Below, one piece after another: positions 1-64,000 of a DNA stretch of 64,000 nt (positions are counted from its first letter, which is position 1; every line of letters begins with the position of its first letter). The position numbers were made by a program, and so were the translations under genes. The notes under the pieces are model-generated. The model was not told the DNA's origin. It ran no database searches and saw nothing but the letters and a program-made list of their open reading frames with translations. The stretch lies in the NCBI GenBank assembly GCA_016194975.1, contig JACQAM010000023.1:62001-126000 (forward strand), read 5' to 3'. The DNA comes from Bacteroidota bacterium (GTDB lineage: Bacteria; Bacteroidota; Bacteroidia; Palsa-965).

Positions 1-207
1 AACATCTTCTCCATGATCGTAAAAAGTGTAGCGATAATAAACTGCTTTGGCGCTGTCCTTCACTTCATGCCAACTTGCATCCCAGTAAACTTTCCATTTA
101 CCGTTTTTCTTCCCGGAAGAATCGCGCTGATCAATGGAAGCCGGTTGCGAAAATAATTTTGAGAAGAAACAGAAAATGATCAGCAGGGAAAGTAAAAGTT
201 TTTTCAT
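1..207 (-). CDS. MORN-type secreted protein, partial (C-terminus outside window)
   Basis: Only the first 69 codons are inside the window; the frame is open to base 1. The ATG at 207 is followed by a clear signal peptide (MKKLLLSLLIIFCFFSKLFS) and then by a GKKNGKWKVYW segment, the hallmark of MORN/YwqK-like toxin-antitoxin-annotated repeat proteins that are common in Bacteroidetes. It lies 22 bases downstream of the subtilase gene on the same strand, so the two are probably co-transcribed. Function of such exported MORN-like proteins is not established. Identification of the family is moderately sure; the rest of the protein cannot be seen. Confidence 0.7.
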   Translation of the reverse strand, partial: MKKLLLSLLIIFCFFSKLFSQPASIDQRDSSGKKNGKWKVYWDASWHEVKDSAKAVYYRYTFYDHGEDV

Positions 208-229
208 GGCAGAATTTATAGGCGAGAAC

Positions 230-1939
230 TTATTGGACAACAATTTTCATCCGGTTCGAAAAATTATCACCGTTGTTCAACTGCACAAAATAAGTTCCTG
301 CAGAAAGTCCGTTCAGGTCAAATGAAATATTATTGACACCGGGATTGGATTCCACGGCAAGTGATCTTGCAAATTGGCCGAGCTCATCGTAAACATTCAC
401 ATACGTCGTTCCGCCGCTAAGCGAATTGAAAATAATATTCGCATTTCCATTGGAAGGGTTCGGAAAAATTTCTGCAATGGAAATTCCATCCGCATTCACA
501 TCAGCAACATCAGTATTGCAATTATAGGATTGCACAGCGAGGAGCGCATTGTAAATATTGAGCCGGCCATTGGACGTACACATGCCATTCATCGAGGGAA
601 CATGATCGGCACTGTTGAGTAAATAATTCCTGGTGGTGACCGCCATCGCAGAAGGATTCGCTTTGTAATCGGTGATGTACTGGTTGCACGCGCCTGCATA
701 CAGGAGCGCCACCGCGCCTGCCACATGCGGGCTCGCCATAGATGTGCCCGTGAGCGTACCATACGTATTCGAAGGAAGCGTTGACCAGATAGAAGTTCCC
801 GGCGCACCAATGTCAATGGTAGTATCGCCATATCCGGCCTGAAAATATTTTGCGTCGGTGTTGGTAGTATTTGTTACAGCGATCATATAAATACTCGAAC
901 ACGCCGTTGGAATATCGCCCACCACATCAATATCCCAGTTTGCATTCGCAGTAGCAGCAGCGCTCAGAATTCCCACTGCACCCATCGAATCATACATAGC
1001 GCACCAGAGCGGGTACGCAGCGGGTTGTCCCTGGTCGACGCCGAAGGAAGAATTGGTGGATACAACAAATGCACCCTGCGCACCGGTTGTGTTATTATAC
1101 AACCTTCTTGCATCAAGGACATACGTGTATGCTTCTACCACCTGCGCTTCTGTTCCGTCGCTTCCCATCACCGGCATGATCTTCACTCCCCAATTCACTC
1201 CGGCCACACCCACGGAATTATTTCCGCGCGCACCCACAGTCCCGCTCACGTGCGTACCGTGCATGTCGGAAGATATATTTCCATTGGAGAAATAGGCATT
1301 CCATCCATCGTAATCATCAATGTAGCCGTTATTATCATCATCAATTCCGTTGTTCGGAATTTCTGCATAGTTCTTATGAAAATTAAGATCCTGCTGTGCA
1401 AGATCGAACCCGGCATCAATCACAGCAACTACAATGGTATCACCCTGCACCGTCATTCCGCCGGTTGTAATATTCCATGCTTCCGGTGCATCAATATCAG
1501 CATCAGGAGTTCCGCCGTTCTGGCCGGTGTTGTTCATGTCCCACATATTCGGAAAATCAACATCATTGGGAATATTCACACGATGCGCCACATAATGATT
1601 GAACTGCGCCATTTCTATTTCCGGAAATTTTTTCGCTTCTGCCAATGCATTTTCAATAGCTGTTCCATCCTTAAAAGTGAAAAGCCATATCCGCATACTT
1701 TTCGCCACACATTTTTCTTCCACTATTGTAAATCCGGCAGCAGAGAATTTCTGTTCCAACTCTCCGTTCACGGCATCAGGTTGCAACATCACCAACAACT
1801 GGCCCTTCACATATTCGCCGGGATCAACGATCGCCTGCACCGGGGGCTCGTAAATATCAACTACCGAATTGAAAAGCGGAACCTGGCTGAATAAAGCAAC
1901 AGATGGAAACGAAAAAAAGAAAAACAGAAGTTTTTTCAT
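230..1939 (-). CDS. Secreted S8 family subtilisin-like peptidase with T9SS sorting domain
   Basis: A 569-residue exported serine protease. An N-terminal signal peptide (about residues 1-19) is followed by a propeptide-like region, then the subtilase domain with catalytic Asp175 (AVIDAG), His227 (HGTHVSG) and Ser400 (GTSMASPHVAG). The last 80 or so residues (IFPNPSNGNANI, VYDELG, LSAGTYFVQL, ending KIVVQ) are a typical type A C-terminal sorting domain, so the enzyme should cross the outer membrane by the type IX system and be released or surface-attached. Substrate is unknown. A calcium-binding-like DDDNNGYID stretch precedes the His motif. The gene heads a minus-strand pair with the MORN-type gene and is divergent from the helicase gene. 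Confidence 0.93.
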   Translation of the reverse strand: MKKLLFFFFSFPSVALFSQVPLFNSVVDIYEPPVQAIVDPGEYVKGQLLVMLQPDAVNGELEQKFSAAGFTIVEEKCVAKSMRIWLFTFKDGTAIENALAEAKKFPEIEMAQFNHYVAHRVNIPNDVDFPNMWDMNNTGQNGGTPDADIDAPEAWNITTGGMTVQGDTIVVAVIDAGFDLAQQDLNFHKNYAEIPNNGIDDDNNGYIDDYDGWNAYFSNGNISSDMHGTHVSGTVGARGNNSVGVAGVNWGVKIMPVMGSDGTEAQVVEAYTYVLDARRLYNNTTGAQGAFVVSTNSSFGVDQGQPAAYPLWCAMYDSMGAVGILSAAATANANWDIDVVGDIPTACSSIYMIAVTNTTNTDAKYFQAGYGDTTIDIGAPGTSIWSTLPSNTYGTLTGTSMASPHVAGAVALLYAGACNQYITDYKANPSAMAVTTRNYLLNSADHVPSMNGMCTSNGRLNIYNALLAVQSYNCNTDVADVNADGISIAEIFPNPSNGNANIIFNSLSGGTTYVNVYDELGQFARSLAVESNPGVNNISFDLNGLSAGTYFVQLNNGDNFSNRMKIVVQ

Positions 1940-2075
1940 TTGGGAATCCTCTATACAAGTTTACGATTTTTTAGGCGCTTTTGAAAGAAGAAAATGGTAT
2001 TGGGTATTGTGGCGATAAAAATTATAACTCAAAATCTCAACACCCTGATACCTCAATAACCAATAACTTTATTCC

Positions 2076-5000
2076 GTGAACTTCACCGTTTATAGATCGT
2101 CGGCCGGATCGGGAAAAACATTTACACTCGTTCGCGAATATCTCAATCTTGCACTGGGCGACCCATCAGATCCGCCGCAGCGTTACCGCGAGATTCTTGC
2201 GATCACTTTCACGAACAAGGCCGCTGCAGAAATGAAGGAACGCATTGTGCGCGCGCTGAAAGAACTTTCCATTCTCATTGATGATCGGCCAGGAATTCTT
2301 GCTTCGATGCTGATGAAAGATCTGCAGATCGACCGGCTCACTTTGCAATCAAGAGCCGATGCTGTATTGCGCGCTATACTTCATAATTATTCCGACTTCG
2401 CCATTGGTACGATCGATTCTTTTACGCACCGCATCGTTCGTTCATTTGCACACGACCTCGATCTTCCTCTGAACTTTGAAGTGGAAACAGATGCTGATCT
2501 TCTATTGCGCCAGGCGGTGGATGTGCTCATCAGCAGGATCGGGCAGGATGAACAACTGACGAATGTACTCGTGCAATTTGCGCAATCGAATACGGACGAT
2601 GATAAAAGCTGGCAACTGGAAACGCGGATTATGTCTATTTCGAAAAATCTTCTGAGTGAAGAAAGTTCCCGTTATGTGGAACGGTTGAAGGAACTCCGGA
2701 TTGAGAATTTCATTGCCATTGGAAAAAAACTGCGTTCCTGGCTGAGCGAATTTGAAAAACAAGTTGCCGCATTAGCAAAGAAAGCAATTGATCTTCTGAA
2801 TGATTCAGGGATAGAACCCTTTGAACTTGCCAATGGCAAAAACGGACTAGGTGGAAGATTACTCGCTCTTGCCAATGGTGAAACGGAAAAACTCGGCGGA
2901 GCTAAAACCAACATTGAAAAAAATATTGCTGCGAAAAAATTATTTGCTGATAAAACTCTATCCGCTAAAAAGCAAAAAATAAATTCTATCACCGATCATC
3001 TTATCGAACTGTGGAATGATCTTGAGGACATTTGCGAACGGGAATTCGGAAATTATATACTGCGGAAACAATTGCTCCGGAATATTTTTCCAATGTCGGT
3101 GTTGAATGAAATTGAAAAGATCATTCTTGAATTCCGCAACGAAGACAACATCATTCACATCTCGGCGTTCAACCGTATTATTTCCGATGTGGTTTTCGAA
3201 CAACCGGTCCCGTTCATCTTCGAACGCCTCGGCGAAAAATATTCGAATTATCTCATTGATGAATTCCAGGATACTTCTGTGGTGCAATGGCAGAACCTGC
3301 TTCCGCTTATTGACAATGCGCTTGCCGGCGACCATTTCACGATGCTGGTTGGCGATGGCAAACAGGCCATCTATCGCTGGAGAGGCGGCGATGTAGAACA
3401 ATTTTCCTCGCTGCCAACTGTCACTTCCTTCACCGATAATGAACTGGTGGTGCAACGTGCAAAAAGTTTGCAGCGGAATTTCCGCGCTCTGCATCTCGAT
3501 TCTAATTTCAGGAGCAGGAAAGAGATCGTTGAATTCAATAATATTTTTTTCCGGAAGATCGCTTCCTTCCTGCATGATGATCACCGGAAGATCTACGAAT
3601 CGCTGGAACAGAAATCTGATCCGTTGAATGAAGGAGGGCTTGTTCACATTGAACTGATGTATGATGAAATGAGTGAGTCGGATCTGCGCATAGAGAAAAC
3701 TTTAGCTCTCATCGGAGAATTGCGTGAAGAAGGATGGCGGCTTGAACAGATCGCAATACTGACGAGAAGCAATAAAGAAGCAAATTCTACTGCGGCAGAA
3801 CTTCTTCGCAATGGAATTCCGGTGCTGAGTACAGAATCTTTGTTACTGAAGAATTCTCCTGCAGTTAATTTTCTTGTTGCAGCGCTCACCTGCATCGATC
3901 ATCCCGAAGATGAATTACCGGGAGTACAGATGATCTCTTTTCTTCATTCCGTTGGAAAACTTTCCGGAACCATGGATCATTTGCTTTCGGAATATTCTTC
4001 CATGGAAAAAAATATCCGGAAATTTCTCGATGCAAAGGGATTTGATTTGTCTTCCTGTTTGTCGGCAGGAAATATTTTCGAGCAGGCAGAGTTATTGTTC
4101 CGCATCTTCAGCTTGAATGAAAGTGAAGATATGTTCCTGCTTTTTTTCCTTGATGAAATGCTGGATTACCTCCAGTCGCGAAAAGCAAACAAAATGGATT
4201 TTGCCGAATACTGGGAAGAACGGAGTAAAAATGCATCGGTGCTGGTTCCGCGGGGAATGAATGCAGTTTCCATTATGACCATTCATAAAGCAAAGGGGCT
4301 TGAATTTCCGGTGGTGATCCTCCCCTACGCCGATTGGAAAATAGAAAGACAGAAAGGAGAGTTCTGGGTGGAATTGAACGATGAACTTATTCCTGAATTG
4401 AAAACTGCACTGATCCCTTCTTCGGCAGTTCTTGAATCCACTATTCTTGCAACGATGTACGAAGAAGAAAAAAGAAGATCGGTGTTGGATGTGATGAATG
4501 AATTGTATGTGGCAATGACCCGGCCCATGGATCGTTTGTATATTTTTTGTTCTGCGAAAGAAAATAAAACAAATTCTTCGCCAACGAATGTCACACAACT
4601 TATCCGCGCAGGTGCCAGCGCGCTGGAAGAAAATTTCAAAGAAAATATTCTCACGTACGGAAAAGGAAATGTGGTGGCGCAGGTTCGCCATGGAAAAACG
4701 GATTACACCAGTTCGAAAAAGAATTTTTCGGGCGAATGGAAAAACCGCCTGCGTATGCGCGCGCCTTCGGGTGAATTCTGGGAAACAAAAAAGCGGGAAG
4801 AAAAAAATGACCGGGGAAAAATGATCCACCACCTGCTGGCGGCGATCAATACGGCAGAAGATATTCCTTCCGCAATTTCATCGGCTATCGCTGACGGATT
4901 CATCACCGAAAACGAAAAACAGGAATTCACCGATCTCCTCGGAAAAATAGCCGCTCATCCGGAGTTGAAAATATTATTCGGAAAAAATTCCCGGAACAAG

Positions 5001-5222
5001 AATGAAAGAGAATTACTTCTTCCATCCGGAAAAAAATTCCGTCCCGATCGTGTAACGCTATTGGAAGAAAAAGTAATTGTACTCGATTATAAAACAGGTG
5101 CGCACGATGAAAAACACAAACAGCAGATAGACCGTTATGCAGAATTGCTGAAAGAAATGGGTTACAAAAATGTGGAGAAGAAAATTCTTTACACAGAGGA
5201 AATGAAAGTTGTTAGCTGGTAA
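2076..5222 (+). CDS. UvrD/RecB-like helicase with C-terminal PD-(D/E)XK nuclease domain (AddA-like)
   Basis: A 1048-residue superfamily 1A helicase related to AddA and RecB, which resect double-strand breaks. Motif I is SSAGSGKT (residues 8-15), motif II is LIDEFQDTS, motif III GDGKQAIYRWRGGD, motif V TIHKAKGLEFPVV and motif VI AMTRPMDRLYIF. Near the C-terminus RPDRVTLLEE and VIVLDYKTG form the core of a RecB-type nuclease fold. The start is GTG; no in-frame ATG lies close by and residue 2 onward already matches the family N-terminus. The usual partner nuclease (AddB-like) is not in the window: upstream lies a divergent protease and downstream the inverted-repeat cassette. Confidence 0.92.
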   Translation: MNFTVYRSSAGSGKTFTLVREYLNLALGDPSDPPQRYREILAITFTNKAAAEMKERIVRALKELSILIDDRPGILASMLMKDLQIDRLTLQSRADAVLRAILHNYSDFAIGTIDSFTHRIVRSFAHDLDLPLNFEVETDADLLLRQAVDVLISRIGQDEQLTNVLVQFAQSNTDDDKSWQLETRIMSISKNLLSEESSRYVERLKELRIENFIAIGKKLRSWLSEFEKQVAALAKKAIDLLNDSGIEPFELANGKNGLGGRLLALANGETEKLGGAKTNIEKNIAAKKLFADKTLSAKKQKINSITDHLIELWNDLEDICEREFGNYILRKQLLRNIFPMSVLNEIEKIILEFRNEDNIIHISAFNRIISDVVFEQPVPFIFERLGEKYSNYLIDEFQDTSVVQWQNLLPLIDNALAGDHFTMLVGDGKQAIYRWRGGDVEQFSSLPTVTSFTDNELVVQRAKSLQRNFRALHLDSNFRSRKEIVEFNNIFFRKIASFLHDDHRKIYESLEQKSDPLNEGGLVHIELMYDEMSESDLRIEKTLALIGELREEGWRLEQIAILTRSNKEANSTAAELLRNGIPVLSTESLLLKNSPAVNFLVAALTCIDHPEDELPGVQMISFLHSVGKLSGTMDHLLSEYSSMEKNIRKFLDAKGFDLSSCLSAGNIFEQAELLFRIFSLNESEDMFLLFFLDEMLDYLQSRKANKMDFAEYWEERSKNASVLVPRGMNAVSIMTIHKAKGLEFPVVILPYADWKIERQKGEFWVELNDELIPELKTALIPSSAVLESTILATMYEEEKRRSVLDVMNELYVAMTRPMDRLYIFCSAKENKTNSSPTNVTQLIRAGASALEENFKENILTYGKGNVVAQVRHGKTDYTSSKKNFSGEWKNRLRMRAPSGEFWETKKREEKNDRGKMIHHLLAAINTAEDIPSAISSAIADGFITENEKQEFTDLLGKIAAHPELKILFGKNSRNKNERELLLPSGKKFRPDRVTLLEEKVIVLDYKTGAHDEKHKQQIDRYAELLKEMGYKNVEKKILYTEEMKVVSW

Positions 5223-5390
5223 AATTCCCTGCCCGCATTTCTAGTAGCGGCTCTTTTTGTTCTTTTGAATTCAAACTTCGCGCCGCAGCCTGCCCTGAAG
5301 AATTGAAGGGCGGTTCCTACACTATTCTTTTATTTAACCGCTAAGGCGCTAAGGCGCAAAATTTTTTCCTGTTTGAAAATTTATATAAAA

Positions 5391-5418
5391 TTACCCGCCT
5401 ATCCCTTTTAGTACAGAA
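5391..5418 (+). repeat. Left terminal inverted repeat of cassette (28 bp)
   Basis: This is a perfect inverse copy of 6976-7003. It sits 23 bases past the stop codon of the last cassette gene and about 170 bases after the helicase stop. Confidence 0.8.
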
Positions 5419-5440
5419 GTATAGGGGGATTAATACAATA

Positions 5441-5719
5441 TTATAAATTTCTTCGCACCAAATCTTGAAGAAAGCAAAGCAATTCGTGCTTATATCGAAC
5501 AGAAAGCGTTTCGTTATTAGCAAGATTTTTGAAGGTTGATAGTCGTTCGTTTGCAAAATCAACTAAATAGGTAGACAAGATTACATTATTCAACTTCTGC
5601 TTTACGGGCGCAAGCATAGATTTGTCAAATGTCAAATCTTCTTTATCAAGCAATATCTGCTTTGCTTTCTCTTCAAGAAGTTTTTTTGATTCTTCTAAAT
5701 GGTCGTTATAAAGTTGCAT
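5441..5719 (-). CDS. Hypothetical protein, third gene of the inverted-repeat cassette
   Basis: A 92-residue charged, mostly helical protein that I do not recognise. The ATG at 5719 (MQLYNDHLEE) is preferred; an in-frame TTG three codons upstream at 5728 is the alternative. It lies 69 bases downstream of the HEPN-like gene, in the same reading frame, and no stop occurs between that gene's TAA and this ATG. Lys/Glu-rich helices (residues 8-25) and a leucine-rich C-terminus (LLCFLQDLVRRNL) suggest a small soluble helical bundle. Position in the cassette suggests work with the two upstream genes, but no function can be assigned. Confidence 0.55.
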   Translation of the reverse strand: MQLYNDHLEESKKLLEEKAKQILLDKEDLTFDKSMLAPVKQKLNNVILSTYLVDFANERLSTFKNLANNETLSVRYKHELLCFLQDLVRRNL

Positions 5720-5788
5720 TGTTCTCAAGTATCTAATGGAGCCTGCCGAAGAATAGCAGAAGCCCGTTCTAAGAAGACGAGCTTTCTC

Positions 5789-6202
5789 TTAGGCATTACA
5801 AGCGTCTTTTATTGCTTTCAGAGCCTTTTTAGCAGCTTTGGAATAATGCTTGTCCAGATTCCAATCGTTATACCTCGCATTATGAGCTAATCCATGAAGA
5901 TGGTCATACTGATCAGCAATAGCAGCAACTTTCATCCTCACCAACCTCTTCATAACCTCATGCTTGTTAGTGGGTTTATTTATTGACTGATGATACTCAT
6001 AATACTCGTCGAAACATTCGAATTCTTTTTTTTGTCCCGGTGCAGTTTCCATTTCATACGGGAATATTTTATGTCTTGCAAAATGAAGAGCAGAGTAAAA
6101 GGCAGTAGTAACTACCCAATCGTTTTTGTCCTTAGGTGCAGCATCGAGAAAATTGCAAACCATCTCATTATGATTTGCATGATCGAGTGGTTTATTTTTC
6201 AT
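5789..6202 (-). CDS. HEPN-like helical protein, second gene of the inverted-repeat cassette
   Basis: A 137-residue protein whose N-terminal NDWVVTTAFYSALHFARHKIFP and C-terminal ARYNDWNLDKHYSKAAKKALKAIK segments resemble the four-helix HEPN fold found in toxins, nucleotidyltransferase-HEPN pairs and abortive-infection systems. The catalytic Rx4-6H ribonuclease motif is not evident, so it may be a non-catalytic HEPN. I chose the ATG at 6202 (MKNKPLDHANHNEM); a GTG at 6226 would add eight residues. It overlaps the end of the upstream cassette gene by 11 bases, indicating translational coupling. Family assignment is inference from pattern and helix layout. Confidence 0.6.
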   Translation of the reverse strand: MKNKPLDHANHNEMVCNFLDAAPKDKNDWVVTTAFYSALHFARHKIFPYEMETAPGQKKEFECFDEYYEYHQSINKPTNKHEVMKRLVRMKVAAIADQYDHLHGLAHNARYNDWNLDKHYSKAAKKALKAIKDACNA

Positions 6203-6722
6203 ATGAAAAAAAATAACCGGCACCACTCAGGGTCTTTCGATTGATTGTTTTGGTGCCCGGGATAAATGTAAAACTCAAATCGAAATTACTTGACTTCTTT
6301 TCTTCGATAAACTTGATCGCTTCTGAATAAGTTTTTACAAATTTGTCAGAGAAAAAATCGCTCTTCTTAATGACAAAAATTGCATCATATCTGTTTCTTG
6401 CTTCTAACCTCAAGAAGATTTTTTTGCAGTCAAAATTTTTGTTGAGTTGCACGAAAAATCCTTCACAGATTTCCATTGATTTTTTCAGATTACCAATGGC
6501 CTCTTGAGCTATTTTAGCTGGTTCGATGACGATCTTTTGCGGCTGATCAACAAGAGGAGTCTCCTTTATTGGTTTCTCCCTTTCAATCTTCTTCTCGGCA
6601 GGTTTGAAATGTATATCAACAACGTTAGAGGCAAGTATATTGCTCATGTACGTTTTCGGCATAGGTAAATTATGCCAGGATTTTCTTTGAAATCCAAAGC
6701 CAGCTGTGGTAGCGCCACTCAT
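6192..6722 (-). CDS. Hypothetical protein, first gene of the inverted-repeat cassette
   Basis: A 176-residue protein of unknown family. The first 80 residues are polar and low in hydrophobics with Lys/Glu/Pro-rich stretches; the second half alternates helices and strands (RYDAIFVIKKSDFF, NFDLSFTFIPG), the size and layout of a small alpha/beta domain. Small alpha/beta proteins directly upstream of, and overlapping, an HEPN gene are often degenerate nucleotidyltransferases, but no GS-x-SDxD motif is visible here. It starts with ATG at 6722 and is preceded by about 250 bases of cassette sequence that should hold the promoter. It overlaps the HEPN-like gene by 11 bases. Confidence 0.6.
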   Translation of the reverse strand: MSGATTAGFGFQRKSWHNLPMPKTYMSNILASNVVDIHFKPAEKKIEREKPIKETPLVDQPQKIVIEPAKIAQEAIGNLKKSMEICEGFFVQLNKNFDCKKIFLRLEARNRYDAIFVIKKSDFFSDKFVKTYSEAIKFIEEKKSSNFDLSFTFIPGTKTINRKTLSGAGYFFSYEK

Positions 6723-6975
6723 TTGAAAAATGTATGTTGGTAGATGGGAATATCCAGTTTATACTGGGATGATTCAGGTACAATAATAGGAAAATTCAAT
6801 CAATTAGCCGTTTGTAAACGGATAATTACAAGCAACATTTAAGGTACTTTCACATGCTTATCTGGTTTATGGCACCAAGGTAATTCCGAAGTTGAAGAAT
6901 CCTTGCTAAGTATTTTATCTGTTGGGAGCGAATCCGTCCGCAGAGTTAACAAACCTGTACCTATAGCTATATCTA
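6723..6975. other. Upstream region of the cassette operon
   Basis: Between the first cassette gene and the right terminal repeat there are 253 bases with no convincing gene. On the minus strand a frame at 6839-6982 is open for 47 codons between stops and reads like coding sequence (TDSLPTDKILSKDSSTSELP), but it lacks an ATG. It may be a gene remnant; the cassette promoter is presumably here. Confidence 0.4.
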
Positions 6976-7003
6976 TTCTGTACTAAAAGGGATAGGCGGG
7001 TAA
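6976..7003 (-). repeat. Right terminal inverted repeat of cassette (28 bp)
   Basis: This is the perfect reverse complement of 5391-5418 and ends 20 bases before the stop codon of the next minus-strand gene, so the element boundary is tight against host sequence. Confidence 0.8.
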
Positions 7004-7022
7004 AATTAATTGTGAACTTACG

Positions 7023-7904
7023 TCAGGTCGTCTTGAACAGGTACCATCCGTCACCAAGACTCTTCATCAGTATAAAATGTTTCTCGGTCATGTGCGGAAT
7101 TTTTTTCGGATCGGGTTGATACATGTAGCCGATAGAATTATCTTTTGCTCCGCCGATCATATAAAAAACGGCGCCGGGATATTTTTTGGAAACGGAAATG
7201 TCGCGGATCAGTAAAGCATTTGCTTTCTTTTTTATTTTTTTATTCATCATTGCCGTATTCACCAGTGAGTCATTTTTCCCGTACAGTTTATTTTTCACCA
7301 GCAAATTCTGAATAGCAATAAAATCTTTTTCACAACTGTGGAAATTCCGTGAAAGCACCGAGTCGGATGAGGTCCACAGCGAAAGATTATCATATTCGAA
7401 TTGCCAGGAAAATCCATTGGGGGAAATAAATTTTTTCTGCTCCGCTACGGTCATCGTGTCCATGTCCCTGCACTGTTTTTCAATTTCATCCACGCCCTGC
7501 AGCGTGCGTATGGCGAACACCGTCCACACCTGTCCCTTAAAAAGAAAAAAATAATAATTCTGCGATGTAGCCGAATCGTGCAGCCACGCATCCACAACCG
7601 CGTGGCCTGTATCTTCGAAAAGCAAACTGCAATCGCGCTTTACACGCGAAGGAAGCACCATGCCGAGTGTAGAATCTGTTTTCCACTCGCCCTGCATCTC
7701 GCAACAGAAATATTTGAATTTATCGTCCCACCTTTCACCCGAAACATATTTCTGCACCACGCGCAAGGGAGAAAGTGTGTCGGAAGGATTTTTTGATTGG
7801 GAAAAAAGCGGGACAGTAAAAAGAAAAATACCGGCAGCTATATTTACAAGGTGCAATTTACAGTATACAATTTTCTGTGCGTCTGCCAGGAGGCCATTCT
7901 TCAT
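7023..7904 (-). CDS. Hypothetical exported protein
   Basis: A protein of 293 residues that I do not recognise. A hydrophobic stretch (LVNIAAGIFLFTVPLFSQ) near the N-terminus ends in a signal-peptidase-like site, so it is probably periplasmic or surface. I prefer the ATG at 7904 because TAACTTAG, one mismatch from the TAnnTTTG promoter box, lies just upstream; an ATG at 7946 would add 14 residues encoded by repeat sequence. The bases coding for IVYCKLHLVN also resemble the ACAATTTAC repeat family seen in nearby spacers. It follows the SpoIID-like gene and precedes the cassette. Repeated aromatic and Lys-rich segments give no family clue. Confidence 0.6.
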   Translation of the reverse strand: MKNGLLADAQKIVYCKLHLVNIAAGIFLFTVPLFSQSKNPSDTLSPLRVVQKYVSGERWDDKFKYFCCEMQGEWKTDSTLGMVLPSRVKRDCSLLFEDTGHAVVDAWLHDSATSQNYYFFLFKGQVWTVFAIRTLQGVDEIEKQCRDMDTMTVAEQKKFISPNGFSWQFEYDNLSLWTSSDSVLSRNFHSCEKDFIAIQNLLVKNKLYGKNDSLVNTAMMNKKIKKKANALLIRDISVSKKYPGAVFYMIGGAKDNSIGYMYQPDPKKIPHMTEKHFILMKSLGDGWYLFKTT

Positions 7905-7918
7905 CGCTGCTAAGTTAC

Positions 7919-7954
7919 CGCAAATTGTAAATCGCAAATTGTACATCGTACATC
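7919..7954. repeat. AATTGTAAATCG word-type repeat
   Basis: The short spacer between two minus-strand genes consists of near-tandem copies of CAAATTGTAAATCG and AATTGTACATCG. The same words fill the spacers at 16441-16532 and 22108-22190, so this is a genome-specific repeat family. Confidence 0.6.
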
Positions 7955-7956
7955 CC

Positions 7957-9111
7957 TTATTCCTCCTTGAAAAAATCCAATTCCGAAAGATCGATCAGTT
8001 CCACACCCTGATAATAAAACGGAATGATCTGCTCGTAAGTGTAACCGTATTTCACCATTCGCATTGCTCCTTCCTGGCACAATCCTACTCCGTGTCCGTA
8101 ACCTCTACCCTTGAAAATAATACTGTCCTTCCCTTCTTCGATAGAAAAATACGCGGAGCGCAATTGCCAGTCGTTGCGAATTGTTTTGTAAGGAATTTTC
8201 ATATTGCCATAGGTGTAATACGCTTCTCTCGAATATTGCGTCATGTTCATTGCTGCATAACACGCATCACTGTCGTCAACGGGATATTTGTGTTTCATGG
8301 CGAGATAATTCAGCCAATCTTCTTTCGCAATTTTCCTTGTCCAGTAAGCATCGGGCATTGTGTGGCAAAAAGTATCTTTTACCGAACGGAGATAAGGAAC
8401 TTTCACAGCCCACACATCTTCTGAATTCGCGGTTTGCCCGCCGCAATTCGAATGAAAAGCTGCTGTGATGAGATCGAGATTCCTGTCAACAATCACAAGT
8501 CCATCAGTTGCGTCCACGGCTTTCTGCACATTGGGATCTGTTGGCCGCCCGCGATAAACTTCACAATGCACACCGTCACAAAGATCGAACCCTTCGTCCG
8601 CGTGCCTGTACATGTGTGCGAGCGCATAAGTGCGACAGAGGATCGATTGCACTTTGTAAAATTCAAGATCCATTCTTTTTCCGCCTTCCGATTCCACCAC
8701 GCCGGCAACGTAATGATTCAATTCCACTTTATTCACACAAAGTAATTTCTGCATTTGCACAGTGATGGTGAGCGTATGATCATAAATACGAGTGCCGCTG
8801 AAAGGTTTGATCGGTTTTATTTTAAAACAGGAACTATCGTCGAGTGAAACCAAACGGAAATTTGCAAAATGCCCGAGCGTATCATTGGGAATTCTAATTT
8901 CCATCGAATCGCCGATGACCGTGATCATGAAAACTTTTGTGGAGAGTGAATCCACCTGTTTTTTTCCGTCGAGGTAAATTTCGTAAGCGCCTTCTTTCGC
9001 CGAGATATTCACCGTGGTCACATTCATCGTGGAGAGAATGCGCACGTCCACCGTGTGAGCGCGCGCGAGTGTGCACGTGAAGAAAAATAAAAGAGCAAAA
9101 TTCTTTTTCAA
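7957..9111 (-). CDS. SpoIID/LytB domain-containing protein
   Basis: A 384-residue exported protein with a signal peptide (KKNFALLFFFTCTLARA) and a C-terminal SpoIID/LytB domain: YVAGVVESE, AFHSNCGGQT and GRGYGHGVGLCQEGAM are the conserved signatures. In sporulating Firmicutes SpoIID is a lytic transglycosylase acting on denuded peptidoglycan; in Bacteroidetes the homologue is a cell-wall enzyme of unknown role. Translation starts at TTG 9111, overlapping the lpxB stop codon in TTGA, so the two are coupled. No ATG alternative keeps the signal peptide. It is the fourth gene of the surE-lpxB cluster. Confidence 0.88.
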   Translation of the reverse strand: MKKNFALLFFFTCTLARAHTVDVRILSTMNVTTVNISAKEGAYEIYLDGKKQVDSLSTKVFMITVIGDSMEIRIPNDTLGHFANFRLVSLDDSSCFKIKPIKPFSGTRIYDHTLTITVQMQKLLCVNKVELNHYVAGVVESEGGKRMDLEFYKVQSILCRTYALAHMYRHADEGFDLCDGVHCEVYRGRPTDPNVQKAVDATDGLVIVDRNLDLITAAFHSNCGGQTANSEDVWAVKVPYLRSVKDTFCHTMPDAYWTRKIAKEDWLNYLAMKHKYPVDDSDACYAAMNMTQYSREAYYTYGNMKIPYKTIRNDWQLRSAYFSIEEGKDSIIFKGRGYGHGVGLCQEGAMRMVKYGYTYEQIIPFYYQGVELIDLSELDFFKEE

Positions 9112-10214
9112 TTTTTCCTGTTTTTCAATTCGTTTACAATGATAGAAGCTGTTCGTGCAGATGCGCCTGCGCCCCCGAGTTTTCCGAAAAGCATTCCGTA
9201 GTTATCAAGCATTTGTTTTCTTCCATTTTCATTTTCCGTGATCTTCCGCAATTCTTCCGTCATTTTCTCAATGGTAAAATCAATCTGGATGAGCTCTTTC
9301 ACAATTTCTTTATCCATGATGAGATTCGGAAGTGAAATATATTTTACGTTCGCCACATATTTTGCAATGCGGTAAGAAATATAATTGGCCGTGTAACAAA
9401 CCACCTGCGGAACATTGAAGAGCGCTGCCTCGAGCGTGGCGGTCCCCGACGTGATGAGCCCTGCATACGCCTGAGATAATAACGGGTAAGTCCTGCCAAA
9501 AAGTATTTCCATTTTCGCGCCCTTCATCACTTCGCGATAAAATGATTCGGGTTGCGAAGGTGCGCCGGCAATTATGAAACGATACTCCGGAAAATTTTCC
9601 GACACTTTTATCATTGCAGGAAGTATTTTTTTTATTTCCTGCGTGCGGCTTCCGGGCAGCACAGCAATTATTTTTCTTCCGTTGTCTTCCACTGCTTTCG
9701 TTTTCTGAAATCGCCCTACGGAATCGAGCAACGGATGCCCGACAAAATCTGCTGCGTAATCATACTTTGCATAAAAATCTTTTTCGAACGGAAGAATACA
9801 GCAAACGCGTTTTACATTTTCTTTTATTTTAAAAACGCGGTTCTTTTTCCACGCCCAAATCTGTGGCGAGATGTAATAATAAACAGGAATGCCGAGCTGG
9901 TGAACATAAGGAGCAATGCGCAGATTGAAGCCGGGATAATCGACCAGGATTACAGCATCGGGTTTCCAGGCAGCAATATCTTCTTTGCACAATGAAATAT
10001 TTTTCATGATCGTGCGCAGGTTCATCAGCACTTCGGCGAATCCCATAAAAGCGAGATCGCGATAATGTTTTACAAGATGCGCACCCTGTTCTTTCATGAG
10101 ATCGCCGCCCCATGCGCGGAATTCCGCAGAAGAATCGAGTATTTTTATTTCGCGCAGCAAATTCGATGCGTGCAGATCGCCTGAAGCTTCACCGGCTATG
10201 ATATAATATTTCAT
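9108..10214 (-). CDS. lpxB: Lipid-A-disaccharide synthase
   Basis: A glycosyltransferase of 368 residues that joins UDP-2,3-diacylglucosamine and lipid X to make the lipid A disaccharide on the inner membrane. The family signatures are present: IIAGEASGDLHASNL at the N-terminus, RAWGGDLM, DYPGFNLR, YYISPQIWAWKKNR, VGHPLLDS and LPGSRTQEI. The start chosen is the ATG at 10214, where MKYYIIAGEASGD matches other LpxB proteins; the longer frame from 10268 runs into the upstream gene. It begins 2 bases after the small membrane protein gene and overlaps the SpoIID-like gene, so it sits inside a tight operon headed by surE. Confidence 0.96.
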   Translation of the reverse strand: MKYYIIAGEASGDLHASNLLREIKILDSSAEFRAWGGDLMKEQGAHLVKHYRDLAFMGFAEVLMNLRTIMKNISLCKEDIAAWKPDAVILVDYPGFNLRIAPYVHQLGIPVYYYISPQIWAWKKNRVFKIKENVKRVCCILPFEKDFYAKYDYAADFVGHPLLDSVGRFQKTKAVEDNGRKIIAVLPGSRTQEIKKILPAMIKVSENFPEYRFIIAGAPSQPESFYREVMKGAKMEILFGRTYPLLSQAYAGLITSGTATLEAALFNVPQVVCYTANYISYRIAKYVANVKYISLPNLIMDKEIVKELIQIDFTIEKMTEELRKITENENGRKQMLDNYGMLFGKLGGAGASARTASIIVNELKNRKN

Positions 10215-10215
10215 T

Positions 10216-10512
10216 TCAGCCGAGTGTTTTTTCGTAAACAACCCAGAGCGTGTAAGCAATGGTTGCAAACAGAACGCCTCTCGAACTTTTATAATTTTCT
10301 TTCCAGATAAAAAGGAAGAACAACGGAAGATTCATTGCATAACACGCGAGACTCAGCGATGCGACAATGATGTGAATGGAATTGAAATATTCGATGAACC
10401 CGCGGAACGAAGTCTGGGAACGATACGTGAAAATATAATAACCGAACATTCCGACGATCGGCGCAATGAGGCCGAGAATAATTCCGAGGATGATATTATC
10501 GTAGCGGCGCAT
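10216..10512 (-). CDS. Small three-helix membrane protein
   Basis: A 98-residue protein with three predicted membrane spans (IILGIILGLIAPIVGMFGYY, IIVASLSLACYAMNLPLFFLF and a short GVLFATIAYTLWVVY). No enzymatic motif is visible and I do not know a function. It lies between surE and lpxB with gaps of 1 base on both sides, so it is surely a member of the same operon. In Bacteroidetes a similar small membrane protein often occupies this slot, which is knowledge of the neighbourhood rather than of the activity. A role in envelope lipid metabolism would fit, but this is inference. Confidence 0.75.
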   Translation of the reverse strand: MRRYDNIILGIILGLIAPIVGMFGYYIFTYRSQTSFRGFIEYFNSIHIIVASLSLACYAMNLPLFFLFIWKENYKSSRGVLFATIAYTLWVVYEKTLG

Positions 10513-10513
10513 T

Positions 10514-11284
10514 TTATTTTTCGAGTGAGTGCATTTTTTTCAGGTAATGATGTGCAGTAAGATCGAACTGCGAAGGAACAATGGAAACAAATCCGTTCGC
10601 GAGCGCCCAGGCGTCTGTGTCGTGCGCGTTGGGTTCAAAATTTTCGAGATGCCCGGTGAGCCAGTAATATTTTCTTCCGGAAGGATCGGTACGTTCATCC
10701 AGTTCTTCCACCCACGTTCCGCGCGACTGGCGGCAAACTTTCAAACCTTTTATTTCATCGATGTGAAGATTCGGAATATTCACGTTGAGGCAAATGCCAT
10801 CTTCTAATTTATGATCGAGTGACCAGCGGATAATTTTTTCCGCAACAATTTTTGATGCAGAAAAATCTGCTTCCACAGAATAATCGAGAAGCGACATTCC
10901 GATGGAAGGAATTCCTTCGATCGCACCTTCCACCGCGGCCGACATGGTTCCGGAATAAAGGATATTAATGGAATGATTTGCACCATGATTGATGCCGGAA
11001 ATGCAGATGTCGGGTTTGCGATGAAGAATTTTATTGACGGCCATTTTTACGCAGTCGACCGGTGTACCACTGCAACTCCACGCCTGTGCGCCTTCATGCG
11101 CTTTCACCTTGTGTACGCGCAAAGTAGAATTTATGGTGATCGCATGCGCCATTCCTGATTGCGGTTTATCGGGAGCAACAATGATCACTTCACCGATCTT
11201 CTTTGCAACTTCCACCAACGAAGTGATGCCCGGCGCAAAAATTCCATCATCGTTGGTGAGCAGCAAAAGTGGTCTATGCGACAT
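10514..11284 (-). CDS. surE: 5'/3'-nucleotidase SurE
   Basis: A 256-residue metal-dependent nucleoside-monophosphate phosphatase. LLTNDDGIFAPGI holds the metal-binding Asp pair, and APDKPQSGM, SGINHGANHS and YSGTMSAAVEG are the other SurE blocks. The ATG at 11284 (MSHRPLLLLTNDDG) is chosen over an upstream in-frame start because a perfect TATTTTTG promoter box (minus strand, 11289-11296) lies 4 bases before it, which would give a nearly leaderless transcript. It is the first gene of the cluster surE, membrane protein, lpxB, spoIID-like and is divergent from the lipid kinase gene. Confidence 0.96.
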   Translation of the reverse strand: MSHRPLLLLTNDDGIFAPGITSLVEVAKKIGEVIIVAPDKPQSGMAHAITINSTLRVHKVKAHEGAQAWSCSGTPVDCVKMAVNKILHRKPDICISGINHGANHSINILYSGTMSAAVEGAIEGIPSIGMSLLDYSVEADFSASKIVAEKIIRWSLDHKLEDGICLNVNIPNLHIDEIKGLKVCRQSRGTWVEELDERTDPSGRKYYWLTGHLENFEPNAHDTDAWALANGFVSIVPSQFDLTAHHYLKKMHSLEK

Positions 11285-11288
11285 CTTA

Positions 11289-11296
11289 CAAAAATA
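11289..11296 (-). promoter_or_regulatory. TATTTTTG promoter -7 box for surE operon
   Basis: The minus strand reads TATTTTTG, a perfect match to the Bacteroidetes TAnnTTTG -7 element, ending 4 bases before the surE ATG. Confidence 0.55.
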
Positions 11297-11429
11297 ATCT
11301 CCACGAGAACGGTCATTCCCTTGAGGATGACGAGTAATTAAGAGTGGAATGTTAACAAGTGTATTCTTTGGTGAAATTCCAAACTCCGGATGCAAATGTC
11401 AATGGCCATTTTTTACTTTACTTTGCTGC

Positions 11430-12326
11430 ATGCGGAAAAGAAAAGTTGTATTCATCATCAATCCGAAATCCGGGAGCGACAAGAAAACAGATCGTGTGAA
11501 ACTGATCCGTGAACTTGTTGCTCAGCAGGATGAATTTGAAGGTGAGATTCTGCTATGGGAAAGGATTACGGACAGGGAGAATATTTTTTTACGCGCCAGT
11601 TCGGGAGAATTTGATATTGCTGTTGCCGTGGGCGGCGACGGAACGGTTTCTCAGCTTGCAGAAGCGTTGTGCAGGAATACAACCGCACTCGGCATCATTC
11701 CTTTCGGTTCTGGAAACGGACTCGCGCGTCACCTGGGAATTCCTCTTGATCCGGCAGCAGCGATGAAACTGATCGTCGCCGGCCATGTTGAGAAGATTGA
11801 CCGCGGAAGATTCAACGCACGTTCTTTTTTCTGCACTGCAGGCGTCGGGTTCGATGCTCACATCGGAAAATTATTTGCAGAAAGTAAAACACGCGGATTC
11901 TGGACATACGCGCGAATGACCCTGCGTGAACTGAAGAATTACCACGAGGAAAATTATTCCATTGACATTGACGGAAAAAAAATTGAATCGAAAGCATTTC
12001 TCGTCGCGATCGGTAATGGCGGGCAATACGGCAATGATGCGTGGATAACGCCGAAAGCAAAAATCAACGACGGGATACTTGAAGTGACATTGCTGAAGCC
12101 CTTCCGCTGGTGGAACGCTGCTTTGATCGCAAAAAAATTATTCGGAAAAAAACTGGATACTTCTTCGTTCGCAGAAACGTATTCAGGAAAAAAAATAAAG
12201 ATTGTGCGTGAGCGGGAAGGTGCATCGCATTATGATGGAGAACCGGATTCCGCCGGAAAAGAAATTCTTGTGACGATTGATGAAAAGGTGTTGAACATGG
12301 TGGTTCCAGCCGCATTTGCCGGCTGA
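11430..12326 (+). CDS. Diacylglycerol kinase family lipid kinase (YegS/BmrU-like)
   Basis: A 298-residue soluble lipid kinase of the DAGK catalytic family. FIINPKSGSDKK is the N-terminal block, AVGGDGTVSQLAEAL the nucleotide-binding GGDG motif, and IPFGSGNGLARHLGIP the second signature. It probably phosphorylates diacylglycerol or a related membrane lipid at the inner membrane face. The ATG at 11430 (MRKRKVVFIINP) fits the family start; the longer frame from 11349 adds 27 atypical residues. It is divergent from surE and ends 2 bases from the convergent WG-repeat gene. The exact lipid substrate cannot be told from sequence. Confidence 0.9.
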   Translation: MRKRKVVFIINPKSGSDKKTDRVKLIRELVAQQDEFEGEILLWERITDRENIFLRASSGEFDIAVAVGGDGTVSQLAEALCRNTTALGIIPFGSGNGLARHLGIPLDPAAAMKLIVAGHVEKIDRGRFNARSFFCTAGVGFDAHIGKLFAESKTRGFWTYARMTLRELKNYHEENYSIDIDGKKIESKAFLVAIGNGGQYGNDAWITPKAKINDGILEVTLLKPFRWWNAALIAKKLFGKKLDTSSFAETYSGKKIKIVREREGASHYDGEPDSAGKEILVTIDEKVLNMVVPAAFAG

Positions 12327-12328
12327 AA

Positions 12329-14590
12329 TTATTTTACCCTCGAGAAATTTCCTGCTTTCCGGTAGTTGTGTTCTATTACAACCTTCCCTTTATCGTCAAT
12401 AAAACCATAACGATCATTGGCATCCACATCCAGATGCAGCGGAACCGATTTATCCGGGGGCGGATTATCAACTGTATAGATCTTGCTGGTTTTCCCTGTT
12501 TTATCAATGTAAATTCCATTGTAGGTTCTGATTTTCACATAAGCGATACCATCGCTGAATTCCCCGCAATAATCGTATTTCGGTTCGATAACGAATTTTC
12601 CGTTCCTGTCAATGAATCCCGCCAACTGGTAATCGACCGAGGCCGGTGCAAGTCCTTCGGAAAAATCACCGGCGCTGGTGAACTGTGGTTTGATCACCCA
12701 TTTCCCGGTTTTATCAATATAGCCGGCATAGGGTTCGTATTCCTCGTAACTCATGCCGTTTTTTGGCGGGCCCATATCTGCTTCATTCGGAAAAACAGCA
12801 GCACGCGCAAGGCCTTCTTTGGAAAAAGAACCCACAGAAGTATAATGAAGAGGGATAATTTCTTTCCCGGTATGATCCACAAAACCCCATTTAGTTCCGT
12901 TCCGAACAGCAGCAAATCCGTTGGAGAAAGTCATTACTTCATCATAAACTGGTGATATAATTATTTTTCCTGTCGTATCAATGAAACCATATTTACCATA
13001 CTTATAAATTGTTCCCATTCCTTCGGAAAAAGAATAATACATGGCATAGAGATAATTGTTTGCGGCCGGATCCTGATCTTGGGCGTCAGATAGATAATCG
13101 TTGTATAGATTTTCTTCCGTCGAATTTAATGTCTGGCCATACCTCATTTCACTGGGCCAATCAAGCACAGGCGCAATGACCCAGTTTCCTTTCCGGTCGA
13201 TGACACCCCATTTATTCCGGAAAAGTACATACGCCCTGTTATTTTTAAAAGGAAGCGCCACCTGGTATTTAGCTTCGATCACCATGTTACCGCTAATATC
13301 TATATAACCAAATAATCTTCTCTTCGGGCGATTGGAAATCGAAGTATCTATAGTTAAAATTGAAGGGTCGGAATATCTACGGTGCAAACCTATATCAAAA
13401 ATGCTGAGTGCGTTTGTTGCTTTAGCATCTCCATAATCAATAACATCCTGCTCCGGCTGTTCGCAATCGAGATCGGAAGCGCGCAGTGCCATTGCTGCGG
13501 CAAGCCCCTCGCTGAATTCGCACGCTGAATAAAATTGAGGTTGAATGATCCATTTTCCGCCGACATCTATATAGCCGTAACTACCCGGTTCGCAGAAAAC
13601 TTCATAAGTGGAAGTTCTTTCATCGAGTGGTGGAACAGTTTCATTCCCGTTCTCATCGATCCAGAAATTCCTGCTGCCCATTCTCACTTTTGCTTTTGAG
13701 CCGGAAGAAGTTTTTTCAAAATCATAAACAAAATCATAGATCGGTTTGATGATCTCTTTTCCGTTCGCGTCGAGAAATCCCCATTCCCCCCCTACCAGTT
13801 TCTGGTCATTGGAATACCTCTCTCCTTTCCAAATCCCGTTTTTATTGAATGCCGCACGGCCGCAGGAAAATTCCCTGATCATATCATAAGGATCAGTATT
13901 CAGTTTGTTTCCCGTTTTATCCATTACAAAATAATTTCCGCTGGCAAAAGAGGAATTTCGTCCCGAAGAATAATCTAAATAATTCTGCTGATCATTTTTT
14001 TTCTCACCCATCACAAACGCGCCGTTTTCCATTGGAGTTGCCCAATCATACCGGGCTTTGATTAATACACTTCCATCCCGGGCAAGAAAACCATATTTTC
14101 CATACTCATCTGCGTAGAGTAATTCACCATCATCACAGATCTGAATAAAATCATAAGCGGCATCAACTGTCCACGTTCCGCTGCCGTCAATTACGCCATA
14201 AGCAACAATGCTGTCATTATAATTATACATGCTGGAATAACTGGAAGCTTTCGGTGTTCCATTGGGAATTTTTTTTCCGGCAACAGCTCTTCCATTTGAA
14301 TACTGGTAAATGGAAAGAAATTCCGGTTTAATTATCCATTCTCCTTTACTGTTGATCACACCATATTTCCCTGCCGAAAGTGCGATCCATGCATTTGATT
14401 CCTGTTCGGCGAGATAATCATATTTCGGTTCCAATATCCTGTTGCCGGCCGTATCATTGAGTCCGAATAATTTGGGTTTGCATACTGGTGCCAGCCAAAC
14501 CTCACTTTTCGCTGCGGGTTGCGCGTAAAAAAAATGAGAATTGGAAAACAGTAGAATGAAAAAAAAATTGCGCTTAAAAAAAGGGGTCAT
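12329..14590 (-). CDS. Secreted WG-repeat protein
   Basis: A large exported protein (753 residues) made almost entirely of WG repeats: about 35-residue units such as KYGVINSKGEWIIKPEF, WGFVDHTGKEIIP and YGFIDTTGKIIISPVYD recur from residue 35 to the end. The signal peptide is FFKRNFFFILLFSNSHFFYAQ. WG repeats are thought to form a beta-propeller or solenoid for binding, but the ligand is unknown. The ATG at 14590 is preferred because the box TAAATTTG at 14607-14600 would start transcription just before it; two other in-frame starts (14596, TTG 14602) overlap that box. It is convergent with the lipid kinase. Confidence 0.88.
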   Translation of the reverse strand: MTPFFKRNFFFILLFSNSHFFYAQPAAKSEVWLAPVCKPKLFGLNDTAGNRILEPKYDYLAEQESNAWIALSAGKYGVINSKGEWIIKPEFLSIYQYSNGRAVAGKKIPNGTPKASSYSSMYNYNDSIVAYGVIDGSGTWTVDAAYDFIQICDDGELLYADEYGKYGFLARDGSVLIKARYDWATPMENGAFVMGEKKNDQQNYLDYSSGRNSSFASGNYFVMDKTGNKLNTDPYDMIREFSCGRAAFNKNGIWKGERYSNDQKLVGGEWGFLDANGKEIIKPIYDFVYDFEKTSSGSKAKVRMGSRNFWIDENGNETVPPLDERTSTYEVFCEPGSYGYIDVGGKWIIQPQFYSACEFSEGLAAAMALRASDLDCEQPEQDVIDYGDAKATNALSIFDIGLHRRYSDPSILTIDTSISNRPKRRLFGYIDISGNMVIEAKYQVALPFKNNRAYVLFRNKWGVIDRKGNWVIAPVLDWPSEMRYGQTLNSTEENLYNDYLSDAQDQDPAANNYLYAMYYSFSEGMGTIYKYGKYGFIDTTGKIIISPVYDEVMTFSNGFAAVRNGTKWGFVDHTGKEIIPLHYTSVGSFSKEGLARAAVFPNEADMGPPKNGMSYEEYEPYAGYIDKTGKWVIKPQFTSAGDFSEGLAPASVDYQLAGFIDRNGKFVIEPKYDYCGEFSDGIAYVKIRTYNGIYIDKTGKTSKIYTVDNPPPDKSVPLHLDVDANDRYGFIDDKGKVVIEHNYRKAGNFSRVK

Positions 14591-14599
14591 TGTCATTCT

Positions 14600-14607
14600 C
14601 AAATTTA
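14600..14607 (-). promoter_or_regulatory. TAAATTTG promoter -7 box for the WG-repeat gene
   Basis: The minus strand carries TAAATTTG, matching TAnnTTTG, 9 bases before the chosen ATG at 14590. Confidence 0.5.
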
Positions 14608-14628
14608 GTAAAATCGCCGTGCCAAAAA

Positions 14629-15108
14629 CTAATTCACAACACGTATTACTTTAATGAAGCGAGTGGGATAATAGCTGTGATAGTAATCTGTGATCACAAC
14701 GCCGCTGTGTTTTGTACTGGAAGAAGCGTGAATGAACTGCACCGGCTGACCGGGATCTGAAATGATAATGCCCACATGCCCGGCACGTTTATCTCCTTTA
14801 TGTGTACCACGGAAAACGATGATATCGCCTTTACGGCAGGAATCAATCGGAATTTCTTTACCGAAATTCATGTAATCTTTTGCTGAACGGGGAACGAAAA
14901 CATGAAAATGCGCAAAAACAAAATAGGTTAATCCCGAACAATCGAATCCGGAAGGTGAACAGCTTCCGTATTTGTACGGCGTTCCGAGAAATGTTTGCGC
15001 ATACTCTGCTATACTGTCTCCTTTTGTTTTTACAACGGCAGAAGTTGTATCCTGTGAAAAGCACAGAGCGGGAATAATTAAAATACAAATAAGAATTACT
15101 TTTTTCAC
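14629..15108 (-). CDS. NlpC/P60 family cell-wall endopeptidase
   Basis: A 159-residue exported peptidase with a signal peptide (KKVILICILIIPALCFSQ) and a single NlpC/P60 domain. Catalytic Cys is in SGFDCSGLTY, the catalytic His in GHVGIII, and a third polar residue in QFIHASS. It should cleave D-gamma-glutamyl-diaminopimelate bonds in peptidoglycan stem peptides in the periplasm. The start is GTG at 15108, overlapping the stop codon of the GH114-like gene in GTGA, so the two genes are translationally coupled. No SH3 domain precedes the catalytic domain, which places it among the short members of the family. Confidence 0.92.
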   Translation of the reverse strand: MKKVILICILIIPALCFSQDTTSAVVKTKGDSIAEYAQTFLGTPYKYGSCSPSGFDCSGLTYFVFAHFHVFVPRSAKDYMNFGKEIPIDSCRKGDIIVFRGTHKGDKRAGHVGIIISDPGQPVQFIHASSSTKHSGVVITDYYHSYYPTRFIKVIRVVN

Positions 15109-16076
15109 GATTCGAAAAATTCGTATGCACTTACGAGATCAAGGTAAACTCCGTCAAATCCGGCATTCATGATCTTTTCTAAATAGGAATTGCTATAACC
15201 ACATATAATATTCTGCCATTGCGGATCCCAGTATTTCACATAATAGTTATCTGTCCAGTCAGGATCGGCATCCACTATAAAAGAAGGCTGCTCGGCATAC
15301 CAGGAATTTTTCCAGTACCAGCGGTAGGTTTCTGCTTCGCCAATGCTCATATAGCAAATAAGTTTTCTTCTTCCTCCATTCGCCTTTACATGCATGCGCG
15401 CAATGTCTGCGGCCGTGAGTGCAGTATTCTCATCAAAAAAAAGATCCATGATCACGAGATCGTAATTGGTGGAGGAAACTGCATTCACAAAATCATCTTT
15501 GTTTGAAAATAAAGACGGTGAGATGATGTAAAGAAAATTCCCTGCCTGGGAAATGGAATCGATATTATTCGAATTTTCATTGGTAATAGAAGCAGAAGGA
15601 ACATCATCGAGATCACGGTGATTGGCAGCAAATGAAATAAAATTCTCGGAATAATTCTTCACATAGGAATCTGAAATCTTATCGGAAGAATAACAGTAAT
15701 CTGTAATAAGAACTTTTTTATTGTGATCGCGTGCAAACTTACACATGGAAAGCAATTGCTCGTGGTCGGCCGGGGGTGTGGGTTGATCATCATTGTTATC
15801 GTAGCCGTACCATAATTCTTCCTGGCCGGTACCATCAATGGCATTCAAATAATTTGTTTCCGGTAAACCGTCTTTTGTTCCGTCGCTGCTCATCAAATCA
15901 AGTCCGTTCTGTGGAATAACGGCGAATGAAGGAGAGGAAGTTTTTGCAATGGAACTTATTTTCTCCACGAATTTTCTCATCTCATTCCTGTAATCCACGG
16001 CAGGTAATTTTTTGCTGCAGGAAATACTGCCGGAAAGGAAGATGAATAAGCAATAGATTGTTCTTTGGTGACGCAT
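15105..16076 (-). CDS. GH114-like (endo-alpha-1,4-polygalactosaminidase type) lipoprotein
   Basis: A protein of 323 residues with lipoprotein signal LFIFLSGSISCSKK (lipid-anchored Cys) and a TIM-barrel C-terminal domain: LVIMDLFFDE, KLICYMSIGEAETYR and GFDGVYLDLVSAYEFF match the GH114/TM1410 family, which hydrolyses galactosamine polysaccharides or related glycans. The ATG at 16076 is chosen because TAATTTTG (16089-16082) lies only 5 bases upstream; the longer frame to 16328 runs through the tRNA gene and is not real. It overlaps the NlpC/P60 gene by 4 bases, so both may act together in wall or matrix turnover. Confidence 0.82.
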   Translation of the reverse strand: MRHQRTIYCLFIFLSGSISCSKKLPAVDYRNEMRKFVEKISSIAKTSSPSFAVIPQNGLDLMSSDGTKDGLPETNYLNAIDGTGQEELWYGYDNNDDQPTPPADHEQLLSMCKFARDHNKKVLITDYCYSSDKISDSYVKNYSENFISFAANHRDLDDVPSASITNENSNNIDSISQAGNFLYIISPSLFSNKDDFVNAVSSTNYDLVIMDLFFDENTALTAADIARMHVKANGGRRKLICYMSIGEAETYRWYWKNSWYAEQPSFIVDADPDWTDNYYVKYWDPQWQNIICGYSNSYLEKIMNAGFDGVYLDLVSAYEFFES

Positions 16077-16081
16077 TCTTT

Positions 16082-16089
16082 CAAAATTA
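16082..16089 (-). promoter_or_regulatory. TAATTTTG promoter -7 box for the GH114-like gene
   Basis: A perfect TAnnTTTG match on the minus strand ends 5 bases before the ATG at 16076, predicting a leaderless or nearly leaderless mRNA. Confidence 0.55.
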
Positions 16090-16195
16090 CGGAAAAGTAT
16101 TACTTTTGTCTCCCTTCTGAAAAAGAGTGTTTTTTGTTCTTTGATCGATGTTATAATTATTCCCCGTACATTTTTACATTGGTGAAAATGGACAT

Positions 16196-16275
16196 GCCCA
16201 GGTGGCGAAATTGGTAGACGCACCATCTTGAGGGGGTGGCGAGCAATCGTAGGAGTTCGAATCTCCTCCTGGGCA
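16196..16275 (+). tRNA. tRNA-Leu (anticodon GAG)
   Basis: The acceptor stem GCCCAGG pairs with CCTGGGC, followed by discriminator A. The D-arm GGCGAAATTGGTAGACGC is typical of leucine tRNAs. The anticodon stem CCATC/GGTGG closes a TTGAGGG loop with GAG as anticodon. A short variable arm (CGAGCAATCG) and the T-arm AGGAGTTCGAATCTCCT complete the fold. The CCA end is not encoded. Confidence 0.95.
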
Positions 16276-16350
16276 CTTTTGAATTCTGAATTTTCAATGC
16301 TGAGTTTTGAATATAATTCAGAATTCAAATTTCAGAATTCAGAATTTCCT
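16276..16350. repeat. Palindromic GAATTCTGAATT-type spacer between tRNA genes
   Basis: The 75-base spacer is made of overlapping copies and inversions of GAATTCTGAATT and AATTCAGAATTC. It can fold on itself and may act in processing of the tandem tRNA precursor, or simply be a member of the word-type repeats of this genome. Confidence 0.5.
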
Positions 16351-16434
16351 GCCCACGTGGCGAAATTGGTAAACGTTGCGGTCTCAGAAGCCGTTGGAGT
16401 TATATCCTTGGGAGTTCGAGTCTCCCCGTGGGCA
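16351..16434 (+). tRNA. tRNA-Leu (anticodon CAG)
   Basis: The acceptor stem GCCCACG pairs with CGTGGGC, with discriminator A. The D-arm GGCGAAATTGGTAAACG matches the first tRNA. The anticodon loop CTCAGAA gives CAG, which reads CTG leucine codons. A long variable arm (TTGGAGTTATATCCTTG region) and T-arm GGGAGTTCGAGTCTCCC are present. It is close in sequence to the first copy, so the pair probably arose by tandem duplication with anticodon change. Confidence 0.95.
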
Positions 16435-16440
16435 CTTTCA

Positions 16441-16532
16441 GATGTACAATTTACGATTTACAATTTTCGATTGTGGTACATCCGTGTTTCTCATTTCTCT
16501 ATTTGTAAATTGCACATCGTAAATTGTAAATT
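16441..16532. repeat. ACAATTTACGAT word-type inverted repeat
   Basis: The spacer before smpB consists of GATGTACAATTTACGATTTA and, 40 bases on, its near-inverse TTGCACATCGTAAATTGTAA. Members of the same word family occur at 7919-7954 and 22108-22190. The transcript could form a long imperfect hairpin. Confidence 0.6.
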
Positions 16533-16537
16533 TCCCT

Positions 16538-16987
16538 GTGGACAGTTCTTCTGTTGAAATAAAAAACAAGCGGGCTTCATTCGAATACGCTTTCCTTGAA
16601 AAATTCATTGCAGGAATGGTGTTGCGCGGATCTGAGATCAAAGCGATCCGTCAGGGAAAAGCAACGATCACCGATGGTTTCTGTGTTTTTGCCAATGGGG
16701 AATTGATCGCGAGAAATCTCCAGATCAATGAATACGAAAAAGCTTCTCACTTTTCTCATGCGCCGAAAAGCGACAGGAAATTATTGTTGAAGAAAAGCGA
16801 GTTGAAAAAACTGGAGGAGAAAATGAAAGACAAAGGTCTCGCCATAATTCCTCTTAAACTTTTCATCAATGAAAAAGGATGGGCAAAACTGGAGATCGCT
16901 TTGGCAAAAGGAAAAAAACAATTCGACAAAAGAGCGGACATCAAGAAAAAAGATCTCGAACGGGAAACGCAGAGAAGATTCAAATAA
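16538..16987 (+). CDS. smpB: SsrA-binding protein SmpB
   Basis: A 149-residue RNA-binding protein that delivers tmRNA to stalled ribosomes. EIKNKRASFEYAFLEKFIAG, LRGSEIKAIRQGKATITDG and the basic C-terminal tail (FDKRADIKKKDLERETQRRF) are all conserved SmpB features; the C-terminal tail acts in the decoding centre. Translation begins at GTG 16538. The tmRNA gene is not in the window. The gene lies just after the tRNA-Leu pair and a word-type repeat and ends at a bidirectional terminator. Confidence 0.97.
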   Translation: MDSSSVEIKNKRASFEYAFLEKFIAGMVLRGSEIKAIRQGKATITDGFCVFANGELIARNLQINEYEKASHFSHAPKSDRKLLLKKSELKKLEEKMKDKGLAIIPLKLFINEKGWAKLEIALAKGKKQFDKRADIKKKDLERETQRRFK

Positions 16988-17018
16988 AAAAGGCTGCCCA
17001 TAAAGACAGCCCTTTTTA
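16986..17018 (+). terminator. Rho-independent terminator between smpB and the convergent outer-membrane gene
   Basis: An A-rich run precedes the stem GGCTG/CAGCC with a 10-base loop, followed by CTTTTTATTTT. The flanking A and T runs allow it to work on both strands for the two convergent genes. Confidence 0.75.
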
Positions 17019-17036
17019 TTTTCAATGGATCAATGC

Positions 17037-17936
17037 TTATTGAAAGTGGAAGTTGAGGCGAAGAGCGCCTGTTCCTGATGCGAATGCATTACGATCTGTG
17101 TCGAGCATGAAGGAACCTGATTTTCCGCCGGTCCATGTTTGTGTACCAACAGCAGGGCCTGCACCGCCAACACTTTCGAGATCGGTTGTGCTTGCTCCGG
17201 TCATTGAAAATCCAATTCCCCATCCGAATTCTGCACCGATGGAAACTTTAGGAATGATGAAATACTCAGCGCCAATGAAACCACGAAGTCCGAATCCAAT
17301 TGTAGAACCGGATTTCCAGGAAGTGATACGTGCAGCATTACCATAAGTATCGGTTGTCATATTAGAACCGAAGTTGGTAGTTGTTGCAGCGCTTGGCATA
17401 ATAGGAGTAGCTCCGCCTGCGAGTGCATTGCCATAGGTGTAAGTGTCTTTCGATCCACTCATCCAGAACATGAAGTCTGCACCATAGAATCCCTGCAAAC
17501 GTGTTTTGCCTTTACGCATTTCCATACCAGCTCCGAGTCCAACGAAATGAGAGCTTGCTTTCATTTCATCTGTCTTCATAGTTGGAACAGTTGGATAAGT
17601 CGGAGGTGTAGTTTGTGTTGCATCTCCGATCATAGCAGTGCTATGACTGTTATCCATTCCGATGCGGACGATTCCGCGATATGCGCTTTGATCAGAAGTG
17701 TACATCTTTCCGATGATCGTCTGATTTGCATTGAGGAAATTCCAGGTTGGAGCGACGTTGAGGCCATTTCCTCCAATGAGATTACCCATGTAATTCAATA
17801 CCGGGGTAGCGTCGATTCCGATTGACCAATCACCTGATTCAGGAAGATATGTCTCTCCCTTTTTGTTCTCAAGTTGCGCAAATGCTGTTGTAGCACCAAA
17901 AGCGAGGGCTGCAACGAGTAATGCTGATTTTTTCAT
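17037..17936 (-). CDS. Putative outer-membrane beta-barrel protein
   Basis: A 299-residue protein with a classic signal peptide (KKSALLVAALAFGATTAFAQ) and a glycine- and aromatic-rich body with alternating strands (IGFGLRGFIGAEYF, SIGAEFGWGIGFS), ending in a strand with terminal aromatic and Gln (LRLNFHFQ). This is the pattern of an outer-membrane barrel of the OprF/OMP_b-brl type. No specific transport function can be read. A perfect TACCTTTG box lies 50 bases upstream and codon use looks regular, consistent with good expression. It is convergent with smpB through a shared terminator. Confidence 0.72.
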   Translation of the reverse strand: MKKSALLVAALAFGATTAFAQLENKKGETYLPESGDWSIGIDATPVLNYMGNLIGGNGLNVAPTWNFLNANQTIIGKMYTSDQSAYRGIVRIGMDNSHSTAMIGDATQTTPPTYPTVPTMKTDEMKASSHFVGLGAGMEMRKGKTRLQGFYGADFMFWMSGSKDTYTYGNALAGGATPIMPSAATTTNFGSNMTTDTYGNAARITSWKSGSTIGFGLRGFIGAEYFIIPKVSIGAEFGWGIGFSMTGASTTDLESVGGAGPAVGTQTWTGGKSGSFMLDTDRNAFASGTGALRLNFHFQ

Positions 17937-17988
17937 AAGATGTGGTTTTGGTTTACTTGTTTAGGTTAAGGTGCTTTTGCACCGATTC

Positions 17989-17996
17989 CAAAGGTA
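17989..17996 (-). promoter_or_regulatory. TACCTTTG promoter -7 box for the outer-membrane protein gene
   Basis: A perfect TAnnTTTG match on the minus strand, 52 bases before the ATG at 17936. A hairpin (GGTGCAAAAGCACC) lies directly downstream within the leader. Confidence 0.55.
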
Positions 17997-18054
17997 TCTG
18001 ATTATGGGGTTACATTCCTTTGTTAACACTACAACACTTTTTCACGACTTTATG

Positions 18055-18717
18055 TTAATAACCTTCGCCCTTCCATTCCTTTTCACCCAACATAGGCACG
18101 AATCTGAACTGACCCATTTTACTAATAATGAGCGAACTATCTTCTTTTTTTTCAATTAAAGTCATTTCTTGTATATCGCCGGGGCCAATTGGGATGACCA
18201 TTCTTCCACCTGGCTTCAATTGAGAAACAAGGTCACCTGGAATTGAAGGAGCCCCGCACGTGACCAATATTTTATCGTAAGGTGCATAAGCTGGAAGTCC
18301 TTTATAACCGTCGCCGAAAAAAAAATTCGGGGAATAACCGATAGATGGAAGGAAGGTTTTTGTTTTTTCATAGAGAACTTTTTGTCTCTCTATGGTATAA
18401 ACTCTGGCTCCTAATTCAAGAAGTACTGCACTTTGATAACCCGAACCCGTTCCAATCTCCAGGATCTTCTCTCCTTTTTTTAATTCTAATAATTCCGTTT
18501 GAAATGCGACGGTGTACGGTTGCGAAATGGTTTGGCCGGAACCAATAGGAAAAGCATTATCCTCGTAAGCATATTTCACAAAAGCATTATCGGTAATAAA
18601 AAAGTGGCGTGGAATTTTACCGATCGCCGTAAGTATGCGCTCATCTTTTATTCCTTTTTTGCGCACCACTTCTACAAGAAGTTTTCTCAATCCTTTATGC
18701 CTGTAATTGTCTTCCAT
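18055..18717 (-). CDS. pcm: Protein-L-isoaspartate(D-aspartate) O-methyltransferase
   Basis: A 220-residue SAM-dependent methyltransferase that repairs isoaspartyl damage. The signatures are PRHFFITDNAFVKYAYEDNA near the N-terminus, GSGQTISQPYTVAFQTELL, the SAM site ILEIGTGSGYQSAVLLELG, and DKILVTCGAPSIPGDLVSQL with GGRMVIPIG. The ATG at 18717 (MEDNYRHKGLRKLL) is supported by the TAATTTTG box at 18761-18754; the frame extends to 18786 but that part would precede the promoter. It is divergent from the Gfo/Idh gene, with the two promoters about 30 bases apart. Confidence 0.95.
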   Translation of the reverse strand: MEDNYRHKGLRKLLVEVVRKKGIKDERILTAIGKIPRHFFITDNAFVKYAYEDNAFPIGSGQTISQPYTVAFQTELLELKKGEKILEIGTGSGYQSAVLLELGARVYTIERQKVLYEKTKTFLPSIGYSPNFFFGDGYKGLPAYAPYDKILVTCGAPSIPGDLVSQLKPGGRMVIPIGPGDIQEMTLIEKKEDSSLIISKMGQFRFVPMLGEKEWKGEGY

Positions 18718-18753
18718 CTTAACCGACCGATAACATTTTGTTGTTGATAATTG

Positions 18754-18761
18754 CAAAATTA
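18754..18761 (-). promoter_or_regulatory. TAATTTTG promoter -7 box for pcm
   Basis: A perfect TAnnTTTG match on the minus strand, 36 bases before the pcm ATG. Confidence 0.5.
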
Positions 18762-18788
18762 CGGCAAACCGAACAAGTCCTCTCAATA

Positions 18789-18796
18789 TAATTTTG
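18789..18796 (+). promoter_or_regulatory. TAATTTTG promoter -7 box for the Gfo/Idh gene
   Basis: A perfect TAnnTTTG match on the plus strand, 18 bases before the GTG at 18815, facing away from the pcm promoter. Confidence 0.5.
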
Positions 18797-18814
18797 TAAA
18801 AAATCAGGAAGTCA

Positions 18815-19801
18815 GTGTTGAAAATAGGATTGATCGGTAATGAACTTCATTGTTCTGCTTATGAAAAGGCGATCAGGAATTCTGCACATTCGTTATTGAG
18901 GTCATCAACCGTAAGAATTAGTTCCGGAAAAATTTTCAGCGAAGAAAGTGGTTCTTCTGAGGAAGAAGATCGATTCATTGCGTCGAATGATGTGATAATG
19001 GTTACTGATGTACACCCGCAATTGAAAAAGATAGCCGAGAAAACTATTCGTGCAAGCCGGCACCTTTTACTTCAGGATATTTCCTCATTAACTGTTCGTG
19101 ATCTCCGTAAACTGGTGACGCTCGAAGAAGAGGCGGATGTTCGCGTGCAGGTAGGAAATAATCCGCGTTACGATCAGTCGTGGTCTTTTATTAACGCACA
19201 CGCAAAGGATCCTATGCTGATAGAAACGCACCGCCTTACTGAATTTGATCCTGAACATTCACGTTTTTCTGTTGTTCATGACCTGATGATACACGATATA
19301 GATATGACACTTCAACTGGTGCGTTCCCCGGTAAAAAAAATCAGCTCATCAGGAGTGGCGGTACTCACCGACTCCACTGATATTGCGAATGCGAGAATAG
19401 AATTTGATAATGGTGCTGTTGCTAATCTTACTGCAAGCCGGATCTCGGAAAAACTTATCTGCAAAGCAAGATTTTTCAGAAAAGATTCTTTCGCAACGGT
19501 GGACTACATCAACAATTTATTCAGCGTGGTCAACAACGAACAAAATCAGAAAAATGATATTAATTCAAAACTTGATTATAATAAATATTCTTATTTGAAT
19601 TCCAATGTTTTAAGCAATATAGAAATTCCTTTATCAAATCGAATTCTTAATTCACTCAACAGCTTCGCGGAAAGCATCATTAATTCGTCGGTGCCTCTTG
19701 TTACCCTTGACGATTCTGCAAATACCCTTGAAGTAGTGAACCGGATCAACGATCAGCTCAAACTGAACACTAATTTTGCGGGCCATACAATAACCGCCTG
19801 A
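18815..19801 (+). CDS. Gfo/Idh/MocA family oxidoreductase
   Basis: A 328-residue protein with an N-terminal Rossmann segment (KIGLIGNELHCSAYEKAI) and the two-domain size of the Gfo/Idh/MocA NAD(P)-dependent sugar oxidoreductases. VHDLMIHDIDMTLQLV is the conserved substrate-side motif with the HD pair, and GAVANLTASRIS is another family block. The usual EKP motif is replaced by LLQDISSLTV, so catalysis may differ; relatives of this type often sit beside polysaccharide genes. The start is GTG 18815 or TTG 18818. It lies upstream of a lipoprotein and a sugar transferase on the same strand, suggesting a role in a surface glycan. Confidence 0.8.
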   Translation: MLKIGLIGNELHCSAYEKAIRNSAHSLLRSSTVRISSGKIFSEESGSSEEEDRFIASNDVIMVTDVHPQLKKIAEKTIRASRHLLLQDISSLTVRDLRKLVTLEEEADVRVQVGNNPRYDQSWSFINAHAKDPMLIETHRLTEFDPEHSRFSVVHDLMIHDIDMTLQLVRSPVKKISSSGVAVLTDSTDIANARIEFDNGAVANLTASRISEKLICKARFFRKDSFATVDYINNLFSVVNNEQNQKNDINSKLDYNKYSYLNSNVLSNIEIPLSNRILNSLNSFAESIINSSVPLVTLDDSANTLEVVNRINDQLKLNTNFAGHTITA

Positions 19802-19827
19802 TCTCTGCGTTTATTTGCAGGCCCTGC

Positions 19828-20679
19828 ATGAAACATTTTTCCGCTGCGACGTTAAGGAAATTTTTTCCTGTTCTCTTTCTTTTCGGAATTTTTTCCGGAT
19901 GCAGGATTATTAATCCTGCTGAAGATATTCCCTCTTACATTCACATTGACAGCATTACGCTTTCTACTTCGGGAAACCAGGGAAGCAACTCCTCAAAAAT
20001 TACGGACGCATGGATTTTTGTGGATTCAAAACTCATTGGAGGATTTGAATTACCCTGTACGGTTCCTGTTCTTGCTGATGGAACTCATCACATCCTGATC
20101 CGCGCTGGAATAAAACAGAACGGCCTCTCTTCTACCCGCGCAATTTATCCTTTCTACAAAGGATGGGAAGGTGATGTGGCGCTTACAAAAGCAACAGTGA
20201 CTACCATTAATCCGGTTATCTCTTATTTTCCAGGGCTCGATTTCAGTTCCACCTGGATGGATAATTTTGAAGTTGCATACGGCTTTACTGCAGATACAAT
20301 TTATCATTCGCAAATCACGCTTTGCGATTCCCCATATGTATTCGAAGGATTGCATTCCGCTTACATACGCCTGAGCGCCGACACCATTCAATTCATTGGC
20401 CGCTCTCCTATTTCCTATTCTTTTCAGGGCGCAAGTGATGCTTATCTCGAAATGGATTACCGGTGTAATATTCCGTTTACCGTGGGACTTGTTAACGGAT
20501 TCAGTTACTACCCGTGGGCGACAGTTGGAGAAAGTGAAACGTGGAATAAAATTTATATCCGGTTGAATGATGCAGTAGTGGTTAACGGATCTTACCAGGT
20601 TTACATCGGCATGTTTAAATTTCCTGATGTCGCCGAACCTTATCTCTATGTCGATAATATTAAGTTGCTCAAATATTGA
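19828..20679 (+). CDS. Hypothetical lipoprotein
   Basis: A 283-residue predicted lipoprotein: the signal FFPVLFLFGIFSGCR ends in a lipobox with the acylated Cys. The mature protein is rich in beta strands, with an aromatic C-terminal half (SYYPWATVGESETWNKIYIRL) that resembles carbohydrate-binding jelly-roll modules, but I do not recognise a family. It starts 26 bases after the Gfo/Idh gene and overlaps the start region of the sugar transferase gene, so the three form an operon. A surface protein coupled to polysaccharide export is a reasonable inference only. Confidence 0.7.
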   Translation: MKHFSAATLRKFFPVLFLFGIFSGCRIINPAEDIPSYIHIDSITLSTSGNQGSNSSKITDAWIFVDSKLIGGFELPCTVPVLADGTHHILIRAGIKQNGLSSTRAIYPFYKGWEGDVALTKATVTTINPVISYFPGLDFSSTWMDNFEVAYGFTADTIYHSQITLCDSPYVFEGLHSAYIRLSADTIQFIGRSPISYSFQGASDAYLEMDYRCNIPFTVGLVNGFSYYPWATVGESETWNKIYIRLNDAVVVNGSYQVYIGMFKFPDVAEPYLYVDNIKLLKY

Positions 20680-20681
20680 TT

Positions 20682-22106
20682 ATGAACAAACGATTACAGG
20701 TTGCGAAATATTTACTGAGTGATACCGTGTCTGCCGCAGCCGCCTGGTTCCTTTTTTATTCTTACAGGAAGATCAGTTTAGAATCTGTAAAATTCGGTGA
20801 ACACGTTCCCGTCATTCTTAATCACAAATTCTGGGAAGGTCTCATCGGCGTTACACTTTTCTGGATCTCCTTTTATGCATTAACAGGAACTTACCGGAAT
20901 ATTTTCCGCAAATCAAGATTGAGAGAATTCGGACAAACTCTTCTGCATTCGGTGATCGGGGTTCTTATTATCTTTTTTGTTCTGCTGCTGGATGATGTTG
21001 CAGTCATGAGTTACAAAACTTATTACCTCACCACATTCACTTTACTCGGCACCCATTTTATTCTTACAGTTACAGGACGACTCCTGCTTTCATCGGTCAC
21101 CAATACGCGCATACGCAACCGCAAATATGGATTCAACACTATTCTCATTGGAAGTAATGCAAATGCGCTGCGGCTTTTTACAGAACTTGAAGGACAGAAA
21201 AGTTCGTGGGGAAATAAATTTGTCGGATTCGTACACGTGGATGAAAGGAATGGATATTCCGAAGAATTAAAATCGCGGGTACAGCATCTGGGTGAAGTCG
21301 ATCACCTGAACGAGATCATTGTGCGCGAGCGCGCGGAAGAGGTGATCATTGCCATTGAATCGTCGGAACATGATCGGTTGAACAACATCATCAATATGGT
21401 GACCAACCTCAACGTGCTTATTAAAATTGTTCCCGACATGTATGATATTCTTTCCGGACAGGTGAAGATGAGTTCCATTTACGGCGCACCGCTCATTGAA
21501 GTGAATCGCGAGATCATGCCCGCGTGGCAACAATCGCTGAAACGATTCCTGGATGTAAGCGTTTCTCTTTTCGCACTCACTGTTTTATCACCCATTTATA
21601 TAATCGTCGCGCTCTGTGTGAAATTTTCTTCACGAGGCCCGATATTTTATAATCACGAGCGAATTGGTTTGCACGGAAAACCATTCATGATCCACAAATT
21701 CCGTTCGATGTATATGGATGCAGAAAAAAGCGGGCCGGCATTGTCCAGTAAAAACGATCCGCGCATTACTCCATTCGGAAAATTCATGCGCAAATCGCGG
21801 CTCGACGAACTTCCGCAATTTTACAATGTGCTCATCGGTGAAATGTCAATGGTTGGTCCGCGGCCTGAACGACAGTTTTTCATTGACCAGATACTCAAAA
21901 AAGCGCCGCACTATCGCCATCTTCACAAAGTAAAACCGGGCATCACTTCGTGGGGACAAGTGAAATACGGTTATGCGGAAAATGTGGATCAGATGATCGA
22001 GCGATTGAAATACGATCTTCTTTACATCGAGAACATGTCGCCCTATGTTGATTTCAAGATCATGATCTATACGATACTCATTGTGTTCCAGGGACGGGGA
22101 AAATAA
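20682..22106 (+). CDS. Polyprenyl-phosphate sugar transferase (WcaJ/exopolysaccharide initiating type)
   Basis: A 474-residue membrane protein that starts glycan synthesis by adding a sugar phosphate to undecaprenyl phosphate. The N-terminal half has four or five membrane spans and a CoA-binding-like domain (FNTILIGSNANALRLF); the C-terminal catalytic domain shows KRFLDVSVSLFAL, RIGLHGKPFMIHKFRSM, KSRLDELPQFYNVL, GEMSMVGPRPER and KVKPGITSWGQV, the bacterial sugar-transferase signatures. The ATG at 20682 is chosen; an in-frame TTG at 20676 would overlap the previous stop. It is the last gene of the operon with the oxidoreductase and lipoprotein. Confidence 0.93.
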   Translation: MNKRLQVAKYLLSDTVSAAAAWFLFYSYRKISLESVKFGEHVPVILNHKFWEGLIGVTLFWISFYALTGTYRNIFRKSRLREFGQTLLHSVIGVLIIFFVLLLDDVAVMSYKTYYLTTFTLLGTHFILTVTGRLLLSSVTNTRIRNRKYGFNTILIGSNANALRLFTELEGQKSSWGNKFVGFVHVDERNGYSEELKSRVQHLGEVDHLNEIIVRERAEEVIIAIESSEHDRLNNIINMVTNLNVLIKIVPDMYDILSGQVKMSSIYGAPLIEVNREIMPAWQQSLKRFLDVSVSLFALTVLSPIYIIVALCVKFSSRGPIFYNHERIGLHGKPFMIHKFRSMYMDAEKSGPALSSKNDPRITPFGKFMRKSRLDELPQFYNVLIGEMSMVGPRPERQFFIDQILKKAPHYRHLHKVKPGITSWGQVKYGYAENVDQMIERLKYDLLYIENMSPYVDFKIMIYTILIVFQGRGK

Positions 22107-22107
22107 T

Positions 22108-22190
22108 TTACAATTTTCGGATTTACAACTTACAATTTGTGACTGGCCTGAAATAAAATTGTAAATCACACATTGTAAATCGTACATCAG
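22108..22190. repeat. ACAATTTTCGGATTTACAA word-type inverted repeat
   Basis: Copies of TTTACAATTT and TTACAACTTACAATTT in the left half face AAATTGTAAATCACACATTG and TGTAAATCGTACATC in the right half. It belongs to the same repeat family as 7919-7954 and 16441-16532 and would fold into a hairpin after the sugar transferase gene. Confidence 0.6.
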
Positions 22191-22193
22191 CAG

Positions 22194-22201
22194 TAACTTT
22201 G
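22194..22201 (+). promoter_or_regulatory. TAACTTTG promoter -7 box for hbd
   Basis: A perfect TAnnTTTG match 17 bases before the ATG at 22219. Confidence 0.55.
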
Positions 22202-22218
22202 TCGCAAATAAATTCATT

Positions 22219-23118
22219 ATGAAGAATATCACTGTCATCGGATCAGGAACCATGGGAAACGGCATTGCGCACGTTTTTGCTCAATATGGTTATGCAGTTA
22301 CGCTCGTGGATGTTTCCAAAGAAGCGCTCGACAAGGGAATGAATACGATCACTAAAAATCTCGATCGCCAGGTAGCGAAAGGAAGTTTGAGTGAAGCTGA
22401 TAAAACTGCAACGCTGGCAAGAATTTCTCCGACAACTGATCTTGCTGCCGGTGTAAAAAATGCAGAACTCGTGGTGGAAGCAGCTACAGAAAATTCAGAT
22501 CTCAAATTGAAAATTTTCCGTGAGATGGATGCAAATACTCCGGCGAATGCAATACTCGCTTCCAATACTTCTTCTATTTCCATTACAAAAATTGCAGCGG
22601 CAACAAAACGTCCGGCACAAATCATTGGAATGCATTTCATGAATCCTGTTCCTGTAATGAAACTCGTGGAAGTGATCCGTGGCTATTCTACAAGTGATGA
22701 AGTGACGAACATGATCATGAATTTGTCGCGCAAACTCGATAAAGTTCCCGTGGAGGTGAATGATTATCCCGGATTTGTTGCGAATAAAATTCTGATGCCG
22801 ATGATCAACGAAGCGATCATCACACTTTACGAAGGAGTTGCCGGTGTAGAAGAAATTGACAATGTGATGAAACTCGGAATGGGCCATCCAATGGGGCCGC
22901 TTCGTCTTGCAGATTTCATTGGCCTCGATGTTTGCCTCGCGATCATGCGTGTGCTGCACGACGGATTCGGAAATCCTAAATATGCGCCTTGTCCGCTGCT
23001 TGTGAATATGGTGACAGCCGGACATCTTGGAAATAAATCGGGAAAAGGATTCTATGATTATGCGGACGCAAAGAATCCTGTTGTTGCTGAGCGATTCAGA
23101 AAAAAAGAACTGGTTTAA
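22219..23118 (+). CDS. hbd: 3-hydroxybutyryl-CoA (3-hydroxyacyl-CoA) dehydrogenase
   Basis: A 299-residue NAD-dependent dehydrogenase that interconverts 3-hydroxyacyl-CoA and 3-ketoacyl-CoA. The NAD-binding motif VIGSGTMGNGIAHVFAQYG opens the protein; SNTSSISITKIAAATKRP, the catalytic region IGMHFMNPVPVMKLVEVI (His of the His-Glu pair), DYPGFVANKILMPMINEAI and GMGHPMGPLRLADFIGLD are all standard blocks. Length is typical of single-domain Hbd. It is transcribed from its own promoter and followed by a strong terminator, so it is monocistronic. It probably serves fatty-acid or butyrate-type metabolism; no thiolase or crotonase lies nearby. Confidence 0.95.
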   Translation: MKNITVIGSGTMGNGIAHVFAQYGYAVTLVDVSKEALDKGMNTITKNLDRQVAKGSLSEADKTATLARISPTTDLAAGVKNAELVVEAATENSDLKLKIFREMDANTPANAILASNTSSISITKIAAATKRPAQIIGMHFMNPVPVMKLVEVIRGYSTSDEVTNMIMNLSRKLDKVPVEVNDYPGFVANKILMPMINEAIITLYEGVAGVEEIDNVMKLGMGHPMGPLRLADFIGLDVCLAIMRVLHDGFGNPKYAPCPLLVNMVTAGHLGNKSGKGFYDYADAKNPVVAERFRKKELV

Positions 23119-23182
23119 TCGTCTTCAGTTTTTAGTTTGCTTATAAAAAACGTGCACGTGAATGCACGAACGCATCATGACA

Positions 23183-23219
23183 AAAAAAATCCTGCCGGAA
23201 ATTTCAGCAGGATTTTTTT
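23183..23219 (+). terminator. Bidirectional Rho-independent terminator
   Basis: An A-run, the stem ATCCTGC/GCAGGAT with an 11-base loop, and a T-run form a symmetric terminator between hbd and the convergent membrane protein gene. Confidence 0.85.
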
Positions 23220-23237
23220 ATGTGATACAACTACTCC

Positions 23238-23630
23238 TTATTTCATTGAATCACCAGCATGATGTATTGCGCTGTCGGCTGCATCAATTACACTGCCGAA
23301 TGCACCGTGTAACCCTTGCGCCAAATGAACAGCATAACAGATGTAAGCTGCATAAAGGACAGCCGCAATGCCGATGATCAAACCAGCCATAGCAATACCT
23401 GCTTTGTGTCCGGCTGCTTTTGATTTTGACATTCCCATGAAACTGAGAATGGTTGCAATGAGAGCGAGTACCGCCCATACAATTCCGAGAATCATTCCGC
23501 CACCTGTTGCAGCTGCAGAAACTACTGCGATTCCGCCAACAACAAATCCACCAACGAGGGTGAGAAGTGCGAGAATAAATCCGGTCATACCAAGTCCTTT
23601 ACCTGGGTTTGGAGAGTTTGATTGGTCCAT
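23238..23630 (-). CDS. Small DUF4190-like membrane protein
   Basis: A 130-residue protein with three hydrophobic, glycine- and alanine-rich segments (GFILALLTLVGGFVVGGIAV, GIVWAVLALIATILSFMG, GIAMAGLIIGIAAVLYAAYI). The N-terminal NPGKGLGMTGFILAL block and GHKAGIAMAGLIIG are typical of DUF4190-type proteins of unknown role in the inner membrane. The polar C-terminus ends HHAGDSMK. It is monocistronic, preceded by a 325-base gene-free stretch and followed by the bidirectional terminator. Function unknown. Confidence 0.75.
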   Translation of the reverse strand: MDQSNSPNPGKGLGMTGFILALLTLVGGFVVGGIAVVSAAATGGGMILGIVWAVLALIATILSFMGMSKSKAAGHKAGIAMAGLIIGIAAVLYAAYICYAVHLAQGLHGAFGSVIDAADSAIHHAGDSMK

Positions 23631-23928
23631 AGTGATAGGTTTTGTTTTAGGTTTATCCCTTCAGTGTAGAGGGAATGTTTTGTTTGAAAGCAAAAGAAGG
23701 CGATTTATCCCAGTTTTCAAATACCCCCACCCTCATTTTATTAACACATTTTCAAGTTTGATTGTCAGCAGATTAATTGCAATTTGTGTAATAACCGGTG
23801 GAAATGAATGTAAAGAACGGGGCTGTGGCTATTGAGAATGGAGAATGGAGGGAGCTTGCCCGCCTCTTTTTTGGCGGGGAGTGCGGAGATGCAGCTATGC
23901 GTGAATTCTCACAAAAAAGAGGACCGGT
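23631..23928. other. Gene-free stretch between the membrane protein and the M61 peptidase
   Basis: I see no gene in these 298 bases. It must hold the promoter of the minus-strand membrane protein. A stem CCCGCC/GGCGGG (23859-23878) and short GAGAATGGAGAATGGAG tandem words lie near the middle. Confidence 0.5.
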
Positions 23929-23956
23929 AAAAAAAATATTTTTCGAAAAATATTTT
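23929..23956 (-). terminator. AT-rich palindromic terminator of the M61 gene
   Basis: A perfect 24-bp palindrome centred on TCGA (23933-23956) overlaps the M61 stop codon by one base and continues, on the minus strand, into a run of eight T. It fits an intrinsic terminator, though its stem is nearly all A-T. Confidence 0.6.
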
Positions 23957-25677
23957 CAGAAAGGCCTGCCGCTCCAACTCTTCCAGTGCATCTTCATTGT
24001 TTCATCAGCCGTTGCAGTTCTTTTCACTCGCGGATCGGAATAATAATGAGTTCCGTCTGATTTCATTTTGATCGCCTGCGTTCTGTTTCCCGATGTGACC
24101 ACGAATTCAATTTCTGTTTTACCAAGCAACCTCAGCCATTCCGCCATATCGGCCTTCAATTGTATTCCATTCACAGAAATAATTTCATCGCCAACAGAAA
24201 GCCCGGCTTTCTCTGCAGGAGAATGGTAATAAATTTCGGAAACTCTCGTGGCGCCATTCGGCTCCGTGATCTTGAATCCGAAAAGATCTTCGTGCGGCCT
24301 GCGCGAATGTGCAAACTCCAGTTCACAACCGATCACAGCGAACGCTTCCCGCAGGACAGGTTCATAATCATTTGCTTTGTAGAAAAAATTATTCCAGTAA
24401 TAGGAAAAATCTGCACCTGACGTTTCTTCAACGAGTTTTTTGTAATCTGCCTCCGTGTATCCCCGTCCTTTCAATGCAAAATCAGTCCAGAGTTTTCTCA
24501 TCACATCATCGAGCGATTTTTTTGCTGAAGTATTTTTCCGGATGAAAATATCGGTGACAAAAGCAAGCAAACATCCTTCATGATAAATAGAAGTCTTTCT
24601 GTGTGGAGCGCCCGGAACATATCCGTCGAGCCAGGTGTCGAATGAAGATTCCGCTACGGAAAGAAAATAGCGAGCGTGACTTTCAAAATGTTTCTGCATG
24701 CGCTCATGAAAAGCAGGCCAGAATTCCTCTTCCGTCCAAACACCGGATCGCAACAGAAGATAATCGCCATAATAAGTAGTCACACCTTCGCACACATACC
24801 CGAGGCGCGAATAATTTTCTTTCGTGTAATCATAAGGAAGCATTTCCGCAGGGCGAATGGATTTTATATTCCACGCATGGAATAATTCATGGCAACTCAC
24901 ACCGAGAAATTCATTGTAAACTTCGCCCATCAGTTTGTGAGCCGGGCCGAGTGCGATTACTGTTGATGCGGTATGCTCCACACCATGATGAATGCGCTGG
25001 GGCATCACCTGGAAAAGAAAATGATAATGTTCCGATGGAAAAGTTTTGTAAATGCACATCTGCTCATTGATGAAAATAAAAAAATCGGAAATAACAGATG
25101 ACCATTCCGGTTTGCTCACACCCTGGAACCAGAGGTGGAATTCAACTCCGTCGAGAATAAAATAATTATGCTTGATGGTCGGTGAAGAAATGAACGGACT
25201 ATCGGCAAGCTCATCGAAATTCTTTGCAAAAAGTTTTTTTTCTCCGTCCTTTTTTAACGCACAAGCCGTTTTCCATCCGTCCGGAATTTTCAATTCAACA
25301 GAACATTCTTCATTGATACGATCAGGAATATAAACGCAGCAGTTCACCGGATTGACATACAACTGCGAATCGTCGAGAAAAGTGGAACCTGCATTCAGTT
25401 CCGATGCAAAATATTCATAAGTGATCTTCAGCCGCTTCACACCTTTCGTCTTCAATTCCCATTTGTCTTTTGTGATCTTCATTGCAGAAATTTCTTTCCC
25501 CTCTTCATTCCATGCCTGAAAATTTCTCACATTCTTTGCAAAATTTCCGAGCTCATAACGCCCCGGCCTCCACGACGGAAGCTGAATGTAAGTGGCCTCA
25601 CCGCTTATGTTTTCTGCAGTGATCTCAAAATTGATATAACGTGTGGACGGATACTGGAATGAAAGTTTGTAATTCAC
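23956..25677 (-). CDS. M61 family metallopeptidase with PDZ domain
   Basis: A 573-residue peptidase of the glycyl aminopeptidase (M61) family. An N-terminal beta domain (LPSWRPGRYELGNFAKNVRNF) is followed by the zinc site GVSCHELFHAWNIKSIRP (HExxH, with the downstream Glu in YVCEGVTTYY) and a C-terminal PDZ domain (SPAEKAGLSVGDEIISVNGI). No signal peptide is evident, so it is likely cytoplasmic. Translation starts at GTG 25677. It is 30 bases downstream of ilvE on the same strand and ends in an AT-rich terminator. Preference for N-terminal glycine is known for some relatives only. Confidence 0.93.
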   Translation of the reverse strand: MNYKLSFQYPSTRYINFEITAENISGEATYIQLPSWRPGRYELGNFAKNVRNFQAWNEEGKEISAMKITKDKWELKTKGVKRLKITYEYFASELNAGSTFLDDSQLYVNPVNCCVYIPDRINEECSVELKIPDGWKTACALKKDGEKKLFAKNFDELADSPFISSPTIKHNYFILDGVEFHLWFQGVSKPEWSSVISDFFIFINEQMCIYKTFPSEHYHFLFQVMPQRIHHGVEHTASTVIALGPAHKLMGEVYNEFLGVSCHELFHAWNIKSIRPAEMLPYDYTKENYSRLGYVCEGVTTYYGDYLLLRSGVWTEEEFWPAFHERMQKHFESHARYFLSVAESSFDTWLDGYVPGAPHRKTSIYHEGCLLAFVTDIFIRKNTSAKKSLDDVMRKLWTDFALKGRGYTEADYKKLVEETSGADFSYYWNNFFYKANDYEPVLREAFAVIGCELEFAHSRRPHEDLFGFKITEPNGATRVSEIYYHSPAEKAGLSVGDEIISVNGIQLKADMAEWLRLLGKTEIEFVVTSGNRTQAIKMKSDGTHYYSDPRVKRTATADETMKMHWKSWSGRPF

Positions 25678-25707
25678 AGAAAATATTTTGAAAATAATTC
25701 AGGATGA

Positions 25708-26778
25708 TCAGCAAACACGGTACACCCAATCGTGGGGATCAGTAATTCTGCCGCGACGAATACTATCGAGTGTCTTTCCGACTTTTTTCGAGAACGACAG
25801 ATCCGTCAACGCAGGTAATTTAAAATCTGCTCCTTCATAACCGATGTGAGAAATATGCGCAATGGTTGCTGCAGTTCCGGTACCGAATGCTTCCGTGAGT
25901 TTTCCGCTTTTCAATCCTTCCTGAACTTCGTCAATGGAAACACGGCGTTCTTCCACCGGCAGATTCCAGTCGCGCGCGAGCGTGAGTACACTATCGCGAG
26001 TAATGCCCGCGAGAATGGTATCGCTTAAATTCGGTGTGATCAGTTTTCCATCAATGACAAACATGAGATTCATTGTTCCCGATTCTTCTACGTATTTATG
26101 TTCTCTACCGTCAGTCCATATCAACTGATCATAACCGTCTTTTCTTGCAAGCGCAGAAGGATAAAGTGAACGTCCATAATTTCCGGAAGCTTTCACAAAA
26201 CCTACTCCACCTTCTACAGCGCGGAAAAAAGTTTTCTCCACTTTCACTTTGAGCGGATGATCGTAATAGGCGCCGACCGGTGAAGCAATAATGAGAAACA
26301 TATAACTGTCGGATGGCTTTACACCAATGTAATCGTCGGTAGCAATGAGAAATGGCCTTACATAAAGTGAACGTCCGTCACCAGCAGGAACCCAGTTCTG
26401 ATCAAGACGCAATAATTCAACAAGTCCTTCCATGAAAATTTCTTCCGGCACATCAGGCATCGCCATTCTCCTGGCGGAAACATTCAAGCGTTTCTGATTT
26501 TCTATTGGGCGAAACAAAAGCACTCTTCCGGAATCAGAGCGATACGCTTTCATTCCTTCGAAAATAGATTGTCCGTAATGCATCATGGAACTTGCCGGGC
26601 TCAGCATAAGTTCTCCGTACGGGCGTATGCGCGGGCGCACCCACCTGCCCTCGTGATATTCTGCAAGGAACATGTGATCGGAAAAAACTTTTCCGAATGG
26701 GAGATTATTAATATCGAGTCCGGGAAGACGGGAATGAGCAGTTTTCTGGATATCGAGCTTAAGGGTTGCGGTGCTCAT
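25708..26778 (-). CDS. ilvE: Branched-chain amino-acid aminotransferase
   Basis: A PLP enzyme of fold class IV (356 residues) that makes or degrades leucine, isoleucine and valine. MMHYGQSIFEGMKAYRS, the domain-linking YVRPFLIATDDYIGV, the PLP-lysine region GVGFVKASGNYGRSL, EESGTMNLMFVIDGKL and TEAFGTGTAATIAHI are class II BCAT signatures. The ATG at 26778 (MSTATLKLDI) is chosen; the frame runs on to 26832 without a better start. It leads a two-gene unit with the M61 peptidase, 30 bases apart. A weak CATATTTG box lies upstream. Confidence 0.95.
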   Translation of the reverse strand: MSTATLKLDIQKTAHSRLPGLDINNLPFGKVFSDHMFLAEYHEGRWVRPRIRPYGELMLSPASSMMHYGQSIFEGMKAYRSDSGRVLLFRPIENQKRLNVSARRMAMPDVPEEIFMEGLVELLRLDQNWVPAGDGRSLYVRPFLIATDDYIGVKPSDSYMFLIIASPVGAYYDHPLKVKVEKTFFRAVEGGVGFVKASGNYGRSLYPSALARKDGYDQLIWTDGREHKYVEESGTMNLMFVIDGKLITPNLSDTILAGITRDSVLTLARDWNLPVEERRVSIDEVQEGLKSGKLTEAFGTGTAATIAHISHIGYEGADFKLPALTDLSFSKKVGKTLDSIRRGRITDPHDWVYRVC

Positions 26779-26919
26779 AAATTTCCGAATTGAATTATTT
26801 CGTGGGAGATGTGTTCTTGACAAATATGCCAATTAATTTTCGTTGAAATTGACGTTTCATGAGTGAAATTCGACAGAGGCATGGATATTGCTGACAAACG
26901 ATTAATTTTAGTGCTGATA

Positions 26920-27063
26920 ATGATGAAAAGGAATTCAACCCTGCTTTATACGATGATCCTTGTCGTAATGTTCGCCTGCGGATGCGGAGGTTGTCATCAT
27001 TCTACAAAGTCTCCGGGAGCCGATAAAAAATATGCACCGTGCCATTGCAGTGACCAGTTTTGA
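26920..27063 (+). CDS. Small cysteine-rich lipoprotein
   Basis: A 47-residue predicted lipoprotein starting at ATG 26920 (the second Met at 26923 is equally possible). A short hydrophobic signal (LLYTMILVVMFAC) ends at a lipobox-like Cys, and the mature part carries five more cysteines and two histidines (CGCGGCHHS, PCHCSDQF), a pattern that could bind metal. The frame extends upstream to 26863 but lacks signal character there. TAATTTTA, one mismatch from the promoter box, lies at the right distance. No homologue is known to me; the short size makes this a moderate call. Confidence 0.5.
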   Translation: MMKRNSTLLYTMILVVMFACGCGGCHHSTKSPGADKKYAPCHCSDQF

Positions 27064-27163
27064 GTCGTGAGTGATGATTGTTTTTACATTAGAGAATTCT
27101 ATTTGTCCCAACCCATTACTCCTAACTCAATACGCATAACTCCTAACCCATTACCTTTACATC

Positions 27164-27820
27164 ATGTCACTCATCAAAGCATCCGGAATAAAAAAATCTT
27201 ATGGCGATCTGCATGTTCTTCGCGGCATCGATATGGAAATTTCTAAAGGAGAGATCGTTTCTATTGTAGGAGCAAGTGGCGCAGGAAAAACTACTTTACT
27301 TACTATTCTCGGCACACTCGACCGCGCTGATGAAGGAAAACTGATCATTGACGGGGAAGAACTGAATAAGCTGAATGGAAAAAATATTTCATCGTTCCGC
27401 AACAGGAAGATCGGTTTTGTTTTCCAGTTCCATCACCTGCTTCCTGAATTTTCTGCGCTCGAGAATGTGTGCATGCCTGCGTACATTGCCGGAACTTCAA
27501 AACCTGAGGCAGAAAAAAAAGGAAAAGAACTCCTGGCCATGCTCGGACTTTCTGAAAGAGAAACACACAAACCATCTGAGCTTTCCGGCGGTGAACAGCA
27601 GCGTGTGGCTGTAGCGAGGGCGCTCATCAATGATCCTGCTGTAATTTTCGCTGACGAACCTTCCGGGAATCTTGATTCTGCAACTTCAAAAGGCCTGCAT
27701 GAATTATTTTTTCATTTGAGAAAAGAACTGGGACAAACTTTTGTGATCGTCACACACAATGAAGAACTGGCGCGTATGGCCGATCGCAAATTAACCATCA
27801 GGGATGGAATCATCATGTGA
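27164..27820 (+). CDS. lolD: ABC transporter ATP-binding protein, LolD type
   Basis: A 218-residue ATPase that powers extraction of lipoproteins from the inner membrane. Walker A is [10 protein letters not shown], the signature [16 protein letters not shown], Walker [13 protein letters not shown] and the H-loop VTHNEELA. The [16 protein letters not shown] segment is typical of LolD/MacB-type ATPases. The permease partner (LolCE) is not adjacent here, which is common in Bacteroidetes. It starts at ATG 27164 and is followed by a small lipoprotein gene. LolD is the best fit, but FtsE- or MacB-like use cannot be excluded from sequence. Confidence 0.9.
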
Positions 27821-27851
27821 TAATTTGCAAATGAGTCAATGGAGTTCTATC

Positions 27852-28205
27852 ATGAAAAAACTATTTCCATTCATTTTTCTTTTTTTTCTGACAACTCTTT
27901 CCTCGTGCAAAAAAAATCCGGATACGACGATGACCTTTCACATCAGCAACAACACCGGCGGATCGTACGTGATCAACATGACGAGTCAATTCAAAAGTGA
28001 TGTGGAAAGTTCTTCCGCTTCCACATTCGATAAAAGCATTACCCTTTCCGGAGAAAATAATGTGCACGCTTCCAACTGGCAATGCCACGTTACGAACAGC
28101 AATAATCTTTCTTCGCACATTTCAATCACTTTGACTTTCGATAATGGAACTCCGCATACGTGTTCCGATACCACTCACGCCGATCTCTGGTGCCAGGGGC
28201 AATGA
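27852..28205 (+). CDS. Small hypothetical lipoprotein
   Basis: A 117-residue predicted lipoprotein: signal KKLFPFIFLFFLTTLSSCKK with the acylated Cys and the CKK start common in Bacteroidetes surface lipoproteins. The mature domain is Thr/Ser/Asn-rich and probably all-beta (MTFHISNNTGGSYVINM, ISITLTFDNGTPHTC). It begins 31 bases after lolD; an in-frame ATG overlapping lolD at 27804 lacks signal character. Three cysteines in the last 40 residues could form a disulfide. Function unknown. Confidence 0.75.
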   Translation: MKKLFPFIFLFFLTTLSSCKKNPDTTMTFHISNNTGGSYVINMTSQFKSDVESSSASTFDKSITLSGENNVHASNWQCHVTNSNNLSSHISITLTFDNGTPHTCSDTTHADLWCQGQ

Positions 28206-28320
28206 ATTCGAAAATTTGAGATTACTGTTTTTTGATTGCAACAATGTCGAATTTCAAATCTTCAAATCATTAAATGACCAGGGACCACACCTTTCGGAGC
28301 AGTCCCTGTCGTAAAAAAAT

Positions 28321-28720
28321 TGCAGACCGATAAGCCGGGTTCTGTTTCTTCCTGAGAACAAGTCTCTGAAAGCTTCCGTCATTTCTCTGCTCCCGACATT
28401 ACTGTCGGGATGTAGCAACCTACCCATCACGTCCCTTCGACAAGCTCAGGGGGCAGCGAACAACTGCGCTATCGTGACTTATTTGGTTTTTCAACACCCG
28501 GGGTTTACCAGAACATCTGTCGCCAGATGCGCAGTGCGCTCTTACCGCACTTTTTCACCCTTACTTCCCGAAGCCGAACTTCAGCAAGCGGTTTACTTTT
28601 CTGTGGCACTTTCCATAATGAAACATTTCTGTTTCATCTCTTCCCGTTAGGAAGCGGATCGTTCTGTGTTGCCCGGACTTTCCTCTGCTCATTGCTGAAC
28701 AGCGACGGAATAGTCTGCGT
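28321..28720 (-). ncRNA. rnpB: RNase P RNA (type A)
   Basis: Read on the minus strand the RNA begins GCAGACTATTCCGTC and contains GAGGAAAGTCCGGGC, the conserved 5' core, and it ends with ACAGAACCCGGCTTATCGG followed by GTCTGC, which pairs with the 5' GCAGAC to form helix P1. Both ends and about 400 bases length fit bacterial type A RNase P RNA. It processes tRNA 5' ends with the RnpA protein. Two variable helices hold perfect palindromes, at about 28399-28414 (TCCCGACA/TGTCGGGA) and CCCTTCGACAAGCTCAGGG (about 28433-28451), that look like inserted repeats. It is followed by a T-run after position 28321. Confidence 0.95.
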
Positions 28721-28834
28721 TGCAAAATTAAGAATGATAAATGATAAATGATGAATTATTTTGCTCGCGGTAAATTGGGTTCAATGCATTTTTGTTGCGT
28801 TCATAAAGAACAACATTGAATGTTAAACAGACGC

Positions 28835-29878
28835 TCAAAACAATTCTACTTCCGTTGCACCGAATCCGTATCGCTGAAATGATGCGTCGTGAAAACGAAT
28901 TCCCTTGTGGTGGGATAATAATTTTCTCACCTCGCTTTTGAGCCGGCCGTTGCCCACTCCGTGAATGAAAATGATACGTTGTAATTTCTGCGCGATGGCT
29001 TCGTCGAGTTCCTGCTGCACTTTTTTAAGTTGAATGTCGATAAGCTGTGCATTGTTCATTCCACTGTAATTATCGATCAATTCCTCGATGTGAAGATCAA
29101 TTTCTTTTTCACTGAATTGATTTTTCTGATGAGGAATAGAAATTTTCCCGGCAGAGATCCGTTGTTCTTTTTCTTTCAGCATCCGGTCAATGTCTTTCTG
29201 GGTGACGACCACATTTTCCATTTTATTTTCTTCTTCCATCACTTCCACTTCTGAAATCCATGCACGATTCTCCGTCAGTTCGTTTTCGGTGAATGTAGAA
29301 TCCCTGAAGAATTTAACGCCGGAAAGTTTCAGCACATCAGAAACCGGGTCGTGATGTTCGTACTGATCTCCACTGAAAAATAAAATATCGGTTTTCAATT
29401 GCCCCCAATCGCCTATTTGCTGCGGAGTATATTTTTCCATCTCAAATTCTGTGTGCGGGCGCATTGCGCCTGACTCCATGCACACCCACCCGCGCCCGTG
29501 CCTGAGCGAGAGCGTGAAGAAAATATCGTAGGTTGTATTATTACACAACGCCACTGCAATTTTTCCCGCCGAAGGGAAATGCTGGTTTTCCGGTATGAAT
29601 GCTAAATAGATCCCTTCAGGATAGTTCAACGTTCCTTGTTCAAGGTTCAATGCTCGCGTTTCATTTTCATGTTGAACCTGGAACTTTAAACCTTCAACAT
29701 CCGGGCTTTCACCTGTTTTTTCTATGGGTGAATCCGGCACAAGTTGATTCAACGGATATTCATACTGAAAACCATCTTCGATCTCCACAACAGCCATGGA
29801 AGAGCTGATGATCTTTTTGATCACGCCCCCTCCTTTCTCATTGAGGAAACGGACTTTATCGCCGGTGTGTAAATTCAT
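28835..29878 (-). CDS. DUF2027 and Smr domain protein
   Basis: A 347-residue protein typical of Bacteroidetes. The N-terminal KOW/Tudor-like part (GDKVRFLNEKGGGVIKKII) is followed by a DUF2027 beta domain (residues about 80-215) and a C-terminal Smr nuclease-like domain (EIDLHIEELIDNYSGM and IIFIHGVGNGRLKSEVRKLL). Smr domains nick branched DNA or cleave RNA on stalled ribosomes. A linker around residues 58-87 is encoded by repeat-like GTTGAAC words (about 29620-29700) that resemble an inserted intergenic repeat. The start is ATG 29878. It lies downstream of DUF1801 and close to rnpB, but has no obvious operon partner. Confidence 0.88.
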   Translation of the reverse strand: MNLHTGDKVRFLNEKGGGVIKKIISSSMAVVEIEDGFQYEYPLNQLVPDSPIEKTGESPDVEGLKFQVQHENETRALNLEQGTLNYPEGIYLAFIPENQHFPSAGKIAVALCNNTTYDIFFTLSLRHGRGWVCMESGAMRPHTEFEMEKYTPQQIGDWGQLKTDILFFSGDQYEHHDPVSDVLKLSGVKFFRDSTFTENELTENRAWISEVEVMEEENKMENVVVTQKDIDRMLKEKEQRISAGKISIPHQKNQFSEKEIDLHIEELIDNYSGMNNAQLIDIQLKKVQQELDEAIAQKLQRIIFIHGVGNGRLKSEVRKLLSHHKGIRFHDASFQRYGFGATEVELF

Positions 29879-29997
29879 TGGAGGAGGATTACAGATTTAC
29901 TACGAGAATACAGATTACAGATCTAAACGGATTTACAGAGCGAAAACTACTCATTCTCTGCATAACTTATTTTCACTCTTAACTCATAACTCATCGC
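29879..29997. repeat. Spacer of GATTACAGATT and ACTCATAACTC words
   Basis: The 119-base spacer contains near-tandem GGATTACAGATTT, ACAGATTACAGATC and CGGATTTACAGAG words, then TTAACTCATAACTCATCGC. The ACAGATTACAG word returns at 32325-32360. No gene is visible. Confidence 0.4.
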
Positions 29998-30465
29998 TTA
30001 TAACTTTCCAATCTTCTTCAAAACACGTTCATACTTTTCGATATAAGTTTCAACCGTTATCTTCTTCGCGAGATCGGCGAACAGTTTGAACGGAATGTCG
30101 TCCAATTTTTTCAAACGGACACAACTCTTGCCCATGTCAAGTTTTCCTTTCGATTGTTTCTTGTATTCATCCCGGAACCATTTCAGCAATTTCGAATCCA
30201 TGTACAAGCCCATGTGGTAAACTGCGAGAAAATTTTTCTGCGAAGCTATGCTCACAAGTCCCAATGGAGTTCCGGGTGAAACATGATAACCTTTAGGATA
30301 AGTGGAAAGCGGAATACAATACGTGATCATTCCGTAAGCCATACTTTCTTTATAACCCTCAGGCAGATTTTTTCTGAACGCATTACGTAATTCGGCAAAT
30401 ACTTTTTTCCGGTCAGCAGGAAGTGATTCAATATATTCTTCGGGCGTTGATGCGTTCGATCTCAT
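29998..30465 (-). CDS. DUF1801 (YdhG/YobT-like) domain protein
   Basis: A 155-residue soluble protein. STPEEYIESLPADRKKVFAEL, LPEGYKESMAYGMITYCIPL, HMGLYMDSKLLKWFRDEYK and MGKSCVRLKKLDDIPFKL are the blocks of the DUF1801/YdhG-like family, which has an alpha/beta fold often paired with DNA-binding or iron-chaperone functions but no settled activity. It starts with ATG 30465, with a MITE-like element only 15 bases upstream, so its promoter must lie within or beyond that element. Identification of the family is secure, function is not. Confidence 0.85.
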   Translation of the reverse strand: MRSNASTPEEYIESLPADRKKVFAELRNAFRKNLPEGYKESMAYGMITYCIPLSTYPKGYHVSPGTPLGLVSIASQKNFLAVYHMGLYMDSKLLKWFRDEYKKQSKGKLDMGKSCVRLKKLDDIPFKLFADLAKKITVETYIEKYERVLKKIGKL

Positions 30466-30479
30466 AGAATTGTTTTTAA

Positions 30480-30602
30480 GGGCATCTCTAATAACTTCGA
30501 ACTGCTGCGTTGGGCTATGTCCTCAAAATCCTCATTTACGAATAGTAAATTCCGGTTTTTCGGGCTTGCCCGCCTTGCATTTCTGTGTTTTTAGAGATGC
30601 CC
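30480..30602. mobile_element. MITE-like element, copy 1 (TTAA target duplication)
   Basis: The 123-bp element begins GGGCATCTCTAATAAC and ends in the inverse GTTTTTAGAGATGCCC, giving about 16-bp terminal inverted repeats. TTAA flanks it on both sides (30476-30479 and 30603-30606), a likely target duplication. The inner sequence (TTCGAACTGCTGCGTTGGGC and on) is shared with 33495-33600. No coding capacity. Confidence 0.75.
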
Positions 30603-30611
30603 TTAATAAAA

Positions 30612-31172
30612 TTACCCCATTCTTTTATTATTCAGCAATGAATAAATCCCGGTATCGAAGAATTTTCCATTGTAAAAATAATTCTCTTTGAAATGCGCTT
30701 CTTTTACGAAATTGAATTTTTGAAGCAGGTGAATGGAAACTTCATTCAGCGGATTCACATTCGCCTCAATGCTGTGCAACTTCATCACTTCAAAACCAAA
30801 AGCAATAACCCGCTGTATGGCTTCCGAAGCGAAACCTTTATTCCAGTATTCCGAAAAAAGCTGGTAACCGATCTCTGCACGATGATGTTGCGGATTGGTT
30901 TTATGAAAACTAATATTGCCGATCAGTTTTTTACTGTCCTTCTCCTTCATTGCCCAGGAGATGACTTCGTTGTTTGAAATTCCATGATCTATTTTACCAA
31001 TGAGTTCGTGGATCTCTTCCACCGAAGCGGGCGCATCTCGTTCAAGATATTTTCTTCCTTTCGTTTCACAACGCATCCTGAACATCTCTTCGGCATCTTC
31101 TTTCACGATCCTGCACAACACCATTCTTTCAGTATGCAACACAGGAAATTCAGAAAAATCGAACTGCAACAT
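30612..31172 (-). CDS. GNAT family N-acetyltransferase (RimJ/RimL type)
   Basis: A 186-residue acetyltransferase. LHTERMVLCRIVKEDAEEMF at the N-terminus and IGYQLFSEYWNKGFASEAIQ, the acetyl-CoA-binding core, followed by HSIEANVNPLNEVSIHLLQK place it in the RimJ/RimL/ribosomal N-acetyltransferase-like group. The exact substrate is unknown; it could act on protein N-termini or a small molecule. It starts 9 bases after the bshA stop codon on the same strand, so both are probably one transcript. It ends 10 bases from a MITE-like element. Confidence 0.88.
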   Translation of the reverse strand: MLQFDFSEFPVLHTERMVLCRIVKEDAEEMFRMRCETKGRKYLERDAPASVEEIHELIGKIDHGISNNEVISWAMKEKDSKKLIGNISFHKTNPQHHRAEIGYQLFSEYWNKGFASEAIQRVIAFGFEVMKLHSIEANVNPLNEVSIHLLQKFNFVKEAHFKENYFYNGKFFDTGIYSLLNNKRMG

Positions 31173-31181
31173 CTGAAAATA

Positions 31182-32318
31182 TTATTTCGGCTGATGAACT
31201 TTCAGAACACTTTCATAAAGTTCTTCATACATCGGTAAAATATTCCGGATGTCGAATTTTTTTGCCTGGTCGTGCGCCTGTTTTTTGAAGAGCTGAAGAT
31301 TTTTTTCATCCGAGAGAATTTTCACTGCATTCTTCGCCATATCCTCCACATCACCCACATTACTCGTGTAACCCGAAAATCCATTCACATTCACTTCCGG
31401 CAATCCTCCGGTATTTGTGGAGATCACCGGAACATTGGAAGCCATCGCTTCAAGCGCGGCCAAACCGAAACTTTCTGTTTCCGATGGAAGAATAAAAAGA
31501 TCGGCAATAGCAAGCACTTCATTCGGATACTGCACTTTTCCCAATGAAATAATGTCATCGCATGTTTTCAGTTCGCGGCAGAGTTTTTCAATGTTCGCGC
31601 GCTCGGGACCATCGCCCACGAGGATTAGTTTCACTTTTACTTCCTTTCGCACTTTTGCAAAAACACGCAACACATCTTCCACGCGTTTCACTTTCCGAAA
31701 ATTGGAAACGTGCACAATGAGTTTTTCACCGTTCGGCGCGAAAATATTTTTTTTACACTGATCTGTTTCCACTCCGTAATCTTCGAGACAAATAAAATTC
31801 GGGATCACTTCAATTTCACGATCCACTTTAAAATATTTGTACGTATCCCTTTTCAAACTTTCAGAAACGGCGGTCACTGCATTCGAATGATTGATGGCGA
31901 ATGTAATCACGGGCTCGAAGGACGAATCCCGGCCAACAAGTGTAATGTCTGTTCCGTGCAGCGTGGTAATGAATGGCAATGAAATTCCTTTGTCTTTCAA
32001 AATCTGTTGCGCAACGTACGCAGCACTCGCGTGCGGAATCGCGTAATGCACGTGAAGCAGATCGAGTTTTTCATTCTTCACCACGTCCACCATACGACTG
32101 CTCAGAACAAGTTCGTAGGGCTGGTAATCGAACAGCGGATAATCGGAAACGGAAACTTCGTGATAGAAAATATTTTCAGTGAACGAATCGAGACGCACCG
32201 GCTGACTGTAAGTAATGAAATGAACCTGGTGCCCTTTTTTTGCGAGCGCTTTTCCGAGTTCAGTTGCTACAACACCTGATCCGCCGAAAGTAGGATAACA
32301 GACTATGCCAATTTTCAT
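31182..32318 (-). CDS. bshA: N-acetyl-alpha-D-glucosaminyl L-malate synthase BshA
   Basis: A 378-residue GT4 glycosyltransferase that makes GlcNAc-malate, the first step of bacillithiol synthesis. GIVCYPTFGGSGVVATELG at the N-terminus is diagnostic for BshA; HVHYAIPHASAAYVAQQILK, TTLHGTDITLVGRDSSF, HVSNFRKVKRVEDVLRVFA, and LILPSETESFGLAALEAMASN-like (ILPSETESFGLAALEAMA) blocks are also present. It is followed closely by a GNAT gene. A BstA/YfiT-like gene, a family linked to bacillithiol S-transfer, lies elsewhere in this window (58409-58942), so the organism probably uses bacillithiol as a low-molecular-weight thiol. Confidence 0.95.
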   Translation of the reverse strand: MKIGIVCYPTFGGSGVVATELGKALAKKGHQVHFITYSQPVRLDSFTENIFYHEVSVSDYPLFDYQPYELVLSSRMVDVVKNEKLDLLHVHYAIPHASAAYVAQQILKDKGISLPFITTLHGTDITLVGRDSSFEPVITFAINHSNAVTAVSESLKRDTYKYFKVDREIEVIPNFICLEDYGVETDQCKKNIFAPNGEKLIVHVSNFRKVKRVEDVLRVFAKVRKEVKVKLILVGDGPERANIEKLCRELKTCDDIISLGKVQYPNEVLAIADLFILPSETESFGLAALEAMASNVPVISTNTGGLPEVNVNGFSGYTSNVGDVEDMAKNAVKILSDEKNLQLFKKQAHDQAKKFDIRNILPMYEELYESVLKVHQPK

Positions 32319-32450
32319 AGGTGAAGATTACAGATAGTACAGAAATACAGATTACGAAAGTTGCGGAATTTCAAGTGTTGCTTTGCAAAGATACACAGGA
32401 TTGAATCGTATTTTTCTTTTTGGTGTGGTCGTTTTCATTACAAAATTATT

Positions 32451-33464
32451 TTAAAAAACAAAAGCAAGATCGACATGTCCCCATCCATGCGATCGGCCCG
32501 TTCGGAATTCCGGTGAAATAAACTGGTCGGAAAATTCGAGGTGAATTTTTTTCACTGCAAAACCAATTCCTCCTCCCAGCTGAAAAACTCCGCGTGTGAG
32601 ATCATCTGCACTGATCACGTATGCATTTCCGGGATTCAGAAATCCGCCGCGCAATGTTCCATCGTACGCAACAACTCTTGCTTCTGCATTTGTAAAAATC
32701 CAGCATTGCACACGTTGCGATCTTCCCGGCGAATCAAAATAATCATTCATGAAACCAATGCGGTCGAGAATTCCTATTCCTGCATAATCATTCACTGTGC
32801 CTGCGTGCAAAGATCCATAACCGATGAGTTCCTCACGTCCGCGCCGCTCTTTGAAAACATCATACGGTTGCGAGCGGCGAATGAGTTCCTTCTGAACTAT
32901 GAGCGAATAATTGAGCATCAAAGCATTTTTCACCTGGTATTGCCATCCATGAGGTTCCGGGTTGTTCGTGCATTGATGAATGAATTTCTGCGATTCATAT
33001 CCGTATGCTGCCGGGCCCAATACACCAATATCAATTTCACTTTTCATCCGTATTTCTTTTTCTGTGTTCGCCGAATTCCTGTCCAGCCCGAGGTAAAGTG
33101 TTCCCGCAAATGGACGATCACCGCGAAGAATAGTATCCGAGTGAATACTTGTAGGCGTAAATCCCTGCTGGCCATACAAGATTCCGAACGACTCATCATT
33201 TCCATTGCTGCATTTCAATAAAATTTTTGACAACGGATTTTTTTTCAGAAACGGAAAATTCATTTCAATGAAAGATCCCTGCGTGTAGTAATAATCGGTT
33301 TGCACAAAAACATCATTGTCGTAGCGGATGTTGAGAGAGCGCAACAGTGCAGGTGCAGAACTATCGGAATTCTGCGAGCGTACAGGCACGTGCACGCACG
33401 CAAGCGTGGATAAAAGAAGAATGAATTTTATTTTTTTCACGGCGAAACTTACAAAATAACTCAT
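32451..33464 (-). CDS. Lipid A deacylase LpxR family outer-membrane protein
   Basis: A protein of 337 residues with a signal peptide (VKKIKFILLLSTLACVHVPVRS) and a barrel resembling LpxR, which removes 3'-acyl chains from lipid A in the outer membrane. NIRYDNDVFVQTDYYYTQG holds the conserved Asn-Asp-x-Phe motif, and RGDRPFAGTLYLG and LGPAAYGYESQKFIH follow. The C-terminus ends VDLAFVF, a barrel-type last strand. The ATG at 33464 is listed, but a GTG at 33440 right before the signal peptide, just after TTATTTTG, is an equally good start. It lies between bshA and a MITE-like element with no operon partner. Confidence 0.85.
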   Translation of the reverse strand: MSYFVSFAVKKIKFILLLSTLACVHVPVRSQNSDSSAPALLRSLNIRYDNDVFVQTDYYYTQGSFIEMNFPFLKKNPLSKILLKCSNGNDESFGILYGQQGFTPTSIHSDTILRGDRPFAGTLYLGLDRNSANTEKEIRMKSEIDIGVLGPAAYGYESQKFIHQCTNNPEPHGWQYQVKNALMLNYSLIVQKELIRRSQPYDVFKERRGREELIGYGSLHAGTVNDYAGIGILDRIGFMNDYFDSPGRSQRVQCWIFTNAEARVVAYDGTLRGGFLNPGNAYVISADDLTRGVFQLGGGIGFAVKKIHLEFSDQFISPEFRTGRSHGWGHVDLAFVF

Positions 33465-33494
33465 CACACTATGCAGATCCGAAAGAACAAATCA

Positions 33495-33600
33495 GGGCAT
33501 CTCTAATAAATTCGAACTGCTGCGTTGGGCTACGTCCTCAAAATCCTCATTTACGAATAGTAAATTCCCGCCTTGCATTTCTGTGTTTTTAGAGATGCCC
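33495..33600. mobile_element. MITE-like element, copy 2
   Basis: The 106-bp element has the same GGGCATCTCTAATAA ends in inverse orientation and the same core as copy 1, but lacks about 18 bases of the middle (between two CC words) and its flanks are ATCA and ATTA, so the target duplication is not preserved. Confidence 0.7.
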
Positions 33601-33698
33601 ATTATTTATCCGGACGCCTGGCAGAATATTTTAACTCCATTCGTATATTCGCTTAATCTGTAATTCGTATATCTGTAAAAATCTCTAATCCTCCCTAA

Positions 33699-34082
33699 AT
33701 GGACACCAAAGGAAACACACTCAACTGGTTTGAACTCCCTGTAGCTGATTTCGATCGCGCAAAAAAATTCTATGAAACTATTTTCGGAATTACTTTTCAC
33801 GTCATGGATTTCGGTGGATTCAAAATGGGATTATTTCCTGCTGAACCCGGCAGCGGAAAACTGAATGGCGCAATTTGCCATGGTGAATGGTACAAACCTT
33901 CGAAAGACGGAGCACTCATTTATTTCAACTGCAATCCTGACCTGCAGGCTTCCCTCGATAAAATTGAAACGGCCGGCGGAAAAATTCTTCGTCCGAAAAC
34001 TCAGATCTCTCCCGATTATGGATATATGGCGATGTTCATGGACACGGAAGGAAATCGTGTGGCGTTGCATTCGATGGGTTGA
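33699..34082 (+). CDS. VOC (glyoxalase/bleomycin-resistance) family protein
   Basis: A 127-residue member of the vicinal-oxygen-chelate superfamily. NTLNWFELPVADFDRAKKFY is the typical N-terminal beta-alpha unit, and GYMAMFMDTEGNRVALHSM the C-terminal metal-side unit with a conserved Glu. The middle contains HGEWYKPSKDGALIYFNC. Members bind a divalent metal and act on small molecules or confer resistance; this one resembles the predicted lyase YdcJ/CFP-type subgroup, with no clear substrate. It stands alone between two MITE-like elements. Confidence 0.88.
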   Translation: MDTKGNTLNWFELPVADFDRAKKFYETIFGITFHVMDFGGFKMGLFPAEPGSGKLNGAICHGEWYKPSKDGALIYFNCNPDLQASLDKIETAGGKILRPKTQISPDYGYMAMFMDTEGNRVALHSMG

Positions 34083-34126
34083 GGTATTGAGGTAATGGGG
34101 AGTTATTTTCCCATAAGATTTATTAA

Positions 34127-34268
34127 GGGTATCTCTAAAAACCTAATTATTAAAAAAAACATATCGCCACAAAGGCACAAGGGCACTAAGAAACACTAAG
34201 AGAAAAACTTTATTAATCTTTGTGCCTTGGTGCCTTAGTGGCAAAAAAATTAGTTATTAGAGATCCCC
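34127..34268. mobile_element. MITE-like element, copy 3, with a different palindromic core
   Basis: The 142-bp element starts GGGTATCTCTAAAAACCTAA and ends TTAGTTATTAGAGATCCCC, and TTAA flanks it on both sides (34123-34126 and 34269-34272). Its core is not that of copies 1 and 2: it holds CACAAAGGCACAAGGGCACT and the near-inverse TTGTGCCTTGGTGCCTTAGT, so the element is a hairpin within a hairpin. Confidence 0.72.
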
Positions 34269-34323
34269 TTAATTAAATAACCAACAACTTAATACCTCAA
34301 TACCCGAATACCTTAAAGATAAA

Positions 34324-35265
34324 CTACTCCTTTTCAAGATCACTCACTTCAATGCGGAACAAAACTCCTGATCCCGGCGCTGAACGCTCTTCGGTGAGAT
34401 AAATTTCCTGGTCATTTAAAAAACAAACTCCTTCCATCGACAATCCTTTTTTTGTAAATGAAAATTCTGCAACATCACCTTTGAAAAAATTGCGCCCTTT
34501 GAAATGGGTGAAGAGCCATAATTTTTCGTGGCTGATCAGAATTAACTCATCGTGTTTTGAATTCAGTGCGGCGCCGGTAATTGCAAAGTCTTTCAACTCT
34601 CCGCTGCCCGTATAAAAACTATCGATGAGTGCCGCCACATATTCTCCTGCAGAATCGGGAATGCTGTACATTTTGCAATACCCCGATGACGGATCGCTTC
34701 GGTTCTTCGAAAAAAGAAAAAGAGAATGATCGAGATGCACCATCGCTTCAAAATCGAAATTCAAATTTGCAGAAGGCGGAGGAAATAAATGCTGGTCGGG
34801 CAAAGTGAACCGGATATCCTGCGCATCGAGCGTATCACCTTTTAGATTCGTAGGATCGTGAAATTTATAAACGAATAATTCCCTGCGCTTGCAATCATTA
34901 TTCCCGAAATCGCCGAGATACACATTTCCTCTTTCATCTTTCGTGATCTCTTCCCAGTCGAGATTCGGTTCATTCTGCAGGGAAATTTTTCTCAGCATAT
35001 TTCCATTGCTGTCGATGTTGAAAATTATCGCTTCTCCCCTGCTGTCGTTATGCGTCCAGAATGTTTTTCCGTCAAGCGAAACGAGGCCGGAAGATTCTGA
35101 AATAACATCAGGAAGCCGGGCCACTTTTTCCGATTTTACTTCCCCGGCTTTTTCGTGATTTTTTTTTTCGTTATCAGTTGGTTTATTCTTAACAGGAGAA
35201 GAATTGCATGAAAATAAAGCGATCGCTAAAATTGCGGGGAAAATATTTCGGGAGGAATATTTCAT
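34324..35265 (-). CDS. Beta-propeller-type hypothetical lipoprotein
   Basis: A lipoprotein of 313 residues (signal IFPAILAIALFSCNSS) whose mature part looks like a beta propeller: ISESSGLVSLDGKTFWTHND, VYLGDFGNNDCKRRELFVYK, FEAMVHLDHSLFLFSKNR, FAITGAALNSKHDELILISH and MEGVCFLNDQEIYLTEER are recurring strands of the esterase-like/SdiA-regulated type. No catalytic residues can be named. The ATG at 35265 overlaps the stop of the GH3-serine hydrolase gene as ATGA, so the two are coupled and this protein may be an accessory factor of that wall-recycling enzyme. Confidence 0.75.
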   Translation of the reverse strand: MKYSSRNIFPAILAIALFSCNSSPVKNKPTDNEKKNHEKAGEVKSEKVARLPDVISESSGLVSLDGKTFWTHNDSRGEAIIFNIDSNGNMLRKISLQNEPNLDWEEITKDERGNVYLGDFGNNDCKRRELFVYKFHDPTNLKGDTLDAQDIRFTLPDQHLFPPPSANLNFDFEAMVHLDHSLFLFSKNRSDPSSGYCKMYSIPDSAGEYVAALIDSFYTGSGELKDFAITGAALNSKHDELILISHEKLWLFTHFKGRNFFKGDVAEFSFTKKGLSMEGVCFLNDQEIYLTEERSAPGSGVLFRIEVSDLEKE

Positions 35266-38261
35266 TTCATGCAATTCTTTTTCAACTCCTCATCAATAAT
35301 ATACATCAGTTCTCCACGTATTCCCAGCTTCGCCAGTTTATTTACTTCTGCATCGGGATAAACTCTGTTCGAGAGAAAAACAAAAACCATTCCCGTAGTT
35401 GGATCGGCCCACGCCTGCGTGCCTGTGAATCCCTGGTGGCCATAACTTGCGAGAGAAATACTATCACAGGCAGGATTCGGTTTTTTAGGATCGGGTTCGG
35501 GTTTATCAAAACCAATTCCTCTGCGGTTGTTCGCATATTGTGCGCGCGTGAATTCGGCAACAGTTGCCGAATCAAAATAACGTTGTCCGCCGTACGTTCC
35601 AAAATTTAAATATAACTGCATCATTACGCCCACATCATTGGCATCAGAAAAAACTCCTGCGTGTCCGCCTATACCCCCGAGCATTGCCGCACCCGGATCG
35701 TGCACATCGCCCTGCACCTGCTGATGCCTCCATTTCAGATCATTTTCCGTTGGCGCGCACTTTGCACTCGGGAATTTAAGTCGCGGCTGATAACACATCG
35801 TAGTTAATCCCAAAGGAGCATACAAATTCTGCTGCACTTGTTCGCTTTCCAGTTTATTATATTTTTTTTCTATTATTTTTTTCAGATAATAATAACCAAG
35901 ATCGCTGTATAGGAATTTGTGATCGGTATTCACCTTACTATCATTAATTGCTTTGTACATGGAATCGCGGTAACTTTTTAATTCAAAAATTCCGGGAGCA
36001 ACATAGATCGGAAAGGAATCTGAAAATGTTTTCCTGAAAATACTTTTCTTGAGATTCCCGTCTTTGTCAATGGTGTGAAGGTAAAACGGGATCCACGCCT
36101 GCAGGCCGGCCTGGTGCGCGAGCATTTCACGGAGAACAATATCCTGTTTGTTGGTTCCTGTAAGTTCAGGAAGATAATCCGAAAGTTTTCCGTCAATATT
36201 TATGTCTTTATGATCAACCATCTCCATCAAAGTTGGAACAGTTGCCATGATCTTGGTAACCGATGCAATATCGTAGAGATCGTCATTTCTTACGGCACGG
36301 TCACCGTCGTAAGTAAATTTTCCATACGATTTCATAATGAAAATCTTCCCGTCTTTCGCTACCAGCAACTGGCAACCGGGAAATGCCTGTTGCTTAATTC
36401 CATCGGCAATGATGGAATCCATTCTGTTAATTGCAACCTCGCTAAAACCGATCTCTTCAGGTAATGTATATTTAAAACGGATTTTTGAATTCAAGTTAAA
36501 TCCGGTTCCGGCTTTCCACGAATTGGTGGTCACCGGAATTTTTCCGCTTGCAGTAATACCGCCGAAAAGTATTTGTGCAGAAATATCTTCGATGTACTCC
36601 TGGTTTTCATAGGAGAGAATGACCGCATCACACTTTTCAGCGCCGGGAAGAAAATTCAGTGCGTACGGCGGGCCAAACACATCGAGCACAACGCGCTTCC
36701 CCATTTTCTGTAAGGTGTCGATCATTTTCACATCAATAGCTGCAATACCAAAATTATCGGTTGGTTTTTGCGAGATGCGGTGAAGGCTTAAAATAATGCA
36801 ATTGAAATCTTTCAGTTTCGAAAGTAAAGTATCGCGCTGCGCAGTGGTACACGCACGTGAGAGCGCATAACCGGTGGTGGGCGTGTACAAGGAGATCCGC
36901 TGCTGAAACATGAGTGAATCTGTTCTCCCGATGGCAACCGCAGCAAGTTTCAACGTATCGAGATGAGTGAAAGGCAGTAACTTTTTTTCATTCTGCAGAA
37001 CAGTCACCGACTGCTCCGCAATATGACGACGTATCAATTCTGCACCGGTTGTATTGAGATCGTTCCAGAGGCCTTTTGTTTTCACAGTTTTTTTATGATC
37101 GAGTCCGCACCATTTTTTTACCAATAATATTTTCCTGCAGCGTGCATCAATTTCTTCCTGTGTGATCGAACTGTCTTCAATCGCTTTTTTTATCAGCAAA
37201 ATTGCCTTCGGAACATTGCCGGAAAACAACAACATATCATTTCCTGCGAGCAGTGCTTTCACATCCACTTCTCCCGGCCCGTAAAAATTACTTACGCCCT
37301 GCATATTGAGTGCGTCAGTAAAAACCAATCCTTTGAACTGCAATTTATTTTTCAGCAAGCCGGTCACCACATTTTTAGAAAGCGTGGTCGCCTGGTTCAA
37401 CGTGGTGTCGTAAGCAGGAATAAAAAGATGCGCGACCATCATGCTGCCGAGTCCGCCTCGAATAAGTTGACGGAACGGATACAACTCCATCGTATCGAGC
37501 GCGAGACTGTCTTTGCTTATCACCGGAAGAGTTTTGTGCGAATCGCTGTCGGTATCACCATGACCGGGAAAATGTTTTCCGCACGCAAGCACGCCACCAT
37601 CCTGCAGCCCGTGCATGTACGCGAGTGCTTTCTGCGCGACGAGAAATTTATTTTCTCCGAATGAGCGTGTACCGATCACCGGATTCGCCGGATTATTATT
37701 CACATCGGCCACAGGAGAAAAACTTACCTGAACGCCGAGCCGCTTACATTCGCGCGCCATTTCCAATCCCATTTGATAGATCATCGAATCATTCTGCATA
37801 GCACCCATCGTCATTTCTCTCGGAAATTGAATGGTACTATCGAGGCGCATGGACAAACCATATTCTGCATCCATGGCGATGAGTAAGGGAACTTTAGAAA
37901 TTTTCTGGTATTTATTTTCCAGTTGCGCTTGTCGCACGGGTCCGCCCTGCATGAAAATGAGCCCGCCTATTTTATTATTTTTTACCTGCGCAGTAATATC
38001 CGCAATATGTTTCGCGTCTTTATTCGACCACGCCGCGACCATGAACAACTGCCCGATGCGTTCGTCGGGAGTTAATTTTTTCATTACAGAATCAACCCAC
38101 GCAATATTTTTTTCATTGTAGAACGGGGGATCGAGGGTATCATTCGCGGTTGAAAAAAATCCTTTTGCCGGAAAAGCAAAAACTTTCGGGCAATGCAGCG
38201 CCTGGAAAGAAAGCAGTACTGGAAAAATAAGGACGAATGATTTCAGCGAAGGGATTTTCAT
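35262..38261 (-). CDS. Fusion of GH3 beta-N-acetylglucosaminidase (NagZ-type) and class C serine hydrolase
   Basis: A 999-residue exported enzyme. After a signal peptide come a GH3 domain with CGKHFPGHGDTDSDSHKTLP (catalytic His/Asp loop) and FTDALNMQGVSNF (Asp nucleophile), a GH3 C-terminal domain (about 400-590), then a beta-lactamase/penicillin-binding-like domain from about 615 with DIASVTKIMATVP (Ser-x-x-Lys), YSDLGYYYL and GHQGFTGTQAW. NagZ-type GH3 enzymes release GlcNAc from muropeptides; the attached serine hydrolase may cut the peptide or ester part. This fusion is known in Bacteroidetes. It leads a coupled pair with the beta-propeller lipoprotein. Confidence 0.92.
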   Translation of the reverse strand: MKIPSLKSFVLIFPVLLSFQALHCPKVFAFPAKGFFSTANDTLDPPFYNEKNIAWVDSVMKKLTPDERIGQLFMVAAWSNKDAKHIADITAQVKNNKIGGLIFMQGGPVRQAQLENKYQKISKVPLLIAMDAEYGLSMRLDSTIQFPREMTMGAMQNDSMIYQMGLEMARECKRLGVQVSFSPVADVNNNPANPVIGTRSFGENKFLVAQKALAYMHGLQDGGVLACGKHFPGHGDTDSDSHKTLPVISKDSLALDTMELYPFRQLIRGGLGSMMVAHLFIPAYDTTLNQATTLSKNVVTGLLKNKLQFKGLVFTDALNMQGVSNFYGPGEVDVKALLAGNDMLLFSGNVPKAILLIKKAIEDSSITQEEIDARCRKILLVKKWCGLDHKKTVKTKGLWNDLNTTGAELIRRHIAEQSVTVLQNEKKLLPFTHLDTLKLAAVAIGRTDSLMFQQRISLYTPTTGYALSRACTTAQRDTLLSKLKDFNCIILSLHRISQKPTDNFGIAAIDVKMIDTLQKMGKRVVLDVFGPPYALNFLPGAEKCDAVILSYENQEYIEDISAQILFGGITASGKIPVTTNSWKAGTGFNLNSKIRFKYTLPEEIGFSEVAINRMDSIIADGIKQQAFPGCQLLVAKDGKIFIMKSYGKFTYDGDRAVRNDDLYDIASVTKIMATVPTLMEMVDHKDINIDGKLSDYLPELTGTNKQDIVLREMLAHQAGLQAWIPFYLHTIDKDGNLKKSIFRKTFSDSFPIYVAPGIFELKSYRDSMYKAINDSKVNTDHKFLYSDLGYYYLKKIIEKKYNKLESEQVQQNLYAPLGLTTMCYQPRLKFPSAKCAPTENDLKWRHQQVQGDVHDPGAAMLGGIGGHAGVFSDANDVGVMMQLYLNFGTYGGQRYFDSATVAEFTRAQYANNRRGIGFDKPEPDPKKPNPACDSISLASYGHQGFTGTQAWADPTTGMVFVFLSNRVYPDAEVNKLAKLGIRGELMYIIDEELKKNCMK

Positions 38262-38460
38262 TGGTAAAATGCGCAGGTATTAAAGGTAGAGGCAATCTCT
38301 ATGCCTCATTTGGATCTTCCCCTGAATTTTCAACAAGATAGAGTTAATGAAGAGGGAAAGTTTTTGAAATGAAGAAGTGCCCCGATCGCAGGAATATCTG
38401 TTGTGAAATGGCTGAAGTGTGGCCAAAGAAGAAAAACTGTAATTTGCCAATGGAGAAATT

Positions 38461-39861
38461 ATGAAACACAATCTGCAATTAAGAATAAAGAATTTGTCGA
38501 AATACTTTCTGGTCATTATTTGCACACAGGCAGATTTGCACCTCTGCACATTTCTTCCTGCTCAGAATGGAAAGATCGATTCTCTTTTGGCCCAGCTGAA
38601 AAGAGACAAAGAGGATACGAATAAAGTGAATCATTTGGATTACCTGGCTTCCGCACTTTATTCAACCAATCCCGACTCGACCATTCTTCTTGGGACGCAG
38701 GCGGTAGCGATTGCGAAAAAAATAAATTTTAAAAAAGGAGAGGCGAATTCATACAGTAGCTCCGGTGTCGGATATTGGGCGAAGGCCGATTACCTGAAAG
38801 CGCTGGAAAATTATTTCAACGCGCTGAAAATAGACGAGACTTTAAAAGACAGCAGCGGCCTGGCGAGAATATTCGGAAACATCGGGATTGTTTATGATGA
38901 GCAATCCGATTACCCGAAGGCATTAGAGTACTATGGGAAAGCATTAAAAATAGCTGAACAACGTGGCGACAAAAAAAGGATCGCGATCCAACTCAGCAAT
39001 ATGGGAGTTGTTTATGATGAAGAGAGTGATTACGCCAACGCACTGGATTATGATTTCAAAACATTAAAACTGACTGAAGAGCTTGGCGCTAAAAATTTAA
39101 TTGCATCGGCGCTGGGAAATATCGGGATTGTTTATGATCATCAAGCCGAATCGTCATCGAAAAACAAAAATGTAAATGAAGATCTTCTGAATAAGGCAAT
39201 GAATTATTATTTGCAGGCATTGAAACTTGATGAAGAATTAGGAAACCAGAATAACAGCGCAGCCTGGCTTGGAAATATCGGAACGTTATCCATTACACTG
39301 AAAAAATATAAACAGGCAGAGAAATACCTGCTCGACGCCCTTGCCATTGATACCACCATTGGGTTTCTTAATCATACGCAGAATACTGAAGAGCAATTAA
39401 GCGACGCTTATGAAAAAATGGGAAAACCCGAATTGGCATTGAAATATTACAAAAACGCAATGGCATTAAAAGATACCTTGTTCTCCCAGGAAAAAAATAA
39501 AGAAATTACCCGCAAGGAATTGAATTACCAATTCGAGAAAAAACAAAATGAACAGAAAGCTGCACAGGAAAAAAAAGACGCGCTCGCACAGGCAGACGCG
39601 CGTAAGCAGAAAGTAATTCTGTTATTTGTCATTGGGGGATTAGGACTGGTAATTCTTTTTGCCGGATTTATTTTCCGCTCGCTGCGTGTAACACGTAAAC
39701 AGAAAAAAATCATTGAAATAAAAAGTGCGGAGACGGAAAAGCAGAAAATTCTTATCGAAGAAAAGAACAAGGACATTCTCGACAGTATTCACTACGCGAA
39801 AAGAATTCAGCAGAGTTTATTACCGACTGAAAAATACATTGGGAAGAACCTGAGTCGCTGA
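38461..39861 (+). CDS. TPR-repeat membrane protein with short cytoplasmic tail
   Basis: A 466-residue protein. Seven or so TPR units (such as GNIGIVYDEQSDYPKALEYY, repeated at about 40-residue spacing from residue 90 to 310) are followed by a KEITRKELNYQFEKKQNEQK coiled coil, one membrane span (VILLFVIGGLGLVILFAGFI) and a second coiled coil ending in DSIHYAKRIQQSLLPTEKYI and then NLSR. In many Bacteroidetes proteins this DSIHYAKRIQ linker leads into a SpoIIE-type phosphatase or kinase; here the stop comes first. Either it is a natural short form or it has lost its output domain. The start is ATG 38461. Confidence 0.8.
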   Translation: MKHNLQLRIKNLSKYFLVIICTQADLHLCTFLPAQNGKIDSLLAQLKRDKEDTNKVNHLDYLASALYSTNPDSTILLGTQAVAIAKKINFKKGEANSYSSSGVGYWAKADYLKALENYFNALKIDETLKDSSGLARIFGNIGIVYDEQSDYPKALEYYGKALKIAEQRGDKKRIAIQLSNMGVVYDEESDYANALDYDFKTLKLTEELGAKNLIASALGNIGIVYDHQAESSSKNKNVNEDLLNKAMNYYLQALKLDEELGNQNNSAAWLGNIGTLSITLKKYKQAEKYLLDALAIDTTIGFLNHTQNTEEQLSDAYEKMGKPELALKYYKNAMALKDTLFSQEKNKEITRKELNYQFEKKQNEQKAAQEKKDALAQADARKQKVILLFVIGGLGLVILFAGFIFRSLRVTRKQKKIIEIKSAETEKQKILIEEKNKDILDSIHYAKRIQQSLLPTEKYIGKNLSR

Positions 39862-39914
39862 ACCAATTTGAAAAAAAACCGACTGCTTACAACCGACAAC
39901 TGGTTACTCCACCT

Positions 39915-39922
39915 TACCTTTG
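39915..39922 (+). promoter_or_regulatory. TACCTTTG promoter -7 box for mutL
   Basis: A perfect TAnnTTTG match 48 bases before the mutL ATG. Confidence 0.5.
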
Positions 39923-39970
39923 ACAAAGAAATTTTTTTCTTACTAATTGCATTTTTATTTTTATCACAAT

Positions 39971-41809
39971 ATGCCCGATATCATCCGCCTTCTCCCCGAT
40001 TCCGTTGCCAACCAGATAGCCGCAGGTGAAGTTATCCAGCGTCCCGCTTCTGCTGTGAAAGAATTGATGGAAAATTCCATCGACGCCGGCGCTACAAAAA
40101 TTCAACTCATTGTAAAAGATGCCGGGCGCACATTGCTGCAAATTGTGGATAACGGAAAAGGAATGTCGGAAACCGATGCAAGAATTTCATTTGAGCGCCA
40201 CGCTACTTCCAAGATCCGTAATGCCGGTGATCTTTTTGATCTTCACACGATGGGATTCCGCGGCGAAGCGCTCGCCTCCATTGCTGCCGTAGCACAAGTG
40301 GAAATGAAAACACGCCGCGAAGAAGATAGTTCCGGAACAGAAATAAGAATGGAAGGAAGCAAATTCATTTCGCAGGAAGATTGCGCTGTTCCCGCCGGCA
40401 CATCGTTCTCGGTGAAAAATCTTTTTTACAATGTTCCGGCACGCAGGAATTTTCTGAAATCGGAAGCGGTGGAATTCCGTCACATCGTAGAAGAATTCGA
40501 ACGCATCGCCTTCGCACATCCCGGCACCGCGTTTTCCCTGCATCACAACAATTCGGAATTATTCAACCTGCTTCCCGGTCACGGCGATTTCCGCGCACAA
40601 TTGCGCCAACGGATTGTTGCGCTCTATGGAAATCCTTACAACCAACGGCTTGTTCCGGTGGAAGAATCAACTCCTATTCTCAGCGTTTCGGGATTCATCG
40701 GCAAACCTGAATTTGCAAAACGATCGAGAGGCGAACAGTTTTTTTTCCTCAACAAACGCTTTATCCGCAATAGTTATCTGCATCACGCCGTACAATCTGC
40801 ATTCGAACAATTGCTGCCGAAAGATGCTTTTGCCTGTTATTTTCTTTTTCTCGAAGTGGATCCTAAATCCATTGATGTGAATATTCATCCTACGAAAACA
40901 GAAGTGAAATTCGAAGATGAACGTTCCGTGTACGCGATCCTTCGTTCTGCTGTGAAGCGCGCGCTGGGACAATATAATATTTCTCCAACACTCGATTTCG
41001 AACAGGAAATGAGCATGCAGGTTCCGGCAAAAAATAATGCTGCTCTCGTTGCACCGACCATCAAAGTGAATCCCGGTTACAATCCATTCGCAGAACAGAA
41101 AAAATTTTCCGGAGAAAACCCATTACCTGTTCCCGGAAAATTTTCCGGCGACTGGCAGCAGATGTTCGACCAGCGAATAGCTAAAAATGAACCCGGGCAA
41201 AAGATCCTTCACAGCGAAATGGATGCGCCGGTTGAACATCCTTCTTCGTCACAGATCTGGCAATTGCACGAGCGCTACATACTCACGCCTATCCGCTCGG
41301 GCATACTCGTGATCGACCAGCAGCGTGCGCACGAGCGTGTGCTGTACGAGCGCTTCCTGCGCGCGATGAAAAATGCAAACTCTTCTTCGCAGCGATTACT
41401 TTTTCCCGAGACGATGGAAATTCCTGCTGCTGATGCGGTACTTATTTCCGGTTTGCTGGGCGAGATAAATTCCTGCGGATTCGATGTGCAACATTTCGGC
41501 GCGAATACTTTTGTGGTGAATGGAATTCCGGCAGGGCTCGAAGAAAAAAGTGCAGCGCTTGTCCTCGAAAAAATGATCGGCGAATTCCGCGAGAATGAAC
41601 AGGAACTTCGTTTGCATCCGCAGGAAAGTATCGCCCGTTCGCTTGCAAAGCAGGCCGCTGTAAAACAGGGAAGGATTCTTTCGCCGGAAGAAATGCGTGC
41701 ACTCGCCGATGAACTCTTTGCGTGTGAAACGCCCGCGTATGCGCCCGATGGAAAACCCGCCTTCATTAATTTTCCCATTGAGGAAATTGATAAAAGGTTC
41801 AAACGTTAA
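39971..41809 (+). CDS. mutL: DNA mismatch repair protein MutL
   Basis: A 612-residue GHKL ATPase that links MutS to downstream repair. NQIAAGEVIQRPASAVKELM, IVDNGKGMSE, FERHATSKI and TMGFRGEALASIAAVA are the N-terminal ATPase motifs, and NKRFIRNSYLHHAVQ and VNIHPTKTEVKFEDERSVYA follow. The C-terminal dimerisation domain carries VIDQQRAHERVLYERFL where endonuclease MutL has DQHAxxERxxxE, so His is replaced by Gln; whether it still nicks DNA is unclear. The ATG at 39971 (MPDIIRLLPD) is used. It is monocistronic. Confidence 0.97.
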   Translation: MPDIIRLLPDSVANQIAAGEVIQRPASAVKELMENSIDAGATKIQLIVKDAGRTLLQIVDNGKGMSETDARISFERHATSKIRNAGDLFDLHTMGFRGEALASIAAVAQVEMKTRREEDSSGTEIRMEGSKFISQEDCAVPAGTSFSVKNLFYNVPARRNFLKSEAVEFRHIVEEFERIAFAHPGTAFSLHHNNSELFNLLPGHGDFRAQLRQRIVALYGNPYNQRLVPVEESTPILSVSGFIGKPEFAKRSRGEQFFFLNKRFIRNSYLHHAVQSAFEQLLPKDAFACYFLFLEVDPKSIDVNIHPTKTEVKFEDERSVYAILRSAVKRALGQYNISPTLDFEQEMSMQVPAKNNAALVAPTIKVNPGYNPFAEQKKFSGENPLPVPGKFSGDWQQMFDQRIAKNEPGQKILHSEMDAPVEHPSSSQIWQLHERYILTPIRSGILVIDQQRAHERVLYERFLRAMKNANSSSQRLLFPETMEIPAADAVLISGLLGEINSCGFDVQHFGANTFVVNGIPAGLEEKSAALVLEKMIGEFRENEQELRLHPQESIARSLAKQAAVKQGRILSPEEMRALADELFACETPAYAPDGKPAFINFPIEEIDKRFKR

Positions 41810-41999
41810 TTCCTGTTATTCATTGAAAAATTGCTTTCTGATTAAATTTTTTTTATGAAACTTAGAGGATCCCAAGTGCCTTCCTGCCCTGGTAGTATTC
41901 ATTTCTCCACTATCGAGGCCTCAACGATACAAAAACAAAGGAGCACGAAGAAAAGTTTTTTAGAAAGATTGCAAAGACCAAAAACAAGCGGATAAATGA

Positions 42000-42030
42000 T
42001 ACGTATAACTTTATTATATTTGTACGTACA
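42000..42030 (+). promoter_or_regulatory. Promoter and candidate operator of the toxin-antitoxin operon
   Basis: TATATTTG (42015-42022) is a perfect TAnnTTTG box 20 bases before the antitoxin ATG. It is bracketed by two TACGTA hexamers (42000-42005 and 42023-42028), the second inside the perfect 10-bp palindrome TGTACGTACA. Palindromes over the start site are typical of autoregulation by antitoxin or antitoxin-toxin complexes. Confidence 0.55.
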
Positions 42031-42042
42031 ATTCAAAATGCC

Positions 42043-42303
42043 ATGGATACCAAACTCACACTCAAGTTAAACGATAAGGTTATTTCGAAAGCCAAAAAAT
42101 ATGCGCGATCGAAGAATATGAGTCTTTCAAAGATGATAGAAAAATATCTCGAACATCTCATTTCGACAGAAAACAAGGAAGATGAAGATGGCATCACACC
42201 GCTTGTCAGAAGTATTGGCGGTATCGGCGGCAAAGTAAAACTTCCCAAGAATTTCAATTTCCGAAAGGAATACACCGCATACCTTGAAAAGAAATACAAA
42301 TAA
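42043..42303 (+). CDS. DUF6364 family antitoxin
   Basis: An 86-residue protein whose N-terminal half is a ribbon-helix-helix-like segment (KLTLKLNDKVISKAKKYARS followed by NMSLSKMIEKYLEHLI), the DUF6364 pattern, and whose C-terminal half (GGIGGKVKLPKNFNFRKEY) is a flexible tail that should bind the toxin. It is the first gene of the pair and probably also the repressor binding the nearby TACGTA sites. Its stop codon overlaps the toxin start by one base (TAATG). Confidence 0.88.
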   Translation: MDTKLTLKLNDKVISKAKKYARSKNMSLSKMIEKYLEHLISTENKEDEDGITPLVRSIGGIGGKVKLPKNFNFRKEYTAYLEKKYK

Positions 42304-42722
42304 TGGAAAATATTTTTCTCGATACTGATGTTGTCGTGGATTTTCTTTCCGGTCGCGAGCCACATCATTCCGTCGCGCTCAGGCTTTTGTCTGCCGCACA
42401 CTTGAAAAGGATAAAGATCCACGTTTCGGTTTTGTCTTTCGCCAATAGCCACTATATTCTTTCCAGGTTTATGAAAGATAACATTGTGAGGCGAAAGATT
42501 CTCGGTATGCAAATTCTGGTGACCACACTTGCGTTGAACGATCCTATCTTCGGCCTTGCGCTTTCTTCTGACTTCAAAGACTTTGAAGATGGCATTCAGT
42601 ATTACACCGCTATAGAAAACAATATCCATGTGATCATCACCAGAAATATCAGAGATTTTAAAACTTCCAAGATCACAGTTCTACATCCTGAACAATTCCT
42701 GAAACAATTGAACATAAATTAA
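42303..42722 (+). CDS. PIN domain toxin (VapC-like)
   Basis: A 139-residue PIN domain ribonuclease. MENIFLDTDVVVDFLSGRE has the first acidic residue of the active site, KDFEDGIQYYTAIENNI the second acidic group (Glu/Asp), and VIITRNIRDFKTSKI the C-terminal Asp. Such toxins usually cleave tRNA or rRNA until bound by their antitoxin. The ATG overlaps the antitoxin stop. The pair is a type II system placed between mutL and two rhomboid genes, with base composition like its surroundings. Confidence 0.9.
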   Translation: MENIFLDTDVVVDFLSGREPHHSVALRLLSAAHLKRIKIHVSVLSFANSHYILSRFMKDNIVRRKILGMQILVTTLALNDPIFGLALSSDFKDFEDGIQYYTAIENNIHVIITRNIRDFKTSKITVLHPEQFLKQLNIN

Positions 42723-42725
42723 TAA

Positions 42726-43418
42726 ATGAGTTATTACAATCAATACCGCCCTGCGAGACAGCGTTTGTTCCCTCCTGCTGTTCTCAATCTCATTATCATC
42801 AACGCGATCATGTTCTTTGCGAAGATTCTCGCTGCAGGAAGAAGTATGGACATTGATGTTTATCTCGATCTGCATCATCCTTACACAAACGATTTTCATT
42901 GGTACCAGTACATCACCAGCATGTTCATGCATGCCGATGCTTCGCACATTCTTTTCAATATGCTCGGGCTTTGGATGTTCGGAGCCATGCTCGAAAATTC
43001 AATGGGCGTAAAACGTTTTATTATTTTTTATCTCGTGTGCGGTGTCGGCGCTTCCATGATCTACCAGGTGTGGCAGACCTTCGACCAGGTGAAAATGCTC
43101 AATGAATACGGCGACGGGTGGGCCTTACTGAAAGCGCATCCTCCAATGGGATCTTTGCTTGGCGCATCCGGCGCGGTGTACGGAGTGATGATGGGATCTG
43201 CACTTCTTTTTCCCAATACAGAAATGTACATGATCGGGTTCATGGGTTTCCCGATCAAACTGAAATGGGTGGCGCTCATTTACGGCGGCGGTGAATTATT
43301 GCGCGCGTGGCAAGCCGATCCAACTGACAATATCGCTCACTTTGCACACATCGGTGGAATGATCTTCGGATTCCTCATGATAAAAATATTTTCACTCAGC
43401 CGGTCGAATTTTTACTGA
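42726..43418 (+). CDS. Rhomboid family intramembrane serine protease
   Basis: A 230-residue polytopic protease. The catalytic Ser lies in LGASGAVYGVMMG and the catalytic His in IAHFAHIGGMIFGFLM; the family's ITSMFMHADASHILFNMLGLW block with N-terminal His/Asn is present. About six membrane spans are predicted. It cuts substrate transmembrane segments; the substrate is unknown. It starts 3 bases after the PIN toxin stop and is followed by a second rhomboid 2 bases on. An insert of about 25 residues (QVWQTFDQVKMLNEYGDGWA) precedes the catalytic Ser, as often in Bacteroidetes. Confidence 0.93.
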   Translation: MSYYNQYRPARQRLFPPAVLNLIIINAIMFFAKILAAGRSMDIDVYLDLHHPYTNDFHWYQYITSMFMHADASHILFNMLGLWMFGAMLENSMGVKRFIIFYLVCGVGASMIYQVWQTFDQVKMLNEYGDGWALLKAHPPMGSLLGASGAVYGVMMGSALLFPNTEMYMIGFMGFPIKLKWVALIYGGGELLRAWQADPTDNIAHFAHIGGMIFGFLMIKIFSLSRSNFY

Positions 43419-43420
43419 CT

Positions 43421-44290
43421 ATGAGCATAACGGGAGATCTGCGCATGGCTTTGCGCGGCACATACGGCGCACTCGCGCGACTGATCATCATCAACGTCGC
43501 GGTTTTTCTCACGCTGAATATCGTGATCAATATTCTCATTCTCCGCTCGGGCGGCGACTGGCAGGATTTTCATGATGTAATTTCGCGATGGACCGATCTT
43601 CCTTCCGACATTCATCTTTTTCTCCCGAGAATCTGGACGTTCTTCACCTACATGTTCGTGCATTACGGGCTCATGCATATCATCTCTAACATGATCATTT
43701 TTTATTTTCTCGGAAGAATTTTCAGTGACCTGCTTGGTGGTGCGCGCCTCACGGCTGTTTACATTCTCGGCGGGCTCATTGGCGGAATCACATTTGTTGC
43801 GCTCTATAATTTATTTTTCAAAGGCAATGCGGGACTCGAAGGCGCTTCGGCCGGTGTAATGGCGGTAGTCGTTGCCGTGGGATCTTATTCACCAGATTAT
43901 ATTGTTTTCTTTTTCCGTACTCCCGTAAAACTAAAGTGGGTGGCGTTGATCGCGTTTGTGCTGACTACGCTGCTCGATCTTGCGGATAATGCCGGCGGGA
44001 AATTCGCGCACCTCGGAGGCGCACTCTTCGGATTCATTTACGGAACGCAGATGCGTCTCGGAAAAAAATTCCTCGAAGGATTCACTTCTTTATTCCGTTT
44101 CAAAGGACGCAGCAACCTGCGTGTCGAGCACAGCCGTTCTGCGCGTGCGAATGACGAATTGTACAACACGTCAAAAGCTTCGCTGAGAAAACGTGTGGAT
44201 GAAATACTCGACAAAATTTCCCGTTCCGGTTACGATAGTCTCACGAAAGAAGAAAAAGAATTTCTCAGTAAGAATCACGATAAGTTCTGA
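43421..44290 (+). CDS. Second rhomboid family protein with C-terminal DUF6576-like tail
   Basis: A 289-residue polytopic protein. TYMFVHYGLMHIISNMIIFY is the conserved His/Asn loop, LEGASAGVMAVVVAVGSY carries the catalytic Ser (GASAG), and KFAHLGGALFGFIYG the catalytic His. A cytoplasmic tail of about 75 residues follows (RVDEILDKISRSGYDSLTKE at the end), a DUF6576-like helix-hairpin also found on other Bacteroidetes rhomboids. It lies 2 bases after the first rhomboid, and 11 bases before the EEP-family gene. The pair probably arose by duplication. Confidence 0.92.
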   Translation: MSITGDLRMALRGTYGALARLIIINVAVFLTLNIVINILILRSGGDWQDFHDVISRWTDLPSDIHLFLPRIWTFFTYMFVHYGLMHIISNMIIFYFLGRIFSDLLGGARLTAVYILGGLIGGITFVALYNLFFKGNAGLEGASAGVMAVVVAVGSYSPDYIVFFFRTPVKLKWVALIAFVLTTLLDLADNAGGKFAHLGGALFGFIYGTQMRLGKKFLEGFTSLFRFKGRSNLRVEHSRSARANDELYNTSKASLRKRVDEILDKISRSGYDSLTKEEKEFLSKNHDKF

Positions 44291-44301
44291 CCCCTTTCCC
44301 A

Positions 44302-45444
44302 TTGGAGGAAAAAATTTCTGACAACGATCTTACTTCGCCGGAGAAAAAAAGGCGATGGCTTTATCATTCTTTCAAATGGATGAGCCGCTTTTTTATTTTC
44401 TGCCTGCTGCTTTCCATTTTCGCTCCCTACGTGAGCCCCGTTATTTTCTGGCCCATGGCTTTTTTCGGTTTGCTCCATCCTTTTTTTGTACTCCTTAATT
44501 TTATTTTTCTCATCGCATGGAGCTTCCTGAAAAAAAGAGAATTGTTTTTTTCGCTGGGAATCCTCCTTTTTTCATTGCCCCTTATTTTCCGCCAGCTTAA
44601 TTTTCATTTCTTCTCCCCTGCCGTTCCCGGGAATTCTTTCTCGCTCATGAGCTACAACGTGAAAATATTCGATCTCTACAAATGGAGCGGGCAGAAAAAT
44701 GCACGCGAAAAAATGTTCGCACTCATTAATGGCCAGCGTCCCGATGTGCTTTGCCTCCAGGAATTTTTCACACGCGATTCTTCTTCACTCGATAATCTTG
44801 ATTCCATTCAGAAAATGATGCATTATCCTTTTGTTCATGTCGAATACACTTTCAATTCCAAAGGAACCGATCATTATGGCGTTGTCACCTTTTCGAAATT
44901 TCCCATTCTGAATAAAGGAAAAATTGAATTCAACAACCGGCACAACAACATCTGCATTTACTCCGATCTGCTCATCCAAAAAGATACGGTACGCATTTAC
45001 AACATGCACCTGCAGTCGATAGCGCTCGCCCGCTCCGATTATAAATTCCTCAATGAAGTTTCGGGATTCCAGGAAGCGCAGGATGAAATAGAAAGTTCGA
45101 AGAATATTCTGCGGAGAATGAAACGCGCTTACACCAATCGCGCCAATCAGGCCGAATCGGTGGCAGCGCATATTGCAGGTTGTCATTACAGGATTATTCT
45201 TTGCGGGGATCTCAACGACACGCCGGTATCCTATACTTATCACGCGATCTCTTATGGCTTCACCGATGCTTTCTCCGAATGCGGAAGTGGTTTCGGAAAA
45301 ACTTTTGAGAATCCATTTCCCGTTCCGCGCATCGATTATATTTTTCATGACGATGCATTTCTCGCTTATGATTTCCGCGTGCTGCGAACAGAAAAGTTAT
45401 CGGATCATTACCCGGTGATCTGTAAGCTGGCAGTGAAGAAATGA
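44302..45444 (+). CDS. Endonuclease/exonuclease/phosphatase family membrane protein
   Basis: A 380-residue protein with two or three N-terminal membrane spans (RFFIFCLLLSIFAPYVSPVI, FVLLNFIFLIAWSF, LFFSLGILLFSLPLIF) and a C-terminal EEP domain: MSYNVKIFDLYKWSG, VLCLQEFF, YNMHLQSIAL, ILCGDLNDTPVSYTY and SDHYPVICKL are the metal-dependent phosphohydrolase blocks. Substrate could be nucleic acid or a phospholipid. The start listed is TTG 44302; an ATG at residue 27 (MSRFFIF) is the alternative. It is the third gene after the two rhomboids, with short gaps, so the three are an operon. Confidence 0.88.
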   Translation: MEEKISDNDLTSPEKKRRWLYHSFKWMSRFFIFCLLLSIFAPYVSPVIFWPMAFFGLLHPFFVLLNFIFLIAWSFLKKRELFFSLGILLFSLPLIFRQLNFHFFSPAVPGNSFSLMSYNVKIFDLYKWSGQKNAREKMFALINGQRPDVLCLQEFFTRDSSSLDNLDSIQKMMHYPFVHVEYTFNSKGTDHYGVVTFSKFPILNKGKIEFNNRHNNICIYSDLLIQKDTVRIYNMHLQSIALARSDYKFLNEVSGFQEAQDEIESSKNILRRMKRAYTNRANQAESVAAHIAGCHYRIILCGDLNDTPVSYTYHAISYGFTDAFSECGSGFGKTFENPFPVPRIDYIFHDDAFLAYDFRVLRTEKLSDHYPVICKLAVKK

Positions 45445-45488
45445 TTTGATTCAGGATCATCGTCCACCGATTAATTGGTGGGCTGTAA

Positions 45489-46460
45489 TCACATTTCTTC
45501 CATCACCGCCGGCCGCTGCGTGATCTCATGATAACACACCACTTCCCCCTTGCAGAAATAATGTGTGACTAAACTTTTTCTCGTTGAATTTTCATTCGTC
45601 ACCGGTTCGCCGCCATGAAGAAGATTGGCATGCCAGACGAGAAGGTCGCCTTTCTTCGGAAGAAAAATTTCTTTCTGCAGTTTTTTCTCCGCAATAAGGT
45701 TTGCAATTTCCTTCTCGTAATTTCCGTAAAGATCGTCGCCAACAGAAATCGAATTGGAGTCGTGATCGAAATCTTCGCCCAGTATATAAGGCAATTTGTG
45801 GCTTCCGGGATAATAATGCAGCGGGCCCGAATCGGCAGAAATATTTTCCAATGCCACCCACGTTGCGATGAGATAACCAACCGGTTCCGTTGTCATGTGA
45901 ATGAAATCGGAATGCGTTTTTTGCCGGCTTCCTTTTAAAAATGAGATCGTCTGAAACGGAACCACTTCTTTTCCCAACGTGAACGAAAGAAAATCGTGGA
46001 GCAGTTTATCTTTCGCCAGCGACTTAATTGCATCCGACTTTTTCCATGCATTCATTACGCGTGAATTGGTATAATCGAAATCGAGTTCTTTATTTACAAT
46101 GATCTTTTCCAGGCCGGCGTTGATAGTATCACACGTTTTCTCAGTTGCAAAATGTTCGAGGATCATTACACCCCGCCCGGGCCAGGCCAATAATTGTTCC
46201 TGCCATTGCAGCGGAAAAAATTTTAGTTCCGGCTTTTTTTTCAATTCCTCCAGCGCATTTTCACGATCCAGCCAAGGAATTTCTTTTCCGGGATTGGAAA
46301 TGTCTTTATGTGCAATAGAACTCACGACGCTTTTATCAATACCAAACTTCTCGTAGAGTTCTTTGTTATTTTTAAGCCGGCGATATTTGGTGAGATTGTA
46401 CAACACATGCAGAAAACGCATACGACGCAATGAACTCCAGTATTTTTTCAGAATGGACAT
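45489..46460 (-). CDS. Phytanoyl-CoA dioxygenase (PhyH) family protein
   Basis: A protein of 323 residues with the PhyH double-stranded beta-helix fold. The iron ligands His-x-Asp are seen in QKTHSDFIHMTTEPVG and a distal His in WHANLLHGGEPVTNENSTRK, whose Arg binds 2-oxoglutarate. WVALENISADSGPLHYYPGS is another family block. It is probably a non-haem iron, 2-oxoglutarate-dependent hydroxylase with unknown substrate. The ATG at 46460 (MSILKKYWSSLRRMRFL) is chosen over GTG 46487. The gene is convergent with the EEP gene and divergent from the acyltransferase gene. Confidence 0.87.
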   Translation of the reverse strand: MSILKKYWSSLRRMRFLHVLYNLTKYRRLKNNKELYEKFGIDKSVVSSIAHKDISNPGKEIPWLDRENALEELKKKPELKFFPLQWQEQLLAWPGRGVMILEHFATEKTCDTINAGLEKIIVNKELDFDYTNSRVMNAWKKSDAIKSLAKDKLLHDFLSFTLGKEVVPFQTISFLKGSRQKTHSDFIHMTTEPVGYLIATWVALENISADSGPLHYYPGSHKLPYILGEDFDHDSNSISVGDDLYGNYEKEIANLIAEKKLQKEIFLPKKGDLLVWHANLLHGGEPVTNENSTRKSLVTHYFCKGEVVCYHEITQRPAVMEEM

Positions 46461-46519
46461 CAATGAAAAAATGAATTTCTTTCGCACAAAGATTGAATAA
46501 TTTTCCCGTGAAAAAGCCC

Positions 46520-46527
46520 TATTTTTG
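46520..46527 (+). promoter_or_regulatory. TATTTTTG promoter -7 box for the acyltransferase gene
   Basis: A perfect TAnnTTTG match 28 bases before the ATG at 46556. Confidence 0.5.
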
Positions 46528-46555
46528 AGGTCTTAAAGATTTTACCACCATTCCT

Positions 46556-47911
46556 ATGTCACAGCTTGAAGTCGTCATGCCGAAAATGGGCGAAAGTGTT
46601 GCCGAAGCCACCATCATCAAATGGCTCAAGAATGAAGGCGATAAAGTTGCGCTGGATGAACCGATCCTGGAAATTGCAACTGACAAAGTCGATTCGGAAA
46701 TTCCTTCACCATTCGAAGGTGTGCTTTCGAAAAAAATGTGCAAAGAAGGTGATGTGGTGCAGGTCGGAAAACCGGTAGCGATGATCTCTTCTGATGTTGC
46801 CGCAGAAAAAAGCAATGTGGTGATCAGTAAAGAAGTTACTGCTCTGAAGAAAGAAGAAATTCCTGTTACAACCCTCACAAAAGAAACACCAGTCACTGAA
46901 ATTTCAGAAGTTGTTGCTGTCAAAACAGGAGCATCTTCCCGTTTCTATTCTCCGCTGGTAAAAAATATTGCGAAGCACGAAGGAATTTCTATCGCCGAAC
47001 TTGAATCCATTGCAGGCACCGGCGCACACGGGCGAGTGACCAAGAACGACATTCTCAATTACGTTCCCAATAAAGGAAAAACATATTCGGTCGCTGACAA
47101 TACAAAAACTGAAACGCCTGTTCTTTCCAATGGAAACGGCCATCATTCGAAATTCGAAACGATCACGCAGAAGATCACTCCACCGAATGTAACGATGATG
47201 AACGGCGACGAGATCGTGGAAATGGACCGGATGCGAAAACTCATTGCCGAACACATGGTGATGAGTAAACATGTTTCGCCGCATGTCACTTCTTTCGTGG
47301 AGGCAGATGTAACGAATCTCGTGCGGTGGCGTGATCGTGTGAAAAATGATTTTGAAAAACGGGAGAAAGAAAAACTCACCTACACGCCGATCTTCGTGGA
47401 AGCGGTTGTAAAAGCGATAAAAGATTTTCCGATGATCAACGTTTCACTCGACGGAACAAAGATCATCGTGAGAAAAAATATCAATATCGGAATGGCGGCT
47501 GCTTTGCCATCGGGAAATCTCATTGTGCCCGTGATAAAAAATGCCGACCGCATGAATCTTTTCGGCCTCTGTGCTTCGGTGAATGATCTTGCATCGCGTG
47601 CACGCGCAGGAAAACTGAATCCCGATGACATTGCCGGAGGAACGTACACAATCTCCAATGTGGGAACATTCGGCAATTTAATGGGAACTCCCATCATCAA
47701 TCAACCGCAGGTGGCCATTCTCGCTCTTGGTTCCATTGTGAAAAAACCTGCTGTTATAGAAACTCCTTCCGGCGATACGATCGGTATCCGCCACATGATG
47801 TTCCTTTCCCATTCTTATGATCATCGCGTGGTGGATGGTGCGCTGGGCGGAATGTTTGTAAGGCGAGTTGCCGATTATCTCGAAAACTGGGATGTGAACA
47901 GGGAGATCTGA
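46556..47911 (+). CDS. Dihydrolipoamide acyltransferase (E2) of a 2-oxo acid dehydrogenase complex
   Basis: A 451-residue E2 subunit. The lipoyl domain carries the lysine in EIATDKVDSEIPSPF; the peripheral-subunit-binding domain is FYSPLVKNIAKHEGISIAEL to RVTKNDILNYV; the catalytic domain ends with LSHSYDHRVVDGALGG, which holds the catalytic His and Asp. It should transfer the acyl group from E1-bound lipoate to CoA. Whether it belongs to branched-chain, 2-oxoglutarate or pyruvate dehydrogenase cannot be told; the sequence looks most like the branched-chain type. E1 and E3 genes are not in the window. Confidence 0.93.
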   Translation: MSQLEVVMPKMGESVAEATIIKWLKNEGDKVALDEPILEIATDKVDSEIPSPFEGVLSKKMCKEGDVVQVGKPVAMISSDVAAEKSNVVISKEVTALKKEEIPVTTLTKETPVTEISEVVAVKTGASSRFYSPLVKNIAKHEGISIAELESIAGTGAHGRVTKNDILNYVPNKGKTYSVADNTKTETPVLSNGNGHHSKFETITQKITPPNVTMMNGDEIVEMDRMRKLIAEHMVMSKHVSPHVTSFVEADVTNLVRWRDRVKNDFEKREKEKLTYTPIFVEAVVKAIKDFPMINVSLDGTKIIVRKNINIGMAAALPSGNLIVPVIKNADRMNLFGLCASVNDLASRARAGKLNPDDIAGGTYTISNVGTFGNLMGTPIINQPQVAILALGSIVKKPAVIETPSGDTIGIRHMMFLSHSYDHRVVDGALGGMFVRRVADYLENWDVNREI

Positions 47912-47944
47912 ATCCAAAAAAAAAATGACCCGAAATAATTACCT

Positions 47945-49987
47945 ATGAAAAAAATTTCCCTCTACACACTGTTAGTTTTTTCTTTACTGCTCATTTTTAT
48001 TTCTGCAGGAATTCCAAAAGCTGCCCGCGAGAAGATCGTTCGCGGCGATGAATATTTTGTGAATGATGATTATGATAAAGCACTTCCGCTTTACCTCGAA
48101 GCATACAAGATAGATCCAACCAACTCCAATCTCTCTTTCAAGATCGGCGTGTGCTGCCTGAATATTCCTTCTGAAAAATCAAAAGCCGAGAATTATCTTT
48201 TCGCTGCGGCATCGAATGTTTCTGAACAATACAAAGAAGGAAGCATCAAGGAAAGAAGAGCGCCGGTTACCACGTATTATTATTTTGCAGAAGCGCTGCA
48301 CCTCAACGGGAAGTTCGACGATGCATTAGCCAATTTTGAAAAATGCCGGGGATACATGAATACCGCCGATTCAAATGCAGTACGGGATCTTGATCTGCGT
48401 GAAGCATGGTGCCGTAACGGAAAAACACTCGAAGCTTCTCCTGTGAATTTCAAAGTGGAAAATCTCGGTGCAAATATTAATTCTCCTTACCCCGATTATT
48501 CGCCTGTGATCTCCGCTGATGAGCGCACACTTATTTTCACCACGCGCAGGCCCGAAAATACAGGAGGATTGAAAGACGATCGCGATGGAATGTATTTCGA
48601 AGATATTTACATCAGCACAAAAAATGATGACGGTACCTGGGGAAAAGCAATTCCTGTTGGTAATAATATCAATACTCCGGGACACGATGCATCGGTAGGA
48701 ATAAGCGCTGACGGACAACAGATCTTCATTTACAAAGATGATGCTGGTGATGGAAATATTTACACGAGTAATCTCGTCGGTTCAAACTGGATGCAGCCGC
48801 AGAAACTGAATGATAATGTGAACAGCAAATCGTGGGAACCAAGTGCAAGTGTTACGCCTGATGGAACTGTATTGTACTTCACTTCTGATCGCGCAGGCGG
48901 ATTCGGTGGAAGGGACATCTGGAAATCGCTGCGGCTTCCCAATGGAGAATGGGGCAAGCCCATCAATTGCGGACCCACTATCAATTCAAGGTACGATGAA
49001 GATGCGCCGGAAATTCTTGCTGACGGACAAACACTTTATTTCGCTTCTAATGGCCCTGCTTCTATGGGAGGATTCGATATTTTCTCATCCGTGATGGTGC
49101 AGGATAGCGGTTGGAGAAAACCGGTGAACATCGGTTATCCCGTGAATACCACTGACGACGATTTGTTTTTTTTCCCGACACCTGATGATAAACATGCTTT
49201 CTATTCTTCAGCAAACAATGCGAATGGAATGGGAGAAAAAGATATTTATTTTCTCACCTTCCCGGAAAAACAGGAATCAAAACTCACCGTGTTGCAGGGA
49301 ATGATCACGAGTATTTATGGAGGTGTTCCTGAAAATACACAGATCACGGTTACCGATGTAGAGACCGGCGACATCATGGGAATTTACACGCCGAATTCAC
49401 TGACGGGACGCTACGTGATCATTCTTCCTTCAGGCAAAAATTACAGCATCACTTACGAAGCAACAGATTATCTCTACCAGTCAGACAACATGAACATCGG
49501 CGACAGTTCTTCATTTGAAGTTATCGATCGCCCGGTAGAACTCGAGCCATTGAAAGTGGGACAAAAACTTGTTGTGCGGAATATTTTCTTCGACTCCGGG
49601 AAATCGCAATTAAAAGCTGATTCGAAATCTGAATTGGATAAACTTGTTGATCTTATGCTTAAACATCCGATGATCATTGTGGAAATTTCCGGTCACACGG
49701 ACGCAAGCGGAAGTGATGAGTTGAATCAGAAACTTTCTGAACAGCGCGCTCAGTCTGTGGCCGATTACCTCGCTGCAAAAGGAGTTGACAAGTCAAGATT
49801 GCGTACAAAAGGTTATGGCGAATCAAAACCGATTGCGATCAATTACAACAAAGACGGTTCTGCAAATAAAAACGGAATGGCGCTCAACCGCAGATTCGAA
49901 TTCACGATTCTCAGTGTTGATGGAAAATACCAGGATGTAGTGGAGCCAATAAATGTGCCTGATAAACTGAAGAACAAAGGCCAGTGA
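47945..49987 (+). CDS. TPR-PD40-OmpA family envelope protein, paralogue 1
   Basis: A 680-residue protein: signal peptide, N-terminal TPR-like segment (about 25-165), PD40 beta propeller (about 170-440; VLYFTSDRAGGFGGRDIW and TLYFASNGPASMGGFDIFSS), a carboxypeptidase-regulatory-like beta domain (about 450-540), and an OmpA domain (FFDSGKSQLKADSKSELDKL, GHTDASGSDELNQKLSEQRA, LRTKGYGESKP) that should bind peptidoglycan. The architecture resembles PorE, a T9SS-associated peptidoglycan anchor, but the match is by layout only. It is the first of four tandem paralogues and starts 33 bases after the acyltransferase gene. Confidence 0.9.
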   Translation: MKKISLYTLLVFSLLLIFISAGIPKAAREKIVRGDEYFVNDDYDKALPLYLEAYKIDPTNSNLSFKIGVCCLNIPSEKSKAENYLFAAASNVSEQYKEGSIKERRAPVTTYYYFAEALHLNGKFDDALANFEKCRGYMNTADSNAVRDLDLREAWCRNGKTLEASPVNFKVENLGANINSPYPDYSPVISADERTLIFTTRRPENTGGLKDDRDGMYFEDIYISTKNDDGTWGKAIPVGNNINTPGHDASVGISADGQQIFIYKDDAGDGNIYTSNLVGSNWMQPQKLNDNVNSKSWEPSASVTPDGTVLYFTSDRAGGFGGRDIWKSLRLPNGEWGKPINCGPTINSRYDEDAPEILADGQTLYFASNGPASMGGFDIFSSVMVQDSGWRKPVNIGYPVNTTDDDLFFFPTPDDKHAFYSSANNANGMGEKDIYFLTFPEKQESKLTVLQGMITSIYGGVPENTQITVTDVETGDIMGIYTPNSLTGRYVIILPSGKNYSITYEATDYLYQSDNMNIGDSSSFEVIDRPVELEPLKVGQKLVVRNIFFDSGKSQLKADSKSELDKLVDLMLKHPMIIVEISGHTDASGSDELNQKLSEQRAQSVADYLAAKGVDKSRLRTKGYGESKPIAINYNKDGSANKNGMALNRRFEFTILSVDGKYQDVVEPINVPDKLKNKGQ

Positions 49988-50029
49988 TGAATCGTTCCGT
50001 GTAAAAGCGGTTTCCTCACCGTATTTTGT

Positions 50030-50037
50030 TATTTTTG
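50030..50037 (+). promoter_or_regulatory. TATTTTTG promoter -7 box for paralogue 2
   Basis: A perfect TAnnTTTG match 22 bases before the ATG at 50060. Confidence 0.5.
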
Positions 50038-50059
50038 AATAGACCCATTCCCCCTAGTC

Positions 50060-52246
50060 ATGAAAAAGAAACGGTTTCTGCCGCTCTTTTTTCTTTTCTC
50101 CTTTTGCATTTTGTTCGCGCTTCCCGTAAATGGCAAGAGCAGCAATTCGTTTTCATTGAAAGAAAAAAAGATCTTCCGCAAAGCAGAAACGCATTTTCTG
50201 TATTCTGAATATGATGATGCGATCCCTCTCTATATGGTACTGCTCAGTTCGCATAGCGATGATCTGGAGTTGAATTACGAAGCAGGGATCTCTTATTTCT
50301 ATTCCACCACTTCCCGACCGATGAGTGTGAAGTATCTCGAAAAAGCAATCGGGCTTTCTGTAAAAGACACTTCGCTCGATCTGGTCTTTCACATGGCCAG
50401 AGCTTACCAGTGTGTGAATGATTTTACTGATGCTGAAAAATTCTACATCATTTTCAGACATGAAACAGGAAATGATCTCACTCGATCTTATCTCGATGAA
50501 TTCATTGCACAATGTGAAACGGGAAAAAAATACTGGGCTGCTCCGGGAAATGTGCAGATCAATTCTCTCGGCCCGAATGTGAATTCCATTTATCCCGATT
50601 ATGCGCCGGTGCTCACGCGCGATCATTCTAAACTTCTTTTCACTTCCAAACGGGAAGGAACTACCGGCGGAAAAAAAGATGACGATGGTTTTTATTATGA
50701 AGATGTGTATATGGCGCGCTCGGGTGCTAACTGGAATGGAGCGCAACGCATCGACACTTCATTTCACCAGCCGAAATTCTACGACATGAAACTTTTTTTC
50801 GGAAAAGCGGAAAATATTTCACAGATCAACACTTCGCGGCATGATGCTTCCATTGCACTTTCTCCGGATGAAACTTCACTTTACATTTTCCGTTCCGATG
50901 ATATCTGGAAAGCCGATCTTAAAGATGATCAGTGGCAATCGCCGGTGCGCATCAGTCGTTCCATAGATGCATCTCGGTCATACGAGCCGAGCGTTTTTAT
51001 TACGCACGACGGCAACATGCTTTATTTCATCAGTGACCGTAAAGGCGGAGTGGGTGGAAAAGATATCTGGCAATGCACAAAAAATTCAAATGGAGATTGG
51101 GGCGAACCGGTGAATCTCGGTGCAGAAATAAACAGCGATGTAGATGAAGATTCTCCTTTTGTGACGGATGACGGCAATACACTTTATTTTTCTTCGCAGG
51201 GACATTCGGGCATGGGTGGCTATGACGTTTTCAAAAGTGTGAAAGATGCCAATGGAAAATGGTCGACGCCGGAAAATCTTGGCGCGCCGGTGAATAATGG
51301 CGATGATGATATTTTTTATTATCCCGACCAGAACGGGAATCGCGCGTGGTATGCAACGCTCAACCGCAATGGAGAAGGCAGTCTTGATATTTATGAGATC
51401 GATTATTTACCGGAATTTGCACCGCTGGCCAAAATACATCTGAAAGAAACAACTACAGCTATGGAAGATGTGAGCATTTCGCTTAGGGGAATTAATGGGC
51501 AAAAAGACACATCGCTTACTTTCAGCAATAATGCCGATGCAATATTCCCATTCGTTAATAATTCCATTTACCTCATTACCGTTAGTGCAAATGGTTTTGG
51601 CAAGTTCACTGATACGTTGAAACTGGAAAGTGATTCGCCTTACAATTTCATTTTCCAGGAACTGACGCTCACCAAATATATTTCCGATACGGGAACAAAA
51701 GAATTGCTGGTGCTCGCGACGAATTATACTGATATTGACAAAAATGCCATGACAGATTCGGCGATGGAATATTCTGCACTTCCCGCCTCGCGGGAAAAAT
51801 TCATTTCTTCTGTTAAGTCTGCACAGGAATTACAATCCTATACCACTTCTATTCTCAGCGATGTTCATTCTTACACGAAACAGCAAGCTGACACTTCCGT
51901 ACTCGCTTCCGTTTATTTCGATTTCGATCATGCAGATCTGCGCTTGGATATGCATTCGCGCGCGGAAGCCATTTTCGACTGGATGAAAAAAAATCCGGAG
52001 AGTTCCATCCTGCTTGCCGGAAATACCGATGACAAAGGAGCGGATAATTACAACATAGATCTTTCACGCGAGCGCGCTTCCGCAGTAAGGGATTTTCTTG
52101 TATCGAAAGGGATCGACAGAAAACGAGTAACGGTTGTTGCAAATGGAGAAAAAGATCCGGTTGCCCCTAATGAAAATAAAGACGGAAACGATAATCCATC
52201 CGGAAGAGCGTTGAACAGGCGTGTTGACATTCGGAAAACACGTTAA
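50060..52246 (+). CDS. TPR-PD40-OmpA family envelope protein, paralogue 2
   Basis: A 728-residue protein with signal peptide (PLFFLFSFCILFALPVNG), TPR-like region, PD40 propeller (MLYFISDRKGGVGGKDIWQ, TLYFSSQGHSGMGGYDVFKS), a beta-domain with no clear carboxypeptidase-regulatory pattern, and a full OmpA domain at about 610-725 (YFDFDHADLRLDMHSRAEAI, AGNTDDKGADNYNIDLSRER, VVANGEKDPVAPNENKDG). An insert of about 20 residues (FYDMKLFFGKAENISQINTS) sits within its propeller. It is transcribed from its own promoter, 72 bases after paralogue 1. Confidence 0.9.
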   Translation: MKKKRFLPLFFLFSFCILFALPVNGKSSNSFSLKEKKIFRKAETHFLYSEYDDAIPLYMVLLSSHSDDLELNYEAGISYFYSTTSRPMSVKYLEKAIGLSVKDTSLDLVFHMARAYQCVNDFTDAEKFYIIFRHETGNDLTRSYLDEFIAQCETGKKYWAAPGNVQINSLGPNVNSIYPDYAPVLTRDHSKLLFTSKREGTTGGKKDDDGFYYEDVYMARSGANWNGAQRIDTSFHQPKFYDMKLFFGKAENISQINTSRHDASIALSPDETSLYIFRSDDIWKADLKDDQWQSPVRISRSIDASRSYEPSVFITHDGNMLYFISDRKGGVGGKDIWQCTKNSNGDWGEPVNLGAEINSDVDEDSPFVTDDGNTLYFSSQGHSGMGGYDVFKSVKDANGKWSTPENLGAPVNNGDDDIFYYPDQNGNRAWYATLNRNGEGSLDIYEIDYLPEFAPLAKIHLKETTTAMEDVSISLRGINGQKDTSLTFSNNADAIFPFVNNSIYLITVSANGFGKFTDTLKLESDSPYNFIFQELTLTKYISDTGTKELLVLATNYTDIDKNAMTDSAMEYSALPASREKFISSVKSAQELQSYTTSILSDVHSYTKQQADTSVLASVYFDFDHADLRLDMHSRAEAIFDWMKKNPESSILLAGNTDDKGADNYNIDLSRERASAVRDFLVSKGIDRKRVTVVANGEKDPVAPNENKDGNDNPSGRALNRRVDIRKTR

Positions 52247-52284
52247 TAATTACAATTTTTGGAAGGAAAATCGGTATAAACGAT

Positions 52285-52292
52285 TAATTTTG
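52285..52292 (+). promoter_or_regulatory. TAATTTTG promoter -7 box for paralogue 3
   Basis: A perfect TAnnTTTG match 39 bases before the ATG at 52332. Confidence 0.5.
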
Positions 52293-52331
52293 CCGGACTA
52301 ACCTATCGCTTACCCGGACCAATTCAATTTT

Positions 52332-54458
52332 ATGCTTGTGAAGCAGGCCAAAAATTCCTTTTCCCCCATAAACCAGAAGAGAATAACAGGCGCCTTTCGA
52401 GGGTTATGCCTGCTCTTGTGCTTTCTGATAATGGGTGAAAAAATTGCTGCTCAGATAAATCCGATCCCCGGGAATTACCGCGACAATTTTCTCCAGGGAA
52501 ATCAACTCATCGAAGAAAAAAATTACCCGGTGGCGCTCCAGTTTTTCTCGGAAGCCTACAAAGTGGATTCAACAAACGCAAACATCAAATACAAAATGGG
52601 TGTTTGTTATCTCTATTCTTATTCTGAAAAAAAGAAAGCACTTCCCTACCTGCGTGAAGCGGTTAAAGATGTTTCCCGGAATTACGATCCGTATGAACCA
52701 AAAGTGAAAAAAGCGCCGGAGAATGCGATGTATTATCTTGCTATCGCCTATCACTACAATTACCAGTTCGATTCTGCTATCATGTATTTCGAATCGTGGA
52801 AAGCAATTCTGGGTGATCGCGATCCCGAAGCATTGAAAGATATTAATCAACGTATCAGTTGGGCGCAGAATGCAAAAGAATTCATGGCCAATCCCAACCC
52901 CGTTACGATTACAAATATGGGAGACAGCATCAATGGCCCGAACGCCGATTACAGCCCGGTAGTTTCCATTGACGAAAACACACTCATTTTCACCTCACGG
53001 CGTTATGGCGAAAGGGGAATTGACGGGGAATTCTATGAAGATATTTTTATTTCGGAAAAAAAACCGGATGGTACTTGGACCGAAGCTCGTCCAATCTCGC
53101 AATACATTAACACACCAACCAACGATGCTTCTGTTTCTCTTTCTTCGGATGGAAATACGCTTTTCATTTATCGTGATGATAATGGCGGAGATATTTATCA
53201 AACCACATTTATGAATGGCGACTGGATGGCTCCTATTCCACTCGACAATAACATAAATACGAAGTACTGGGAAACGCACGCTTGTCTTTCGGCAGATGGA
53301 AACACACTTTATTTTGTGAGCGATCGCCCGGGTGGATTTGGCGGAAGAGATATTTATCGCTGTGTAAAACTCGGAAACGGGCAATGGTCGAAAGCGCTTA
53401 ATCTCGGACCTACTGTGAATACTGACCAGGATGAAGATGCGCCTTTCATTCACCCGGATCAGAAAACACTTTTCTTTTCTTCGAAGGGACACAAGTCCAT
53501 GGGCGGTTTCGATATTTTCTTCACTTCAAAAGATGATTCAGATCGCTGGGTGGAGCCGGTAAATTTGCGTTCGCCAATCAACACACCTGATGATGATATT
53601 TTTTACGTAACATCTCCCGATGGAAAAAGAGCTTATTTTTCTTCTGTGCGTGATGGTGGTTACGGAGAGAAAGATATTTACATGGCTACGCAAATAACGC
53701 CAACCGTGCAGGGACTCACACTTCTGAAAGGAAGAATTTACAATTCCGATGGTTCACCGCTAACACAGCGGGTTGAGATCGATGTGACCAATTCAAATAC
53801 AGGTGATATTTCCGGTCAGTACAAACCAAATCCTAATGGAAAATTTACCATCATTCTTCCTGCCGGTGCTACTTACCAGATTTCTTACATGGTGAATGAT
53901 AAAGAATTATCCAACGAGATCATTGATGTTCCGGCAGGATCGGAATTTGAAGTGATCGACCGCGCTATCAATCTTCGTGATCTTGTCATTGGTAAATTGC
54001 CAATCGATGTTCCCGTTGATTCTTTAAACGATTCGCTGCATCATAAAAAACCGAAAGACTGGAAAGGAGAACTCACCCAAACGCATAACCTGAATTTCTC
54101 GATGTTCTTTAAGTATAACATCAGTGAGATCGATCCGAATGATGCCGATTTTAAAACTTTCATTGACAGTTGTGTTGCTCACATCAATAAATTCGGAGAA
54201 ATAAATTTCCGCATTACTGCTGCCGCTTCACAGGTTCCAACAAAAAAATTCAGTTCAAATAAAGATCTTGCAACAGACCGCGCAACAAAAACGCAGGCCG
54301 TCATTGACAAAGCACTCAAAGCAAAAGGTGTGGACATGAGTAAAGTTCATTGGGTAAAAGTGAATTCCTATGTGCTGGGCCCGCAATACAAATCCGATTT
54401 CCAGAAGAACAAAGCGCTCTATGAAAAATACCAGTATGTGAAAGTGCGTGGCTATTAA
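52332..54458 (+). CDS. TPR-PD40 envelope protein, paralogue 3, with degenerate OmpA-like C-terminus
   Basis: A 708-residue protein with signal region (FRGLCLLLCFLIMGEKIAAQ), TPR-like segment, PD40 propeller (TLYFVSDRPGGFGGRDIYRC, TLFFSSKGHKSMGGFDIFFT), a regulatory-like beta domain (LTLLKGRIYNSDGSPLTQRV), and a C-terminal 150 residues that follow the OmpA order (FSMFFKYNISEIDPNDADF, ITAAASQVPTKKFSSNKDLA, ATDRATKTQAVI) but have lost the peptidoglycan-binding GHTD and NxxLSxxRA residues. It probably no longer grips diaminopimelate. It follows its own promoter and ends at a strong terminator. Confidence 0.88.
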   Translation: MLVKQAKNSFSPINQKRITGAFRGLCLLLCFLIMGEKIAAQINPIPGNYRDNFLQGNQLIEEKNYPVALQFFSEAYKVDSTNANIKYKMGVCYLYSYSEKKKALPYLREAVKDVSRNYDPYEPKVKKAPENAMYYLAIAYHYNYQFDSAIMYFESWKAILGDRDPEALKDINQRISWAQNAKEFMANPNPVTITNMGDSINGPNADYSPVVSIDENTLIFTSRRYGERGIDGEFYEDIFISEKKPDGTWTEARPISQYINTPTNDASVSLSSDGNTLFIYRDDNGGDIYQTTFMNGDWMAPIPLDNNINTKYWETHACLSADGNTLYFVSDRPGGFGGRDIYRCVKLGNGQWSKALNLGPTVNTDQDEDAPFIHPDQKTLFFSSKGHKSMGGFDIFFTSKDDSDRWVEPVNLRSPINTPDDDIFYVTSPDGKRAYFSSVRDGGYGEKDIYMATQITPTVQGLTLLKGRIYNSDGSPLTQRVEIDVTNSNTGDISGQYKPNPNGKFTIILPAGATYQISYMVNDKELSNEIIDVPAGSEFEVIDRAINLRDLVIGKLPIDVPVDSLNDSLHHKKPKDWKGELTQTHNLNFSMFFKYNISEIDPNDADFKTFIDSCVAHINKFGEINFRITAAASQVPTKKFSSNKDLATDRATKTQAVIDKALKAKGVDMSKVHWVKVNSYVLGPQYKSDFQKNKALYEKYQYVKVRGY

Positions 54459-54493
54459 GAGGCTGTTTAAATTTCATCCTTCTGTTTTGTTAT

Positions 54494-54520
54494 GCGCTTT
54501 CCAACGGAGCGCTTTTTTTT
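54494..54520 (+). terminator. Rho-independent terminator after paralogue 3
   Basis: The stem GCGCT/AGCGC (with further CC/GG pairing inside the loop) is followed by eight T. Confidence 0.85.
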
Positions 54521-54557
54521 ATTCCCATACCGGTTATGCCAAGACAAAGAGAATTGC

Positions 54558-54565
54558 TAATTTTG
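54558..54565 (+). promoter_or_regulatory. TAATTTTG promoter -7 box for paralogue 4
   Basis: A perfect TAnnTTTG match 62 bases before the GTG at 54628. Confidence 0.45.
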
Positions 54566-54627
54566 AGTAAAGCCCTCCATTTTGGAGCGGATTTTGCAAA
54601 CACACTTACAGAACAACCTCTACTCTC

Positions 54628-56184
54628 GTGAAAACCGTGAAGTTGCTTTGTGCAGCCCTGCTGCTTTGGGTTTCCGTTCCGGTCATCGCTCAACCGTCTG
54701 CCGGAATTCCCGATCCTGATGCTGCGGCAGAACATTACTCTCATGGAAATTATCTGATGGCGCTCCCGATCTATCTCGCGTGCCTGAAAAGAGAACCGAA
54801 CAATTATGAATATAATTTCCGAATCGGTGTTTGCTATATTGAAACGAACGGACATAAAAAAGAAGCGATAAAATATTTAGAAGCAGCTGAAAAAAATCCG
54901 AAAGCAGATAATGACACCTGGCTTTACCTCGGGCAAGCCTACCAGTATGACCTGAAGTTTGATGATGCGATCAAGCAGTTTGAAACTTACAAACTGAAAG
55001 CCGACAAAGAAGGAAAAACAAATGCCGATCATTACATTGCACAATGCAAAAATGGAAAAATCCTTGTTGCAAATCCACTCGATGTTAATTTCCAGAATCT
55101 CGGCAAAGAAGTGAATTCAGAATATCCCGACTATTATCCATTCGTTACTTCCGATGAATCGATGCTCATCTTTACTTCCAGAAGAAAAGGAAATGTGGGC
55201 GCTTCACAAGTGGAAATGGATGGATATTATGCTTCTGATATCTGGTACACGAAATCTGTGAATGGAGTTTTCACGAAAGCAAAAGGCGCCGGCCCGGGAG
55301 TGAATGGAAATTATGATGAACAATGTACCGGCCTTTCTGCTGATGGAAAATTAATGACCGTTTATGTCGATGATATTTCTACGGCTGGAGATATTTACCA
55401 GTCGACTTACAAAAATTCTTTTGCTAAAATTGAAAAACTTCCTGAAGTGGTGAATTCCGGATTTGAAACTGCCGCATCTTATTCTCCTGATGGCAATATG
55501 ATATTTTTTGCAAGCAAACGCGACGACGGACAAGGTGGAACAGATATTTATGTGTGCAAAAAACTTCCGGGAAATTTCGGTTGGGGGCAGGCGCTTAACA
55601 TCACTGCGATCAATACTCCTTACAACGAAGATTTTCCGTTCATGGCGCCCGATGGAAAAACACTTTACTTTTCTTCCGAAGGGCACAACAGCATGGGCGG
55701 CTACGATCTTTTTTATACGATCTGGAATGAAGAAGATAATACATGGTCCACTCCGCGAAATGTGGGTTACCCGATCAGCGGCCCGGGAAACGATTACACC
55801 ATCAGTTACACCGAGAATAATCGCGTGGCATACATCACCAGTGATCGCGAAGGCGGGCAAGGCGATATGGATATATGGCGTGTAGTGTTCAATGAAGTGC
55901 AACAGAATTCATTCACTCTCGTAACAGGCACTGTTCACCTTCCTGACTCCACCATTAATCTTGCCGATCTCACGATCTATCTTACTTTGAGTTCTACGAA
56001 TGAAGATTACGGCAGATACAATTTCAATCAGACTACAAAAAAATATGTTATGGCTTTACCTCCCGGAAAATATATCATGACCCTGGATGTAGCCGGATGC
56101 AAACCCTACATAGAAACGATCAACGTTTTCGACATTGGCCCGCAGGGAGAAATGAATAAGGATATTTTATTGGTGAAGCAGTGA
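54628..56184 (+). CDS. TPR-PD40 envelope protein, paralogue 4, lacking OmpA domain
   Basis: A 518-residue protein from GTG 54628, with a signal peptide (LLCAALLLWVSVPVIAQ), TPR-like segment, PD40 propeller (MIFFASKRDDGQGGTDIYVC, TLYFSSEGHNSMGGYDLFYT) and a C-terminal regulatory-like beta domain (GTVHLPDSTINLADLTIYLT) at which it simply ends. It therefore has the sensing or binding parts of its neighbours without a peptidoglycan anchor. It has its own promoter after the terminator of paralogue 3. Role unknown; it may act as a soluble or lipid-free partner of the others. Confidence 0.88.
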   Translation: MKTVKLLCAALLLWVSVPVIAQPSAGIPDPDAAAEHYSHGNYLMALPIYLACLKREPNNYEYNFRIGVCYIETNGHKKEAIKYLEAAEKNPKADNDTWLYLGQAYQYDLKFDDAIKQFETYKLKADKEGKTNADHYIAQCKNGKILVANPLDVNFQNLGKEVNSEYPDYYPFVTSDESMLIFTSRRKGNVGASQVEMDGYYASDIWYTKSVNGVFTKAKGAGPGVNGNYDEQCTGLSADGKLMTVYVDDISTAGDIYQSTYKNSFAKIEKLPEVVNSGFETAASYSPDGNMIFFASKRDDGQGGTDIYVCKKLPGNFGWGQALNITAINTPYNEDFPFMAPDGKTLYFSSEGHNSMGGYDLFYTIWNEEDNTWSTPRNVGYPISGPGNDYTISYTENNRVAYITSDREGGQGDMDIWRVVFNEVQQNSFTLVTGTVHLPDSTINLADLTIYLTLSSTNEDYGRYNFNQTTKKYVMALPPGKYIMTLDVAGCKPYIETINVFDIGPQGEMNKDILLVKQ

Positions 56185-56188
56185 CGAT

Positions 56189-56300
56189 GAGTACGAAATA
56201 CGAAATCCCGAACGCGTTCGGGAAAAAGTTACGTAATGCGGATCAATACGAAATTCGCTTCCACTACAGGGGGTTTCGTTCCCTTTCGTATTTCGTACTC
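56189..56300. repeat. Long palindromic spacer of TACGAAATACGAAA words
   Basis: A perfect 17-bp inverted repeat, GAGTACGAAATACGAAA at 56189-56205 and its reverse complement at 56284-56300, closes the whole spacer between two convergent genes. Inside it lies a perfect 16-bp palindrome (CCCGAACGCGTTCGGG, 56207-56222) and further ATACGAAATTCG words. The transcript from either side would form a long hairpin, so it may terminate both. Confidence 0.75.
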
Positions 56301-57542
56301 CTAAGATCTCTCTTCCCATATCATCACTAAGTTCACAATCACTTCCACTGCTTTCTGCATGTCCTGAACGGAAACCCATTCCTGTTTCGAGTGAAAAGCA
56401 TGTTCCCCTGCAAAAATATTCGGGCAGGGCAATCCCATGAATGACAAACGCGATCCGTCGGTGCCTCCGCGGATGCTGGAACAGTGAGGTTGTATTCCAG
56501 CACAACGTATGGCCTCGATCGCGTATTCAACAACGGTAGGATTAGCGTCGAGCACCTTTTTCATGTTTCGGTATTGTTCCGTCACCGTCATGGTACAGGT
56601 TGAATTCGGATAATTCTTCATTACCGTTCCTGACGCATGCTCCAGTACTCCTGCTTTCTGTTTCAATCCTTCATCGGAAAAATCGCGGAGGATAAAATTT
56701 ATTTTCGCTTCTTCCAGTGTTCCTGAAAAACCGGTGGGATGAATGAATCCTTCTTTGCCGGAAGTGGTTTCCGGCGAACACGTATCCTTCGGAAGAGCAT
56801 GAAGAATTTCACCGGCGATCTTCAGCGCATTTTCCATTTTCCCCTTAGCAAATCCGGGATGTGTACTTACGCCTTTGATCACGAGTGAAGCTCCATCAGC
56901 CGAAAAAGTTTCGTCTTCAATATGTCCGATCGATTCTCCATCCATAGTGTAACCAAAATCGGCGGCAAGTTTTTTCATATCTGCTTTGTCCACTCCGCGG
57001 CCTATCTCTTCATCGGGCGTAAATAAGATCCTGATCGTACCGTGTTTTATTTCCGGATGTATCACCAGGAAATTCGCAGCATCCATGATCTCGGCAAGCC
57101 CTGCTTTATTATCCGCTCCAAGCAAAGTAGTCCCGTCTGAAGTGACAATGTCATTATCGATCTGGTCTTTCAGCGCTTCATGATCTTTCATCCTGATCAC
57201 CTGCGATTCATCTCCCGGAAGAATAATATCTTTTCCATCAAACTTTTTATGCACGATCGACTTTACATTTTTTCCACTGCAGTCGGGCGAAGTGTCCATG
57301 TGCGAACAAAAACAAATGACAGGAACTTTTTTTGTGGTGGTTGATGGAATGGTTGCGTACACATATCCGTGCGCGTCCATGTGTGCGTCGCTGATTCCCA
57401 TTGCGAGTAATTCTTCCACGAGAATTTTTCCAAGGTCTTTTTGCTTCATGGTCGAAGGACAGGTGGTGGAAGCCGGATCTGATTGTGTGTCGATCTTTAC
57501 ATAGCGTAAAAACCTTTCGAGGACGGAGTGGTCGATCTGCAT
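56301..57542 (-). CDS. pepT: Peptidase T (tripeptide aminopeptidase)
   Basis: A 413-residue M20B zinc peptidase that releases N-terminal residues from tripeptides in the cytosol. CSHMDTSPDCSG holds the first metal ligands, TTLLGADNKAGLAEIMDA the bridging Asp, ILFTPDEEIGRGVDKAD the catalytic Glu, GKEGFIHPTGFSGTLEEAKI and SSIRGGTDGSRLSFMGLPCP the C-terminal block. It starts at ATG 57542. It ends directly at the right arm of the palindromic spacer and has no close operon partner; the next gene is divergent. Confidence 0.96.
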   Translation of the reverse strand: MQIDHSVLERFLRYVKIDTQSDPASTTCPSTMKQKDLGKILVEELLAMGISDAHMDAHGYVYATIPSTTTKKVPVICFCSHMDTSPDCSGKNVKSIVHKKFDGKDIILPGDESQVIRMKDHEALKDQIDNDIVTSDGTTLLGADNKAGLAEIMDAANFLVIHPEIKHGTIRILFTPDEEIGRGVDKADMKKLAADFGYTMDGESIGHIEDETFSADGASLVIKGVSTHPGFAKGKMENALKIAGEILHALPKDTCSPETTSGKEGFIHPTGFSGTLEEAKINFILRDFSDEGLKQKAGVLEHASGTVMKNYPNSTCTMTVTEQYRNMKKVLDANPTVVEYAIEAIRCAGIQPHCSSIRGGTDGSRLSFMGLPCPNIFAGEHAFHSKQEWVSVQDMQKAVEVIVNLVMIWEERS

Positions 57543-57650
57543 ATTCTGTTTTTGGAAGGGTGAAATTAATGATAAGAAAGGAATAAATATTAGCGGAGAA
57601 ATACTTCGATTTTACAAACGATTCATTATTCTTGTAACAGCACTCTGCTC

Positions 57651-58388
57651 ATGCGAACAGGTTCCTTCCTTTGCTTTATTCTGTTGATCGCCCTACTCAT
57701 TCATTCCTGTGATCCCGGGACAGGCGAACAAGGGAAAACAGGTGCTGCTAAAAAAAATCCACTGGAAAAAACAATGGACACTGTTGCACAAAGATCAATT
57801 CCCTTTAAAAAAGATTCTTCCGTTGCAAGAAAAGAAGTTCCTCTGAAAGATGCGATCGGATGTTTTTATCTTCTTGATGATAAAGAGAATTCACTGAATG
57901 ATACCGCAGGGCTTGCTTCGTGGGAAAACTCTATTCTTAATCATGTGGAACATTTTGGTTTGGGTGAAAATATTTTTTCTCATCATGGCGGCGGGCCCAA
58001 CGGATCGGAATGGAATGCGAATGCCGGCGATGTACTGGTGATACTCACTTCGGAATTATTCCTCACTCAACCGGAATTCATTATTCAATTGAATGGAAAA
58101 ACATGGACTCCGAAAAATCTTTCGTGGAAAAATTCGAAAATAAAAAATGGCTCGCTCTCCTGGTTCATTCTTCCTGCATCGGCCTGGTATCCCCGCCTGA
58201 AAACCATCCGGAAAACAGATTATAAAGATCTTTACGGCGATACCGCTTCTACCGGTATCAGTTATCTTGCACCATTGAACACGGGCAAAATTATCCGGAT
58301 AGATTTTTCAGTCAATATGAATTCCAGCTCAAACACAAATACCGCAATTCTTCAGCGTGGTTATATTCACAATGCCGAAGGAGAATAA
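57651..58388 (+). CDS. Hypothetical lipoprotein
   Basis: A 245-residue lipoprotein: signal RTGSFLCFILLIALLIHSC with acylated Cys20, followed by a Lys/Asp-rich linker (about residues 25-65) and a domain from about 70 to the end (GCFYLLDDKENSLNDTAGLA, LSWFILPASAWYPRLKTIRK) that I do not recognise. The linker suggests a surface domain held away from the membrane. It begins 21 bases before the DinB-family gene's ATG region and is likely co-transcribed with it. Function unknown. Confidence 0.7.
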   Translation: MRTGSFLCFILLIALLIHSCDPGTGEQGKTGAAKKNPLEKTMDTVAQRSIPFKKDSSVARKEVPLKDAIGCFYLLDDKENSLNDTAGLASWENSILNHVEHFGLGENIFSHHGGGPNGSEWNANAGDVLVILTSELFLTQPEFIIQLNGKTWTPKNLSWKNSKIKNGSLSWFILPASAWYPRLKTIRKTDYKDLYGDTASTGISYLAPLNTGKIIRIDFSVNMNSSSNTNTAILQRGYIHNAEGE

Positions 58389-58408
58389 TATTCCTTAAAA
58401 ACAAAATC

Positions 58409-58942
58409 ATGAACGAAACGCAACTCGAACAACTCCGCTTTCCGATAGGAAAATGGGAGAAGCCAGGAAAAGCAAACCTGACGAAGATCAAAAAACAGAT
58501 CTCCTTCATCAAAAAATTTCCTAATGCTCTGAAAAAAGAGATCGCGGGGCTTTCTGAAGAGCAACTGGAAAAAAAATACCGCGAAGGCGGATGGACGATC
58601 AGGCAGGTGGTGCATCATTGCGCCGACTCGCACCTGAATGCGTTCACGCGCTTTAAACTTACATTGACCGAAGAAGAGCCGACGATAAAAACTTATCGTG
58701 AAAATTTCTGGGCTGAACTCGAAGACGGAAAAAATGCGCCGGTAAAATATTCGCTGCAGATTCTCCAGGGATTGCACGCACGATGGACCATCCTGATGCG
58801 TTCCATGAAAAAAGAAGAATGGGATCGCAGCTTCATTCATCCCGAACACGGAGGTGAAATGAAATTGTTCCAACTGGTTTCACTCTACGCATGGCATTCC
58901 GAACATCACCTTGCGCACATTACGCTCGCGAAGAAGGGATGA
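58409..58942 (+). CDS. YfiT/BstA-like DinB superfamily metal-dependent enzyme
   Basis: A 177-residue four-helix protein of the DinB/YfiT type. LRFPIGKWEKPGKANLTKI, REGGWTIRQVVHHCADSHLN (metal His), and SLYAWHSEHHLAHITLA (two more metal His) are the YfiT signatures. Related proteins include the bacillithiol S-transferase BstA, and with bshA in the same window a bacillithiol-dependent conjugation role is plausible. It is not proven, since YfiT relatives were first named putative hydrolases. It lies 20 bases after the lipoprotein gene. Confidence 0.88.
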   Translation: MNETQLEQLRFPIGKWEKPGKANLTKIKKQISFIKKFPNALKKEIAGLSEEQLEKKYREGGWTIRQVVHHCADSHLNAFTRFKLTLTEEEPTIKTYRENFWAELEDGKNAPVKYSLQILQGLHARWTILMRSMKKEEWDRSFIHPEHGGEMKLFQLVSLYAWHSEHHLAHITLAKKG

Positions 58943-59011
58943 ATTTATCAGAAAATATTTTGTGACATTATTTGTAAAAACGCATTATACCATTGTACTT
59001 CCAATTCTCGT

Positions 59012-59019
59012 TACCTTTG
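59012..59019 (+). promoter_or_regulatory. TACCTTTG promoter -7 box for the next lipoprotein pair
   Basis: A perfect TAnnTTTG match ending 6 bases before the ATG at 59026. It fixes this start and predicts an almost leaderless mRNA. Confidence 0.6.
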
Positions 59020-59025
59020 AAGGAC

Positions 59026-59652
59026 ATGCGTAATGCCATTTTCATTCTGCTGATCACCGTTCTCGCTTCATGCGCGGGCGATGAACAGAAACAGAAGAAC
59101 GGAACTGATTCTGCTAATGATTCCATTCACAAAAAAGTGATTGGCGCTGCAAATGATTCGCTCGATTCTGCAAAAGTGAATATTCATTACAACTGTTCTG
59201 TTCTGAAAAGACGGATTCCCGATGAAAAAAATGAAGTGCAGATAAAAACCGACATCAATGATCTTTCTCATTGTGGTGTGGACAGCTTCGATCTGCTTTA
59301 CGTGATCCCCAATTTATTTCCGGGTTATGTGAATGAAAATCACATCCAGGGATTCGATACGATTACTTACGGCGATTTTCTCAAACACATGAACGACTTT
59401 AAAGCGACTCCTGCTTACGCACAATTGCATGAAAAAGTAAAAACGCTCGATTCGCTGAAGGCAACTCTTTATGATCCGCATAAACTCTACACGATGAAAC
59501 CTGTCCTTGGCAAACTCGGATTCACACAGGAGGAATGGGATATGTTTTCCGGTTTTGCAACTACCTACCCGATCGCAGATAAAAAAACTTTCACATGGAA
59601 CGACATGCTCAACGCATTTGATAAATACAGTTCCACAGCCCAGAACAAATGA
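59026..59652 (+). CDS. Hypothetical lipoprotein, first of a pair
   Basis: A 208-residue lipoprotein: signal MRNAIFILLITVLASCAG with acylated Cys16. A polar linker leads to a domain with four tyrosines and charged helices (HCGVDSFDLLYVIPNLFPGY, YGDFLKHMNDFKATPAYAQL, MLNAFDKYSS at the end) that I do not recognise. The ATG at 59026 is fixed by the promoter just upstream; an earlier in-frame TTG at 58993 is before that promoter. Its stop overlaps the next gene's ATG as ATGA, so the two are coupled. Confidence 0.72.
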   Translation: MRNAIFILLITVLASCAGDEQKQKNGTDSANDSIHKKVIGAANDSLDSAKVNIHYNCSVLKRRIPDEKNEVQIKTDINDLSHCGVDSFDLLYVIPNLFPGYVNENHIQGFDTITYGDFLKHMNDFKATPAYAQLHEKVKTLDSLKATLYDPHKLYTMKPVLGKLGFTQEEWDMFSGFATTYPIADKKTFTWNDMLNAFDKYSSTAQNK

Positions 59653-60926
59653 AGCGGATCTTCTTCCATTTAATTTTCATCGCTGCTGTTTCATTTCTTG
59701 TTTTCTCCTGTACTAGCGGGAATGATAACAATGCAAACACTACTGTTAACGGCCCCGATGAATTCCGTGAAAATGTGCTGAAGCTGCGCCGCGCCGGATT
59801 GCTTGATCAATTATCGGATCGCCAACTCGATTCTCTTATTACAATTTTCCGTAATGATTCGCTGAACGGAATGAAAGAAATTCTGGTGCGCTCCGGAAAA
59901 ATGCTGAAGATAAACAGTTCGCTGAACGGGAAAGCCCCGCACGAAATTTATGCAACGATCTTTGATACGCTTGCAAAACATTTTCCTCAACTGAAAGCCG
60001 ATGAAATGCATTGCACTTATGTTCCGACCTCAGCAGAAAAAAAAGACACGAACTGGGTTTTGCTTCACGCACGATTCGGAATTCACTCTTACGACAAGAA
60101 TATGTATTACCTGCGGCGCTGGCCCATCGATGAACTGATGTACAAACTTTTCAATACTTATCTCGCCGACATTCACAGTGACGAACGACTTTATCTTTCG
60201 CAATTCTTCTGCAAGGATTGTAACAAGAAGGATGATTACATGGGAAAACTCGATGTTTCAAATTTCGGATTGATGCTGCTGAAAAAAAACCAGGCCGATT
60301 CCATTCTTGCGATCACCGATCTTGCGATAGAACCCATGAATGAATTCGCGATCTACACCACGCAACAAACCAGCGATGCACTTGCTTCATTTGAAAGATC
60401 GGGTCTTGCGGGAAAAGAAATGGAGGACTGGTACCAGCAGAAAAAAGAAGACGTAATACGCGGCACACTTTACAGCCAGGAAGATCTCTTCGATTTTTTA
60501 GACACGCTTTTCTGTACTGTAAGTTTCGACACGATCAATGATTACAACCCGTATGAAGATATTCTGCGGCACATGGTGAAGATCTCGAAGGGAAATTTTG
60601 CTCCCACGGGAATTTCGGACCAGCATGCCAATCCATCCACGCATACAGTGCGATTCACACTCGGAGGAAAAGTTTATGAAACAGATGCTGATCAGCATTT
60701 AGGAATGATCTGGCCCGGAATCATTGATGAGGTTAATTCTGCATTGGGCGAACAGAAGGTGAAAGGAAAATTCTATTCTGTTTTTGTGCGGGAAAAAGTG
60801 ACGATCGTGGTTTTCATTCCCGATGAAAATATCGACCAGGCGAAGAAGAGCGGATTCTTTGATGAGTTGGAAGAAGGTACACCGAAAACGATCAAAGCAA
60901 CTTATGATGTGCTGCCGGCTTCGTAG
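59649..60926 (+). CDS. Hypothetical lipoprotein, second of a pair
   Basis: A 425-residue lipoprotein: signal RIFFHLIFIAAVSFLVFSCTS with acylated Cys. The mature part has helical and mixed regions (ENVLKLRRAGLLDQLSDRQL, HEIYATIFDTLAKHFPQLKA, YYLRRWPIDELMYKLFNTYL) and a late beta-rich domain (KFYSVFVREKVTIVVFIPDE). I recognise no family. CKDCNKKDDYMGK near residue 195 has two cysteines that could bind metal or form a disulfide. It is coupled to the lipoprotein upstream through a 4-base overlap and is convergent with the subtilase gene. Function unknown. Confidence 0.72.
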   Translation: MKRIFFHLIFIAAVSFLVFSCTSGNDNNANTTVNGPDEFRENVLKLRRAGLLDQLSDRQLDSLITIFRNDSLNGMKEILVRSGKMLKINSSLNGKAPHEIYATIFDTLAKHFPQLKADEMHCTYVPTSAEKKDTNWVLLHARFGIHSYDKNMYYLRRWPIDELMYKLFNTYLADIHSDERLYLSQFFCKDCNKKDDYMGKLDVSNFGLMLLKKNQADSILAITDLAIEPMNEFAIYTTQQTSDALASFERSGLAGKEMEDWYQQKKEDVIRGTLYSQEDLFDFLDTLFCTVSFDTINDYNPYEDILRHMVKISKGNFAPTGISDQHANPSTHTVRFTLGGKVYETDADQHLGMIWPGIIDEVNSALGEQKVKGKFYSVFVREKVTIVVFIPDENIDQAKKSGFFDELEEGTPKTIKATYDVLPAS

Positions 60927-60956
60927 TGCAATTTGAGATTTGAAAAGAAAACGGAA

Positions 60957-62618
60957 TTATTCTTTCACCAACTTCGTCGAAAAATAATAATCGGCGCTAT
61001 AAATCTGCAGTGAATAAACTCCTTTTGCAAGATCGTTCAACTGTTCCATTTTGTAATGATTTTCTGAATTGCCATAAGCGCTCACCTGCTCATCGACAAT
61101 TAATTTTCCCTGCATATCAAATAATCGCACAGTGAGTTTCTGATCGCCCAATGCGAAAAAAGAAAAACTGATGGATGTAGAAAAAGGATTTGGAGTGATG
61201 TCGTAAACAATATTTTCTGTGCCAAGATCTTTCGGATTACCCGAGAGATAAAGATTCGCCGCGCAAAAATCAGGAATACCATAACCAAGAAGAGAATCAG
61301 GCATCGAATACTGGCTTGCACTCATTTCAATTTCCTGGAGCAACTGCATATTTCCCAATGCAGGATGTGCCTGCAACAAACACGTAACGAGTCCGCACAT
61401 GATGGGCGATGCAAAAGAAGTTCCGTTGCCCGTCATCGTTCCTGTTCCGAACGGATCACAGATCACAGAATTTCCACCCTGCGCTCCTACATTCGGTTTC
61501 ACATCTCCGTCGGAAGAAGGCCCGCGTGAAGAAAAACCAGTGACCACTCCCGAAGCATCTGTGGCTGCAACTGCAAGCGCACTATCAGCATCAGCAGGAG
61601 TTCCGATATAAAACCACGGCGACTGCCCGGAATTTCCTGCAGCAACAACCACAGCAATTCCTTTTCTCGCTGCAAAATTCGCAGCGCGCGCGCACGGTGT
61701 CGTGTGGCCGTTCATGTCGGCATACGTGTGATTTTCTGTTGCATCATCAAACTCCGTATATCCCAATGAAGAATTGATCACATCGGCGCCAACGCTATCG
61801 GCATATTCTGCAGCGGTCGCCCAATAATATTCTTCCACCACATATTCCGTTGCCGCTTCTTCACTGCGCAATAACCAAAAACTTGCATCGGGTGCAGTTC
61901 CCACAAGTTGTCCAGGAATATTTCCACCCATTGTAGAAAGAACTTCAGATCCGTGCTGGTGATCGTCATACACATTCGCTTCTCCTGTTACAAAATCCCA
62001 GGTTCCGAGAATTCTGTTATTGAGAAAAAGTGTGTCGAACACCGGAAGATTATTTGCATTATAAAATCCTGCATCAATGATCGCGATCTGCATTCCCTGC
62101 CCGCGGAAACCTGCGTTGTGCAGGCAAACTCCGCCAAGCATATTGATCTGGTTGAACGAAGGGCCGTAGTTGAGCGACGATGAAGAAATTTCCCCGGTGC
62201 GCTGCGTATTCTGCGGAAGCGGAGAAAAAGTTTCTTCCGAAAATTTATCATTGGTATTTGCAACGCGCGCACCAACTGCTGTGTTGCTTACCACATAAGG
62301 CAAAGCGGCGATAGCTGTAAGTTGTGACGGGTTGGAAATAAAAACGACACAACCATTGAACCATTTCGATGTAGTGTGGACCGCAGCGCCTGTTGCTGCA
62401 ACACCGGCAACGTAAGTTGGATTCACAGGAAGATCGGTAGAGTCGATGGCAATTCCCTGCGTGGTTCTTCGTGCAATGGCGCGCGCCGAAAGATATTGCG
62501 AAGGTGTGCTGAGCGAATAAGGCGAATTATTTTTATCGTGGAACTGAACCCAGTATTTTGTCTGCGAAACTCCGCTAATGGAAATGATCAGAAAATAAAT
62601 AAGGTAAATTTTTTTCAT
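60957..62618 (-). CDS. Secreted S8 family subtilase with T9SS sorting domain, second copy
   Basis: A 553-residue exported serine protease. Signal peptide KKIYLIYFLIISISGVSQ, a pro-region to about residue 150, catalytic Asp182 (IAIIDAGF), His222 (DHQHGSEVLS) and Ser401 (GNGTSFASPIMCG), then a type A sorting domain (ITPNPFSTSISFSF, VRLFDMQGKLIVDEQV, DLAKGVYSLQIYS, ending STKLVKE). It is unlike the first subtilase in its His motif, HGS instead of HGTH, and in the region after the Asp. It lies downstream of the mnmA-lipoprotein pair, 58 bases apart. Substrate is unknown. Confidence 0.92.
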   Translation of the reverse strand: MKKIYLIYFLIISISGVSQTKYWVQFHDKNNSPYSLSTPSQYLSARAIARRTTQGIAIDSTDLPVNPTYVAGVAATGAAVHTTSKWFNGCVVFISNPSQLTAIAALPYVVSNTAVGARVANTNDKFSEETFSPLPQNTQRTGEISSSSLNYGPSFNQINMLGGVCLHNAGFRGQGMQIAIIDAGFYNANNLPVFDTLFLNNRILGTWDFVTGEANVYDDHQHGSEVLSTMGGNIPGQLVGTAPDASFWLLRSEEAATEYVVEEYYWATAAEYADSVGADVINSSLGYTEFDDATENHTYADMNGHTTPCARAANFAARKGIAVVVAAGNSGQSPWFYIGTPADADSALAVAATDASGVVTGFSSRGPSSDGDVKPNVGAQGGNSVICDPFGTGTMTGNGTSFASPIMCGLVTCLLQAHPALGNMQLLQEIEMSASQYSMPDSLLGYGIPDFCAANLYLSGNPKDLGTENIVYDITPNPFSTSISFSFFALGDQKLTVRLFDMQGKLIVDEQVSAYGNSENHYKMEQLNDLAKGVYSLQIYSADYYFSTKLVKE

Positions 62619-62676
62619 TCTAAAAATGTTTTCTGCTTTTTACTTTATAATCCAACTCTGCTGCCGCTGCTTGCTG

Positions 62677-63414
62677 TTATCTCGGCCCCCAGTCAACTAA
62701 TTTTATTGAATAAATTACTCCAGCATCAATTCTCGAAAGAACCGACGTTGGTTTCAATGAATCATCAGAAACATCATAAACATTTTTCTCTATGAGTCCT
62801 ACGTTGCGTGCATAACGTTCGCGATACCATTGATAAGTTAACCTGTTCGTATCACATTTCTGTTCTACCAATGCTGTTGAATCGAAACTCATGGAGTTGA
62901 TGGAATACGGCATATCGACTTCTTTGTATTTGTATTCCCAATCACCCATTGTATTGTAAGCATTTCCATTCCATGATTTTTCAACGCGTGGCACAAAAGT
63001 GACACGGATGAAACGCTGGTTCTCTTCATCTTTTTCTCCTTCGCTCTGCGTGCGCACGAACGACCACACGCGCGAGATGGTCCACGGCAATTGATTATAA
63101 GGAATCGTATCGATATAAGGACGTTTGTAACGTTCAACCCGCATTGCTTTTCTTCCCTGGTTGTCGGTGAAATAAGACTGGATCACTTCTTTCACCTGGT
63201 ATCTTGTATTTACAGTATCGTGAAAAAAATCGCGGTACTCGGTGGAATCCACTTCGTAAATGCACCAGTGTCCAATAGCATCAGGAAAATAATTGTAACC
63301 CGCATCGGGAACCTGGTGATCTTTTTTGCAATCGGAAAAAACAAAACAGATCATTGCGAAGAAAATAATTGTCCCCGGAATGAAAATAAAAATTGTTTTG
63401 TAATTTTTTTTCAT
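62677..63414 (-). CDS. Hypothetical exported protein or lipoprotein downstream of mnmA
   Basis: A 245-residue protein with an N-terminal hydrophobic stretch (IFIFIPGTIIFFAMICFVFS) followed by DCKKDHQ, a CKKD start common in Bacteroidetes surface lipoproteins though Asp before the Cys is unusual. The rest is rich in Tyr, Arg and Trp (HWCIYEVDSTEYRDFFHDTV, VERYKRPYIDTIPYNQLPWT, YQWYRERYARNVGLIEKNVY) and probably beta-sheet. I recognise no family. Its ATG overlaps the mnmA stop as ATGA, so it is coupled to mnmA although a shared role is not obvious. Confidence 0.7.
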   Translation of the reverse strand: MKKNYKTIFIFIPGTIIFFAMICFVFSDCKKDHQVPDAGYNYFPDAIGHWCIYEVDSTEYRDFFHDTVNTRYQVKEVIQSYFTDNQGRKAMRVERYKRPYIDTIPYNQLPWTISRVWSFVRTQSEGEKDEENQRFIRVTFVPRVEKSWNGNAYNTMGDWEYKYKEVDMPYSINSMSFDSTALVEQKCDTNRLTYQWYRERYARNVGLIEKNVYDVSDDSLKPTSVLSRIDAGVIYSIKLVDWGPR

Positions 63415-64000
63415 TGCATTTTAAAATCAGGGCGATCGATAAATCCACCGCCAACTAAATCATCTCCTTCGTAAAACACAGCCGATTGTCCGGGAGCAAC
63501 GCCGGTAACGGACCGGTGAAAGAGTGTTTTTATTTTTTTCTTTCCAGAAATTTCTTCCTGAGTGAGTGTTGCGGGCGTGCCTGCATCTTTGTAACGTATA
63601 CGGGTTTGCCCCACAAAATTTTCCGGCAGAGATGAATATTTCACAAGATTATAATCGCGGATAAACATTTCCTGTTTTTCCAATTCCATTTTTGTTCCGA
63701 GAATAACGGTATTCGTTTCCGGAACGATCTGTGTTACGAACATCGGTTCTCCCATGGCGATCTCGAGCCCTTTACGCTGACCGATCGTATAGAAAGGATA
63801 ACCGCGGTGTTTGCCCACAATTTTTCCATCGGCGAGAATAAAATTTCCTCCTTCCACTTTTTCTTCGAGGCCAGGAACTTTGTGTTTTAAAAATGCACGG
63901 TAATCATTCTCAGGAATGAAACAGATCTCGTAGCTCTCACTTTTATTCGCAAGCTCGGCATAACCGGCATCCATTGCCATTTGACGGATCTCCGTTTTCC
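63411..64000 (-). CDS. mnmA: tRNA 2-thiouridine(34) synthase MnmA, partial (N-terminus outside window)
   Basis: The C-terminal 196 residues of MnmA, which thiolates U34 of Lys, Glu and Gln tRNAs. SESYEICFIPENDYRAFL carries the second catalytic Cys of the persulfide relay; GYPFYTIGQRKGLEIAMGEP, VFYEGDDLVGGGFI and APGQSAVFY are conserved C-terminal blocks. In the first motif Tyr stands where other MnmA proteins have Gln (SQEICFIP). The frame stays open to base 64000 (KTEIRQMAMDAG matches the family before that Met), so the true start is outside the window. It overlaps the next gene by 4 bases. Confidence 0.93.
   Translation of the reverse strand, partial: KTEIRQMAMDAGYAELANKSESYEICFIPENDYRAFLKHKVPGLEEKVEGGNFILADGKIVGKHRGYPFYTIGQRKGLEIAMGEPMFVTQIVPETNTVILGTKMELEKQEMFIRDYNLVKYSSLPENFVGQTRIRYKDAGTPATLTQEEISGKKKIKTLFHRSVTGVAPGQSAVFYEGDDLVGGGFIDRPDFKMQ

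Follow-up and report, generated by a model that had tools for sequence, protein, structure and literature searches.

Four tandem TPR-PD40 proteins of a Bacteroidota genome share one body and differ at the C-terminus, where one carries a conserved variant OmpA-like domain

Four tandem TPR-PD40 paralogues, here called P1 to P4, lie on the + strand at positions 47945-56184 of the window (the whole stretch of 64,000 nucleotides that was analysed), and the C-terminal domain of P3 is a conserved alternative OmpA-like module and not a stage in a graded loss of the wall anchor, as the preliminary description had claimed. The explanation that we favour as probable is that P1 to P4 are a periplasmic PorE-like scaffold set with one body and differing C-terminal modules, of which the module of P3 has an altered ligand. 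The architectures, residue triads, predicted fold, conservation, variant clade, conflict between bodies and modules, and synteny were all computed in this study. That there are four tandem paralogues is borne out by the open reading frames, by the PD40 repeats that Pfam finds in P1, P2, P3, and P4 (E 4e-20, 9e-14, 4e-26, and 4e-28, respectively), and by one common TPR-PD40 body that aligns across all four. This body would consist of TPR, a beta-propeller, and a CRD-like part, and residues 40-708 of P3 were modelled with a pLDDT of 84.5. No TPR was found in P2 by Pfam at E 0.1, and the CRD gave a weak Pfam match in P1 (E 0.057) and none in P2, P3, and P4. P1 to P4, which are presumed to be periplasmic, gave no lipobox match in a simple pattern search. 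P1 starts 33 bp after the end of the E2 acyltransferase gene (Table 1), and by our own count, made from 21 matches, the genome has 19 TPR-PD40 genes. The synteny is conserved, as E2 often adjoins the cluster on its upstream side in relatives and the stretch E2-P1-P3-P4 is complete in six of them, in four of which P2 is missing.

Table 1. Positions of the genes, domains, codons, and putative signals of the cluster in the window
Feature	Position	Strand	Remarks
E2 acyltransferase, 2-oxo acid dehydrogenase complex	46556..47911	+	Pfam PF00198 E 9e-80, PF00364, PF02817
P1, TPR-PD40-OmpA scaffold	47945..49987	+	680 aa; signal-peptide-like start (by eye), without lipobox
P1 canonical OmpA domain	49586..49861	+	PF00691 E 6.9e-23; GHTD, NQKLSEQRA, Asp-Asn-Arg present
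TAnnTTTG element of P2	50030..50037	+	30 bp upstream of P2
P2, PD40-OmpA paralogue	50060..52246	+	728 aa; diverges more than its neighbours
P2 canonical OmpA domain	51914..52189	+	PF00691 E 8.4e-17; GNTD, NIDLSRERA, Asp-Asn-Arg present
TAnnTTTG element of P3	52285..52292	+	47 bp upstream of P3
P3, TPR-PD40 body and variant OmpA-like C-terminal domain (SNR type)	52332..54458	+	708 aa
P3 variant OmpA-like domain	54045..54455	+	AlphaFold2 pLDDT 91.0, pTM 0.82
Ser codon, replaces DAP-binding Asp	54228..54230	+	invariant S56 of alignment A2
Retained ligand Asn codon	54258..54260	+	invariant N66 of alignment A2
Retained ligand Arg codon	54279..54281	+	invariant R73 of alignment A2
Terminator-like hairpin and T run between P3 and P4	54494..54512	+	
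TAnnTTTG element of P4	54558..54565	+	70 bp upstream of P4
P4, TPR-PD40 scaffold without C-terminal anchor	54628..56184	+	518 aa; GTG start

Both P1 (81.3 bits) and P2 (61.8 bits) passed the gathering score of the OmpA model PF00691 and have the Asp-Asn-Arg triad of the DAP contact intact, while there was no Pfam match to PF00691 in P3 and P4. The P4 chain stops about 95 aa past the propeller. The earlier claims that the OmpA domains of P1 and P2 are intact and that P4 lacks the domain thus hold, and so, judged from the residues, does the suggestion that only some members would hold the wall, the canonical DAP site being confined to P1 and P2. These two proteins would hold the DAP stem peptide of peptidoglycan, the TPR-propeller part would by analogy with PorE bind envelope partners, and P4, which has no module, may be a scaffold held by such partners.

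The C-terminal domain of P3 did not match PF00691 even at E 1, and of three variant domains scanned one gave 13.5 bits. Its predicted fold is nevertheless OmpA-like, the top matches being Acinetobacter OmpA and PorE: in Foldseek the PorE structure 6TOP came first by E-value (E 3e-6, TM 0.52, rmsd 5.0), the model superposed on DAP-bound OmpA (3td4) with a Z of 11.1, and hhalign against OmpA rows gave 96.5% over 77 columns. P3 had been described as having lost both GHTD and NxxLSxxRA. In GHTD it is the Asp alone that is lost, being replaced by Ser, and additional residues precede the Asn; NxxL[A/S]xxRA is kept as NKDLATDRA, with an Asn and an Arg that all eight aligned orthologues share. The triad of the P3 domain is therefore Ser-Asn-Arg and not Asp-Asn-Arg, and the loop containing VPT is longer. 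Modelling, for which a normal diaminopimelate site had been named as the outcome that would speak against the preliminary description, gave half of such a site: the fold is normal and Asn and Arg are present, but Asp is replaced. P3 is also a warning, as it would be called anchorless from a Pfam search alone.

What the replacement may mean for the ligand can be judged from the presumed pocket, which would retain the Arg and the Asn and have Ser in place of the acidic side chain to which the DAP amine is bound. Going by these residues, the P3 module most likely binds a different carboxylate ligand and not standard m-DAP, the candidates being the tail of a partner protein and the stem peptide, either in a different form or at a different part of it. 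A hydrogen bond from the Ser to the DAP amine is still conceivable, and a conservative explanation is that the P3 domain binds m-DAP with the Ser and the longer loop replacing Asp, which would leave P4 as the only one of the four that does not hold the wall. Consistent with this, PorE contacts the stem peptide through three side chains (PMC7192894), two of which, Asn and Arg, are invariant in the variant domain, whose fold match to DAP-bound OmpA was given above. Against it, Asp is replaced in every variant domain collected, whereas canonical paralogues of the same locus keep it, and in Tp0624 of Treponema pallidum, which has Ala for Asp and keeps Arg, the loss of Asp goes together with loss of DAP binding (PMC5104382). 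We regard m-DAP binding by P3 as unlikely, though it has to be taken seriously. PMC5104382 lists 15 homologues, and Asp is replaced in all of them. Tp0624 is like the P3 domain in its OmpA fold, its retained Arg, and its replaced Asp; it differs in that Asp becomes Ala and Asn becomes Glu/Gln there, while in P3 Asp becomes Ser and Asn is kept, and in having no TPR-propeller body. Another difference is that most spirochetes have no DAP, whereas this genome pairs canonical OmpA domains with the variant. DNPR marks DAP ligases. As the MurE of this genome has DNPR and canonical OmpA domains are encoded as well, missing DAP is an unlikely reason for the variant.

The replacement is fixed wherever the variant was collected. 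Ser-Asn-Arg was found in all 61 distinct variant domains, a set collected by a profile built from P3 orthologues and so favouring look-alikes, and Asp-Asn-Arg in 107 of 108 canonical domains. In the first set (n=133) all but one of the 94 canonical domains had Asp-Asn-Arg, and each of the 39 variant domains had Ser-Asn-Arg. A second set, drawn from 20 loci, added 22 variant and 14 canonical domains with the same patterns, and none of these 36 repeats any of the first 133. Duplicates and domains shorter than 90 aa had been dropped from the first set, which retained 39 of 46 variant rows; of the seven dropped, six were repeats of relatives' genes and one was a fragment cut by a contig end. In a domain tree made from 62 chosen domains of the 133 and the 36 new ones, all 46 variant rows have Ser at the Asp position and the variant domains form a single clade with a support of 100/100. 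A profile search of 396 genomes sampled from the class found the variant in about 114, the raw number being 117, from which three genomes (G240, G341, and G358, 23-27 bits) were left out because their matches resemble ordinary OmpA domains. In a draw of 198 genomes from the phylum 21 matched, strongly only in G000 and G069 and at 20-30 bits in the remainder; no strong match came from outside the class in this draw, for which the number of out-of-class genomes is not given. Within the family the variant was matched in 8 of 12 genomes, our own included, and the four genomes that missed it are 59-84% complete. In 4 of 20 loci compared for gene content, from four families, the variant is carried by the sole TPR-PD40 gene of the locus, beside E2, and one SNR module sits on a DUF1573 protein. 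Among the open-access papers listed by our searches, no title or abstract dealt with this locus or with an Asp-to-Ser OmpA variant in Bacteroidota.

The single clade, the spread over about 114 of 396 genomes, and the loci with a sole gene show that the variant is a conserved alternative module rather than a product of graded loss. The P3 domain is 81, 76, and 72% identical to its three nearest orthologues, compared to 65, 73, and 70% for the C-terminus of P1, and in three more distant family members the values are 54, 40, and 39% versus 62, 59, and 52%. It is the intact P2 that is present in some relatives and absent in others. Pseudogene decay of P3 was considered and rejected on the invariant residues, the single clade, and the orthologue identities. 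That P3 is a relic on its way to becoming P4 has in its favour that Pfam does not recognise its OmpA domain and that, in the body tree, the anchorless rows L095_9071 and L155_10113 are nested among bodies with a variant end, which looks like a loss of the domain in these two rows. P4 itself, however, falls in a separate clade that holds 19 of the 22 anchorless rows, and the variant with its invariant residues extends over many families, so that we consider such decay very improbable. This body tree, a quick one with SH-aLRT only and 105 rows from selected loci, requires the variant label to change at least seven times, counted over branches with good support. The histories of scaffold body and C-terminal type conflict, as if neighbours had exchanged modules, and gene conversion of the bodies would be an equal source of this conflict.

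A tentative extension of these data is that the SNR module is a new class of ligand-binding OmpA-like domain that does not bind m-DAP, an interchangeable end, handed on from one scaffold body to another, by which one envelope scaffold could be retargeted. If so, an SNR module common in one Bacteroidota class would have a ligand in the periplasm other than m-DAP. PorE-like and CHU_0125-like proteins are considered links between outer membrane and wall in Bacteroidota, but the large number of their paralogues is unexplained. With a fixed single change in the DAP site, differences in ligand among such proteins can be tested directly, and P1, P3, and P4 form a natural set in which a bound, an altered, and a free scaffold can be compared.

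The top NCBIfam match of all four proteins is the family NF053607 of CHU_0125, the OmpA-like outer membrane integrity protein of Cytophaga hutchinsonii (302, 263, 211, and 179 bits for P1 to P4), with which they share the TPR-PD40-OmpA build. They differ from it in that P1 reaches only 302 bits of a cut-off of 620 and other genes of the genome exceed it, with 467 and 463 bits at the top. PD40 is the repeat type of TolB, and a TolB-Pal-like pair, in which the anchorless propeller of P4 binds P1 or P2 at the OmpA domain, would account for the anchorless bodies that accompany anchored ones in many loci. The likeness to TolB and Pal lies in the PD40 propeller and the OmpA-like domain; the difference is that a single chain here combines the two. 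P3 and P4 score 18.1 and 19.2 bits with the TolB model TIGR02800, below its cut-off of 343, and no gene in the genome passes that cut-off, yet just 2 of 14 control genomes do. As TolB contacts Pal through its own interface and the P3 type occurs alone, without P4, in the four sole-gene loci, we give such a pair little chance. A link to BamP was looked for in passages of a paper on the BAM of F. johnsoniae (PMC12611786), and none was found.

A link of the cluster to T9SS or gliding, raised in the preliminary description, fared poorly. The proteins would here be PorE paralogues, with P1 and P2 on the wall and P3 and P4 docking on them. The likeness to PorE of the P. gingivalis T9SS (PDB 6TOP) is in the apparent order TPR, propeller, CRD, and OmpA, in the Asp-Asn-Arg contacts of P1 and P2, and in the Foldseek match of P3. 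P1 has TPR, PD40, and OmpA by Pfam besides its weak CRD match, while P2 falls short in TPR by Pfam, P3 has OmpA by fold only and Ser in place of Asp, and P4 has no OmpA. Other differences are the lipobox expected of an outer-membrane lipoprotein like PorE, which was not seen, and the scores with the PorE model NF052230 (301, 202, 188, and 147 bits for P1 to P4), all below its cut-off of 600. The best matches in the genome, among ten other genes scanned outside the cluster, are 531 bits (L017) and 493 bits, and as even L017 has only 531 bits the threshold may be a strict one in this lineage. PorE binds PorP and is required for secretion by the T9SS. None of the 20 over-cut-off PorP matches of the genome is near the cluster, whereas four other TPR-PD40 genes adjoin a PorP. 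SprA is present in this genome and in 40 of 40 variant-bearing genomes (one per genus, out of the 45 first listed), but it is likewise present in 37 of 40 genomes that were unmatched in the class search, the three weak-hit genomes being excluded; SprA thus does not discriminate and was not accepted as proof of a role in T9SS. In the relatives G006 and G003 the cluster has a single inserted gene, whose product carries a T9SS sorting tail, and the two inserts resemble each other solely in and around the tail region. This is a weak, after-the-fact hint toward T9SS, and with at least 150 T9SS-tail matches in each of three genomes such inserts are unsurprising. A T9SS or gliding role of P1 to P4 is weakly supported at best, and we hold it to be rather improbable.

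Each gene had also been said to have its own TAnnTTTG promoter. The motif stands before P2, P3, and P4 and is absent within 250 bp before P1, and within the cluster only that of P3 has an upstream TTG at the searched spacing. Sigma-70-like sites were in no excess over shuffles (15 versus a mean of 19.2). TAnnTTTG occurs in 4.1% of random 170-bp stretches of the window and within 170 bp upstream of 10 of the 48 window ORFs of at least 150 aa; its presence at three of the four genes is above chance, yet the motif is common before genes here.

The cluster of four TPR-PD40 paralogues, P1 to P4, is real and old but it was partly misread in the preliminary description. The four ORFs follow the gene of an E2 acyltransferase in the window, all of them carry PD40 repeats, and one TPR-propeller body is common to all in an alignment, the TPR of P2 not being recognised by Pfam. 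Pfam found the OmpA domain in P1 (E 7e-23) and P2 (E 8e-17) and gave no match to it in P3 and P4, while CRD was matched in P1 alone (E 0.057) and not in P2, P3 or P4. The C-terminus of P4 extends about 95 aa beyond the end of the propeller. Judged by eye, all four have a signal-peptide-like start, and a simple pattern search found no lipobox in any of them. Each gene had been assigned its own TAnnTTTG promoter; such an element precedes P2, P3 and P4, that of P4 having a terminator-like hairpin upstream of it, but none was found for P1, which is probably carried on the E2 transcript. Elsewhere in the window, at 16196-16435, there is an adjacent pair of tRNA-Leu genes with the anticodons GAG and CAG.

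Coordinates of the TPR-PD40 paralogues in the window
Feature	Position	Strand	Description
P1	47945-49987	+	680 aa, ORF
P2	50060-52246	+	728 aa, ORF
P3	52332-54458	+	708 aa, ORF
P4	54628-56184	+	518 aa, ORF

In P. gingivalis, PorE is reported to hold the stem peptide through three side chains, Asp576, Asn584 and Arg591 (PMC7192894). P1 and P2 retain all three residues whereas P3 retains Asn and Arg and has Ser in place of Asp, followed by a longer loop containing VPT. Thus, the reported loss of GHTD in P3 was borne out as regards its Asp, but the reported loss of NxxLSxxRA was wrong because Asn and Arg are both retained. When the C-terminal domain of P3 was modelled (AlphaFold2, 38 aligned sequences; pLDDT 91.0, pTM 0.82), an OmpA-like fold was predicted. 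With Foldseek the top match was 6TOP, the PorE domain (E 3.3e-6, TM 0.52, rmsd 5.0), and Pal and OmpA domains came next; VIA-align gave Z 11.1 against the DAP-bound Acinetobacter OmpA domain, with an rmsd of 2.9 across 114 residues, and Z 9.2 against 6TOP. Profile comparison with canonical OmpA rows gave a probability of 96.5% over 77 columns. Searching the PDB with a sequence profile yielded 12 weak matches with OmpA-, Pal- and MotB-type names (best E 0.0026). A longer model of 669 aa (pLDDT 84.5) has, in order, seven N-terminal helices, propeller strands, a beta-rich part at the CRD position, a linker (residues 511-545, low confidence) and the C-terminal domain.

Among 133 distinct TPR-PD40 C-terminal domains, the P3 class has Ser-Asn-Arg in 39 of 39, and the canonical class has Asp-Asn-Arg in 93 of 94 and Asp-Asp-Arg in one. 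The variant set was gathered with a profile of eight P3 orthologues and its recruitment is therefore tied to P3 likeness. In 36 more domains, taken at 20 loci in other genomes, all 22 variants were Ser-Asn-Arg and all 14 canonical domains Asp-Asn-Arg; as none of these repeats any of the 133, the totals are 61/61 and 107/108, respectively. The variants form a single clade with support 100/100 in a domain tree of 140 columns, for which the tool itself cautions that columns are few, branches are long and the bootstrap has not settled. The fixed Ser-Asn-Arg and this single clade speak against decay of the P3 domain. The identity of the P3 domain to six relatives (81, 76, 72, 54, 40 and 39%) is equal to or better than that of the P1 C-terminus in the same genomes (65, 73, 70, 62, 59 and 52%) in the near three and lower in the far three.

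The P3-domain profile matched 117 of 396 class genomes, or about 114 once three weak hits are set aside, and was strong in 2 of 198 in a phylum-wide draw. Synteny is conserved, the order E2-P1-(P2)-P3-P4 being kept in six of seven family relatives, two of them with an inserted gene; P2, the most divergent member (37-40% identity), was found in two of the six. In the genome G002 the contig starts with an unrelated ORF immediately 5' of P3, and therefore P3-P4 are separate from P1 there. E2 lies in the same stretch at 20 of 29 named-record loci carrying the variant, which include six family relatives under other ids, and at 13 of the 20 variant loci of other genomes. At four of these 20 (L150, L156, L160 and L165, each from a different family) there is no TPR-PD40 gene other than that of the variant, which lies between E2 and an exonuclease-like gene; L160, the only one with flanks checked by Pfam, has RecR, glycosyltransferase, exonuclease and FAA hydrolase. 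Thus, of all members the P3 type is the most constantly present in this sample, which was selected for having it, and its anchored and anchorless neighbours vary with lineage. The P3 relative at L160:9806-13690 is 1294 aa long with many CRD-like Ig-fold matches between propeller and variant domain, a spacer that differs widely in length among species.

If the variant label is mapped onto a tree built from the TPR-propeller bodies, 10 changes are required, at least seven of them across well-supported branches, in conflict with the single clade of the domain tree. In G052, for example, two neighbours, one variant-ended and the other OmpA-ended, have sister bodies (support 99). Either exchange of C-terminal ends or homogenisation of bodies between neighbours would explain this conflict. 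That the variant domain is a free-standing module is supported by G023, where a 269-aa ORF with a signal-peptide-like start (L151:9735-10544, minus strand) joins it to DUF1573 (E 1.6e-26) outside the TPR-PD40 body. In the body tree a single clade (support 100) takes in 19 of 22 anchorless rows, including P4; of the remaining three, two fall among variant-ended bodies and one (L007) lies apart. On contig C21 of the same genome as P1-P4 there is a second close pair (L004:1360-3417 and L006:1399-2973), a SPOR-like-ended TPR-PD40 protein near an anchorless one; this end is below cut-off (E 0.023), but those of L003 and L008 are clearer and hence SPOR may be a third wall-binding end type on this scaffold.

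A precedent for the P3 end is Tp0624 of Treponema, where likewise the Asp of the DAP site is replaced, by Ala, and Arg is kept; neither soaks nor ITC are reported to have shown DAP binding by it, and D-glutamate is raised as a speculation in the same study (PMC5104382). For OmpA of A. baumannii, D268, the Asp that contacts the wall, is reported to matter in vivo (PMC6572160). Since canonical OmpA domains persist in this genome along with a DNPR-bearing MurE, the variant is unlikely to reflect an unusual wall. For P3 a different carboxylate is favoured as the putative ligand over retained DAP binding.

PorP is reported to be the partner of the PorE body at the outer membrane (PMC9143113), and this model suggests that here too the body would bind outer-membrane partners and the end would hold the wall. 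The proposed link to T9SS or gliding is, as regards T9SS, weak. In two relatives the sole gene inserted in the cluster (L030:11879-12802 and L032:6824-7981) codes for a protein that bears a T9SS sorting tail (PF18962), the best local match between the two falling in the tail region, but each of three genomes checked has at least 150 such matches. SprA is present in 40/40 variant-bearing genomes but also in 37/40 others. Of 20 PorP matches over cut-off in the genome, one is on the contig of the cluster, at a distance of about 121 kb; by contrast, a PorP match adjoins each of four TPR-PD40 genes outside the cluster (L008, L015, L016 and L018). P1-P4 have PorE scores of 301, 202, 188 and 147 bits whereas L017 and L019 have 531 and 493, the best seen in an NCBIfam scan that covered ten of the genome's 15 TPR-PD40 genes outside the cluster (all but L006, L007, L008, L010 and L014). 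These two are a neighbouring pair on contig C24 (L017:640-2973 and L019:673-2775), both under the NCBIfam PorE cut-off of 600. By analogy with CHU_0125 of Cytophaga, a relative by build reported to maintain outer-membrane integrity (PMC5891637), such maintenance would be the default general role of the cluster.
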